Below, piece after piece: positions 1 to 64,000 of a stretch of DNA of 64,000 nucleotides. Origin of the DNA: Oehlia diaphana (lineage: Eukaryota > Glomeromycota > Glomeromycetes > Glomerales > Glomeraceae); contig QZLH01000228.1 of assembly GCA_003833135.1 (NCBI GenBank), positions 38,889-102,888 of the forward strand, read 5' to 3'. Positions within the stretch are counted from its first letter, which is position 1; every line of letters begins with the position of its first letter. The translations under genes and the position numbers were made by a program. The notes below the pieces were generated by a model. It was not told the origin of the DNA and did not search any database. It was given only the letters and a program-made list of their open reading frames with translations.

Positions 1-1238
1 TACCATACAGTATCATAATTATGATAAATAGTTTAAAAGAATTTCTAAATTTTAACTGGTGGAAAAATTACTGGTAGATCATATGATTGTGTATTAAATA
101 TTCACGTGATTTATTATGACGATGCAATTTCATTTGGCTCGCTTCGCTCGCCAGGTTTTTCTAGCCAAACCATAACTTTCACTTTATTTGCAAAATTTTT
201 TTTTATATTTAACATATCTATAAAAAAAATGAGAAATTACTCTTAACTAGCTATTAACATAATTTTTTTATCATTTGGTAAAGGATGATCATTTTCGGTT
301 TATTTTGCTTGTTAATCATTTTTGGCTTAGTTATTTCACTTGTTAATCATTTTAAGGTTAATTATCTTGATGATTGTTAATTTTTTGGTTCAAAAATAAA
401 AAAATATATATATCAGAATATGTGATTAACTTTAAATAATAATACAGAATTACTTGATAAAGCATTTATTTAAAATCATTTTTAGAATTACTACCCTGAA
501 AAAAAATTTTCATGATAGCATTATAACGATAATGAGATGACGATAATGAAAATTTACCGTTTGATTGTTGTTTATTTTTTTGGTTCAAAATAAAAAAAAT
601 ATGTATCTATATTTAAATAAGTAATACAAACAAATTGTTTATTTACATAACATTAAATTTGTCATCCGGTTGTTGATCATTTTTGGCTGACAAAAATATT
701 ATTCAGTTTTCACATGATTTGCTAAAAATTTTATCCCACAATTTTTAAGCAAGAAAGAACATTCTATAAAAGTGCAATATGACCTTATGGGCGCGTCACG
801 TTATTGTAATGACTTGAAATGATTGACATGTCATGATAGGTTAACGTTAACGTTAACTTAACGTTAACATAAGATTAGTTTTTGAGTGATTTCCATTTTA
901 AGATGCTGATCCCCCATCTTTGGTATTGATTTGCTGATTATATAAATACATTTCGAATCAAGCTTTTCTATTTTAGTACGATCGGCAACCAACAAATCTT
1001 TTAGTGTTTTAACAAATATACAAATTTCATTTCACTTCGTATTACAGAAAATCTTAATTATGTTTTACACAGTATTTCATGGACTAAACAATGCTTTTCA
1101 AATCTTCAAACTTATATTGTCATAAAAATCATCAAAATATCTTTGAAGGTTAGCTACATTAAGCAAATCAATTAAAAAATTAGTCTGCGATATTCAAAGA
1201 ATAATAAAGATATTCCGGAGTTATTAAATTTATCGAAG
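1..1238. other. AT-rich intergenic stretch with local repeats
   Basis: No supportable coding sequence was seen. Two segments resemble each other: about 308-410 and about 565-690 both carry a TTGTTAATCATTTTTGGCT-like phrase and a TTTTTTGGTTCAAAA phrase, which suggests an old local duplication. Positions 841-868 hold a short run of GTTAAC hexamers. Positions 946-1000 contain TATAAATA-like sequence that could have been the promoter of the F-box relic that follows. Confidence 0.5.
839..868. repeat. GTTAAC hexamer run
   Basis: The hexamer GTTAAC, itself a palindrome, occurs four times here: three in direct tandem, then CTTAAC, then one more. It is a simple repeat with self-complementary units. 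Confidence 0.7.
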
Positions 1239-2045
1239 CTCTAAAAACTTAAACGAAATCCATATATCATGTGATAATAATGAGGCACTGGAAACTATTG
1301 AGGAATTACTTACTAAAAAGGCAGATACCGTCCAACATTTAAATTTATGTTGGGAACCTGTTCCAAAATTTCTTTCACATTTTGTAAATTTAAAAATTCT
1401 AGAAATGAATACACCTTCCCTGTTTCAGCGATCTGCGAAACATGCAAACACAAATTTGCGTCATTTGGAGAAAACATCTTTACCTGCTTTAAAAATTTTA
1501 AAAGCTAATTTAACCTCACATATAAACTTGATATAGAAATGATATATTAATAATATTGATGATATTAGAAGACTTACACAAACATTATATCAAAATTGTC
1601 TCAAATCTCAGGTATATTAAGCTGCCAATTAGAAATAATGTTCTTACTGAATTTGAAAGATTGTTAGCTAATTCTCGACATATAGATGGATTAGTTATTG
1701 ATAATGAAGATAATGAAAGAGGCTTTAATTTAAGGATGTATATGAAATATTAACTCGATCATCACCATTAAATTTGTCTAAATTTATATTTGTTTTTGAA
1801 GATTGATGCCAAATTTAAAATTTTTAGAATAATTTCTTTAATAATTGGAAAGATAGACAGGTACCTATATTATTACAAATTTCTTTAAATTGTAGAAATA
1901 AAAATCAATCGGATATGATACGATTGAAATTATTAATTTTAAATATAAAAGGGAAGGAATAATTGAAAAAATTGATTTTAATTGGCGTGATAAATTTGAA
2001 GAATTTGAATGGCTCAAGATATATCAAATTTCATTTTTTGCTATA
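1239..2045 (+). pseudogene. Decayed F-box/LRR-type protein gene
   Basis: An open stretch at about 1239-1535 reads as leucine-rich-repeat-like sequence: SKNLNEIHISCDNNEALE, later HFVNLKILEMNTPSLFQ. It ends in a stop after HINLI. A second open piece (1556-1750) continues with NVLTEFERLLANSRHIDGLV. A third, about 1941-2035, reads KYKREGIIEKIDFNWRDKFE, which is the kind of C-terminus seen in the large F-box/LRR families of arbuscular mycorrhizal fungi. The pieces lie in order but in different frames with stops between them, and no F-box or start codon is recognisable upstream, so this is a pseudogene. Family assignment rests on pattern recognition and on resemblance to the intact F-box gene at 58401-59852. 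Confidence 0.65.
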
Positions 2046-3469
2046 GTATACTTGAAGATCCAAGGATTTATTTTTTTTATATGTAATTATTACTGAATAT
2101 AAATAAATAAATTTTGAACCCTTTAATATGATTTGGTAGTAATTATTGTTATTATTATTTTAAAAATTTGTTATGAATTTATGATTACCTTAAAAAATTT
2201 TAATAATTGCTTACGTATTTACGAATATGATGTAATATTATATCACTTAATATGTTTGAGTCTGAATTAAAAACTTTGATCGATTTAAAAATTTTATTGA
2301 ATAACATAGGTTTGTTCATCTCCGTACGCGTATAATTTCTCTATTCCTTAGTAATTCATTAACCTTCCTTGTATTTAAGAATTAGACAAATAAATTGTTT
2401 AATTGTACGTAATATTTAATATTTGATATAGTATTTAGTAGTAATGTACTATAAGTTAATCAAACCAATAATTGTATTATCGTCCTTATCAATTGGTTGA
2501 AATCAGATCTTACAATTATTATTGATAACTCTTTTAATTTTGGGTATTATTAGTGGTGACGTGGTGAATTTATGATGTAATACCGGCTCAGTATTTTATT
2601 AGATTTTTAATTCCGGCCAAAAGTACATATAATACTGGTGTGGTGACGTGAACGTTTTTTATTTTTTTTTTAAAAAAAAAAGTTTCCACAAATTTCGTTA
2701 AAGAATTATAAATTTATCTAAAAATTTTTCATTCAAGCGCATTGATATAAAAAAAATTGTTTTACAATCAATATTGTCACCTGGTTACGTACATTTTGCT
2801 TTACATAAAAGTCAACATGTATTGAATCCGTCAAGACAATTTCGAAGAATTTGCCGTAGTTAAATTTATTAAAAAATTCTTAAATAATAAATGAACTTCC
2901 ACCCTGCCTATACAGTGTAATTTAAAATATTTGATGTTCTTATAAATTTTATTAGTTTTTACAAAAAACTGTGAAATGCATATCATGATGTGACAGTAAA
3001 AAGATAAGATCATATTAGTAACTTCTTTTATTTTATGTTATTTATAAATGCATATCGATATAACGACTATAACGTATACATGTACATAAAATAAGATCAT
3101 CATAATCATACTTATTATCATGAATTATTACTATATTGTTGAATGTCAGTTCTTATACGCTTAAAAATAAGCTATACATTAAAGAATGTTTATTTTTAAT
3201 AAAGCAGAAGGTTGATTTTAACATATGCGTTGATCTTTAAAATTAACCAATCAGATGTGAATAGAGTATCGCTTCACACTGGCGCATACAATCAGACACA
3301 AATAGAGGAAAGCAGATTAACCATATAAACCCAAACTTAAAATTAAGGTGTATTATTAAAGGATAAACATTTTATTAATTAAATTCTTCACACACACACA
3401 CACACACACTTTAGAATGCTCTTAATTACAGGTCTATATATACATAAAATTCTAAACTAAAATGTTTAA
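2046..3469. other. Intergenic, with (CA)n microsatellite at 3389-3409
   Basis: No coding sequence is supported. The stretch contains a (CA)10 run at 3389-3409 and a T-run followed directly by an A-run near 2657-2681, a motif that recurs throughout the window. Confidence 0.5.
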
Positions 3470-3604
3470 CATATGCTACATATGCTATATATCCTATATA
3501 TGCCATATGTTCTATATATCCCATATATGCTACATGTTCCATATATTCTATATATTTTATATATCGGACATATGCAACATATCGAACATGTCGAACATAT
3601 GCTA
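3470..3604. repeat. Perfect-phase 9-bp minisatellite, 15 units
   Basis: Fifteen consecutive 9-bp units run without a single length change: CATATGCTA, CATATGCTA, TATATCCTA, TATATGCCA, TATGTTCTA and so on to CATATGCTA. Units differ only by substitutions. Because 9 bp is three codons, the minus strand stays open through the array and reads as a degenerate tripeptide (Tyr/His)-(Val/Ile/Met)-(Ala/Gly/Arg/Lys/Glu), within an open frame spanning 3426-3632. Whether that frame is translated is unknown. Confidence 0.85.
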
Positions 3605-4104
3605 CATTGATCGGCATCACGGGTCCAGTCATATCACATGATCACTGCGCAACATTTTACTGCGTAACAATATCACAAGGAAATTTTATAATTAAAAAAA
3701 TAATAATAAGATTAGTTTAAGGATTTTTCTAAGTACGAACTACATTGATTTTGTTACCATTTGTCATTTTGTGAAATGATGAGAATCTTAATTTATTTCG
3801 TTATCAGGAGCGATTAGCTAAGATTTTACAGTTAAACATTATGTTTATAAGGTATTTATCAAAATTAATAATTGTAGAAGTTGCTAATACAGGAAATTTG
3901 ACTATATTCGAGAAAATAACCAAATAATCTATATAACAATCTTATTCAATAAGCTGGAAAAAAAGATTCAAGATATTGACGCTCAGAAAATCCACAAATT
4001 TTCGTTCTTTTATGATAGTTCTGCACGCTGAAATCCATCCCATTTAGTTTAGTGTATGCATTAATACCTGGCGGTCTCATAGCATAATTATAAGGATCTG
4101 GCTC

Positions 4105-4213
4105 CCCTATAAAAAAAATTCTGGAAAAAACTCCGATAAATGATCATTTTTCCAGTTTTCATTCCGAAGAAACTCAGACACGTGATCATTTTTCTGAGAA
4201 ATTTTTTATAGGG
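4105..4213. mobile_element. Small CCCTATAAAA inverted-repeat element (copy 1)
   Basis: A 109-bp element begins CCCTATAAAAAAAATT and ends AAATTTTTTATAGGG, so the ends are inverted repeats. It is flanked by CTC on both sides (4102-4104 and 4214-4216), a candidate 3-bp target duplication. The inside carries two TGATCATTTTTC motifs. Its reverse complement aligns over most of its length with the copy at 10115-10210, and a deleted form lies at 44866-44910. It has no coding capacity, so it is a MITE-like non-autonomous element. The superfamily cannot be assigned from the sequence alone. Confidence 0.75.
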
Positions 4214-4216
4214 CTC

Positions 4217-4525
4217 ACCAACAATTATCTTATCAACAGACGTTTCACCGACAATCATTTCACCGACAGGATCATTTTACCGACAGTTATTTCACCGGCA
4301 GTTTCGAAATCATAATCCACTTATCCTAACCTTATCCTAACCCTAACATTAACACTAATACTAATACTAATCCCTTACCTAAACCCTATTCTTAACCCTA
4401 ACCTAACCCTAATTTCCTTACCTCTAATCCCAAATTCCTTTGTCGGTGAGATGATTGTCAGCGAAACATTTGTCTGCGAAATGACCCTGTCAGTAAAACA
4501 TCTGTCGGTAAAGTGATTGTTACCC
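4217..4525. mobile_element. Inverted-repeat element with telomere-like core (copy 1)
   Basis: Two arms of about 80 bp face each other. Each is built from four or five 15-18-bp sub-repeats that end in CACCGACA on the left and begin with TGTCGGTG on the right. Between them, 4321-4435 is a degenerate array of CCCTAA/CCTAAC-type units, the complement of the TTAGGG telomere repeat. The element has no ORF. A second, shorter copy with the same arms and the same type of core lies at 36918-37097. It abuts the MITE at 4105-4213. Confidence 0.7.
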
Positions 4526-6085
4526 TAATTATAGCATCTCCAGAAAAAGACCCGAAATATTCTTCCAGTTGTCTTTACTAACGATTGCAGACATTAACTT
4601 CAGTTTAAGTTTCTTGGAGGATGCTTGATGTGTAAAAAATAAAAATACATTGATGTATCCCCATTTGTAGTTTATCAGTCCCTATAATCGGGCAAATTTA
4701 TCACCATATTTAGCACAAGGTGCATTGATTATAATATGTTTTGCCTGCTGTAATATCAACTTTTTCAATCTGACACCGAATTATTGTCACTTGATATAAT
4801 CTTTAGACTTGGTGCTGATTATATCACATTAATAATTGAGAGTTAAATCTTTAAGTACAAACTGATGACAGTCTGTGTAGAGACTTTCGATTTATTCTAT
4901 CTCTTATCGTTATCTTAAAAATACAAATATTGTCATGAAACCATAATACTTCCCCGTAGTAAACTTAACGTACTAGTGACATATCAAACTTTAACTATGT
5001 TGTTTAACTTTATTACTAATATTGGTTTAAGCCTGAACAAAGGATGGCTTCTTGGAATATGACTCAGGTCAGTTATAATGAAAAATACAAAATAAGGTGT
5101 ATATTATATAAATCAATATATAATATTAAGAACTTTTTGAAGAATTTCATATTTATTTTTTTTGTTAGCTCCGTATTCTGTCACATTGGCTGAAGTAGTA
5201 AAATCCTATAAACATTTGGAAAGAACTTGATCTTTATACAGCCCATGTTATATACTTTGTACATCTATGTTATTAAGGATGTTAAGAAACACCTCAGAAG
5301 AATGATAAAGGATCAGAGAATACAAATTACAAATCTGCATATTATTATGCATCCGTAATTTCTTATCACCATGGCATAATTCAATAATTCATGTTAGACG
5401 AGTCAATCTTTTGCAAACAAAAGAGTCCAGGGTTGAAATAAATCTAGAATCAATCTACTATACTACCCAAAATTTATTACACTATTAGTCATGAAAACTT
5501 TTTCTCTTTAAAGCATTCTCAAGCATTTCTTTATCTAAATAGTTTTTGACTTTATAATAAATTAAATCTAGAAATTTATCTCTGATATTTTAGCAACATA
5601 AATGGCAAGGACAGAGATTTTAAAATGAAGTAACCTGGATATCAATGCTTTTAATATTAATAGAGAAACAATTTATTCATTTTGAAAGTGGTAGTGCTTC
5701 AATAAAGCAAAGTAATTTCAAATTATTATTTTATTACTTTTAATTATGAAATCTTGCAAGTATATTATTAATAATAATAATAAAAGAATGAACTCTTTAT
5801 GACATCCAATAATTATAACTCACTGACCTTATTTAACGGACAAGAATACTGCTAAACAAGTTACGAAGTATAAAAGGATTGTAAACCCTATTTATAATTG
5901 TTTCCCATTAAGTCAAAAGATGGTATTGATGCCAATTCAAACATTAAAACAAATCATGAAATATTGTACATTCTTTTTATGTTGTTAATCATTGTGATGC
6001 TAATATGGCCCTCTTAACTTTAGAAGACACTTCATTTTAGACGTACTGTAATAATCAAAAAGAAATATCTACAATGTGTTGTTTC
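4526..6085. other. Intergenic, no gene recognised
   Basis: AT-rich sequence without a readable conserved frame on either strand. Short isolated open pieces exist, for example around 5166-5230, but none is long or family-like enough to call. Confidence 0.4.
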
Positions 6086-6290
6086 TCCAAAGCTGTAGAT
6101 ATTTATAGTTTTGAAATGGTTATGTATGAAGTAATTTCCGAATTATCTCCATATCATGATTTTTAAGCCATGAAGAAAATTTAGCTATAAAAATTTGTTA
6201 AGGATTTAGACCAAGGTTCAACATTAAAGTACCGAATTAATTATACATTTAATTAAAAGACGCCTAGATGTAAATCCATCAAAACGAGGA
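6086..6290 (+). pseudogene. Kinase C-lobe relic (TKL-type)
   Basis: The frame from 6086 reads SKAVDIYSFEMVMYEV, then ISELSPYHDF. This matches the helix-F region of protein kinases (usually D-I/V-Y-S-F-G-..M-Y-E-V-..PPY-D). After one frame change the text continues with HEENLAIKIC, FRPRFNIKVP and finally LIKRRLDVNPSKR, the usual C-lobe ending with the conserved Arg. Stops and at least one frameshift interrupt it, and no glycine loop, VAxK lysine or HRD loop is found upstream. It is a broken remnant of the tyrosine-kinase-like families that are numerous in Glomeromycotina. Confidence 0.7.
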
Positions 6291-6540
6291 ATCTTTGTTC
6301 TCACAACACTTTTTTTAAAAGAAATGATTGGTAAGGCGAAGGTATATATGTGATAATGTGAATCATCCAAGTGTATGGTAAGAAATTTAACTACCATCTC
6401 TAATGAATCTAAATGGTTCGCAATTCTGTATGTAGTAGATCAATGGAAAAATTTTAGCCGGAGTTTAATGTGGGGCTACAAAAATGTGACGCCAATCGTC
6501 CTGAATTGGATAATCAATAGGTACAATCCTGTTGATTGAC

Positions 6541-6594
6541 TCAATCTAATCCAAATTTAATTTTTAATTTTATAATAAATATGGATTAGATTGA
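6541..6594. repeat. 13-bp perfect inverted repeat
   Basis: TCAATCTAATCCA at 6541-6553 is followed after 28 bp of A/T by its exact reverse complement at 6582-6594. It could be a hairpin or the remains of a very small inverted-repeat element. Confidence 0.7.
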
Positions 6595-8185
6595 GGCGTC
6601 GCATCAATCCAACCCAAAATGTATTATTACCGTATATGATTTAGTTTAAGAACGTGCTAGATATTATACATGAAACAATTTCCGTTCCCTAAGACGGTTT
6701 AAGAAAAGATAATCAAGGATTAAAAATTTAGCTTATTAAATCTAACGAAATTAATATCTCAAAAGAATAAAAAATTTAAATATTCATTGTGAAGAAAAAT
6801 ATCATGATGGTCGATAGTTTGTTAATCTACAATATTAAAGAACCTTGTTAAATATAATATTTCCTTGACAGGAGTCATTTGATATTCTATATATTGAAAG
6901 AATTATGACTAAGAAAATTAGATATATGTAAATACAGTATATTATGCAAAATTAAATGATAAAGAATAATTGAATAAACTTATTGTTCGAGTTGACGTTA
7001 ACGATTAATTCACAGTATCTCTTATTTTGTCAAACATTAGCCTTTCTTTACTTCGCTATTTGACGCAACTTTTGAAGATTCGAATCTTGTATATTAAGCT
7101 TTTCATTTCCTTATCAAAGGATTGACGTTTATCTATAAATTAATGAAATACGAGGCAATATATATAAAAAATTATATAATGATGACGTTAAATTTCATCA
7201 GTCTTTCAGAATAACATCATTTCACAAGATATGAATGGTTTAATTTGAACCATAGCTTTTTATTCTTTAAGTCTTACGATTAAATAGATTAGAGCAGTAG
7301 TGAGAGATTCTTTCTTTTGATATGTGCAATATGAACTATAATTTAACTTATTATTTTTGCAGAACGCAAGGTTTTTTCTATTAAGTATCAACAGACATAA
7401 CCAATAATATATCACTTACTTTGTTTGAGCATGGTTTTTCAACAAAGAAAACTTCTTTTCAGTTATTCTTATCTGGAAAAATTTGTTATTTGATACTGCC
7501 TCAAAAATAATTTGGTAGTTGATTTGTTAAGGATGGTTTCTAGTTTTATTGTAAGAAAGGCAATGCTTTATCATATAAACTTTAAATTGTCAAAATAAAA
7601 GATTTCTTGATTAAAGAACTTCCTAAACTGTATATTTCAAAATAAATAATGTACCTAATTGATTTTATACGTTATCATAGGTTATTTATAGATATAATAT
7701 AACTACAAAGTTCTCAAAATTAATTCATAATAAACGAATTAGTGAAATCTAAAATTCTTTTATAATCAAAATCTTAATATTCTGTTGAAAATTGATATTT
7801 ATACGATTTATAAGCCTATTAAGCCTATTATAAACGCGTAAAAAACGCGTAATATATATATTATTTTTAAAATGGCGTGTTACTTAAGATAGAATTTTAC
7901 TGTTTACTGTGTTACTACGTAATTTATCATCTTGTGAAACTACAGAGTAAATCATTTGTCCTTGTTATTATTTAGTATATATGATCAACGTACACAAATC
8001 ATAAACATCCTTAATTTGAACTAGTGCACTATATTATAAAAGATTACCTGTGAAAAAATCTCTGATAGGAATGGTCATATGTAGTTCTTATGATCACAAA
8101 TAGTGACAATCAAATACAAATACAATAGGCACAAGTGGCAATATTCTCACAATATCAAACCCACTTTTTCCAACTTTCGTATAAA
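6595..8185. other. Intergenic, no gene recognised
   Basis: AT-rich with no supportable reading frame. The last 100 bp or so contain the presumed promoter and 5' leader of the E2-like gene. No convincing TATA box position could be fixed. Confidence 0.4.
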
Positions 8186-9162
<977 letters not shown>

Positions 9163-10114
9163 CAATTACAATTATGATAGTTTAATATTTGAATTTTTTG
9201 CTAATTAATTAAGTCATATGCTGGCATCCTATATTGGTTTATTTTATTGTTAGCTTAAAAATATAAATTATATAATCCGTTTGTTGTCAATGATGTTTTC
9301 ATCCCATTAAATACGATTTGTCAATATTAACGAAGAAATCAAGAAATATATATATATATCCTTAAACAAAATGATGGTTATTTTTAAATTTTGTCAAAAT
9401 ATTTACACAATAAAATAATTACATTGTATTTTTTCATTACAATTACATTATGTAATGATCCTTTAAAATATGATGAAAAGGATTTCTCTATTAAATACAT
9501 AAAAAGCATATTCTCACTATTCTCATTAATATTAAATTGCTTGCTCTGAAATTTTTTTATAATAAATTTCTTGTTTGTCGTGATCAATAAATCGAAAACT
9601 AAAAGGTATAATACTTATCATTCTCTTGTAAAACTAGGAAACGGAAACCGTTGTAAGTCCGGAGAACTCTGATTTGTGATTACGTCACGTCGTCACATGT
9701 GGGACAGAAACTCCCGTGATCGATCGTTGCGTAGCATATAGTCCTTCGCTTCGTTCCGGACAAAGAATTAATAAGTTTATTACATGAAAATTGCAAATTG
9801 ACGCTGTAGCGGCTCCATAATGCTGATATTAATCGAATTAAATTAGGAGTTAGGATCAATTAGGACAGAAATCGATGTATTACATCTATCTGTCCATTTT
9901 TACTAAAGACTAGATAGCATTTCTCCTATAAAAAAAAAAAAAATTTCGTTATATTATATTATTATATATTTAATGTTCATCGTCAACATTATTTTCAAAT
10001 AGTTTCTCTTTTTTTGGTACATAATTTTTTACTTTTATTTGACGCCACGCCAAATTCGCATTTTCTGCAGATCCTTCGACTCATGAATCACAACACTATT
10101 TAATAATCAACCTT
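9163..10114. other. Intergenic with a GC-richer island
   Basis: Mostly AT-rich. Around 9637-9770 the base composition rises and short complementary phrases occur (AAGTCCGGAG near 9655, TTCCGGAC near 9755). A phrase here, ACGGAAACCGTTGTAAGT, resembles ACGGGACCCGTTGTAAAGT at about 22485, so a dispersed repeat is possible. No gene was seen. Confidence 0.4.
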
Positions 10115-10210
10115 CCCTATAAAAAATATTGATCACATATCGGGAGTTTTTTTAGAATGAAAATTAAAAAATGACCATTTGTCGGAATTTTCAGAAAATT
10201 TTTTATGGGG
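10115..10210. mobile_element. Small CCCTATAAAA inverted-repeat element (copy 2)
   Basis: A 96-bp element begins CCCTATAAAAAATATT and ends AAAATTTTTTATGGGG, with CTT on both sides (10112-10114 and 10211-10213). Internally TGATCACATATCGG, TTTAGAATGAAAA and GACCATTTGTCGGA match, in reverse orientation, the copy at 4105-4213. It has no coding capacity. Confidence 0.75.
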
Positions 10211-10750
10211 CTTTAATTAAAACGTTGAATTACGTTGCTCGCGCTTTCAACTATTTTAGTTTAATTTATATATTAAAATTTGTTTGAGACAATTATTGAT
10301 GTTTAAAACGTGTACCTGCATCAATGTATGAAAAATAAAAATAGGAAATGGAAATCATTGTATGTGTGATAGTTAATATGGCACAAAAACAGTATATTGA
10401 ATCAAATAGAAAGAAAACTCGCCCTTGAGATTTGAGAATGCAAAAATATAACAAATATTAGATGAATTTATAAATATCAGATATTTTATTAATAAACCAT
10501 AAAATTAATAAAAATATAAAAATAATATATAAATAACCTAACCCAATGAAATTAATTGTATATAATAAACAGCTATTTTATAAATGAAATTTGCACCTAA
10601 TTTCAGAAACTTGCAGTGAACGTACCCTCTTAATCAGGACGTACTCAATCAGAGTTGTTGTATTGGTAAATGGTCTTTCCAGAATTCTAAAGAATGATGG
10701 TCTTATTATTGTTTCTGAAACTTCTAACAATGATGTATGTCCGTTTAAAT

Positions 10751-11851
10751 CATGGATAAGTTGGGTCAACTCGATGACGATGAGTTCAATCAATGGTGCA
10801 AATTGTGTAGTTATAACGATATGACACAGTTGGATTATGTGAAATATTGGACAGGGTGCCTATCCTTCAGAATTAGATAAGTAGAATGAAACACCAGCAG
10901 AAAATTTGCAGGAAAACTGAAAATTATTTGGGATTACAAGAAAGTGAAATAAAGAGAGATTATCAAATTTATCAAGGTAATTTATCATATGAGAGAGTAG
11001 AAAATTTAAATGCATGTGTTGTTTCCATGATTATCCAAATTGAATCCCCTGCTAGTAAAAAATATGATATGGATCACTGATTTATGCGTGTTTCATTACT
11101 GGATGAAAATGAAGAATTTGAAGTCGAAACAGTTCTTGCTATCCAAGATGAATCAAAGGCTCTACAAAATATTAATTACACAATTATGCTTTGGAAAGGA
11201 TTGCTGCATCGTATATTACAACAATATTAGATATCGTGAGAACATTTGAATTCACATGTTGATAGTGAAACTAATTACGTATCGTCTACTTTCTGATTAT
11301 ATAAAATTTGATATTTAAATCCCAATGATCCTTTCATTTTTATAATTCGAATTTCGTTATATCTTTGATCATGATCAAATAAGCTAATATACAAACACTT
11401 TATTAATTTAGGAAATAAGGAAATCCAAGTTTAAATATATTTGACAAAAATGTTACTTTTGATGAAATCATTAGGATTGTTGATAATGACATATCTTCTA
11501 TCAAAGATTTTAAGAAGTACAATAATGTTCCCTTCATTCCATAATATACTTAAATATTCTGGTGTGGATTTTTCTTATCTGGGATTGTGCATTTCAAATT
11601 GCTATGGATAAGATCGATGAAAGAAAGTTATGAATTATTTTAACAAGGAAGGTTTGGCAAATTTGTGTGGTATAGATGAATCTAAAATTTATTTTAATTG
11701 GATTGCTTTTGATAATGTTATTGACAAAGTTACTGAAATGCTGATGTCGTCGTCCAATAATATAAAGTTACACGTATCATTTTCAAGTATCGATGATCAA
11801 TTTTCAGCTTTTAAAAGTATATATGGATATGATATGATAGTGGATAATTAA
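10751..11851 (+). pseudogene. Decayed gene, possibly Crinkler-type (CRN) family
   Basis: Ordered pieces read in all three plus frames. About 10754-10880 gives MDKLGQLDDDEFNQWCKL and then DYVKYWTGC and YPSELDK. About 10975-11090 gives RVENLNACVVSMIIQIE. About 11440-11545 gives FDKNVTFDEIIRIVDNDIS and KDFKKYNNVPFIP. About 11560-11640 gives VDFFIWDCAFQIAMDKIDE. The last piece, 11630-11851, ends in a stop after GYDMIVDN. The WTG-x-P-x-EL phrase and the NVPFIP…DFFIWD phrase resemble the C-terminal regions of Crinkler-like proteins of arbuscular mycorrhizal fungi, from memory only. Frameshifts and stops make it non-functional. Another expanded family is possible. Confidence 0.45.
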
Positions 11852-12355
11852 AATTCTATAATATGTAATTAATAAAGTTTTAATATAATAATAGTATTAT
11901 AACATTATATTGTATTTATTGTATTTTAATATTAAATGTTATTCATTGTTTACATATTGGGGCGTGTGCACAAAATTGATTTTTGAAGTTTCCATTCCCA
12001 GTCACCCGCATTATATCAAGATTTTGTATGCTTCTTTGTCATTAATTTACAATCATTCTTTCATGAAGCGCTAAAAGCGTATACGCTACAGGGTGTTGCT
12101 TTCTTAGCATGTGAGGTTATAGATCTTTCTAACGAAGAAAGCATTGAAAACTTAATAAGGAGGTTTAGTGAGTACTGACACGTTATAAAAAAGAAATCCA
12201 AATCTTAATATTCTAAAGTATCAAGCGTATTTGTGAATAATTGTGATTATTTCCTTTTTTTTACATGATAGATAGATAATCTTGTACTGATTAATGATAT
12301 AATATTTTAAGAGAAAATGATATTACGCAATTTAAAAAAAAAAAAGTTTTTTTAA

Positions 12356-12805
12356 TTTCCAGATCTAATACATTAGAAAATTAGAAATCGATAAACGATT
12401 GATATACTGTAACTATTAGAAATGACTCAGAGGATCTTCAATATTAAAAATATTATTACATTTTTTTTTAAAAAAAAAAGTGTTTTTTTTTATCAAGATT
12501 CAAGATTTTATGAGTCATTATTTCCTTTATGAAATAATTTTTTAATTTGATGGTAGTTTGGTAGTTTAATAAAAAAATTCATATTACTAGTTTCCAGATC
12601 TAATACATTAGAAAATTAATAATCGATCGATGTGATAGATGTGATTTACGATCGATATACCCCTATAAATGTTAGTAATAACTCATAAATATTAAACATT
12701 TTTTTACTTTTTTTTTTCAACTTTTTTTTTACTTTTTTTTTTAAAAAAAAAGAGATTTTTTATCAAGATTCAAGATTTTATGAGCATTATTTCCTTTATG
12801 AAACA
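12356..12805. repeat. Diverged direct duplication of about 200 bp
   Basis: Two copies (12356-12536 and 12591-12805) both start TTTCCAGATCTAATACATTA. Both carry a T-run/A-run junction in the middle, then TATCAAGATTCAAGATTTTA, and both end near ATTTCCTTTATGAAA. Internal differences are mostly in the homopolymer runs. No coding function was seen. Confidence 0.8.
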
Positions 12806-12939
12806 ATGTAGTAAATATATAAACAAATCTTGATCTTGTAATTTTTGATTATCAAATCATTAACATCGAAGTTCCCATATCATCTACTGTGCAAAAGGTT
12901 TTTTAAAAAGTATAAATATACCCCAAACTTCCTCAATTT

Positions 12940-13300
12940 CTCAATACTTCATTTTCATTTTTTTTCAAAGACTTCAAATAAACATATTCATATGACGAAC
13001 TCACTCACTCAGAAAAATTAAGTACGGAATATATTCCATACTTTATGGAAAAATACGTTCTCAATACTTCAATTTTCATTTTTTTATCAAAAACTTCAAA
13101 TAAATATATTCATATGACGAACTCACTCACTCAGAAAATTAAGTACGGAATATATTCCATACTTTATGGAAAAATACGTTCTCAATACTTCAATTTTCAT
13201 TTTTTTATCAAAAACTTCAAATAAATATATTCATATAATGCAACTCGCGAATTCACGATCTCGGAGAATTTAAACTTGTACTTTATGGAAAAATATATTC
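12940..13300. repeat. Three tandem copies of a ~120-bp unit
   Basis: Copies start at 12940, 13060 and 13181 with CTCAATACTTC. Each contains ACTTCAAATAAA(C/T)ATATTCATAT, and copies 1 and 2 share GACGAACTCACTCACTCAG and TACGGAATATATTCCATAC. Copy 3 diverges in its second half. The array lies immediately upstream of the small ORF at 13360, and the stretch before it (12910-12920) has a TATAAATATA sequence, so the units may be duplicated promoter or 5'-leader sequence. Confidence 0.85.
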
Positions 13301-13359
13301 AATATGAAATTTTTCCTTTTTACAAACTCTTCTTTTCTCTTCGATAAGTAACTCGTCAG

Positions 13360-13611
13360 ATGAAATTAATAAACAAGAATATCTTTTTCCTGATAGGTTC
13401 TTTAAGTCTTCTTTTGTTTTTCCATATTAGAAAAAATACAATTTATAATTTTTTTTATTTTTTATTTCTAGGCAAAGACTCACGAAATTCTTTCTTGGTT
13501 GGCAATGAAATAACACAAAGCAATACAAAACAATCCTCGAACTCAACATTTAAGGTCAATGTTACAAAGGTTGAAAATAAAAAATATAATCTTGAAGATG
13601 AAAGAATGTAA
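13360..13611 (+). CDS. Small membrane-anchored or secreted hypothetical protein
   Basis: An 83-codon frame starts MKLINKNIFFLIGSLSLLLF. It has a basic N-terminus and a strongly hydrophobic segment (residues 8-22), then a second hydrophobic aromatic stretch (about 29-37), then a polar Asn/Ser/Lys-rich tail. This fits a signal anchor or signal peptide. I do not recognise the family. The sequence around residue 38 ends a pyrimidine-rich run in TTTCTAG, so part of the hydrophobic region could be intron. The start is the first ATG after a TATA-like box and the 120-bp tandem array. Forty bases after the stop comes an AAG|GTAAGC splice-donor sequence that begins the duplicated intron unit, so the transcript may be spliced in its 3' part. 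Low confidence that it is translated. Confidence 0.35.
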   Translation: MKLINKNIFFLIGSLSLLLFFHIRKNTIYNFFYFLFLGKDSRNSFLVGNEITQSNTKQSSNSTFKVNVTKVENKKYNLEDERM

Positions 13612-13650
13612 TATGGTATGGATTGTATTTATGATTAGTAGACCAATATT

Positions 13651-14805
13651 AAGGTAAGCATGCGCTCCCTGCTTGCATAGTTTTAATGATACAGGCTTAC
13701 AGATAAAAAAAGTTGAAAGAGAGTATATATGAGAAACTGGCTTTCCTGGAGGAGGGTTGGCCTATGTACCTGGCTCGTATGCATGGTGTCATATTGTCAG
13801 TGGTATCCCAAAGGACCATTACACTAGGGGTTTAAAAAAAAAAGACAAAAAAAAGACAAAAAAAGAAAAAAAGTGAAAAAAAAATGAAAATAAAAAATGA
13901 AAAAAAATATAAAATAAAAGAAAATAATATACAAAAGAAAAAATATATATAAAAGAAAAAGAAAAAAGATGAAAATAAAATGATAAAAAAAAAAAATAAA
14001 ATAGAAAAAAAAATGGAAGAAAAGATCTTTATTGTGCAAGTTCTAGGGTGTCCACTTGAGTAGTATGATACCATCACCTCTCTGGAAACTTTTTTTTTAC
14101 GTGTATGGTGGTGGTTGATTTTCTTCCACCTGGTACCAGCCATACTAATGACTTTTTTTCTTGTTATTTATAGATTTCATTTATTGTACTTGTGATTAAA
14201 GAAGAATAGTTGAAATTCGTGTAAACCATCATGATCTATTTATAAGGTAAGCATGCGCTCCCTGCTTGCATAGTTTTAATGATACAGGCTTACAAATAAA
14301 AAAAGTTGAAAGAGAGTATATATGAGAAACTGGCTTTCCTGGAGGAGGGTTAGCCTATGCACCTGGCTCGTATGCATGGTATCATATTGTCAGTGGTATC
14401 CCAAAGGACCATCAATAGGAGTTTTAAAAAAAAAATAAATATAAAAAAAAAAGAAAAAAATAAAAAAGAAAAGAAAAAGGGTGAAAAAAAAATGAAAATG
14501 AAAAAATAAAGAAAAAAAAAATAGAGAAAAAAATAGAGAAATGAAAAAAAAAATTTAACAAAAAATAAAAAAAAAAAAAAAAAAATTTTACTGTGCAAGT
14601 TCTAGGGTGTCCACTTGAGTAGTATGATACCATCACCTTTCTAGAAACTTTTTTTTTACACGTATGGTGGTGGTTGATTTTCCTCCACCTGGTACCAGCC
14701 ATACTAACGACTTTTTTTTCTTGTTATTTATAGACTCCATTTATTGTACTTGTGATTAAAGACGAATAGTTGAATTCATGTAGACCATCATTATCTATTT
14801 ATAAG
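13651..14805 (+). repeat. Tandemly duplicated intron+exon unit (593 and 559 bp)
   Basis: Two highly similar units begin AAG|GTAAGCATGCGCTCCC at 13651 and 14244. Each behaves like an intron followed by a short exon. Intron 1 is 13654-14173 and intron 2 is 14247-14733. Both have a GTAAGC donor, a branch-site-like TACTAAT (copy 1) or TACTAAC (copy 2), a poly-pyrimidine run and a TTATAG acceptor. The exon-like pieces are 14174-14246 and 14734-14805, both ending ATCTATTTATAAG before GTA. The middle of each unit is an A-rich tract (about 13830-14020 and 14425-14587) that differs in length. Phrases on the two sides (GGTATCATA/TATGATACC, ACCTGGCTCGTATG/GTACCAGCCATAC) are complementary, so the intron could fold. 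No conserved peptide is encoded. Confidence 0.75.
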
Positions 14806-16148
14806 GTAGGCCTAAGAGAACTAATGCAGTTCCTTGTGTAGATGATGCTGCAACTGAAAAGAGCTACATTTAAACGCATTTCTTATCGTATCAGCATCGG
14901 TCACGCATAACATCATGCTGCTCCATCAAAAATACCTAAAAAATAAGAGATAAAAGTGAGTAAAAAAGGAAATGAGAGAAGAAAATGATGAGGGAAAGAA
15001 GGAAAGCGAAGAGAGTGTGTGTGCGGAAAACAAAAGTACACTATGTATTTACACATATAATCTTAGAACTTTTTAGAAAAGGGAAAGGTTCTCTCTTTAT
15101 TGTCTTAAAGCCCTCTTTCTTATCCCTTCTCGCTTTTCTTTTTTTATTTTGGTAAAAAAACTGCGAAGTGAAAACAAAAGAAGAGAAAGATAAGTTTATT
15201 TTGTAGCTTCAATGGAAATAATAAGAGTGAGAGAGAAGGGAAGAGAGGAAAGAACAAGAGAGAAAAGAAAGGAAGCGAAGGAAAGAGCGGCGTGACAGAC
15301 CCACGTGACCGTAAATTTTTGCACTAACTCTTCGCAGGCCAATAATACGATTTATGAATGATAAAATGTGATTGGGTTGACTTTTTTTTTCTTTCAATCG
15401 AATTATAAACTTTTAATCCAAATTTTATATAAATAAATTTTGTCAACGATTCGCACGATAACTTATTGCGATAGCGGATTTATCGTCTATAATAAATACA
15501 CATCATATAAAAGATTTTAATCATCTCAAATGAATTCTTTAATTGGTTTAATATAAATATTTTTTGTTTAAAAAGTCTAAAGACGCGAAAATTCAAAATC
15601 AAAATACTAAACTCAAAAATAAAATAAAAATTATACTACTTATGCTACTTTCAAATATTAGTATCAATAGTTTTCTAAATTATATTAAAGACCAAAAAAA
15701 AAGTTAATATTCATAATTGTTAAAATTCAAATAAAAATTCACTTTAAAAAAGACAACCACTTTTACTCTTAAATAAAAAGGAGTGTCACTTACTTTACTC
15801 AACTTGGTTCTCTTATCAATATTACCATAATAACCGGATTTCAAAGGAACATGAAACATTTCAATCCAAAGAATCTATTTTATACAAGTGCACAATGTTA
15901 CTCAAGAATTCGGTGAAACTTCTTCAACTCACTTATTTGAACCAATCTGTTTCTTACCTGAAGAAGTCGAAAAATCTTAATCTCGATTCTCGAATGGAAG
16001 CTCCCAAACACCATTTACATATCTTTATCATCAAATATATTAAATATAGCAAAGATTGTGTTACAATTAAACCTCGTATTAAAAGATGTATTGCAGATTC
16101 TTCATGATTTATTCTTTAAATTGCATATATATATATATCACTTACTTA
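14806..16148. other. Intergenic with purine-rich tracts
   Basis: Positions 14939-15030 and 15180-15290 are strongly purine-biased (GAGA/GAAA-rich) on the plus strand. A possible degraded coding piece at about 15885-16000 reads NVTQEFGETSSTHLFEPICF and then LPEEVEKS before a stop. I cannot name it. Confidence 0.4.
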
Positions 16149-16375
16149 GGCCGGGCAAAAAAAATTTTTAGATTCTCGTGACATAAAATTTTAAAAATGA
16201 CCCGGCCGGCCGGCAATTTTTTTTAAATTTTTTCATATGTAAAATTTTTTTACGCCACATTGGCCAATAACTTAAAATCACGTGAGGAAATTTTTTATTA
16301 TAAAAAAAAAAATTCCATTTTTCGAAAAACTGACCCGGCCGGGTCACGAGAATCTAAATTTTTTTTTGCCCGGCC
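16149..16375. mobile_element. PIF/Harbinger-like MITE (227 bp) with TTA target duplication
   Basis: The element starts GGCCGGGCAAAAAAAATTTT and ends with the reverse complement, so it has ~35-bp terminal inverted repeats that include AGATTCTCGTGAC on both sides. It is flanked by TTA at 16146-16148 and 16376-16378. A 3-bp TTA target duplication and GC-tipped ends starting GGCC are typical of PIF/Harbinger (Tourist-like) MITEs. A GACCCGGCCGG motif recurs inside both arms. It has no coding capacity. The GC-rich tips stand out sharply from the surrounding AT-rich DNA. Confidence 0.85.
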
Positions 16376-16378
16376 TTA

Positions 16379-17129
16379 TGTACTGTACACACATATTTAC
16401 AAGATTTTTTTATATACATATATATATTTTTTCGTCGCAAATAAATTTATAATAATTTTAAAATTTTATAAAAATTGCACGTGAGTGATGGTTTTGAATT
16501 TACTTAACAAAAATTTATTATTCATAAATAATGAAACCTATTTAATAAAAGAAAAAACATTCTCATTTCGATATTATTACGGAATATAATAAATAAAATT
16601 CACCGGTTTCTTAAATAAATAAATAGAAGACAGGATAATAGGATAATAATCAATAAATTCAATTAATCCCTTTTCAAGTTCTACAACGGGCGGTATGAAT
16701 AAATTGTAAACAAGAGTTCATGTTTAAAGGGGAGTTAGGATAGTAGCATAAATGCGGATATTTATTATGTGATATACTGTATATATATATGTATATATGC
16801 AAGATTTAACTTATCGATTATTCAACCGGAAACAAAATATTAATAAAAAATATATATATACAGTATATAAATTGATGGATTATCCAATAAACGGCCGATC
16901 TGGTATCTTGCGGATTGTAACTAATCACGTGACTTTTAGCCAGTAATATTCGTCAAAATCCCACGAGTGTGAACCAGCCAATTAAATTCTTCAAATTCTT
17001 CGTTATAAAATTATAACGACGTCGTTTTAAGAAGAGTTGACTGTAATTCGTTAATTCTATTCTTCAGATATTTTCAGTGTATTTTCAATATATTTTACAT
17101 AAATATTGCCCCCAAAAAGAAATTGCTTT
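16379..17129. other. Intergenic; promoter-like sequence near 16970-17030
   Basis: No gene was seen. Upstream of the exon cluster that follows there is a CCAAT-type motif (AGCCAATTAAA near 16975) and a slightly GC-richer stretch from 16890 to 17040, consistent with a promoter region but not proven. Confidence 0.3.
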
Positions 17130-18880
17130 ATGGTTTTTGTGTTTTGTGTATTTGTGTTTTATATTTTGGAAAATGTACAGGTAATATTAACTTCACAATT
17201 CCCAAAATGAAATTACATAAAATCTTACTTAAATTAGACAATTAGAAACGTGGTGAGGTTAGCTTGCAAAACTTAATGCATTTACATTTAATTTCATAAT
17301 ATTTGATCATCAATACGGTAGTATTTATATTCCTAATAATACATCCTCCTCATTTTTTTGTATTTGTTCTTCGAATTCTTTGTCAAGGCTTATATTTAAA
17401 CATCCGTTATATAATTAGGAAGTTTTTTTATTCTGATACAAAAATATTCAAGGCAAAACCAGAGCGAAGCGTAGATATGGTTATGTGAGATTTCCATTTA
17501 GTCATGTCATCATATCCGACAAGATTGATCAGAATACGTCGTACAACAAGAATAATTTGAGCTTGTGTGTTACTCCATTAAAACATGCAAAATCAGCTGG
17601 CCGAAATATCATTAAATAAGTATTAGAACGTCATGCAACTTATCCAATAATGGGAAACGGTGTTCCAAAGTATGTAATACAAGTAACATTCCAACTTTGT
17701 TTTCATTATATATCCCTTTTTATTTATTTCTGTTTTTCTATAACTTTTTAGGTTTCTTTACAATGGCTATCATGATATTGAACTATTCAAGTTTTCTTTT
17801 CGCAATGAGTTTGTTAAGATAAAGCATATTCACGTTCCTTTGCCTTTATGAAAAATTCTTGAAGTAAGGTTGTAGTACTGGCACGTTGAGTTTAGAAACA
17901 AGTTTGTGATAAAATAAGTTATCTTAATAGATAAAATCATGTACGTGAATATTCTAATATAAAGATTTTTTTCTTAAAAAATAGGTAAAATAATCAGCTG
18001 TTTAACTATGGTCATCTAAAGTAAAGATACCGTAATTCAAAAAAATCTTGAAGGAATAGTATTATGTAAGTTGATACCGTAATACCGTATTGTGATTACA
18101 TATTCATCACTAGATTATGCAACGTAAGTTTTCTGAGTTTTAAATGATTCTTAATAGTAATATAGTAATCTTTCAACGTGATAATGATTTACATCTTATT
18201 TGATTTGTTTACCAATAGCAACTTTATGTTCTAAAATATTGACTGAATTATTATGTTCATTACGTAATCTAAATTAGTTCGGTAATAATTCTCTACTATA
18301 AAATATTTAGAAATTTAGAAATTTCGTACGGGTCAGTGACAAATGCGTTTTCTAGATTGTGTGTTCCAAATTTGGAACAGGTTTGTCAAATAACGCTACA
18401 ATAGCAAAATATATTAAAAATTTTCCATTTAAAGATTTTTCTTTCTTAAAAAGAAAAAATTTATGTTAGGATTTGATTATATTTTTTTTAGTTGGTTACA
18501 ATCTCATCTAGGCATGTACAGTATTTGTAATATTACCAGAATATGTGGTACGATGAAAATTTTCCAATGATTGGAACTGAAGCTGCTGACACCTTAGCTT
18601 GATCTTCAGCTTTCCATTATGAGCACTCTTGGACTTAGAGCAGGTTTTTTTGTGATTTATAAGAGTAAAGTACGTTAAAAAGTTAAGGATAAGTCTATTA
18701 ATCATCTAATTAGATTTTTTTTTTTGAAAAGAGTGGCGAATTTGCATCAGGATCTGTTGCAACTTTGACCATGCCTTTTTATAGCGATGTAAAATTTAAT
18801 AGAGGCCTATAATCTTACATTTAATATGAAAACATATATCTAACAGGATATCTTGCGTCTGGTGCATCTGAGGTGAGGAT
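17130..18880 (+). pseudogene. Exon cluster of an unrecognised, probably broken gene
   Basis: Several coding-like pieces lie in order on the plus strand. A possible first exon at 17130-17180 reads MVFVFCVFVFYILENVQ (signal-peptide-like) and ends at GTAATA. A long exon at about 17430-17669 reads RAKRRYGYVRFPFSHVIIS, has one internal TAA at 17617-17619, then RHATYPIMGNGVP. A GT-AG intron (17670-17751) joins it in frame to FLYNGYHDIELFKFSFR and a stop at 17849-17851. Further pieces read SVTNAFSRLCVPNLEQ (about 18330-18380), YDENFPMIGTEAADTLA (about 18545-18597), SGEFASGSVATLTMPFYSD (about 18731-18800) and GYLASGASE (about 18848-18872). The in-frame stop and the unresolved joins argue for decay. 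I do not recognise the family, and the outer pieces may belong to a different gene. Confidence 0.45.
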
Positions 18881-20489
18881 ATAAAGTAGATGACATATTA
18901 TTTGTATATGCTATTCTAACGTTATTAATCATCCATCCGCCCATCTGAAGAAAATTATTGGAAAATTTCTCAAAATCATTAAGTAATCATTTATTTAAAC
19001 ATTATTGATATGATTTTTTTTCAAATTTAAATTCTCAAGTTCTCAACTATTTTAATTCTCTTAATCATATATAGGAAAATCTAAGTGGATTGATTACGTG
19101 ATGGATATCAACCCCTGAATTTTCTTGCAAAATTTTTTGATTTTATTATCGAGGGTTATTGTTGATCCTTTTATTTCATTCTCATAAACTTATTATTTTA
19201 TTTGATATCGAAATCGATAACAAGAATTCATTTAAATAATTAGATATTAGACTTTTAGTATTAAATGTTGATCTATTTTAATATTTTTTTGCCCCATTTT
19301 TACATTCTTATATTCTTTGTTATTCTAAATATAAAATCATTTCTTTTATGATGATTTTTGAATTATAGGATTGTTATTATTATTATTATTACATTTTTAT
19401 TTTATTTTATCTTTTATCTTATTTTTCTTTTTTATTTTATATTATCTTACCTTTTTTTTTAGATATTAGATCTTTATATTTTTAATTATTAAATCTTTTA
19501 TTTTTTTTTTAATCATTAAAATTTTTATTTTTTTTAATCATTAAATCTTTTATTTTTTTTTTTTTAATCATTAAATTATTTTTTTTAAATTATTAATCTT
19601 CCGTTTTTTAAAAAATTAAAATCTCTAATTATTAAATCTTTTATTTTATTAAATTATTAAATCTTATTATATTTATAGAATTTTATCTTAATTTTGTGAA
19701 AAATAACCGTAGATTTAGAGCTTGAAGAATTTACAAAAAACTACTTTTTTTCAATCTTTGATTTACCTTTGATGTAACAACAGTTAAATTAGTGAGATGT
19801 AATAAATATATGACATTTTAAACGATGAGTGTGATATCTGGATTTAACAAATTCTTTAATTAAGTAATTTTTCATGATAATTAAATTAATAATATCTTCT
19901 TCATTTATAGAATCGATTAAACTTTTTTTAATGATCTGTTCGTACTAAAAAATTATTTTTGTAAAATTACGGAATTTTTTAAATAGTATAAATTTAGCAA
20001 ATGTTATATATTACGATATTACGACATTTTATATGTTTCAAGCGAAAAATTAAATTGAAGTAAAATAATTATTATTTTTTTGATTTAGGCATTTTATATG
20101 TTTAAGCGAAAAATTAAATTGGGAGTAAAATAATAATTAGTTTTTGATTTATGATTGATTAAAAATTCTAGCGAATTAATATACATAGATAATCTTATTT
20201 CTTTATTCAAATAAATAAATAAAATATCTTATTAGACATAAAATAAATATAATCCTAATCATAGTCATAAAAATAGGATTTAGGAGGTATAATAGGCATA
20301 TACATAAAATCATAAGGTATAAAATATAAAGCATAAAGCATAAAGCATAAAAACAATGCGCTATAGAAACGCTTAAAATACTTAAACCATATTTAACAAT
20401 CAAACTAACCAAAAATCGAGCTTCTTGATTAGTATCACTTAACGTCTTAATTACTTAAAAAAAACCTCCTAAAAACTTGAAAACTTTAA
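18881..20489. other. Intergenic, T-rich tandem repeats
   Basis: Positions 19430-19660 are imperfect repeats of a TTAAATCTTTTATTTTTTTTAA-like phrase. Positions about 20025-20150 hold a two-copy duplication of ~66 bp, each copy carrying ATTTTATATGTTT, AAGCGAAAAATTAAATTG and GTAAAATAAT. No gene was seen. The region downstream of the BTB gene's stop (below 20490) is its presumed 3' end. Confidence 0.5.
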
Positions 20490-21964
20490 TTATTGTCTTT
20501 TAATTACTTGGAATACTTCGACATCTTCAACTGTGAAATTTGCCGGAATACCCAATTGTGGATAACAATCCCCATTTACTCCATAAATCCAATTATTAGA
20601 ATTAGAACAATATAAATTCCCCATACTGGGTCCTTGATTATTTTTACAATACACAGCTCCATCTGAAGTACTAACATAACCCAACCTCGCGGCTGTAATA
20701 TTTGTAATGTCATTAAACTTAAATAAAAAACTGTCATCGGTACGCTTGCCACCGCAATTTCCATTCCAATCGAGAGGATTATATCCTCCAATTAATTGCG
20801 TTGAATCTTGGATTTTTGCTATCCAAATTGTGGCACCTTTATCGTCACAATCCCTATGAAAGGATGTTGCATTAAACCCATTATTTAAATTCTGGTTTGA
20901 CTTGTGTATTAATTTAAAATCGTAAGGTAGATTTTCATAATTATATGATGAATTTTCTTTTCTATCGATCCATGAAGCAAATAAAGGTATCACCTTTGAA
21001 TTAAGTAGATTTGAGCCCAATTTCGAAAATCTTGAAGGTAATACGTCGGATTTAGGTCTTCTATCGGGTACTATGTGAAATTCTAAAAGATCATGAATTA
21101 AATCTTTCGGTAATATTTTTTTAAAATTGAATACTTTGTAAAAGAAATCCTCGGATTCAATATCATAAAATCGAATTAAAGGAATAAACCTTTTCAAAGA
21201 TTCCTTAATCTTTTCTCTATCATATTTACTCCATTTTGTTGGATCTTTTTCCACTTTTTGCTCCGCAAAACACCAATTTAATATATTTTCCCAAATATCG
21301 ATTTCACTCATCTTTAAATCTGTACTTTTTAATAATAATTCTAATAAAGGAGCTTTTAAATATAAAAATTTATCAGAATTAAACCAATTTTTCGGTTCTG
21401 TACAGATTCTTTCAACACAAAAATCGCATAATATTCCAAACGCGTTACGTTCGTGAAATACTTCTTCAAGAATTTCACTTGGATTTTGACGTAAATAATC
21501 CACATTATTTTCAATTAAATATTCTTGAATATAAATAGATAGTTGTTGAATATCAAGTTCATCCGCCGCTAATAACAATTTTAACATATCTTCAACTTGT
21601 AAATTCTTTAATTCAATGTTTCCACAATAAATAAATCTATAATTGAATTATTATTATTATTTAATTTACTTTTTAATATAAAATAAATTCCAACGTACTT
21701 TTTACGTTACCTTAAAATAATTTCAAATATATGTGGCATTATGTTTGGTTTTTTTAAAATAAATTTTCCATTTATTTTTTTAGCCCATTTATTAGAAAAT
21801 GCGATACGAAAATATTGAGTTCTAATACATAAAATATTTGAATGAGCGTGTATTTCTTTCATATTATGAGTTTCTCCAGCGTAAATAATAACGTCATATC
21901 CTATTTCTGTTTCAAAAAGTTTTTCGAAATCGTTGGATAACTCAGTCAAAAATTTTGAAGGCAT
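20490..21964 (-). CDS. BTB-BACK-TLDc domain protein (2 exons, 466 aa)
   Basis: Two exons, 21964-21711 and 21636-20490, join in frame across a 74-bp GT-AG intron (21637-21710). The protein begins MPSKFLTELSNDFEKLFETE. A BTB/POZ domain follows (about residues 14-100: YDVIIYAGE, EIHAHSNILCIRTQYFR, then ILRFIYCGNIEL across the splice). A BACK-like helical region comes next (about 105-230: LLLAADELDIQQL, then IDIWENILNWCFAEQ). The C-terminal TLDc domain (about 300-466) has LIGGYNPLDW and ends DVEVFQV. BTB domains of this kind commonly dimerise and bind Cul3 as substrate adaptors. TLDc domains are linked to oxidation resistance and V-ATPase regulation. This architecture is hugely expanded in Rhizophagus. 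All parts appear intact, so it is probably functional, with an unknown substrate. Confidence 0.9.
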
Positions 21965-24900
21965 TTTTTTCTCAGGAAAAAAAGGTAAGACGAGAAATTA
22001 TTCAAGTTTTTACGTATTTACAGGAGAAATTTAGCCAAATAAATATATAACTGCGGAAGATAGTTGATTAAGTAATATTTCTGCTATTGTATTCTTTATT
22101 TAGTAATTTAGGATCTACAGGAAGGTTGATAACAATCGGGTATGTTTGGCTTATTTTTAACGATTTATTCAACTTTTCACCTTAAAAATACGACATTTTT
22201 TGATTTATGTGTGACGTATGATGATATGTTAGGCGCATAGAGTATATAACAGGTATAATAATATTTAAACTTTAATTATTTCTAATTAATATTTATAAAT
22301 TATCGCGCTTTTTGTAACCAAATTCGAAATAATGATTTTTAATTTTGTATTATGAAAGATCTTTATTTGACCATGAAAATATTATATTACTAATACTTTA
22401 TTTTATAATCATTATAATTTACGCTGTATCGATCAAACATCACAAAAGCCCAAAGTTTTAAACTTCAATATATTAGAGAACGGGAACGGGACCCGTTGTA
22501 AAGTTCCTCGACCGTGCAGTGATACACAAAAATAAAAATGTAACCACTAAAGTGATTTTATTGGTCCGATATTAAAATCGATAACGTAACTTTTGTATCA
22601 CTTTTCATAGATATTAATAGTCCTACGTCACACTGGACTAATTAATTTAAGATCTTCCTCCTAATTTAATTATTAAATGGGATGCTTAAAAAAACTATAA
22701 TAATATCAAAATTAAGTAATTGTTTAATTATAATGATGAATTTTCTTTTCATCATGATTTTCTATCATATTATTGACAATTTTTATTAAGTAAAAATATG
22801 ATTTTTTTTTTTATTTATATAAAAGGTCTAGAAATGAAAGTAATATTTAATAAAAAAGAAATTTTTGAAAAATTTTACGGGACTAAGCGTTAACGAGGAA
22901 TAATTAATTCAAAAGTTTTTTATTTTTACTAAATGAGTTATAAAATAAAGAAGTGAGAAGAATTAAATGAACACTATACAAATGACTACTTGATGTTAAG
23001 TGTGGCATCATTTGGTTATTGGACATTATTAAATGAAAAAAATTTAGTAAATTCGCGTTAAAGATTGAATAGAATGAATAAAAATGAAGAATGTTTTAAT
23101 TTGTTTATAAAGGGTAGAAAGGGAATGAATAATGTGGGATTAGTATAAATTCTCTAAATAATAATTTGTTATAACTAAATAAATAGTTTAAAATATCCAG
23201 TAGAAAAATTCTAGCAAATATAAACTAGTAGTCAGGTGATAATTCTATCTTTAAAATCTACTCTATCCCATTTTTGATATCCTGCTTTATAATAATAAGA
23301 ATTTAATGGCCAACCAAACCACAGTCAATATAATGCATTATTATGCGAGATATGCTTGTGTCTTATACCAATTTGACCAATTGGTCCCATCTCCTAAATA
23401 AATTCATAAATACCATCAACCAACATCAAAAATCAACAGTTAGAGTTGCATTCTCTTCTTATAAATTAAAATTGTATAGATGTTTTTGAAGCTGTTACTT
23501 CAACTTTGAGGGTCAAGAAATTAATGATGAAGTAAGTTATTTATTTTTATTTTATTTAAAATGAATATTCTAATGAACTTTTTTTATTTTTGGTATTTGT
23601 TGAATTAAACATTGAAAAACCATTTTTATATTATTTTTTATTATGGATATCCAATGATAGATGAAAATTACTTTTCTTTTGGACTGGATCAGTTAATATC
23701 ATTTCAATATCATCTCGGTTTTGAGTATTTTTTTGTTCTTAATATTTTATCTTTATCAGCGTTTTGCTTTTAAATAATGATTAAGATTAATTTCATAAAA
23801 TTATTATACGCTTTTGCTATATTATTGTTATTACATTTCTTTGTCCTTAAATAATAACTAATAATATCAATTATTACAATTTTTTATATATTTACTTCGA
23901 AGGTCTGTTCTTCATACAAATCCATTTTTTTCACAATATTATCATTTTAAATAAAGAAGGCAGTTATAACTTATGAGAGAAGTACGAGAAAGATAGGTGA
24001 AATAAACCCAATATATATAATTAAATTTTTGTATGATAGATATCTTTTTACGTAAATTTATAATATTATTCAATTCTAATTAATATCGTAAATATAATGT
24101 TAAATGATAAATAATAATATCAAGTTATAATAGTTATAATAGTTATAATTTATGATTTCAAGTAATTAATTGCCTTATCAATACAAAAATTTATCGAATT
24201 TTTAAATTATATAAATAGAATTTAACAAAATAAATTAATCGTTTTATAAAATTCTTACTATAGCCAAAAAGCGTTAAAATCCAATTGGTGGTTTTTAAAA
24301 TCCTGTTTTTCATTCATGATTATATATAGTATAGTATAAAATATGTAAAATTTGGAACCTTTCTAATATTTAAATTGAACAATTCTTGAAATTAATGTAA
24401 AAGGAAATGAATTTTTCGACAAAATTGTCTAAAAATACCATTGATTATCGATGATTGGCTTAACAAACAAAAACTTTATAAATGAAACAATCGAAACTTA
24501 TTGCTGCATCTCTTTCATCTTTGCTTTGATCTCATGAAAAGAAAACTTCAACCATAATAAATCTTTAACCTTTATTTCTATCTTAAAAGAAAGAAACTTT
24601 TTTAATGACAATCTTTATAGATTACATTCATCGCTAAATTCTTCTATTGTTACGCCACATTTGAACATCCAATTGGACATCCAATTGGGATATCCAATCG
24701 GATATGTGTCCAATTGTCCAAACCAAACAATACTTACAATACTTTAAACAATAGAACAATAAATGTCCAATAATATAAATTAGATATTGTACAAATCCAA
24801 CACTAACCGTAATTTAAATAATATAAACAACTATGGAAAAAAATATTATTTATAATTTTTTTTAATGAAACTTAAATGCAATTGAAGAGATCAAGGTATT

Positions 24901-25550
24901 GTAAGAATACTATGATTTCAGCATCATCGAATTCTTATTTTTTTTAATGCAAAAAGTATATCAATTTTTTTGTGTAACTACTTGTAAATCTTATTTAAAA
25001 AAGGAAGTTGAAGTCACATGAATTTATCATCATACTATATAAATGCGAAATTTTTTTTTTTTTTTAAAAAAAAAAATTGACGTGTAGGTTCGAAATCAAA
25101 ATTTACATTAAAGAAAACTTCAATGATTTTAAACAGTGACACGATTTATTTTAAATTATTTGAGATCAATGCGAGAAAATATAGAATGAGTCGCATTATG
25201 AAAAGGTGAATTATTGTTGAGTTGCTCTAGATCTATTCTGCGATATAATATTAATAAGAATGTGAAAGTCCAAGGTGCGGGAAAGTTGAAAGGTAATTTG
25301 AAGCGTATGAACATTTTTTTTATTTAACTTATAGATTCAATATTTGAACAAAAATTCGTTTCCGATCAAATCCTATGAAATCGAAAATTTTAATATTAGC
25401 ATGTGAACTTATTTAACCTTGTAGATAAAGAAATATATTCACTAAATTCATTTATTTATTAAATTAAATACTTTGTAAATAATAATATTTATTAATTTTT
25501 AATACAGAGTTTTGAAATTAAATTAAATCTTTTAATAATTATTAGTATAC
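21965..25550. other. Long intergenic region without recognised genes
   Basis: No supportable CDS on either strand over 3.5 kb. It contains a phrase near 22485 (GGGAACGGGACCCGTTGTAA) like one at about 9640, a CCAATTGG-containing short repeat at 24661-24720, and a T-run/A-run junction at about 25051-25077. Confidence 0.45.
24661..24720. repeat. CATCCAATTGG short tandem repeat
   Basis: Four imperfect 12-13-bp units: AACATCCAATTGG, ACATCCAATTGG, GATATCCAATCGG, then GTGTCCAATTGTCC. The core CCAATTGG is palindromic. It could be a simple repeat or a cluster of protein-binding sites; nothing nearby decides. Confidence 0.6.
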
Positions 25551-25556
25551 CACGAA

Positions 25557-25792
25557 AGGTCTCATCTTAAGAATTGTCTGTATTCAGGATCCCAATAGGA
25601 CAAAATGTACATGTCAAGTTTATGTACCAGATCCAACAGCGGCAATTTATGCTGCAAATACCGCTAATGTAACAGATACTGTATTACGCTTTAGCATCAA
25701 ACGATACCATTTGGAAACGAACCTTTAAAATATGGGAAAGAGGGAACTAGATGCTAAATTGGTTTTATAGAATCGTATAATTGTAGCAGAAT
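25557..25792 (+). pseudogene. Unrecognised coding relic with DPNRTKCTCQVY
   Basis: One frame reads GLILRIVCIQDPNRTKCTCQ and then VYVPDPTAAIYAANTANVTD before the frame drifts. Shifting one base restores QTIPFGNEPLKYGKEGTRC and, past a stop, IGFIESYNC. The smooth, Asn/Asp-balanced amino-acid text across a single frameshift indicates former protein-coding sequence. The family is not recognised. Confidence 0.45.
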
Positions 25793-26486
25793 CAACTTAA
25801 TAAACCACATATTAATTCATAAATCAAAATGAAATTGGTGGATATGAACGAGGTATGCATATTATTTTTTTTTTTTAAATTATTTTTTATGTTTTAAATT
25901 TTCATCTAATTAATGACCATTGTTCTATTTCTATATTATTTTTTTTTTTTTTCTGATAGAAATTTTATTGATCATTAATTATTCTACCTTCTAACGATTA
26001 TATACCCGAATGAGAACTTTACAAAATGTTTTTTAACGGGTATTTCAATCACCATTATTCTATTATAACGATATAATTGGGAAATTATTTTGATTTATAC
26101 GTGAATTAATCCATTATTAGGATAAGGATAATACTTTAATCACGCATGTTTCGCCTTAGCTACTTTCAACCAACTGATACCAGAAATATTTTAAGCGACA
26201 TTATTTGTTTAACGGAATCTAGTTTATTATGAATTTGAAAAAGAAACTTTTACTTAGGGCAGACAAAATAACGCTAACTTTAAAATCTCCAATATTCGAT
26301 CAAAGATGACCATTGATGTTAACAAGGAAAAACTGGAATATTACCCTCTTTAATTGATGAAGATATAGCTAATACTGTACAAATCCAGTAATAAGGAGAA
26401 ATGGATCATGAGGCATTTTTTTGATCAGTTAATATATAAGTTCATTCAATTTAAATTTTTTCACAATCTCAAAAATCATTATTACA

Positions 26487-26912
26487 ATGATTAAAGTTAT
26501 TTACAAAATTCACGAAAAGAACGCTAGCAGGTTTATCGAAAAGGAAACTTGTATGAGCGTCTTTGCTGAAGACACGCAATTAGAAAGTGTCTTCACGCTC
26601 AATGCGATAACCGACGTAGAATATGCACAGATGCATAATCAGGGCAAGAACGGCAATTAATCCTATGTTTACCAAGAATGCTTTACTCACTCGTATGTAT
26701 ATAAATATTACATCACTGAGGATTGATTACGCGATACATTATATAAAGCAACTATTCGTCTTATTTGTTCTAATTTTTCTTTTGATTAGTAATTCGGGCT
26801 CAAGCAGGATATGCACCATTCCCTTCAAGAGCGCGCATTCGTTTTTAACGAACGTCAAGATTTGTTAAACGCGACTGTATTCGCATATGACGTCGTAGCG
26901 AAGAAGCAGGTA
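26487..26912 (+). pseudogene. GC-richer unrecognised coding relic
   Basis: From ATG 26487 a frame runs 57 codons: MIKVIYKIHEKNASRFIEKE and on to TDVEYAQMHNQGKNGN, then a stop at 26658-26660. Shifting one base continues with ARTAINPMFTKNALLTR. The original frame becomes readable again at 26805-26912 as QDMHHSLQERAFVFNERQD, LLNATVFAYDVVAKKQ, ending before a possible GTAGTT donor. Base composition is clearly less AT-rich than the surroundings, as expected for exons. Two stops and a frameshift suggest a pseudogene, or unrecognised introns. The family is unknown. Confidence 0.45.
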
Positions 26913-26937
26913 GTTATCAATTAATTGTATAATTTGT

Positions 26938-27560
26938 TCTTCGTTGTCAAAATGAATTTATTCTAAACAAAGACAATATTATTATTTAAGTCAGGAGACG
27001 AACATTATGAATACTTGAGTGATGTGATCGACTCTCGCAAATTTGGACTACCTTTGTGATAACAGCAAATGGACGAATCTCATACGCAAATATTATGCCA
27101 TAATTACGTAGTTTGAACCTCAATCTCAGAACAAGTTCGATTATGATTTTTTATTCATGAAATAAGATAGGAATAGCAATTAAGATATCATTTTAGTATT
27201 TAAAATATCGTTTAGGTAACGTGTAGATTAGTCTTATAATTAATTGCCTTTACATTACTTAGTTGTCAAAATGACCACAGAAGAATTTATTCTAACAAAG
27301 GCAATATTATTACTTCAAGTCAAGAGACAATGCACGATGAATACTTGAGTGATGTGAATTGACCCTTAGTTTGGATTACCTTTGTGAGCAACAGCATTTC
27401 ATACGTAAATACTATGCCAAAATTACGTAAAACTCAACAAGTTCGATCGTGATTTTTATTCGTAAACCATAAAATGGGAATAGCATGTGAGCATCATTTA
27501 AATAATATTTTAGTATCTAAATAGCGTTTAGATAGCGTGTAGATTAGTTTTGTAATTTAG
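26938..27560 (+). repeat. Tandem duplication (~300 bp) of a coding-like segment
   Basis: Copy A (about 26938-27242) and copy B (about 27243-27560) share GTTGTCAAAATGA, GAATTTATTCTAA, AAGTCA(A/G)GAGAC, ATGAATACTTGAGTGATGTG, and ACCTTTGTGA, and both end in TTTAG(G/A)TA(A/G)CGTGTAGATTAG. Both translate to related peptides: LDYLCDNSKWTNLIRKYYA in A and LDYLCEQQHFIRKYYAKIT in B, each followed by a stop. This suggests duplication of the 3' end of a gene related to the relic just upstream. Confidence 0.65.
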
Positions 27561-28971
27561 TAATTTAATTAGATTATAATAAAGTTGTTATTAAATCTAT
27601 TAAATCGGAAAAAATTTATATAATCATGTACATGATGTACAGAATATGCTTTTAATCTTTATTATTGAAATGTGATTGTGACACCACCATCAATGGATAA
27701 TCCGGATAATCCTGATAGTCCGTCATCTCATCCGTCTATCCGATCCATTTAAACATTTAAGTTTATTTGATTGCCATCATGATATTCGATCGTAATATAT
27801 AATTGGGTTAAATAATCAATCCATATGTATATTATTGAACGGGGGTCGGGGGAGTAGCTAAAAAAAAAGGAGAATCAAACGAATGTTATAATAATTTCTG
27901 GAACAGCTGATAAAACTGCTAGAATTTGCTAGAATATATTCATCTATATCGGTCACAGGGTCCTGGTGAAAATTGCCACTACGTAACTAAGGTTGCGTGC
28001 CGTAAGTATTACTATTTTGATTATTATATTTCGAATTACAACCTAAGCGAGTTGTAATATTATAAACATAAGTTGTAATTTGGTTGTAAATACTATGTTA
28101 TTGTGGTTAACTAAAAGATGATAATTCTGATTTACAACCATTACAATTACTTGATTTTTAGACTTACAACTATTTACAGCAGGCAACACTATACGTAACC
28201 CATTTTCATCCAATCATTCGGTCTCGTGACCCCACATCCAATAAAAGTCTGACGTGCATCTATAAATTTCATTTTTAATACTATCTGCTATTTTTAAATC
28301 CACTTTATTAAATTTTTCTATAAAATTTTCATACATTTTCTTATTTCACTTTTTTATATCAATTATGTATAATCATGCGATAATAAAAATATCAATTTAT
28401 GAAGATAAGGGGATTTGTACGGAGAGATAAGGAATTAGGAAATGGATTAAATGAGACGAATGGACAAATGAGATAAAGAAAAAAAAAAAGTGTGATCGAC
28501 CAAAATAAAAATAATCCATTGAGTTGATTAAAAACTGCTAGTTCCCAGTATCTCCGACATATTTAAATCTACGTGATCAAATGCATAACTATGAGCTAGT
28601 GGCGTCTTACGTTATGCAGAAAAAAACGGCGAGTTGTATTTAAAGCCCTGTTTAGCCTATAAACTAGCCTACATAAGCCGCATGCACCGCATGCACCGCA
28701 TGCATGTAACGAGTCCTTTCATAAGATACTCCTATCTTAAAAAAACTAGCAAATGTCTAGAACATATTTATATAACTTAAAAAGTAAATTGAATAATGTT
28801 ATATTGTATGCATGAATTATTAATTCATAATTTTTTAATAAACTTTATCCGAATTAAAAATTTATACATTATACAACTTAAATTGATTGATTTATTTAGT
28901 TAAAAATTCCTTAATTGTTATTTAGTCTTAATGTTTCTTATAAATCATAATTTCCATACAAAACATAGAAT
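27561..28971. other. Intergenic with 9-bp repeat at 28679-28705
   Basis: No gene was seen. TTACAACC/GGTTGTAA phrases recur on both strands at 28025-28185. Three tandem 9-bp units of CGCATGCAC lie at 28679-28705. The part just below 28972 is the presumed 3' end of the F-box gene. Confidence 0.45.
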
Positions 28972-30474
28972 TTAAGAAATCAATTCATAATATACTCCAC
29001 TATTTTTTAACACACTAACGTACTCGCTGTGTTTACATAATTTTTTAAAACTATAAATTTCTAATTTCTTTAAACTCTCTTTACAGCCCTTCAAAAAACT
29101 TTCTAGAGCCATGGCACTAAAAGGCATTTCGATCCAATGACCAATCTTTAGTACCTTGAGAGTACAAGGTAATAATCTTCCCAAATCTTCTAAAGAATCA
29201 TCCCAATCACTATGTTCATTACAAAAAAAACTAAGTACTTCCAATTGTTTACAACCGCACCAAATCGAGAATAAATCTTCGCTATTTAATCTACGTAATT
29301 TTAGGTAAGTCAGTTTTGTACAATGTTCAGATATACAATTAATTAATTTTAGTCTTTTAAGTAATGATTCATTATCATTACTACCATCTCTTATCCAAAA
29401 TATATCCAAATATCTAAGAGATGATGAAGAAGATTTTAATATTGTTAATAAGAAATCTAAATCTTCACCAAATTGACATGTTTCATATGTAAATTCTACC
29501 AAATTTGAACTATGTTTCATTGCATCACATAATAATGAACAATTTAAACATGAAGAAACTTTTAATATTTTTAAATTTTGAGATAATTTAGTTAAAGAAT
29601 TCATAGATTTTTGAGAAATTCTCCCGAAATTAAGGTTTTTAAATGATATATCGCTTAATGTAGAAATAATATGTGATTTTGATATAATTGGTTCATAATA
29701 TATCGGTTCGGTCAGATATTCCAAATCTAATGAACGTAAATTAGTTTGTGAATTTAATAGAATTTCTAATGAATCTCCTAGTTCACTTTGATAACTTTGA
29801 CAAGCATTGTTAACTCTTATATGAGTTATATTTTTTGAAACACGTGATAAAGCAAAAATTAATTCATAAACTTTAAATGGTTCATATGAATTATAGACCA
29901 TAGATGTTGAATTAATTGTAAAAGATTTAATATTATTAAAATTATAATTATTTTCATCTTTTAATAGTGTGATCATATAATCCATCATATTACAGGGTGA
30001 TACCGATAATGATCGTATTTTATTAGATTTACTACATAATAATTTTATTAATTCTTCTAGCATTAAATCACCCTCTTTTGAATATTTTTGTTGAATCTTT
30101 CTAATATCATATTTTTTTCCTTTTGATTCATTAATTAAATCGTATATACATATATCGAATCTAATTGAATCGATAACTAAATCTCTTAAAAATTCGTAAT
30201 AATCGAACATCGGTTTCTTATTAAACATAATTAATTTTATTCCTGATTCTTCTAATCTTTCAATCGATTGTTCATTTAAACATGTTAAATATGTTTTTAA
30301 AATCGATTTGAATTTTTCATGGGACATATTATAAGAAAAAGGATGTTCCCATAATATTTTAACCATTATTCTACACCATAATCTATTTACTAATAGACAT
30401 GAATGTAAATCCGCTCTCGATTCAAGATAACTAAATATTTGAGTCCAAGTTTCGGTTGATAATTGAGATTCCAT
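28972..30474 (-). CDS. F-box/LRR protein (500 aa)
   Basis: A single uninterrupted frame. The N-terminus is an F-box (residues about 4-45: LSTETWTQIFSYLESRADLH, SCLLVNRLWCRIMVKILWEH), the segment that binds Skp1 in SCF ubiquitin ligases. The rest is irregular leucine-rich repeats, for example NLKILKVSSCLNCSLLCDAM, SSLRYLDIFWIRDG, KLTYLKLRRLNSEDLF and TLKVLKIGHWIEMPF, which would recognise substrates. The start is the only ATG before the F-box and lies next to a poly(A/T) tract on its upstream side. Length is typical for the expanded F-box family of arbuscular mycorrhizal fungi. No damage is visible. The substrate is unknown. Confidence 0.9.
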   Translation of the reverse strand: MESQLSTETWTQIFSYLESRADLHSCLLVNRLWCRIMVKILWEHPFSYNMSHEKFKSILKTYLTCLNEQSIERLEESGIKLIMFNKKPMFDYYEFLRDLVIDSIRFDICIYDLINESKGKKYDIRKIQQKYSKEGDLMLEELIKLLCSKSNKIRSLSVSPCNMMDYMITLLKDENNYNFNNIKSFTINSTSMVYNSYEPFKVYELIFALSRVSKNITHIRVNNACQSYQSELGDSLEILLNSQTNLRSLDLEYLTEPIYYEPIISKSHIISTLSDISFKNLNFGRISQKSMNSLTKLSQNLKILKVSSCLNCSLLCDAMKHSSNLVEFTYETCQFGEDLDFLLTILKSSSSSLRYLDIFWIRDGSNDNESLLKRLKLINCISEHCTKLTYLKLRRLNSEDLFSIWCGCKQLEVLSFFCNEHSDWDDSLEDLGRLLPCTLKVLKIGHWIEMPFSAMALESFLKGCKESLKKLEIYSFKKLCKHSEYVSVLKNSGVYYELIS

Positions 30475-30576
30475 ATTTTTTTTTTTTTCTCGTTAACTTT
30501 TTTGAAAGAAAGGAGAGGAAAAAAAAAAAAAAAAAATGATGGGATGGAAATAACGAAAAAAAATGATGAATTTATC

Positions 30577-30642
<66 letters not shown>

Positions 30643-30716
30643 AAAAAAAAAAAAAAAAAAAATTTAAAAAAAAAAAAATTTGGGATGGAAAAAAAAAAAA
30701 AAAAAAATAAAATTTT

Positions 30717-30750
<34 letters not shown>

Positions 30751-30897
30751 GTATAAAAAGGAAGACTAATAAATTATTGTTAATGAAAACAAAGAAAAAT
30801 GGGTTCTTATTTATGGAAAAATATATTCGGCCAAACCCGGAATAATAAATTATCATGTTGTGTTTGCTAAAAAAAAAAAAAAAGGCAAGAGACAAAA
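30475..30897. repeat. Poly(A)/poly(T) low-complexity tract
   Basis: Upstream of the F-box gene lies about 280 bp made almost only of long A and T runs (30490-30760), with abrupt T-to-A junctions. It may be genuine low-complexity DNA, but homopolymers of this length are also where assemblies fail. Open frames across it encode only Phe/Lys runs and are not genes. Confidence 0.8.
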
Positions 30898-32991
30898 TTG
30901 AATCAAAAGATATATAAGACCATTGTTAAATGGATCGTCAAAAAATTTGGATTATTTAGTAATGAATTTTTAATTCAAACTGCAATTTACTATAAACATC
31001 ATTTACAATATAAAAAAATTTTGGTGGCTTGGCGAAAATCATGTGGCAGTGAAATTAAAATTAATAAAATAACAAATTTGCAAACAAAAAAATTATTTTA
31101 TCAAAACCGATAAGCGTATTCATTTTATTACAAAAATAATTATTTTATCCAATAAAAATTTGTTATTTATCCATAAAGTATAATTTAACTTTGTTATTGG
31201 ATAGTCAAAATATAAACAAAATATCAAAAAACTACGTAAACATACTTTATCTTATATTGAATCAAACAAATTAAAAATCTGTAATTTTTAATTATTCCGT
31301 AAATAACGATAAAAGATAATATTGTTTGGTAAAAAAGAATATCATTTAAGAAAAAAACATTATTTTTTTTAATTAAATATTTACAATAAACATGTAAATG
31401 ATGATGTATGACGAGATTAAATTCTTTTCTCCCCGCATATAAAATTTACGCAGATACAATATCAGAAATGACCACGGGATATAATTATCCGAATCTTTCT
31501 ATTTTGGACAAATCCAAAAAACAACTATAAACAAAAAGTAACAATAATTAAATTAACCAATAAAATCATTGTAAAAAATATTAGTCAACAAAAAATCAAA
31601 AAATGTATTATAAAAGAGATATTGTTGATTAAAAATTTTCGGAGTCCAGGAATAAATTTATGGCTCAGCCAAAAAAAAAAAAAAAAAAATTTAACATCAG
31701 CCTGCTTTGCATAATGCACACATGTACATAATGCCAGGTGTTTAATAGTTTCGAACTGGTATTATCCAATAAAAGAAATGACCTACATGTGATCTTCTAG
31801 ATCCATCACTCCAACTTTGGGTCTTTCCTTTTATGTATTCTTCTAATAAAATTCGATGGTGGAACCATTTTGTACAAATATATTCAAAACAAAAGTTATT
31901 TTTTTTTTATTCATATGTTAATGCTTAAATAATATTTGATAATTCCTTCAGTTGAACTCTTATCTGCAGTTGTAAAGTTTTTCCATTTCCGAGACCAAAT
32001 TTTTTTTTTAAAAAAAAAAAAAAGATCTCGGAAGGGTTGCATTCTGAAAGCTTATTAATGAATAAGATCGACAAAATCACAAAATTCCCCTTTTTTATTA
32101 TTAAAGGAAAAAAGGAAAAAGGAAAAAGGAAAGGATTGATAGTAGATCTTGATCAGAATATCAAAAAATGGTTGATATTCTTTACAAACAATGTAGATAA
32201 ATAATAATGATAATTGCGCTTTTCAAAGAATAATAGTGTACAAAAAGTTGGCTTTTAGATGATTATGAATATAACTTAATTAAATAATTATTTACCAAAA
32301 ACTATCCAACTATCTGTATTCATTTATAATATAAGTTCGTATTCATATCCTTAGAAATAATAAAATAGTATAATATATTATTAGTATATATCCCCTACTC
32401 CCACCCCTTGAAATTCTATAAATTATATAGAATGTACAGATGTAGTACATTAATTTTTGTTATGACGTAATAATGTATTATTCACGTGAACTTAATGGGA
32501 ATATGATTGGCGATTCCTGGAACACAAGTAATTTCTTATTGAAATTACCAGTTATTCCCAAAGGTAGAAACCATATGGACTCCTTCCTTGTACAATTTTT
32601 GTACATATCTGCGTACATCTGCTTGACCATTTTAATCATCTTTAAAATTAAACTGCTTAAAATCAGATGTACAGCATGTAAATTTTGCCTTTTGAATTGA
32701 AATTTTAATTAGTTTTCCAGGGGAATAAATTAATAAATTTATCATTAATAAACTTTGGCTTACAAGAAATTTTTAAATAATTTTTACCGTACAAGATTTG
32801 TCGGCTGAAAGAATCTTATGTGATTGGCGAATGTGGGGCAGTGTAACTATACACATCCGAATTTGCAACCGAATTTGTTTTCTTGGAAACTTTATCGAGT
32901 GTACTTGTTCCAGCAATTGTACAAATTATCTCGAGAATTTTTATCTTTCTCTAGAGTGACTGTTACTTTCCTTTTATTTATATACATAAAT
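30898..32991. other. Intergenic region between F-box gene and CH-kinase gene
   Basis: An open frame at 30898-31113 (71 codons, Lys/Ile-rich, no recognisable motif) is too weak to call. A hairpin at about 31985-32035 pairs TTCCGAGA with TCTCGGAA around a T-run/A-run loop. The 600 bp before 32992 should hold the kinase promoter. In it GTACATCTG (near 32609) and CAGATGTAC (near 32436 and 32665) occur as inverted copies, which could be binding sites. Confidence 0.4.
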
Positions 32992-34155
32992 ATGACTTCA
33001 GAACTTTCGTTAGTTACTGTAAAACCGAACCGTATTATTGTTCAAAAATCTAGAAAACCTTCAATCAGTACAGATCGTTTGTTCGAATCTCTTCGGGAGG
33101 AACGATATTCTAGTAATCAGAAAGCTGCAAGAGAATTTATTGAACAAACATTAGGTTCCAAATTATCCGGAAATGACTTGCATGAGATTCTTAAAGACGG
33201 TGTTTTATTATGCAGGTATGTTACCAATAAAATATATATTATTAATGTTGTCCATTAAATAAGTAACATTAGATCAAAAATTTTATTAAATAATTAAATA
33301 TAATTAATATAATAATCATTGTTTTATTTTTATTATTATTCAATTACAATTTTTTAAAGTTTAATGAATAAATTACAACCAGATGTTATACCACAAATTA
33401 GTCGTAAAGATTTGCCTTTTGTAAAGGTATGAATTATTTTTATACGAAAAAAAAAAGAGAAAAAAAATATTTTTTTTGAATTAATTTAATTGATTATTCA
33501 CATTATTTATTTAAGTAAGTTTTATTATTATTATTTTTTTTTTTTTTAATCAAGATGGAAAATATCAGTAATTTTTTGAACGCGGCTCGTAAGGTATATA
33601 TATATATATTTTTTATTACTATTATTTTCTTTTATATACATATATATATATATAATTTCCGTAAACTTTATTAACCCAATTGTATAATCATTTTCTAGTT
33701 TGGGCTACATTCTTCGGATTTGTTTCAAACTGTTGATTTGTTTGAAGGAAAACATATGGAGAGGGTGCGTTTAAAATAAATTATTCATTGTATGTTAATT
33801 CTTTAAAAATATTAAATTCATTATATTAATTATATTAATTCATCCTTTGTTCGAATATAATTATAGGTGGTAGCTACAATATTAGCAATTGAGCGCGCTG
33901 TTGAAGGGAAATATGTTCGTCGTAATTCTGATGTTTCAATTGAGCAACCAATATTTGATAAATTTAAAGATTTAAACATTAAACAAACTGAAACATCAGA
34001 TTCAATTAAAGTGACAAAGTCGGAAAAATTAAATGTGAGCGAGATATCTAATAGTAATATCAACAACAATATTAATAATAACAATAATAATAATGACAAT
34101 AACAATAACAATGACAATAACAATAACAATAACAATAATAACAATTACAATAAAA

Positions 34156-34192
<37 letters not shown>

Positions 34193-36649
34193 CGATGATG
34201 ATGATGATAGCATATTCGTAAAAAATAAGAAAACTCCCACTAAATCAGAAAAAACAGTTGATATCGATCCAAATTCGATAATACATCCTTCAGATGATAA
34301 AAATTCTAACGCATCAGATTTAAAAACATCTGAAGTATCAACAGAAAGTAATGTTATCGATAATACACAATCAAACTCCGGTACGACCCTTCAAAAAAAG
34401 AAACCTAGTTTACGAAAAAGTGTGACAATGGGCCATTTATATGTGGATCAAAAATGTGATGATGAGGAACTTGAATCTGAATTTGTTGAAGATCTTGCAC
34501 CTTTGCCAATTCCTCCAGCTCCAACAAAATCAGAAAGACCTATTAGTCGAAGTAATTCATCGCATAAAAAAACTCATATTCGTTATAAGAGTGATCGTAC
34601 TTCGGAAATATCATTAAACAAAAATGATAAGATACCTGGTTATGCTGATTATAAGAGACGTGAAAGTATGAGCGGAGCATGTTCCGGAGATTTACCTAGA
34701 GAAAAATTGATTTTAAAAAATGATGATGAAATAATTGCGCAATATCAATTAGGTAACTGTATAGGAAAAGGACAATTTGGTGCAGTTTACAGAGCATTAC
34801 ATTTAGGTACAGGGCAGATGGTTGCTGTCAAGAGAATTAAACTTGAGGGGAAAATGTCTGATGAGATTGAACAACTTATGCATGAAGTTGAACTTTTAAA
34901 ATCACTTTCTCATCCAAGTGTCGTCAAATATGAAGCATTTATTATGACTGATGATCATATTAACATTATATTAGAATATGTGGAAAACGGTTCCCTTCTA
35001 CATACACTTAAATCATTTGGAGCTTTTCCAGAGAAATTGGTTGGTTCTTATGTAGTTAAAATATTGGAGGGTTTGGTATACTTACACACAAAGCAAGTTG
35101 TACATTGTGATCTTAAAGCAGCAAATATTCTTACAACAAAAAATGGGAATGTTAAATTATCAGATTTTGGTGTTTCGTTAAATCTTAAAATGATGGAGCA
35201 TGTTAGCACTGAAGTTGCGGGTACACCAAATTGGATGGCACCTGAAGTAATTGAACTTAAAGGAGCGTCAACGGCATCAGATATTTGGTCTTTAGGTTGT
35301 ACTATTATTGAATTATTAACGGGAAAGCCTCCATATTCAGATCTTCTTGCAATGACAGCTCTATTTAGAATAGTAGAAGATGATTGTCCTCCTTTGCCAG
35401 AAAATATGTCTGATGATCTTACAGATTTTCTTAAACAATGCTTTCATAAGAAACCTTCAATGAGGCCAACTGCTCGAGATTTATTTAAACATAATTGGAT
35501 TAGAAGTAATTGGGCGTTGAAAGAATTGAGAACCCAGGAAAGTTTGCCATTTTTACGAAGAATAACATCTGATACTAAACTATCTGAACTTAATCCAAGT
35601 TCACTTAGCAACATTAGTAATATTAATGATACTATCATAGAGAATAGTAATAATGAATCTCTTACAGAACCGGAATCAACAACCCCACCAATTAGTAGAA
35701 AGTCAGCTAGTTCTCCAAACGTTGCTCTTACTCCAACAAAATTATTAGCAGCAACTCCTATGGTCCCGCATCGATTTGTAAAGAACTCTTTTGGCAAACG
35801 TTAGTAAAAAATTTTTTTTATCATATGCATCATTAATTAAAAAAATAATAATTGAAAATTAACTTTCAATCATTTTTAAAATTATTATTTTTTCCCCCTT
35901 CTTTTATTAGCCGTTACATGCAAGATATGTCAAAGTACTGTTAAAAAACACGCTGTCATGTGTGAAGGTATTTAATTTTAATAATTATTTTTTATTAATT
36001 TACCATCAAACATATAATAACTTACATTTTTTTTTTATTCCTAAAAATTAAAAGAATGTAATATGGTATGTCACACAAAATGTTCCCCAAATGCACCATT
36101 TCCATGCACATTGAATAATCACTTAATAAGATATATTCCGCTTGGATTGGTACGTCATTCATACTATATATATTTTCATATTTTTAAATAATTGCTAATC
36201 TTCTTATAACCACCCTTTTTTTCGAAAATCATAAGATTGATGACCCACTTTCAAGGCTAAATAGTATTGGAACATCATCAGATACAGAAGTTCCTACAAT
36301 AACGAGTCCTATAAATAGTTTACCAACAACTTTAACACCATCTTCGCCAAAACGGAGATTTGTTAAAAAAGCCAAAAAAGAAGACTCAATAAATTCACAA
36401 ATATCAATAGCGGATAGTGTAGATTCATCGGCATCGGCAGCGTCAAGTTCAAATATGGCGGATTCGAGTTGGTATGGTAATAATAGACATTTTAGTATAG
36501 ATAATATTAATAACAATAACAACAACGGAGGGGGGAGTGGTAAAGGAAGTGGGAAAGGTAAAGCAAAATCAAAAAAGAAAAATGATATTGGATCAAATGG
36601 TAATGGTAATGGTCATGTTAAAAAAGACGATGATTGTGTGATTATGTAA
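32992..36649 (+). CDS. CH domain-kinase-C1 finger-CaaX protein (8 exons, 964 aa)
   Basis: Exons 32992-33215, 33360-33426, 33555-33593, 33699-33764, 33867-35799, 35911-35967, 36055-36149 and 36236-36649 join in frame with GT-AG introns. Residues ~41-147 are a calponin-type CH domain (LKDGVLLC, NKLQPDVIP, MENISNFLNAARKFGL, DLFE). Residues ~199-246 are poly-Asn then poly-Asp. Residues ~425-677 are a Ste-family kinase, nearest Cdc15/SepH/MAP3K-epsilon: glycine loop GKGQFGAV, Lys454, catalytic loop HCDLKAANIL (545-554), DFG 565-567, GTPNWMAPE ending at 592. The HRD arginine is Cys, so it is a non-RD kinase with all other catalytic residues present. Residues 767-813 fit a C1 zinc finger: H-x12-C-x2-C-x10-C-x2-C-x4-H-x2-C-x7-C. 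The C-terminus is basic, then DDDCVIM, a CaaX box like that of K-Ras4B. Inferred role: a membrane- and cytoskeleton-associated kinase in septation or polarity signalling. The start is the first ATG in frame with the CH domain. Confidence 0.9.
34065..34206 (+). repeat. Coding AAT/AAC then GAT microsatellite
   Basis: Inside the kinase gene's large exon, runs of AAT/AAC (Asn, broken by Asp and Ile) are followed by GAT/GAC repeats giving about 18 Asp in a row. It encodes a disordered acidic linker between the CH and kinase domains. It is a likely site of length polymorphism. Confidence 0.9.
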
Positions 36650-36917
36650 TTTTTTGTTTTTAAATTTTTTAAATTTATTTTGTTAAAAAAAAAAAAATTA
36701 ATAATTTCTGAATTTAAATTTAGCTTTTTTTTTGTAAAAAGGACTTTTTTTAAAAAAAATATTTCAATTTAAAAAAAAAAAATTTTTAATAATAAAAAAA
36801 ATTTTATATTTAAAAGTATTTATTCTTTAACTCAATGATTACAAAATTATTCTTGGGAAATTCTTAATAATGAATAAAGATATGCTATAAAATAACATTG
36901 TTAATGAGGGTCTCCGC
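36650..36917. other. 3' flank of the kinase gene, A/T homopolymers
   Basis: No gene was seen. It contains alternating A and T runs and several AATAAA-like sequences (for example 36789, 36875) that could serve as polyadenylation signals. Confidence 0.4.
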
Positions 36918-37097
36918 CCATCATTTTACCAACAGGATTTCACAAACAGGATAATCTAATTATCCTAAACCTTATTCTAACTCTAATCCTATTCCCTTAC
37001 TCCAAACCTAAATTCCCTGATTGATCGTCGGCGCAAAATTTTTCCGAAATGACCCTGTCGGCAGAGAATTTGTCGGTGAAATGGTTGTCAGTAAATT
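36918..37097. mobile_element. Inverted-repeat element with telomere-like core (copy 2)
   Basis: The left arm carries CATTTTACCAACAGGATTTCAC. The right arm carries TGTCGGCAGAGAATTTGTCG, then GTGAAATGGTTGTC. The core (about 36955-37020) reads TAATCTAATTATCCTAAACC and on to CCTAAATTCCCTGA, matching the core of the copy at 4217-4525 (ATAATCCACTTATCCTAACC). It is shorter, because the left arm has only two sub-repeats. It has no ORF. Confidence 0.7.
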
Positions 37098-37773
37098 GAA
37101 TGCATTTATTTCACAAACGTATTTCATTAGAAAATTTGAATATTTCGCTCACATGGCGAAAATTATTATGATCAAACTTTTCAAAAAGACACGATGGTAA
37201 GCTAACATATTATCTATCAAATTCGTTTGGAAATTAGATGGGAAGAAAGTGAAGTTGGATAAAATGAATAAAGAATGAGTCTAGAGATTAAGACGATAAG
37301 AATTATTAATTATAATGAACTAATTATTCTAAGAAAAATGTTGGCTTTCGCTTATATAATCTGATTATGCATCGACTACGCGCGAAAAATTTGCAACGGT
37401 TTGCGACGGTGCACATGATAAATTTTCCTCTTAAAAAGATTACATTTTAAGTATCAAACTCTTCAATTTGAGTTTTGATGTTTAGAACCGAAGGAATGAA
37501 GGCCTTAACCTTCAGATAAGAATAATCATTAATTTAGTTGATTATTATCATAATTAACTTGTTGCGTATAATAATATTTTTGTAAATTCTAATATATGCT
37601 CCTTATGAGTAATTGGTTATACTGGAATTTCTATAGAATTTGAAATGATAAAGATGATAAAGAAGATATAAATGTATTTTACTATTTAATTTTAATTATG
37701 ATTGGTCTTTAATATTCTTCAACAATTTTACCAGATTGTAATTTGTTAGGAGCCATCTATAAAATATATTGGG
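37098..37773. other. Intergenic, no gene recognised
   Basis: AT-rich. No readable conserved frame was seen. The sequence around 37376-37420 is slightly GC-richer (CGACTACGCGCGAAAAATTT, GCAACGGTTTGCGACGG). Confidence 0.35.
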
Positions 37774-38063
37774 TTTTGACTGAGTTATTATCAATATTAG
37801 GAGATTAGGGTTACTATAAGATTTTTCTTTATCTTTTTCTTTTTCTGTCTCAGCTTCCCAAGATATGCATTATTTGTTATTTGCTTAAATTCGTTTCTTA
37901 TTTTAACGAATATAATGTGTTTGGGTTGAGTTATTATCGATCCTAGGAGACTTAGGCTATTATAAGATTTCTTCTTTACCGCTCCTTTTTCTGTCTTAGT
38001 TAATACCGAAACTTCTTGTTTCAGTACGCAATTTTCTTCCTGAACCTTTCTTGCAACTTCCAT
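37774..38063 (-). pseudogene. Coiled-coil protein relic with internal duplication
   Basis: The minus frame from 38063 reads MEVARKVQEENCVLKQEVSV, LTKTEKGAVKKKSYNSLSLL, GSIITQPKHI, consistent with a charged coiled coil. Just downstream in another frame comes a diverged copy of the same text: ETEKEKDKEKSYSNPNLLIL, IITQSKP. The DNA shows the duplication directly: GAGTTATTATC(A/G)AT…AGGAGA(T/C)T(T)AGG occurs at about 37782 and 37930. The frame change makes it a relic. It has the same orientation as the other relics up to 46.6 kb. Confidence 0.5.
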
Positions 38064-38984
38064 ATGTTATAATTGTCGTGTCAAAAATTCCATAATTAAA
38101 AAGTGAATAAATATGAGAATATTTTAACTTGGGACATTTTTTTTTTAACTGTAATTAAATAATTCTGATTACTTTAAACAATCCATTTACAATAATAACA
38201 AAAACTCAAAACTGAATTATATAATTAAATTATTAAAAAAGAAATGAATTTTTATATAATTTCTTTTCGCTTTTGCCCTGTAATTTTTTTTGATTTGAAT
38301 AATCAAATAATATAAATTAGGCTAAAAAAAAAAAGAGGAAAAAACAATCCGATTTTAAAAGAAAACAAAAAATAAAGATGGTATACTTACGAGTTACGAA
38401 CATCCTGATAAGTGAACCAATCATTGGTACCCGTTGATCATTGATATAATATCGGCTAATTTGCTATTTGATATTTTTTACAATTTTGAATGTTGTGCGA
38501 CGCATCAAGCAGTCTGTTATTGTTAAACCAGTTCTTTACGTTTACAAAAATAAACAATTATGAAAATGATAAATCAATCAAATGTGAATATAACAGCACC
38601 AGTACGTCGAATTCTCTGTTATCAAACACGAATAAAGGATCATATAATAACTTGACCTCTTTTCTTTTGAATAAATTCTTTAATTTGGATATCTTGGTAT
38701 GATTGAAGATTGATCTTGTATTCTTGTATTCAATTAATAAATTATCTTTCATTTTAATTGCTTTTAATGTTTTAATCATCTTATTAAAGCAGTTTGTAAA
38801 ATATTATTATTTTTTCTTCATTTGAAGTTTACTTATTCTCTTCCTCTGCTTGCTTGCTGATCCAAGATATTAACCTTTAAAACATTAGCTATTATTTAAC
38901 AATTATAATTTTTGATATCACTCCATTTCCTTGATCTTATCTTTCATTTTCCATCATTTTCCAGCATTTCTTTTGAGCATGAAG
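38064..38984. other. Intergenic, overlapping weak frames only
   Basis: Two opposite-strand frames near 38490-38779 overlap each other. Neither shows a recognisable motif or splice context, so neither is called. Confidence 0.35.
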
Positions 38985-39140
38985 AAAATCATTCTTGTAG
39001 AGCATCATAGTTTTCATCCGCTTTAGTTAACTCTTGTTTACATAAAAATAACTCATCTTGTGTAGTTTTTAATTGTTCTATTAGCATATCTCTTTCAGTA
39101 CAAGAGAGAGCTTCATGTAGAGACAATAAGCACATTTGTC
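38985..39140 (-). pseudogene. Coiled-coil exon relic
   Basis: The minus strand reads MCLLSLHEALSCTERDMLIE, QLKTTQDELFLCKQELTKAD, ENYDALQE followed by a stop. The heptad-like charge pattern suggests a coiled coil. It is probably the 3' piece of the same degraded gene as 39446-39712, but no in-frame splice joins them. Confidence 0.45.
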
Positions 39141-39296
39141 TTGATTTGTATATTTAAACAAATTAAATATAGAATTTGTTATTAATTCTTTAAATCCTAG
39201 CTATTTTCTAAAAGCAATCCATAATTCCGTTTCTATTTTTAAATTAGCAGTAATGTTGTTGCAATGACCATAATTCAATAAAAATTATATGGTTTA

Positions 39297-39422
39297 ATGC
39301 TAATTTCTCTTCATGATCTTGATGAGGCAATTGTTGTTGAGACAACTGTTGATGATGAGGCAACTGTTGATTATGAGACAACTGTTGATGACGAGGCAAC
39401 TGTTGATGATATTGTTATTTGA
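39297..39422 (+). CDS. Tiny ORF with acidic hexapeptide repeats
   Basis: ATG at 39297 opens a 41-codon frame: MLISLHDLDEAIVVETTV, then DDEATV, DYETTV, DDEATV, DDIVI. The repeat at DNA level is GATGATGAGGCAACTGTT (18 bp, with one 15-bp variant) at 39321-39410. The units keep frame. Expression is unsupported. It could equally be a non-coding minisatellite, since a second plus frame is also open through the same bases. Confidence 0.25.
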   Translation: MLISLHDLDEAIVVETTVDDEATVDYETTVDDEATVDDIVI

Positions 39423-39445
39423 ATTTCTTTTAATAAAACACATTT

Positions 39446-39712
39446 TCACATTAATTTTGTTGAGAAAATCTTATAGTCTTTTTGCATATGTTGTATAAAA
39501 TCTTCATAATCTTCATTATTAGAATTCTCATTAGCATCAAAATCATCAGATTTATTGTCATAAAAGTATAGATTAATATAAGACAATACTTTATTGGTAG
39601 AAAATTTGATTTTCTCCAAATCATCTTCAATTTTTTTGTAGGATACCATTTTTTCTGGATTTTCTTCTGGAATAATAAGACGCAATAACGGCGAGATTAT
39701 CGTCTCCTCCAA
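39446..39712 (-). pseudogene. Acidic protein relic (88 codons open)
   Basis: An open frame begins MEETIISPLLRLIIPEENPE and contains YKKIEDDLEKIKFSTNKVLS, then an Asp/Asn/Glu-rich part (DDFDANENSNNEDYEDF) and ends STKLM. Composition is protein-like. The family is not recognised. It resembles the other acidic and coiled-coil relics of this 9-kb stretch, and it might be an intact small gene. Confidence 0.4.
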
Positions 39713-39769
39713 AAAATAAAGAACAATTATCTAGGTAACAAGTTTCTATTTATAAGAAAAAATTCATCT

Positions 39770-40187
39770 TCATTAAAAAAAGGGTAAGAAAAAAATATCT
39801 TCATCAAAAGAAGATAAAAAACACCTTCATCAAAAGAAGGTAAAAACACCTCATCAAAAGAAGTTCAAAAAAAAATTTTTTAAGGAAAGATTTGATCTGA
39901 AATTTTCTCAATAGTATTGGCGTTATTGGAAACCTTGCACTCATTCTGACATTTTTAAATTCTTCATCATACCAGTATGACATTAAGACCTTTCTTTTGG
40001 AACTCCTTGCTAGGCCTATATGGCGAAATAAAAGATTATCTTCATGAGAAAAATGTACGATCCATATCTTTATAATAAAAAAATTCAATAGCTTTATCAG
40101 CCTTATCCAATAGATCAGCACCAAATTATTGTACTGAAACTCAAATTTCAGAAATTTTATCGTATGGAAACCTTTTACTTTCTCCAA
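39770..40187 (-). pseudogene. Unrecognised relic plus short tandem repeats
   Basis: The minus strand carries coding-like text split over two frames: DLLDKADKAIEFFYYKDMDR in one and HIGLARSSKRKVLMSYWYDE, EFKNVRMSARFPITPILLRK in another. The plus strand at 39772-39872 holds three imperfect ~26-bp units containing CTTCATCAAAAGAAG. At least one frameshift is needed to join the pieces. No family is recognised. Confidence 0.35.
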
Positions 40188-41039
40188 TATATCTAATTAT
40201 TTCCTTTCAGATCTGATAAAATTGTTAGATCTAGTGACTTTATCACAATATTAATAGCTTTCTTTTCGCATTAATTTCTAGTTATTCTTTGTTATTTTTG
40301 GTACCTAATTATTCATACAATAGTATATAATATATATGAATACTCTTTTTTAAAAAAAATTGCCTTAACTATATTAACTTTTTTTGTTGATTTTAAGATT
40401 ATCTATATTTTCTTAACATATTCTTATTTTTTAAATTATCATTATCACTAATAATTCCATTGGCCAATAGATTGTAATCATATCAGTTTGTTGTAAAATT
40501 ATTAATAATCTTATATTTTTTGCATGTATCACTTAAATAGAAAATAAAGAAATTAATAATTACATATTTGAATCCACATACTATTCATTCAAATATTTTG
40601 GTTTTTAATGGAGTTTTCACTCAAAGTTCCTCTGCACTCTGCAGTAATATAATTTGGCTTCCAACACTTAACACCAATAACCTTGATGGTTGAATATTAA
40701 AATAGTTGTTTAAACTATGTCCAAAATAGTGGTATGCTTGACATGGTATATTATAATATTACCAATGGCGATGATGACCGATGATAATATAGACGATAAG
40801 TGGATAATTTCAGAAATTTAATATTAATCTTATTCTATATTGTAAACATGGAATTGCTTAACAAAATCTTTTTAACATTAAACGCCACTGTTGGGAAAAA
40901 GAATAAACCAGATAATCAACAAAAGTCAAATAAACATGGTCAAAAATCTAAATCACAAAGAAAGAAGCCTCTAGAAGCATTCCCACAATTTTCTGATTAA
41001 TTAAGGTATGTATTAAAATCAGTATTATACTGAATAAAT
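40188..41039. other. Intergenic; one weak Lys-rich frame
   Basis: A plus-strand frame at 40800-41000 ends in a basic Lys/Gln/Ser-rich tail (NKPDNQQKSNKHGQKSKSQR). It has no supporting motif or homologous neighbour and is not called as a gene. Confidence 0.3.
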
Positions 41040-42152
41040 TATAATAATCTTACTTTTTACCAAAGAAATCTCTTACTTCGTATGGAATTTTTTCTTTATT
41101 ACCCTTGCCATATCTTTGAACACCAATCCGACCAGTACTTTTTAAAAGAAATAAAATAAAAAAATTTTTTTTTTTATGCAAATTTTTTTATTAAATGAAA
41201 CAAAACCTATTCATTTAATAAACTATCAATTAATTTTCTATTATCTTGAAATAAATCTCCAAAGTAACAACTATAAGGAATTTTACATTTTCTCCATACA
41301 TTGATTTTACAATTCTTGTGAATTGTATAAAAAAGTTCACTTGCTCGTTTAATTCTACTATATTCCAACTTATTCTCACTTTCTTTGTTAGCTATCACAT
41401 TGTTTATCTCACTTTTAAATGTTTTTTTGTCACCATATGTGTTTTAGATTAAAATAAATTTTATAAAAAAACATTTCATTTAAACAATTGATCCCCATCA
41501 TATGTATCTATTAGATTTTTGATTACGTCCTTTCTTTCACCAGGATCTTTAACGAGCATTGTTCAAAATAAGAAAAATTTTCCTTTGCTACTTCCCAAAT
41601 AATTAATTATCATAAATGAATAAATAAATTACCAAGATATTTAATTGTATAAGATTCTATTTCTTTTTTAAGTTCCTCATCTTCTCTTTTTAAGACCTTG
41701 TTTTCTTTGACAAGGTTTTCGATGGTTTTCAAACCAACCTTTTCCAAAACACTTTCTGTTGGTTTATTTTGTAATTGCCAACTACTTTTTCCATATACAC
41801 TCTATTTTATTGTAAAATTATTTATTGATTAAATGATATAAAAATAACCCATTATTAATAATGGTTTTATTTTTCGTACACAATATGTATCTTTTGGAGT
41901 CACATTAGTTTGAGAGAGAAGTTAGGTTGCATTTTATCAAGGCATCAAGTTCTAAGAGAGTAGGATTATATTGATCCCTTAAATCATCAAGTCTCTCTGT
42001 CATCTCTGGATCATATTCGTCTGAATCAGTATAATCAATAATATTAAACTTTTAAGATCAATAAATTCTTGTAATAAATTCTTAAATTCACTGGTCGAAT
42101 TTCTCTAATTTCTATTGCAGTTTTCTTCAAATGTTGAAATTGCAGTAGACAT
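41040..42152 (-). pseudogene. Multi-exon coiled-coil protein pseudogene
   Basis: From ATG 42152 the minus strand reads MSTAISTFEENCNRN, a TAG, then STSEFKNLLQEFIDLKS. A frame change leads to DYTDSDEYDPEMTERLDDLR, DQYNPTLLELDALIKCNLTS. After another slip at a TC microsatellite comes TNVTPKDTYC, ending at a GTACGA donor. The next exon reads VYGKSSWQLQNKPTESVLEK, VGLKTIENLVKENKVLKRED, EELKKEIESY (a clear coiled coil). Later pieces are MLVKDPGERKDVIKNLIDTY, then YSRIKRASELFYTIHKNCKI, then STGRIGVQRYGKGNKEKIPY, EVRDFFGKK and a stop. The order is consistent with one gene of six or more exons. One stop and at least two frameshifts mark it as a pseudogene. The family is not recognised. Confidence 0.6.
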
Positions 42153-43589
42153 GTTGAAGATAATGAATGTGTTTTGGCGAAGTTTCTTAGCCACAAGTTT
42201 GCTTTGCATTTGATAATATTACTGTTTCAGATAGTGGTAGTTGATAATAATGGTAATAGACCATACTATCCTATCTATGTTAATTTACTAATAGTTTCTG
42301 ATACCGATTAAAATAATATTTAAACCTTTAGAATTCCTGATTTCTATCTAGGACTTTTTCTGATTAGTAAATTGTTTTTTCTTTACTTTTTTTACATTTA
42401 GCTATTGTGTATTGTTTGCAAATAAATGTTTTGATTTTTCAATCAGTCATATTTTGAATTCATAAAATAAGATTAAAGTCCATTAGTCTAACTTTGTTTA
42501 ATTTTTCATTATCAATTAATCCTCAGATTTAGTTTTTGTGGTATAAGTTGAATATGGATTGAATGAAATAGTGAGATTTAAGAAGTTCTCTTGCATATAA
42601 ATTTATTATTAAATAAATTATTATATTACTATAACACTATACAAAGTTGTAGGATTATCATTGTATGATTCATCATTAATAACTTTGGTTGTATAAAATC
42701 CTAAGAAATATTATTAAATATCCAGTTATTATTTTCTTTCTATAAACTTTTAGTTTTTTTCTAAATAAAATGCTGTACATTTAATTTTCTATCACTTTTG
42801 CATGATTTTATTATTTGTCTTATATATGAACTTTTGTTTGTAAGTAATGTACCATGTATGGCTTTCATTAATCAACACCTTGATGTCATAACAATATATT
42901 CAGGATAAAAAAAACCTTCTTTGACTGTTTCTTTTTCATAAATAGAGTTTCTATTCATTTTTAACCTGTCTTTCATACTTATTTCTCGCCTACAGCAATA
43001 TTTCACAATCTTTTAAATCAATTTGTAAAATCTTAATTGATGAGATAATTTTAGCTTGATCGATCTTTCTATAAGGATTATGCAGGTACTAATGTATTGA
43101 GCGGTATAATTAAAATTTAAATCATTATATACTCTCTTTGATACGTCTTCTCAGAAGTTTACCTACCATATTATGATGACTATAATCGGTTTTTAGTTTA
43201 CATAATTAATTGAATTCTTAGGTTAAAGAATAACATAAATAACGAAGCTGATATCAAGAATGTCTTATCTACTTCAATGTAATTGTTTTCTATCATCTAA
43301 CTAAAAGTCTATTAAAATTGTTTATAACATTAAAGATTGTCAAGGTTATCAAAATTAGCTTTGTGGTATTTTTACTTAGTTAGAGATAATATGGTAGTTA
43401 AGGATTGTTGTAGTATTCGAGTTATGTTATTCCCAGTAGTATAATTCAAGATAGTTAATTAAGAAATCCGATTTGATTGCCAGAAATTGATGATAATTGA
43501 ATGTTCTCTTTCGTTGCTCCTTGAAATCCCTTTTCTTCCTTTCTCTAACTATATTATACCCTTTAAGGTTTTAACTTAACACATCTCCA
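42153..43589. other. Intergenic with a short relic
   Basis: The minus strand at about 42880-43010 reads REISMKDRLKMNRNSIYEKE, TVKEGFFYPEYIVMTSRC before a stop, probably another fragment of the relic group. Otherwise AT-rich DNA without a gene. Confidence 0.35.
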
Positions 43590-44125
43590 GTTTAAGGATT
43601 TTGCAGACCCAAAGCATGCCTCATTAGTTTCTCTCCATAGCCTTTATCTTCTTTGACTACAGTATAATCAAGAACATTCGACATACATAAGCTCAAAGAA
43701 AATATCTAAATATTTTATCAATTTTTTCAATTAAAATTTTATCAACTATTTTAATAATATTAGAAAAAACTGTTTGATATTAATATAATTCTCTGCCTTT
43801 CTTTGAGTTCTACCTAGTGTTTTCATTATTAATAACTCTATCAATGGTATCTTTATTAAAGTTTATAAAGCATCATCCATATATGCTATTGCAGGAACTG
43901 ACTCTGCAATGAGTCCATATACTTCCCAAGGCGTCACCTAATGAATGATAGATGTTGTAAAACACCTCAAAGTCATCATGGTGTGAGGAGATGTTCTAGT
44001 TTTGAAAAATATTTTTCAAATATCCAATCTTAATGTCGTCAATCTTAATGTCATCAGTGCCATATTTTAGAGAATTTTCTATATAGGTGTCTATCTGATT
44101 GGGAGTAATAGGTGGCATTTTTCTT
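43590..44125 (-). pseudogene. Unrecognised protein pseudogene starting MPPITPNQID
   Basis: The minus strand from about 44118 reads MPPITPNQIDTYIENSLKYG, TDDIKIDDIKIGYLKNIFQN, a TAG, then HHDDFEVFYNIYHSLGDA. A frame shift gives PWEVYGLIAESVPAIAYMDD, and another gives DTIDRVINNENTR. At 43600-43690 follows SNVLDYTVVKEDKGYGEKLM, RHALGLQNP and, past stops, GYNIVRERKKRDFKEQRK. Text quality is high between lesions, so decay is fairly recent. The family is not recognised. Confidence 0.5.
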
Positions 44126-44865
44126 TTGAAAAACAATAATGATAATGTGAAGTAAAAAAAAAAATTTTTTCTTTTTCTTTTATTAAAATCATCATCATGA
44201 AAATATAGACTCTGAATATCTCTAATCAAGTCATCAATTGTTATTAAATTCGGTGATTAAAATGTCAATAGTTATATCAGATATAAAACTTTTTGTTCCC
44301 TTGATCACTCATGTTTTTTGGTCTCCTCTAATTTTATATTTTTTTATCAGTTATATAATTCTTAAAAATTAAAAAAAGCTATAGATTTGATGAGTTTTAA
44401 CTAAATATTTTAAATCTTACTTTTTATTATGGAAGATTCTTGCCACAGAGATGAACTATGTGCGTTAACTCTATGTCCGATCTCCAGCAGTTGAAGCAAT
44501 TATTTTTTTAATAATTTATTATTTTTAATATCCAGGTTGTGTAATGTTAAGTTTCCAAAAGTAAGGTAATCAATTATTTGAAGTATAGTAGGTCTTAAAG
44601 AGTAAACTTAATTTGTGTTCTATAATTCTAATTATTCATTAATTCTCCTGCCAATCTGAGAATTTTTGACGTCCACAATATTTATTTGTTATAGTAATTG
44701 ATCTAATTGTTTATACTATATATAGCCATAATACTCGTACAGATAGCATACTATTCTAATTGAGCCTATGGGCACTATCCAGACAAATATAAAATAATTT
44801 TATAGCCAAGGCTCTTTTACTTTATCATCTTTACAATTCTTAGCCAAATGATCAATTGACGCAAT

Positions 44866-44910
44866 CCTATAAAAATTTTTCCGAGTTTCTTCAGAATTTT
44901 TTTTATAGGG
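44866..44910. mobile_element. Small CCCTATAAAA element, 45-bp deleted copy (copy 3)
   Basis: It starts CCTATAAAAATTTTTCCGAG and ends AATTTTTTTTATAGGG, with AAT on both sides (44863-44865 and 44911-44913). The inside keeps only GAGTTTCTTCAGAA from the larger copies. It is an internally deleted derivative of the elements at 4105-4213 and 10115-10210. Confidence 0.65.
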
Positions 44911-47900
44911 AATGCCCTTTGAACTCTTTCGGTATTTTAGGACAAAACTTTGAAACTATGCTCATAAGCATGACAATGAGTTCTCTTTAGTTGTTACATC
45001 ATAACTCAATTGTTCGATTTGTAATTCTGACCCTAACATCATCCAGATGATTCTGTTGCTGACGCTGTTCCTATCTGAGTATGATAATAATGCTGATATA
45101 AGCAGTAAAAATAAGTATTTTGAAAAGATCTATATGAATGAGTTTAAATAAATCTAAAAGATTTTTAAAACTTTTAAAATTCCATATTTTATAAGTAGTA
45201 TAATATTCTTGATAAAATTTAAAATTTTCATTTTTTTTTTCAAGAGCTATAAAATAAGTACTATCTTGTAATATGAGTTTAAGACATTTGTTTTTTTTTT
45301 TTTTTGATTAAATAGTATTAGTATTTTTTAATACTTTCTTCTAATATATTATTAATTTAAAAAATATTTCTGTCGTCTGTTCTCAAATTATTAAGTTTAA
45401 TCCATGATTAGAAATTTTCCTTCTCAAAAATTTGTTCAAAGAACTATATAATCACAATATATTGAAAAGTAATTATCATTACTTTGAGTCAAGATTCTTT
45501 TCTATCTATAATCCTTAACCTGGATTTTGTTCTTCAGCATCAAATGTCATTTCATCATCTGAGACTGAATATACTAGTAGTTTGAAATCAATAATAATAT
45601 TATTATATTACTGATATTAGTTTGCTGTTTTTGAACTTCTTTTAATTTAACAGCCCAACAATAATAATAATTTTGAATGTTATTGGATTCTCTTAGATAT
45701 TGTGACTTTGTGGTCCAATTCAAATCTAATTTGGTTATAATCCTAATTTAGTATAATTTTTCTCATATCAGAATCGATCCAATTATGAAATATATTAAAA
45801 TGATGTCATAATGAATTTAATGAATTTTATAAATGTCCTTGCTCATGAAATATATGTTAATTCGTTGTTACTATTATTGGATATCCCATATATTTCTGTG
45901 AGAATGTATAAATCATAATGCTGAAAAGTTCTTTCCATAAAGTTCATTTTTCGAATGGGAACTATTTTTCTTGTAAGAGCTAGTCGTAACTAATCCATTA
46001 AGGTAAAAAGGATCAAATAGCATCGTATGAATCTTACTTAATCGACTATGATTGTTTATGATTGTTTGATTTCTCTTACTTTAATACTAAAGATATAAAT
46101 TATGAAATTAATAAATTTAAAACTATATAATCAATCAAGAATTTTTAAATCCAATGTTGAATTCTATATAACTTTCAACCAATTTGTAAATAATATTTAT
46201 AAAATTTTTGGAATTAAAAAGTTTTATAAATAAAGTATAGTCTAATAATATTCTTCTTTAAGAATATCAGTAAGTTTAAAAAAAGAGAAAAAAATAACCT
46301 TTATCAGGGAAGGATAATTTTTTCAACGTTGTAAAAATAAAAAAAAAAATAAAAAAAATATGAAATATACATAATTAAAGTATTTCCAGTAATGGTAAAG
46401 TCAAGTTTAAATTTACAACAAGAACAGTGTTTTTAGTGATTTTTCGAGGCTAACATCTCACTCTCTTTTTTAATAACTTTCGTCGAGATTTTTGTTTAAA
46501 AAGTTTTTAACTCAAATTCTTTGTTTTTTAATGCGCTTTCTTTCTCAAGTAAGCTCTTTTGTCATGCCGCTAAATATATTTCACGATTTCTAGATAAAAT
46601 TAATCTATCAGTACATTGGTTGGGAACGTTGCACATGAATTAAATTCATCAGTCTCTCTGTAATAAACGATTTTTTTTTTATTTTTTTTTTTTAAAAAAA
46701 AAAAAACGGTATCGAAAATTTAACCTCGAGTTCGAAAAAATTTAAAGATTATCTTGAACATGCTCGTTTAGGATCTGCAAATCATGTGATAATCTTGGCA
46801 CATGATTAAATACCGTGACATGATTTTCTTGCCGTATAATAATAAATGTATGTAAATGCCTATTTAATTGTCTCCTCATGCATGCATTGCCGAATGATAT
46901 GTTCCTTCGTTAAATTAGGAACCACCATAATAAGTCTTCGCTTCCATGCGTGATAAATTTTTAATGTGACGAATAAAAAATCTGTCGGTTCGTCTACCCT
47001 CAGGAAAATATATCTTCTAGATTTTGATTATAATACAATATGTCTTCCATGAAATTATATGTCTTCCATGAAAATAAACGGAAAAAGGAGAGAAAGAAAG
47101 AAAAGGGTACAATTAAAACAGCAAATTCTCAACTTATTTATATTAAAATGAATCAAATCTTTTTGTGTGATGATTAAAGTGACACCCGAATTTTGCCACA
47201 TATGAATAACATTAAAAGCCCACACAAGCCAAAAATTGCTGTACAATAAAAACAAAATTATTAACCCACAGCCATAAAATTAAAAAAATTAAATGGGCTT
47301 CAAAGTAAATATTGACATTTATCAACGTATTTAGAAAGAAAATTCAGATTATCGTTATTAACATCTTTTACATTTGTTATTAATTTATTATTAAATATTT
47401 GGATATCTTCAAGGCTTGTCAAAAGTATAGATTATGATTATCGTTATTAACATGACATTTGGAATTATACGTGATCTAGTGAATTTCGATATAAAAATAT
47501 ATTAAATATGTATAATTATGAACTGTATAAATAATCGTCACGTGATCATATAAAACCGCGTATAATTATTAAATAGGTTCGTTAAAAAAATTTTTTTTTT
47601 TTTTGAAGTCACATCATTAAATTGAAACCAATTATTTCGTTAAAAAAAAAAAATTTTTTTTTTTTTGAGATTATATCATTAAATAAAAATCACATTACTT
47701 CGTTAAAAAAAATATTAACCTTCAAAAATTTTATGTATAAAATTTGAGTATATAGTAATAATAATATACATTTAAATATTTAATCATTTTATTTTTAAAA
47801 ATTAAAAGTACTATTTAATCATTTGTACAAATACCAAACATTTGTGAATTAATATATATAAAGTACTACAAATAGAATATTGAAAATCCATTATTTTTAA

Positions 47901-48259
47901 AAGAACTTTACGATATTTAATATTGCGGGGTAACAAAAAAAAAAAAGGAAAAAGAATCGAAAATTTCCAATCACGTAATTAATGATATTAATTATATGAA
48001 ATTTTCATTAAAAAATTTGATTCGCTCACCACGTCTGTTTTGAATACCAATATTTTCTTAACATATTCTCGGATCGTAAAAAACCCAATTGATTTTTTAA
48101 ATATTGACGTAAATAATTACATTCTATTGTTTCGATCTATTGAACGAAATTTAATTGTCAATTAATTGTTTTTCCTCCTCATCTAATGTATGATGATGAT
48201 ATACTAAGAAAAATTAATTATTTGATTAAAAAAAAAGTTTTAATCAAATTATCTATAAA
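44911..48259. other. Intergenic with scattered minus-strand relics
   Basis: At about 45515-45575 the minus strand reads LVYSVSDDEMTFDAEEQNP. At about 46430-46610 it reads SLLEKESALKNKEFELKTF and TKISTKVIKKESEMLASKNH around stops. Both look like pieces of the coiled-coil relic group. The rest is AT-rich with T-run/A-run junctions (46669-46705). Nothing intact was seen. Confidence 0.4.
47578..47715. repeat. ~60-bp tandem repeat with A-run/T-run
   Basis: Three starts of TTCGTTAAAAAAA (47578, 47636, 47698). The first two are followed by a long T-run, GA, then ATCATTAAA and a TTAC/TTAT phrase. Period is 58-62 bp, varying with the homopolymers. Confidence 0.75.
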
Positions 48260-48690
48260 TTACTCACATTCAAGATCGAGATAGTTATGGCAATAATGAC
48301 AACGTTGACGAGCACTTAATTGAGGAAGAATTTCAGGCATTCTTACGAATGGATCACGATGATTTACAATACGTCCCATCTATATCATTGAAAGAATATC
48401 CTTCTATAAAAAGATATATATTTATATATGTTGTATGTGGTTTCTGAATACCGGTGGAAATCGGATCTTGGCCAGCATTACGAAATCCTAGTCCAGCACT
48501 ATGTTTTAATTCTGGCCAACATCCCGTATCCACATATGTGGATTCGGAATCCACATAGATTCCGTTTTCATCTACAACATATATATATGGATTTATAATA
48601 AGATTAAAATCCTATTATGTAATTACAACGTTCTACATATGTAACTTATTACCTTTCCATCGGATAGACGTACTCTCATTTATTTTGATC
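48260..48690 (-). pseudogene. Exon cluster with a CxxC/HxxxH motif, unrecognised
   Basis: Three coding-like exons on the minus strand. At about 48660-48690, NESTSIRWK ends at GTAATA. At about 48436-48575, a GT-AG intron joins it in frame to DENGIYVDSESTYVDTGCWP, ELKHSAGLGFRNAGQDPIST, ending at GTATTC. At 48260-48379, MGRIVNHRDPFVRMPEILPQ, LSARQRCHYCHNYLDLE contains a Cys-His-Tyr-Cys pair suggestive of metal binding and ends at GTGAGT or a stop. The second and third exons cannot be joined in frame with the splice sites seen, so it is either a pseudogene with a one-base lesion or a live gene with a sequence error. The family is unknown. Confidence 0.45.
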
Positions 48691-48802
48691 TATGACTTAA
48701 CAAATTATTAATAAAGAATCGTTAAGGAAATTAAGTAAATGAATAATATGCATAAAAAAAAACAAAGAAATTTGATACTTTTATATTTTAGTAACGTTAT
48801 TG

Positions 48803-48866
48803 CAATCCGGAGTCTTTACGATTCGGAGTCCTTGCGATCCGGAGTTCTTGCGATCCGGAGTTCAAA
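48803..48866. repeat. 16-bp tandem repeat, four units
   Basis: Units CAATCCGGAGTCTTTA, CGATTCGGAGTCCTTG, CGATCCGGAGTTCTTG and CGATCCGGAGTTCAAA follow each other without gaps. They are GC-richer than their surroundings. Confidence 0.85.
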
Positions 48867-50483
48867 CTTCAGATGTACATCACTAACTTTTTTTAAATAT
48901 TTCCTAATAAAGAATTAAAAAATATACAAAGCATTATTATAATTTATGACGTAAAAAATAAATAGATAGAAAATAAAATTGAAGATCATGGGAAATTTAG
49001 TTCCGTTGGTGCCCGCTAAATGTCGTGTCTATCACCTGGACATAATTTCAGTCAGAATTAAAATGGATGTCAATCATGCGAGATGATATAGTAGAGATCT
49101 TATCACAAAGCGTTAAAAAAAATATACAGATTTTAAACATCTTAAATTACAACCAATAAAACAATTTTTTGACGATAATTACATCTTATCGTAATAATTT
49201 TTTTTTTTTAAGAATAGAGAAGAAAAATTACATTCTTCTTAAAATCACAGAATTTCCAAATTTAATAACGCAGATCATTTAAATATACTTTGTATTTAAT
49301 TAATTTTGACTCGTTGATAAAATGTTATACAAAGACAATATTAAGTTGTATCAATAAAAAAATTCTAAATAGAAATCTTAATTAAGAGAAATTCTTCTGG
49401 GTCCTTCTATTATAATCAAAGAAATCGTTAGTCTAATTACCTAATTTAGAAATTAAAAAAAAGATCCATAGATAATAATGTTCTACAAAAAGAGAACGTT
49501 CATGAGATCGTACCAATTTTGATATATTTAACTATTGAACAAAGAATTTGACCCTATTACTTGAACATTTATTATTTTCTCACAATCGAAAATCAAATTC
49601 CAAATTTGTTATTTTATTTCCCATGTATTAAAAACAATTATAATGTAGCACTTAACCTAATAAATCATTGCTTTAAGTCATCAAGCATCAAAAATCTAAA
49701 TCATATGCACATATGCAGTAATTATAATCAGAAATTAAATCTAATCATTTAAAAATTTTTAATTAAAAATTTAACGAATCTAACAAAATGATAATATTAA
49801 AATATCTAGTACGTCTATAAATAGACTACTCTTACAAGGAGGCCATTATGGTTTCATTCTTAATATAGTTAATATTATACTTAAAAATATTGTAACTTGC
49901 AAAAAAAAACAAATATATTAATCAGGAAAAAAAACTTTATTAATTGAACACATGTAAGAATCACAACTCACGATCATTAATTATTAATGTATCTTTGATT
50001 TGAATTCGATATGGCGTTATTTAACCTTAATAAATTATTGTAAAATTATAAAGAACCTTTATGTGTTAAAAGTGGCCTGATTTTTTGAACAATATTGAAA
50101 TATTACTGCGTATGGGTTCAGTTTTTAAATATAAAAAGCAGCTATAATTTACTTTTGATTTGTGAGTCATGTCCAACATAAGAATATTTTTAAGCAATTA
50201 AGACAGTAAGCAGTAAGATAAATTTTTTATTCATTAAGAATCTAAGGTCTGTAAAAATTTAAATCAGTCGAATACATTACTTTTTTTATAAAATAATAAC
50301 AAATAATAAATGTAAATTTTTTAATTATAGAAACCTAAAGATTAATAATAAGAAATTTTTTTTTTAAGAATGTTTACCTAAGATTGAAAATAACGTAACT
50401 CCTCCCTTATAATAAATATAATATTAGGAAAGGTAAATAAATACTGTATTATATAATTAATAAATATATTTTGTCCTTTTTGT
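48867..50483. other. Intergenic, no gene recognised
   Basis: AT-rich, with no convincing frame. The frame at 49561-49752 has no motif and is not called. Confidence 0.4.
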
Positions 50484-51430
<947 letters not shown>

Positions 51431-51612
51431 TTATTTTTCTTAAATTATTTTATTATGTATAATTTTATTGTAAATATTTGTGTTGAACATAGAAAATAAA
51501 ATAATTAATTAAAAATATAATATATAAATAGAAATTCTTTCGACTATTTATAATTCCTTAAACACAATTTTATAAAGCAATCGGTGGACACAGATTTGCG
51601 ATATACGTCGAG

Positions 51613-51657
51613 CCCTATTAGCCTTATTAACCCTATTAACCCTATTAGCCCTATTTT
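51613..51657. repeat. 9-bp CCCTATTAA-like tandem repeat, five units
   Basis: Units CCCTATTAG, CCTTATTAA, CCCTATTAA, CCCTATTAG and CCCTATTTT are in perfect 9-bp phase. As in the 3470-3604 array the period is three codons, so the plus frame reads SPISLINPINPISPIL within an open frame 51584-51772. Translation is not supported by anything else. Confidence 0.8.
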
Positions 51658-51772
51658 ACTCCTATTTTACTTCATCGTTTGTAAATTTCATCTGTTTCCG
51701 CTTCTATATTCTGATAGTCGTATAATATCGATAGATACAATGTTATCCTTTGATCAAATTAAAAATAGATGA

Positions 51773-53714
51773 TCATGTAATACAGTTATTTATTTCTTGC
51801 TCGTGTAACATTAACGTCTGAAAATATCGGAACTAATAAAAAGGCTGAAATTATGAAATTATGCTATATAAATATTAGTCTAAACCTTGTGTTAAATTTC
51901 AGCTAGATTTATGTTTGTTAAAGTGACCATACTCTGATCGAGAATTAATTTATATCACTAATTTTACATAGTTAAAAAAGGTTACTATGGTAAAAATTTT
52001 AAAGACCGACGGGATTTGATCAACATAATTTAATATTATTATTGTCCGCTTGACGTTCAAAAATCCCAACATTATTTATTGTCAGTCAATAAATATAAAA
52101 GTATCCTTCTATTTTAACTTACCTCGTGTTAACTTTGCATATATTGTATTACGTATGGGGGTCAATTTTAGTATGTCGTACAATGTCAAAGAAGGATATA
52201 TTACGCCATAAAAAAAAATAGGGAGTGGTAATATTTGTAAAATTACATAAAAAAATTGATAATAAAAAATATTCCCATAAACAAATATGACATAAGAAAA
52301 AGATGGGGTTAATGTGAGTAATGTTAAACAGAAATTTTGTAAACAAAAGCAATACCAGGAATAGTTTAAAGTCATTAATCTAAAATGTTGTACCAGCAGC
52401 TTGTTGGTCTGGGTAACGGAATAACAATCTGTCAAGTATAGTATTTCATTAGTTTAAAATATAGAATATATACGTAGCGTATTGTTTGATATTCTAGAGA
52501 AAACTTGAATAATTCCCACTGCGAATTTTCCCGCGTCTTCTCACTGCGTCAATAAATAAATATTTCTTATTGGTGCAAAAAGGTTGTTGAGGTTATTCAT
52601 ATTGTTCAGATTGTTTGAGTTTATTCATATTGTTCAAATTATTTTCGTTCATTTAAAAACTATGTTAATACTCTTTAATAGTAATTTCCCACGGTTTAGG
52701 AAAAAGGCTTCTAATTTGAAGATGAAATAGGATATTATTGAAATCGGTGATCCGATTATACATCTTAACTCAGCCTTACAATAATAATAATATATTGGAT
52801 TATTGTATATCTATTTTTTCGAATACGGTATTATTAATTTGGTCTTTGTCCTTATATATAAATATTTATGTGAATATCACTAGGCATTTTACAGATCATT
52901 ATTGTTTCATTGTTCTTTTATTTATTGTTATAAACGGATAGATTACGTCCATTCATTCACTAAAGAAGTTTAAACTTGCTACGTACAATAGGTAAACTAT
53001 TACCGAATTTATAATTCGTAAAAAAAAAAACGGAATTTATTTATTTTATTTTGTAACACTTTCAATTGACCCCGATAACATACGTTTTTTTTTTGAATTT
53101 AATTAAGATTTTTAGTATTATAGCTTCAAACTTCTAGATTTCAGGTCATCTACGTCCCCAGTCGTCCCCTGCTGAGTCTTACGTCCCCTGCTGAGTCTAC
53201 ATCTCCTGCTCTACTGAGCCATTTTAAAATTGATCTTAATGTTTTTAGCAAAAGTATTATTGGTTAGTTTTTATTTTTCCAGTCGTGAAAGAGAACGAAC
53301 GATACATGATACAGTATAGCGATAATTATATTTGTTGTGATATTATTATCATAACTGGTTTGTTTTAATATTGGATATTCGGGTATGCGAAATCCTTCGA
53401 TCTTTAACTCCTCAACTATCGAGAAAATGAGAAAATGACAATCTTCATATGTACATTGTAAATTTTTATGATTAACTTTCGCTCGAGTCCACTAAAATTA
53501 AAAATTACTTTTTTTTTTTTTTTTTTTAAGATAAACTTTATTAAAATCTTAGTAAAAAGAGAGAGAGAGAGAAAGAGAGACAACTTTGAAAAAAATACTT
53601 CTACTTAATGCTATATATATCGATATATATATGTATATATGTATAAAAAAAAAAAAAATAATAAACTACCATTTACGATATCAAAAAAAAAAAAAAAAAA
53701 ACTCCTACAAACTC
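51773..53714. other. Intergenic, no supported gene
   Basis: A minus frame at 52109-52435 (108 codons) is hydrophobic and aromatic, has no motif and could be chance in AT-rich DNA. A short repeat ACGTCCCCTGCTGAGTCTTA, ACGTCCCCTGCTGAGTCTAC lies at about 53157-53200. A GA-rich run is at 53558-53580. Confidence 0.4.
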
Positions 53715-54280
53715 CTACAATTTATTTAAAAATTTTGTATGAATAATACCAGTCTTATTAATAGAATTTTTAACATTACCATTATTATCATCTTGTTTAA
53801 CCATATTCAAATTATTGTTGTTATTGAGTCTTTTTGGTGTCAGATAATTAAATAAGTATCCTTTTAAATGATACTCTAAATTTTCCCTTTGCCCGTCAGA
53901 AAATTTCAAATATTCTTGATGTTGATCAATATGTCTTAATTCAATACCAAAAATATTTTTATTCAAATACTGAACTATTAACGTATGGGAAACCATTTCA
54001 CAAGTTATTTGAAATGATTTATTATGATTTAAATGATAATAAAATATGAAAATTGCACAATCATTAATATTATTATTAGGAGGAATATTCGCGGTCTTAT
54101 TTAATAATTGAGATTCGTGATCGTGAGAGATTTCTTTACAAGTAATATGAAAAATTTGAGGATCATTAGGTGGATGATAAAAGAATGGATATTCCCCTTC
54201 TCCAAAATATTCATGAGAAAATTTGAATAAAGGGTTGTCTTGAGTACGATGCAAGGGTTGACATGACGTTAAATGTTGCA

Positions 54281-54312
<32 letters not shown>

Positions 54313-54413
54313 GCACAATTGCTCAAAGAAGTATTATACTTTTCATCAAGAGAAGTAGAAGCGATAATTTGATTATTTTGAGCGGTATTTTGCGCTAATG
54401 GATTCATATTCAT
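53715..54413 (-). CDS. Asn-rich hypothetical protein (232 aa)
   Basis: A single-exon frame starts MNMNPLAQNTAQNNQIIAST. It has a poly-Asn tract (residues about 35-44), then a conserved-looking middle part: PLFKFSHEYFGEGEYPFFYH, PPNDPQIFHITCKEISHDHE. The motif comes twice: IFHITCKEISHDHESQLLNK (about 88-107) and SFQITCEMVSHTLIVQYLNK (about 132-151), an internal duplication of about 20 residues. The C-terminus is Asn/Lys-rich. A TATA-like run (TTTTTATATATATCT) lies near 54475, upstream of the start. No family is recognised. The repeated F-x-ITC-x4-SH motif and the clean frame argue that it is a real gene. Confidence 0.65.
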
Positions 54414-54915
54414 AATTTTTATAAATTTTTTTTTTTTAAAAAAAAGAAGAACAGCAAAAACTGATTGATTTTTATATATATCTAAAAGATCAAAAATGGT
54501 AAGATTTATCTCCTTTTTTTTTTAATGACTATTAAAATAGTTTTAATTCAAAGGGGCGGATCAAAAAAAAATTAATACAAATTTGGTAATTATATAAAGT
54601 AGTAAGTATTTGGTTACACACAATCGCCATACAACCAACTGCCAAAAGTAGAATCCCCAACACTTACCATTTGTGTTCATTGAATAAAAAATTAGCGTCC
54701 CCAAGAAATCACGTATTATGTGTACTTTCGTTTGCTTTGTAAGTTACCAAAGAAAGTTTTTGAATGCATATATCATGTCGATAAACGGCATTTAACTTCT
54801 TTCTCTGGTTAATAAAGAATCTTATAGAAAGGATAAAACCTAATTTTAGAAGACATATTAAGACATTAAAGGTAGAAATCATCATGTGATTGCGGAAAAA
54901 AAAATACTCGAATTT

Positions 54916-54978
54916 TAAGCACTGAACTAAGCAATGGGCTATTGGGCTAAGCACTGAGCTAAGCACTGAGCTAAGCAA
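54916..54978. repeat. TAAGCACTGAGC tandem repeat
   Basis: Units TAAGCACTGAAC, TAAGCAATGGGC, TATTGGGC, TAAGCACTGAGC, TAAGCACTGAGC and TAAGCA follow one another. Period is 12 bp with one shortened unit. Confidence 0.75.
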
Positions 54979-57069
54979 GCAAAGAAATAAATATATATAT
55001 ATATATATGAATATATATATATCTCTTTATTTTTATTAAAAGTCTTACTGTATATTCTGAAATTACGAAATCATTAATCATTATATTATTACAATATATA
55101 TATTTATAAAAGTAGATATTTACTGATTATGAAGATTTAACGTGGGATTCAATATATTTAATATATTAAATAAATAATTCTAATATAAAAAAAGTTAGAA
55201 GTTATAGATATTGTAGATAAAAAGTTATAGAACTTTATAAAGGTTATGATAGTTATAAAAGTTACGAAAAGTTTAACGGAAATTACAAAGATAAAATTAA
55301 GATATTTTAATTATAATTATTATAATTGCAAAATAATAAAAATAGTCTACAAAAAAAAAACACGATATTATGATATTATTTCATTATATGATTTTATCTT
55401 TATATAAATAATTAAACTTTCAAATTCAAGCGAGAATAAATATCAATTAAAAGGAATAAAAAAATATATAATTAATTACGATCGGTTTTCAATTTTATTA
55501 AAACATGTAACAATTTATATAAGATAAAATAGCTCCCAAACCACTCAGATAAGTTGATTATTGATAAAAAAAAAAAAATAGATTTTAATACACTATTACC
55601 TAAGAACGACTTCGTGTTACTATCTATCTTCAGCTTTGACGCCTGATCTGTATTACAGGCCTATCTGGACCTGCATTATATATATGCTGGTCATCACAAA
55701 GAGGATCTAATACATCTTATCCAGAATATATTGTATTACATACAGTATATAGTATATACAGTACGTATATACGGGTCAAGAAAGTAAAGTGATACAAGAA
55801 GGGCGGAACTTAAAATATAGTATACATTATAATATAAGTCAAATTACAGTAAGTCTGTATTTATTTCGCAAACCTTTATTGTTAATCTCGATGAATTTTA
55901 AAATTCTAATTATCCTAGTTACAGTAAAGTCTAACAATAATAAGTAAAGCTTTCAGTATAAATATTATATCGTTCTCACGCCACATAAACCCAAATCACT
56001 TATCCAGTCTTTTTATTATGTAATCTACACGTTAAAAAAAGTAAATTAATTTAGATAAATTCTTTCGTTACTGTCGTTACTGTCGTAGTGTCGTAACATT
56101 TATACTTCGAATTTTGATTTTCGATTCGCCATGTACTGTACAGTATATAAATGTATCCACCAATCAAAAACCTAATAACTTTTTTTCAGTAGATATTAAA
56201 ATATTCTGTAAAACATGTCAAAAATAAATATTTTGATCATATGATAAAAAGTATGTTTCATTATTAAAACGTTTTTTTTTTTTAAACCCGTACTTGCGAT
56301 ATATTAATAAATAGGATATCCTTAAACAACTAGAGTTTTTCTCGCGGTTTTTCGCAACTTGTTCGATATACAATCTACTATTGAATCCGATTATTCATCA
56401 ACATTTTATAATATCTATATTTGTTTTTCGCAATTATCATATTTAGTTTCTCGTTACAATATTATTATTGTTGTAAAATAATAATTTACATTATTAATAT
56501 TATTAATCAAAAGCGCATAACGTTTTACAAAGTGATAATAATTAATTCTCCCTATGAATTTTTTCCTGAAAATATTATAGAAAGTTTCTGAGTGAGTGAC
56601 ACTGCCTTTCTGTACATACGTACTTACTCGGGAAAAATTTTTTCCATATACAGTATATACATATATATTTAGGGCTTATTTAATATCACTGAAAAGAATT
56701 TGTTAATATTATTTCATTTTCCGTCCTAACATAATTTTTGACATAATCTAATAAAATAACTAAAAAAAAGATATTAACCAATGCTATCTTTTTTGTCTTT
56801 GACAAATAAAAAAATAAATAATCTCAAAAAAACGTAATCGCGTGATTGCACGAGAGGTTTGGATGTTACAATTGTTACATGTATATATGATTGCTAATCA
56901 CATTAATCACAACCGATTATAGAATGTGATATACCCATGAAAACGTGCACCATGAACCTTAAAATCTTCTTAAACCCTATTTATATACAATTCAAATTAT
57001 TATTTCAACATTACGCCATCTTAACGAAATTTTTGAATATTTGAAAGATTATAGTTCTTTATATTAGTA

Positions 57070-57320
57070 GATCGCCTTTGGCGCAAATAAATAAAATAAA
57101 TAATTTATTTTATTTATTGCGGAATTTGCGGAGCGTAACCTACTTTTTAATTTCCGCAAATTATACATAATTCTAGTTTGCGCATAGCGCAACTTATAAT
57201 TTTAAAATTTATATTTAAAAGCTTAAAAGATTTTGCAGATATAGTATTAGGTGCGCAAATTGGATTTGTTTTTGCGCAAATTGCATGTGACTTTTTGTTG
57301 CACATTGCGCAATTTGACTT
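57070..57320. repeat. Cluster of TTGCGCAAATT-type palindromic motifs
   Basis: TTTGCGCA, TAGCGCAACTT, GTGCGCAAATTGG, TTTGCGCAAATTGC and ATTGCGCAATTTG occur within 150 bp, with related TTTGCGG/TTCCGCAAAT forms at 57113-57165. A perfect A/T palindrome built from AAATAAAT lies at 57084-57118. The core TTGCGCAA is self-complementary. Confidence 0.6.
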
Positions 57321-57365
57321 GAATTTCATACACTGAGTCTGTCTGTGCAATCTTTCCGTCAGAAT

Positions 57366-57885
57366 TTTACGGAATACCTTCCAGATGAATCGGAAGAAAT
57401 TTTATATGAGAATAAAATTATTTAATTCATCTTCAAGAACTGGTCCAATGTTGGATTACGCATCATTTTGTAAATTTGTATCAACTGAAGAAGTTCATTG
57501 AGGCATTGAAAGATAATCAACACAACTACCCGTTCGTAACATAAATATAATAATTCAAAGACTTCTTTCAAGAAAGTAAAAAGTTTATAGACAAATATAC
57601 AACTTTTACATCATACCCTGGAGCAAGGACATTTGTTATTCAGCGGAAGTTGTATTTATCACAAAAGACGTCATCATATACGATCATTCACAGTAACCTC
57701 AAATGGTTATTTCGAATGGATTAACGGAATTAATTTCTGCTCAACAAGTTTTGAAACATTCGTACTTGTTTCAATCTTATGATGGTAGTTATTTTGTAAA
57801 TTACAAAATTACAATTACTTTATTAATTCCTAAAAATTTGTTTAAATTAAATATTTGTAAAAGTTTGTCCCAACGTATGAATTAT
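57366..57885 (+). pseudogene. F-box/LRR pseudogene
   Basis: Pieces in shifting frames read EYLPDESEEILYENKII, then SSSRTGPMLDYASFCKFVST. These align by eye with SCLPNESKELLQ and TSKTPMFNYAGFCRVLS of the intact F-box gene at 58401-59852. Further on come FIDKYTTFTSYPGARTFV and, at 57703, VISNGLTELISAQQVLKHS, a typical LRR segment of this family. Stops and frameshifts separate the pieces, and no F-box proper remains. It converges on the intact gene and may be a decayed duplicate in inverted orientation. Confidence 0.7.
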
Positions 57886-58400
57886 TAGTTATTTAGGAAG
57901 TATTAAAATTAGTTGTGGATATTCTCTTATTTGAGACCGTTGATGAATTAAAAGATTGAGGTAATTTTTGTAATTATGTTTTGATTAATATTTGTAAACA
58001 ATAGATAGGAAAATTGTTTAATAAATAAAGCAAATGAGGGCAAGCACTCGATTTAATAGTAATATATATTGTGATGGTGACGTGATTTACGTGATATTAC
58101 AAGAATTACTGACCCTACCAACTCGCCGACTCCCCGGGCACAACTTTTACGCAAAGATCGCAAATATATCGCGTCTTACCTTTCGTCTTACCTTACGTCA
58201 TACCTTACGTCGAAGTAAGTCTTTTTCCTTGAGATTATTCTTACGTTTAAATTAACAGCTTTTAAATGTTGAAATGCCAGAGTGGTATATTTATTTATCA
58301 ATGTCTTTTTTTTTTTTTTACAAAATATAAAAATAACTAATATTTGCATCCTAGAATATTACTAAAAAAAAAAATTGATCCTACATCTAATCATCTAAAT
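57886..58400. other. Spacer between the F-box relic and the F-box gene
   Basis: The plus frame at 58034-58255 includes a short CTTACGTC/CTTTCGTC repeat (58177-58215: TTACC and CGTC units), giving an LRLT-like repeated peptide. No gene is called. The 3' end of the F-box gene lies here. Confidence 0.4.
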
Positions 58401-59852
58401 TCAAAAAATATCAATTTCTTCTTCATAAAATTCTTTAATTTCAAAATTCTTAATAACACCCAATTTTTTAAATTTTTTAATAATTTTCATATTTTTTCTA
58501 TTTGCTTCTAAACTATTATAATAACCCTTAATAACAATTAAAGTAAATGGAATTCTATCTTTCCAATCTATAAAAAAATATTTTAAATCTTTTGGAGATA
58601 ATTTTGATTGAGAATTATTAAATATTTTTAATTCACAAAAATTTTTTGGGGAATGTTTTAAAATAGTTTTAAATATTTTCATCTCACTTTTACGTCCCAC
58701 CCACCAAATTTTAATACTTTCTAAATATTGACAACTCATAAATATAGTTTTTAAAATTAATTTATTACTAAGTATTATAGAAAGTTTTTTAAGATTAGGA
58801 CAAAATTTTGCAATATATAAATTTAAATTCTTATTACCTCCATCTATATGTAATTCTTTAAGATTTTTTCCATTTTTTTTTAAAAAATTAATTAAATATT
58901 CAAGTTTAAAACATTGATAAGGAATTCTTAAAATTTGTAATTTTGGAAAAAAAATATTTTGTAATTCTTTAAAATCTTCTAAATTTATTCCTTCAAATCC
59001 AAGTATAATTTCTTGTAAATTTAAAAATGAAGCAATAAATGATAATGATAAATCTTTACAATAATAACTATATATATGTAATGTTGTTAATGTATTTGTT
59101 GATTTTGTTAAAGTAGGAATTATATCTTTCCAATCATTTGTACCATAAAAAAATAATTTTAAATTTTTTAAATTCTTTTGTAAAGAAATCAAATCTTTTA
59201 AATCATTTGAAACGTTCTCTTTGAATTTTATACTAAGTGATTGTAAATTATGACATATTTGAGATAGATCAGATTTAATACTTGAACTACAATGTAATTC
59301 TGTAAGATTTGTTAAACAATTATTTGTTCCAATAAATGATATATTATTAAGTATACTATAATTATCTACACAATAATTTAATCTTCTCAATGATGAAATT
59401 TGTCTCAAAAAATTTTTTATGATCTCTCTTGCTATTAAATTATTTCTATATTTTATACTTAAAGAATTGATAGATGATCCAATAGAATCAATTGATGGTT
59501 CAAGAACATTATCAATGATTCGTCCAATATCTTGAATTGAAAGAACTCTACAAAATCCTGCATAATTAAACATTGGTGTTTTTGAAGTAAATGTTGGAAT
59601 GATTTTTTGTAAAAGTTCTTTTGATTCATTAGGAAGACATGAAATCAATGTATTAAGAATTATTGTTTCATTTTTAAATTGATTTTGTATCGTAAAATAT
59701 TTTAAAAATCTCCAAATATTTCTCCATAAAATTCTAACTGCAACTACACACCAAGAACGATTAACTAATAAACATCCAAATAAAGAGGTTTCACTTTCTT
59801 CTAAATATTCAAAAATTTCATATAAACAATCAGCTGGAAGTTGACAAGCCAT
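58401..59852 (-). CDS. F-box/LRR protein (483 aa)
   Basis: A single frame. The F-box is at the N-terminus (residues about 3-45: QLPADCLYEIFEYLEESETS, LFGCLLVNRSWCVVAVRILW), the Skp1-binding part of an SCF ubiquitin ligase. It is followed by LISCLPNESKELLQK and MFNYAGFCRVLSIQDIGRII, a family-typical linker. Leucine-rich repeats come next (NLTELHCSSSIKSDLSQICH, NLQSLSIKF, NLKNLKLFFYG, NLKELHIDGG, NLKKLSIIL, YLESIKIWWVG). The C-terminus is the usual one for the family (FFIDWKDRIPFTLIVIKGY, KLGVIKNFEIKEF). It is uninterrupted and of normal family length. A long poly(A)/poly(T) tract sits immediately upstream of the ATG, as at the other F-box gene. The substrate is unknown. Confidence 0.92.
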   Translation of the reverse strand: MACQLPADCLYEIFEYLEESETSLFGCLLVNRSWCVVAVRILWRNIWRFLKYFTIQNQFKNETIILNTLISCLPNESKELLQKIIPTFTSKTPMFNYAGFCRVLSIQDIGRIIDNVLEPSIDSIGSSINSLSIKYRNNLIAREIIKNFLRQISSLRRLNYCVDNYSILNNISFIGTNNCLTNLTELHCSSSIKSDLSQICHNLQSLSIKFKENVSNDLKDLISLQKNLKNLKLFFYGTNDWKDIIPTLTKSTNTLTTLHIYSYYCKDLSLSFIASFLNLQEIILGFEGINLEDFKELQNIFFPKLQILRIPYQCFKLEYLINFLKKNGKNLKELHIDGGNKNLNLYIAKFCPNLKKLSIILSNKLILKTIFMSCQYLESIKIWWVGRKSEMKIFKTILKHSPKNFCELKIFNNSQSKLSPKDLKYFFIDWKDRIPFTLIVIKGYYNSLEANRKNMKIIKKFKKLGVIKNFEIKEFYEEEIDIF

Positions 59853-60020
59853 CTTCTTTTTTTATTGATTATTCGGAAAAAAAAAAATATTTTTTTTTTT
59901 TTTTTTTTTTTTTTTGTTTTTAAAAAAAAAAAAATTTTTTTTTTTTTTTTTTTTTGGGAAAAAAAAAAAAATTTTTTTTTTTTTTTTTTTTTTTGAGTTG
60001 TTAAAGAAAAAAAAATTTCT
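59853..60020. repeat. Poly(A)/poly(T) tract upstream of the F-box gene
   Basis: Alternating A and T runs of 12-25 bases from 59877 to 60018. They resemble the tract at 30490-30760, which also lies directly before an F-box start codon. It may include assembly error. Confidence 0.8.
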
Positions 60021-62797
60021 TAGAATATTAACGCCATTGTGTGACAAATATTCATGTTGATCTGGCTAATCATGTCTGGTTATTGTGTAATGTAGATCAG
60101 AAATTTTTTACGTTTTTTTTTCTTTAATTAGAATTGAACTATGATTTAAACAGAGTTTAACTTGATTCATGATTTCCATTCCATTTACAACTTAAAATTG
60201 AACTGAACTCGGGAAACTTAACCACACATAACTACATGTGGTTTATATAATCATGGCGCGGCAATTTTGATTTTGTATCAAAAGTTCAAAAATTTGGTAA
60301 GCCTTTTTCGCAATTACTAGAATATATAGAGTTCAAAAGAATTTGTATTTAAAGTTAATATTAAATACTTTTATACTTTAATACTTTAGAATCAAAGGAT
60401 TTGCATCTCAAGTCATTCAATCAATTCAAATCATTTATATTCCACTGTTTCAGATGGCATTCTCAGATGACAACAAATTCCAAATGTTTTATAAATAATA
60501 AAGGGTAGGGTTTATATATAATATTGTTTTAAGTAATAAGATTTCGTAATTATTGTTGCGAAAAGCATGTGGAGCACGACAAGTCAATATTAAATAATTA
60601 TAATTATTTTTTAGGACCCCTCGATGATATTATAAATTTCCAATGGTACTGTGTGTGCATATAGAAATTCATCGTACGTTTTATTGGGTGAACAGTCAAT
60701 TAGGTCTACAGATGCCCAAGTCGAATAGCAGCTTCCTTCTCAATTATTTTGGTAATAAATCAGTTTTATGAATATGATTAAAAGTTACAATTACATTAAC
60801 TAGTAAATTTTCTAGTACATTAGGTTTAAAATCTCATCTATATATCATATGGTAGGTATTTTATATTAATTGTATGATTTGTATCAAATAGCTTCGTAAT
60901 TTTGTTCACAGGGCTGTTTTAATGATTTTTATATAATTTATTTCTTAAGATACAAAACAGTTAGAGCTGTACTGTACATATAAAATGGGTATATGTAAAT
61001 CATATAAACTCCGGACCCAATTTTTTTTTTTTTTTAAAAAAAGCAAATAAAACACGTTATTTTGAGAAATATAATAAGACACTAGAAATTTATTTAGATA
61101 AATTAAAAGAAATAAGAGCAAATAGAAATATAATTCCATTTCAAGAAATTAAAATCTAATTTCATATTGTCTCAGATCTTTTCGATGAATTTATTATGTA
61201 TGACTCTTTTCATTATATCAAACAAGAGATATCACATAATGTTTTGATTTACTGTCCATCCAAACGTTGTATGTATGTTTTACCAATTGAAATTAATAGG
61301 TTTATAATTTTATTGAAAATAAATTTAAGATCATTTACTTATTTCTATTCCTTTTGCGAAATTCATTAATTTATAGGATTGGAACAATGCTGATATCTGG
61401 TTATCCTATTATTCTTGATGTATTTTAATTCAGGAGCCTGGAACAAAACTTATGGAACCTATTTTACCAAATGCTTATACATGTAATTACTTCAGATAAT
61501 TCGGCATTAAGACAGCGTAATGGTGTTATATATTATACAAAATTTTTGTTCGAAGATTCATATGAAAATAGTATTACACCAGTATTACACCGGTGTAATG
61601 CCGAATTGGTGTAATGTACCGTAATATTTTGGCATGATTTGAACCTAATTCACCCCCATGTTAGCTATGACTCGAAAAAGGAAATTATGTCACGGCCTTG
61701 GTCTAAGATCTACAAACCTTATTCTATACTATATTATTATAACGTTTAATAAAGTATTATTCTTCGTGTTTAATGTAACAAATTATTACGCTATTCTTTC
61801 CTGATTTTTTAAATTAAATTTCGCGTGAGTTTTAAACAACTCAATCGTTCATAAATAAGATAATATATTTCACAGTCTTATATCCTCTTTATCAGCATTT
61901 TCTTTTGGAAACGTGAATGGTCGATTCTTTTGGGGAAATTTTCATAAATCATTACCTGTCTGCACAATTAAATGCTAAATTAGTATAAATAACAATGCGT
62001 TATATTTTGGACTGGTTTTTTAATTAGACTTTTGGACAATCCAAAACTGCCCAAACTGTACTGACCAAAACTTTATTAGGTCGTATACCATATATTGAAG
62101 AAATGTTATGTGATTAGAAGAAATAATAATTGAAGTTATAATAACAGTATTGCAACATATTCTTTTGAAAATGTGAATATTTAATTGAAATAATTCAATC
62201 AATCGGCACCAATTGGCTTTTAAAATTACAATAACCAGTTGTTTAATAATCTATTAATATAAAAAAAACTTAAAGCGAGAATGCTTAAAGTGAATATCGA
62301 CTGATCAAGTTGTTTTAAATTAATAAATGTAAAATCCATCGTCTCGTGTAAGTCTTATAAAGAGTGTGTTTCCCTCTCTCAGTTCCAATATTCCCAATAT
62401 TGCTGCAATATGACAAATACTACACAAAAATATTCAGAAATCATCTATTAATTTATGATTTTTGTTTCTTTAATGGTCAACCATGAGTAAATATTTATTT
62501 AAATGTTAAAAGTCAACATAAAAGCCGATTCCAACTTATCCAACACTTTTTTCTTTACATTCAAACCAGCGTCCTTTTTTCTTTATTACAGCAAGGAAAA
62601 AAGGGTGAAGGAACAAATTTTAAAAATAAGCGTTATATATTTCTTGGATAAAATTAAATCAATTAACTTGATTTTTTACAAACTTAAATAATATCTATAA
62701 TTATTTTAAAGAAATTAGTAAAAGATCATAGAAATGAATATACAATAAAAGCAAAGAAAAAAAAAAAAGAGAAAATAAAATATTTTCTATAAATTAA
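60021..62797. other. Intergenic with a small coding relic
   Basis: At about 61155-61300 the plus strand reads HIVSDLFDEFIMYDSFHYIK, QEISHNVLIYCPSKRCMYVL, PIEINR. At about 61432-61480 it reads IQEPGTKLMEPILPNAYT, ending at GTAATT. These could be exons of a lost gene; the family is unknown. Around 61475-61620 AATTCGGCATTA and its reverse complement flank several ATTACACC/GGTGTAAT copies, an imperfect inverted-repeat structure. Nothing else was recognised. Confidence 0.4.
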
Positions 62798-64000
62798 TCA
62801 AACTAAAGCATTCATCATTTTTCGAACATCACGAAAAGTTTCAGTAATACTCCTCATAAATTCATCAACATTATCTAAGCTAATTGTCTGGCCCCAATAA
62901 CGGTGTTTCAAAGCGACAATGTTTTGAAAGGTGATATTTCCTCTTTCTTCTTGTTTGACCTTTGAGAATGTAATGGAATATTTTTCATTCCTTTAAGTAA
63001 AAAAAAAAAAAAAAAATATTCTAACAATTTTAACAAAATTTCTTTAAAGAAAAATTAATTGATCACTGTGAAGAAATAAATGAATTTATTACTTGTAACG
63101 TTTCTTTTCAATGAATTGTCGAACTACTGCTCGTTTAATTGTAGTGCCGGCAAAATCTTTTGATTGAAACCACATGCCATTCCTTTCGCCAGAAATTCGA
63201 GATTGAACGTCATTAACCGTCTTTTCAATTCCAGAACTCTCAGAAGAAAGGTCGTAAAAAGATTTAAGTGAAAGTCTAAAATCAGGATCTTTTGATCCAG
63301 AGATAATATCAATACTTGCTAATAAAAAAAAAAAAAAAAATTTTTTAAAATCAAAAAAAATTGGTATAAAATTTTCAATTTATAATAATAAAAAATTACT
63401 AACCTAGCCGGTTAAGACTATGAGCGTGGATAGCGACTTTCCATTTTTTTTCTTGTTCACTCAAACGCAATGAAATTCTTCTCTTTTTATTTTCTGTAGG
63501 AACATAAAAGATGGTTACTTTCCCCTTGTTTTTATTTTGTTCACTGTCCAACTTGAATCCAAATTTTTGTTGAAGTATTTTAAACTTTTCTTTAATTAGA
63601 AGGGAACCTTGACGAAATTCATTATAGACCATTTTACCACCGTATAATTTATCATCATCGCGAGAGTAATCGTCAATAATTTCACTGATAATTCTTGATA
63701 AGGCATTAAACCTATACCATTCTTGTAAAACAAAAGGATCTTCTGGACTTGTAATACCATAAAATAAAAGTTTACCAAAGATTATTTTAGGTTTAAAAAT
63801 GATTTGGTCGTCTGGGAATGCAAGACTTCTTTTAATAGTTGTTTTCATTTTTAAAGATAATCTTTCCAAGCAATCATTAAGTTTATTGAAGGTGTTGAAT
63901 TTACATGGAGTAATTAGATCTAAGAAATTCTCAGGCCTGTTAGCATAATCATTATCAGTGGCCTTATAATCTTGTAGAAATTCAATGGAATAGTAAGTTA
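62798..64000 (-). CDS. Unrecognised conserved-looking protein, 3' part (≥3 exons)
   Basis: Exons 64000(open)-63404, 63318-63093 and 62990-62798 join in frame across GT-AG introns of 85 and 102 bp, giving 337 residues and a stop; the N-terminus lies beyond the window. Text includes SIEFLQDYKATDNDYANRPE, LKMKTTIKRSLAFPDDQIIF, ITSPEDPFVLQEWYRFNALS, RIISEIIDDYSRDDDKLYGG, then ISGERNGMWFQSKDFAGTTI and VALKHRYWGQTISLDNVDEF before the end MMNALV. It is soluble, charged and without a signal or membrane segment in the visible part. I do not recognise the family. The intact frame through three exons argues for a functional gene. Confidence 0.8.

Follow-up and report, generated by a model that had tools for sequence, protein, structure and literature searches.

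A predicted CH-kinase-C1 protein with a CaaX end in Oehlia diaphana belongs to a conserved fungal sister family of Cdc15/SepH

A gene of the root-symbiotic fungus Oehlia diaphana encodes a predicted kinase in which a CH domain, a disordered linker, a protein kinase domain, a C1 domain, a disordered tail and a CaaX box follow one another on a single chain. Our best reading, to which we give a probability of about 0.6, is that the protein is a farnesylated, membrane-tethered sister of the Cdc15/SepH kinases. On sequence comparison it belongs to a widespread and conserved fungal family and is not a singular fusion, and that family is a sister of Cdc15/SepH, the host's own Cdc15/SepH being a different protein. 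The gene model, the domains, the HCD catalytic set, the CxxX end of many members and the separateness from SepH are the parts of this reading that can be read from the sequence.

All coordinates are positions in the window, the whole 64,000-nt stretch of DNA that was analysed (assembly GCA_003833135.1, contig QZLH01000228.1, positions 38,889-102,888, forward strand). The host genome searched comprised 108.8 Mb in 1,672 contigs. The gene occupies 32992-36649 on the + strand, and its eight exons join without a frame break into an open reading frame of 2895 nt, stop included, that encodes 964 residues. The seven introns are all of GT-AG type and measure 86-144 nt. The exons are as follows.

32992..33215, + strand: exon 1, with the start codon and the beginning of the CH domain (in-frame join, GT-AG; same start as annotated P0002)
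33360..33426, + strand: exon 2, CH domain (in-frame join; protein agrees with relatives)
33555..33593, + strand: exon 3, CH domain (in-frame join; protein agrees with relatives)
33699..33764, + strand: exon 4, CH domain (in-frame join; protein agrees with relatives)
33867..35799, + strand: exon 5, end of the CH domain, low-complexity N/D linker, entire kinase domain and start of the C1 domain (open frame 33867-35804)
35911..35967, + strand: exon 6, C1 domain (in-frame join; C1 whole only once spliced)
36055..36149, + strand: exon 7, end of the C1 domain (in-frame join; protein agrees with relatives)
36236..36649, + strand: exon 8, disordered tail, CaaX box and stop codon (tail mostly with pLDDT <50 in the P0002 model)

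A reading of this DNA made earlier from its letters alone (hereafter the sequence-only reading) had proposed eight exons in frame, and four annotated Glomeromycotina proteins agree with it: those of Rhizophagus irregularis (P0002), R. clarus (P0004), Glomus cerebriforme (P0003) and Funneliformis mosseae (P0005), compared as proteins and not exon by exon, end in CVIM and align without a break at the junctions. The junctions 35799/35911 and 35967/36055 are exactly those it gave. It had also pointed to a TAG right after exon 5, and reading past this exon unspliced indeed yields SFGKR and then the stop. Among the matches listed, the closest protein is from R. irregularis and is 99% identical in both the CH part and the kinase-C1 part. 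In P0001 (825 aa), another record from that species, the C1 domain is present, but stretches of the linker and kinase are missing and the end differs. In the kinase linker, a long Asn/Asp repeat (about 34050-34210) differs from its counterpart in R. irregularis P0002, and F. mosseae P0005 has no such repeat.

A Pfam scan and the CVIM end place a CH domain, a Ste kinase, a C1 domain and a CaaX box in one chain, as had been claimed, and at the level of sequence we regard both the eight-exon model and the four modules as confirmed. The modules lie at the following positions.

33115..33896, + strand: CH domain, residues 42-142, exons 1-5 (Pfam PF00307, 3.2e-19); best solved relatives calponin/transgelin
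34743..35501, + strand: protein kinase domain, residues 425-677 (Pfam PF00069, 2.2e-73); nearest solved kinases MST3, MAP3K2, MST4, STK25 and MST1/2
35103..35111, + strand: catalytic-loop HCD (non-RD) motif, residues 545-547; HCD in 138/140 listed relatives
35769..36113, + strand: C1 domain, residues 767-815, split by two introns (Pfam PF00130, C1_1, 3.3e-8)
36635..36646, + strand: CaaX box CVIM, C-terminal; CxxX end in 102/140 listed relatives and 1/120 listed SepH

The CH, Pkinase and C1_1 matches are all above the Pfam curated cut-offs. The catalytic set includes the usual Lys and DFG, with HCD instead of HRD. The Pfam scan found no ARM/HEAT repeats in the Oehlia kinase up to E 0.1, and NCBIfam gave no family above cut-off for P0002, P0087 or P0141. 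An AlphaFold2 model made on the relative P0002 with 40 sequences is confident, in ten-residue blocks, for CH (pLDDT 89-98) and C1 (91-95); it is mixed for the kinase domain (about 47-95, lowest near the catalytic and activation loops) and mostly below 50 for the linkers and tail. Its pTM of 0.44 leaves domain-domain contacts not interpretable. The matches listed by VIA-align against the PDB were all to the kinase domain.

Elsewhere in the window we found two F-box-like proteins (PF12937) at 28972-30492 (-) and 58401-59861 (-), and an open frame with a TLDc domain (PF07534) at 20490-21647 (-), which is delimited from stop to stop and may have further exons. A run of N at 50441-51499 lies between poly-T/poly-A stretches, and the window holds 708 N in total.

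Searches for relatives returned 39 proteins with the CH part and, with kinase plus C1, the best 120 of 6,734 matches, together 140 distinct proteins. Using profiles built from family members to count CH and C1, we detected CH in 114 of these listed relatives, C1 in 136, a CxxX end in 102 and all three in 79. The corresponding numbers among 120 listed SepH proteins (best 120 of 2,053) are zero, zero, one and zero. CH was undetectable in 26 of the 140 and C1 in four; the missing modules may in part reflect partial or faulty gene models. The HCD motif also separates the two sets, with none of the 120 listed SepH proteins carrying it; the two exceptions among the relatives are P0031, which has HRD, and P0121, which lacks the pattern. 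The Oehlia kinase has both marks of the family, the HCD loop and the x10 spacing of the C1 domain described below.

Named relatives come from Glomeromycotina, the Mortierella group, Mucoromycotina (Syncephalastrum, Jimgerdemannia), Calcarisporiella, Coemansia and many Basidiomycota (mushrooms, smuts, Phenoliferia). No ascomycete name appears among the 140 listed relatives, a set in which many entries are without an organism name, the kinase-C1 matches are the best 120 of 6,734 and the CH search reaches near kin only; ascomycete names occur in 13 of the 120 listed SepH rows. One relative, P0140, is described as 'sepH OS=Aspergillus niger', but we set this aside as a borrowed description, its sequence resembling Rhizoctonia ones. 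Another, P0050, is filed under the fern Adiantum nelumboides; as all other members with a name are fungal, it probably reflects fungal contamination of the fern assembly. The 570-aa P0031 combines CH, an HRD kinase and a CIIS end, has no C1, and could represent an early-diverging lineage of the family.

The CaaX box proposed by the sequence-only reading is well supported by conservation. The difference between 102/140 listed relatives and 1/120 listed SepH proteins gives a Fisher value of 1.6e-38, with the caveat of non-independent sequences. Of the 102 CxxX ends, 61 finish with Q, 34 with M, three with A, two with S, one with I and one with F, and under the CaaX rule the last residues seen here are mostly of farnesyl type. 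The CGCA end of P0094, counted among the 102, appears to come from a frame error. The sole CxxX end among the 120 listed SepH-family proteins (P0166, CIIS) is in a record labelled partial. The conserved C-terminal motif is a mark of prenylated proteins, and prenylation itself is predicted from it. Candidate genes for beta-type prenyltransferase subunits lie in three places in the genome, and those for alpha-type subunits in three.

The remaining 38 listed relatives have no CxxX end, and some of these are labelled partial. By group, the end is present in 8/12 Coemansia, 4/8 Glomeromycotina, 0/17 Mortierella-group and 0/2 Mucoromycotina proteins among the listed relatives, so the anchor is not universal. 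Eleven Mortierella-group proteins have in common a similar, non-CxxX tail, and the absence in this group is therefore likely real on sequence grounds. A polybasic, K-Ras-like signal ahead of the CaaX box was considered as a family mark and rejected: the mean net charge over 40 residues is +3.1 in 101 CaaX members, hardly above the +2.8 of 120 SepH tails, with +1.4 in earlier stretches of the same 101 members.

The sequence-only reading had called the kinase Cdc15/SepH-type, which stands as a statement of nearest kinship and fails as an identity. Its sense that the gene departs from the textbook kinase is correct. Searching the host genome with the kinase domain, the next match after the Oehlia gene has 56% identity (4.4e-60) and the one after that 33% (8.8e-39). 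The 56% match spans residues 78-253 of the 253-aa query and lies on another contig of the same genome; its open frame has HRD and gives ARM-type matches that stay under the curated cut-off, and the proteins related to it belong to the SepH family (best 120 of 2,053). Among those 120 listed SepH proteins, 117 have HRD and three lack the pattern, and PF24768 is annotated on all but three. We built a maximum-likelihood kinase tree from 36 family rows (35 of the 140 relatives plus the Oehlia kinase) and 30 of the 120 SepH proteins, hand-picked for spread. A version rooted on three other kinases of the genome gave branches of 2.5-6.9 and put one outgroup row inside SepH, and because of this unstable placement the tree was rebuilt unrooted, without those three rows. 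Support for the split between the two families is 100/100, with 100% of the 200 bootstrap trees recovering it, and the Oehlia kinase falls outside the SepH clade of this unrooted tree. P0031 lay outside the 35-row family clade in the outgroup tree; in the unrooted tree it is on the family side, but on a long branch meeting the SepH rows. Twelve species are on both sides: R. irregularis, R. clarus, Glomus cerebriforme, Geosiphon pyriformis, Mortierella alpina, Gryganskiella cystojenkinii, Ramaria rubella, Hysterangium stoloniferum, Rhodofomes roseus, Dichomitus squalens, Astraeus odoratus and Flammula alnicola. The unrooted tree would most simply be read as a duplication that predates the divergence of these lineages. 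Mob proteins are encoded in three places in the host genome.

That the gene is simply the host's mitotic-exit/septation kinase with extra domains is very unlikely in our judgement. Cdc15/SepH is the nearest fungal kinase family, and some relatives bear names such as Protein kinase of the Mitotic Exit Network, sepH or STE/STE11/cdc15, but the genome holds a SepH-family kinase on another contig, the Oehlia kinase has no ARM match and has HRD replaced, and the unrooted tree, with twelve species holding both families, contradicts the idea. We give still less credence to a main transcript that stops at the TAG after exon 5 and so encodes CH and kinase without a complete C1 or CaaX box. The stop does lie directly 3' of exon 5, and P0031 is a relative without C1; set against these, 136 of the 140 listed relatives have C1 and 102 the CxxX end, and the four annotated Glomeromycotina proteins run on to CVIM.

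As the sequence-only reading had stated, the C1 pattern is complete only after splicing. The spacing H-x12-C-x2-C-x10-C-x2-C-x4-H-x2-C-x7-C is exact at residues 767-813, and its chance in a protein of the same composition is about 1e-11 if positions are taken as independent. The middle spacing (C-x2-C-x10-C) is x10 in 129 of 130 pattern-matched listed relatives and x9 in the other. Its lipid targeting, also claimed, finds no support in comparison with typical C1 domains. The loop is three residues shorter than in PKC-delta C1A, at what we take to be the site where diacylglycerol binds in PKC C1 domains, and the full-length PKC-type loop that marks typical diacylglycerol-binding C1 domains is absent. 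As a single sequence, the domain matches PKC-delta C1A (2.3e-5) and RASSF5 (3.6e-5) about equally well, and the family profile is nearest RASSF5 (5.7e-9), the next different protein being PKC-beta (2e-7). The C1 thus appears to be of an atypical short-loop type nearest RASSF5, which makes diacylglycerol binding unlikely. It is accordingly improbable that the domain is a diacylglycerol sensor of the protein kinase C kind, bringing in the kinase as that lipid rises; the C1_1 match above the Pfam cut-off and the best single-sequence match, PKC-delta C1A, speak for such a sensor, and the near-constant x10 spacing, the three residues gone relative to PKC-delta and the RASSF5-leaning profile speak against it. 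Elsewhere in the same genome, a protein at L026 1649-4156 (-) has two C1 matches and, below threshold, one to the cation-channel complex subunit UNC-79.

The family CH profile is nearest transgelin-2 and calponin, followed by Rng2 and other IQGAP-type proteins and Vav. Lone CH domains of calponin/transgelin type are not proof of actin binding, and the actin targeting that had been attributed to this single domain of that type is putative. CH and C1 could also act chiefly as an internal clamp on the kinase, with the CaaX box merely raising local concentration, a reading that we consider doubtful. In autoinhibited Vav, CH and C1 act in this way; the Vav CH is among the CH matches, the two domains sit either side of the kinase on disordered linkers, and the non-RD loop fits control by other means. 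However, no confident domain contact was predicted (pTM 0.44), and P0031 keeps CH without C1.

Under our preferred reading, that of a membrane-tethered Cdc15/SepH sister, the tail cysteine would be farnesylated and the kinase held on membranes. The atypical C1 domain, as in RASSF5, Raf and RACGAP1, would contact protein or acidic lipid and would not sense diacylglycerol, while the calponin-type CH domain may bind a cytoskeletal or signalling partner or restrain the kinase. Since the kinase is non-RD, control would come from release or placement more than from activation-loop phosphorylation. The result would be a membrane-based Cdc15/MST-type signal alongside the ARM-repeat SepH.

Septation and mitotic-exit signalling in fungi is known almost wholly from ascomycetes. 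A wider idea, which we put forward only tentatively, is that the family forms a second, undescribed Cdc15/Hippo-type kinase line in fungi beyond the ascomycete models. A RASSF5-like C1 and a farnesyl anchor fused to an MST-like kinase would make a one-chain Hippo/RASSF-like membrane module, acting at the cell cortex with SepH at spindle poles. The line would have been lost or never kept in Ascomycota, and for that reason never met by yeast and Aspergillus genetics. If mushrooms, smuts and early-diverging fungi do have a second, lipid-anchored Cdc15-like kinase, an annotation as Cdc15, sepH or mitotic exit network may mark the wrong paralog, and a direct membrane branch of the pathway would be testable in model mushrooms. 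The finding matters because databases merge two paralogous kinases.

The sequence-only reading had presented the architecture as unfamiliar. This holds insofar as our literature search, in a scope that excluded supplements and most subscription journals, which may hold one, found no description of a fungal CH-kinase-C1-CaaX family; as a one-off it does not hold, with CH-kinase-C1 proteins in Glomeromycotina, the Mortierella group, Mucoromycotina, Coemansia and Basidiomycota. The main text of the Wolfiporia cocos kinome (PMC5030230) mentions no calponin, CH domain, C1 domain, sepH or cdc15, and the text of the Cryptococcus kinome, supplements aside, no calponin or cdc15 (PMC5052723). The one trace in this search is in a section of a Rhizopus microsporus study, where a table of cytoskeleton genes whose expression differs on contact with endobacteria, the majority upregulated, includes gene 266182 (value 1.19), labelled 'Kinase with actin-binding calponin homology domain'; the same section names a separate cdc15 gene (PMC7482071). 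Matched by this table label and not by sequence, gene 266182 would fit the CH-kinase-C1 family.

Among known systems, the kinases of the mitotic exit and septation networks (Cdc15, SepH and S. pombe Cdc7) form the family nearest to the Oehlia kinase. SepH differs in its HRD loop, its C-terminal ARM-type matches, the absence of CH and C1, and a CxxX end in only one of 120 listed proteins. LKB1 and GRK1/GRK7 are kinases with a CaaX box, and they belong to unrelated families without CH or C1. Raf and KSR resemble the Oehlia kinase in pairing a kinase with a short-loop atypical C1, and both C1 domains are among the matches; they carry C1 before the kinase, with no CH and no CaaX box of their own. 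The nearest solved kinases are of the MST/GCK (Hippo) type, MST1/2 and MST3/4, with MAP3K2 and STK25. To our knowledge MST/GCK kinases have no CH, C1 or CaaX; MST1/2 carry a SARAH domain. RASSF5/Nore1, an adaptor without a kinase domain that binds MST kinases in trans, has the solved C1 nearest to the family profile, and this C1 shares the x10 middle spacing.
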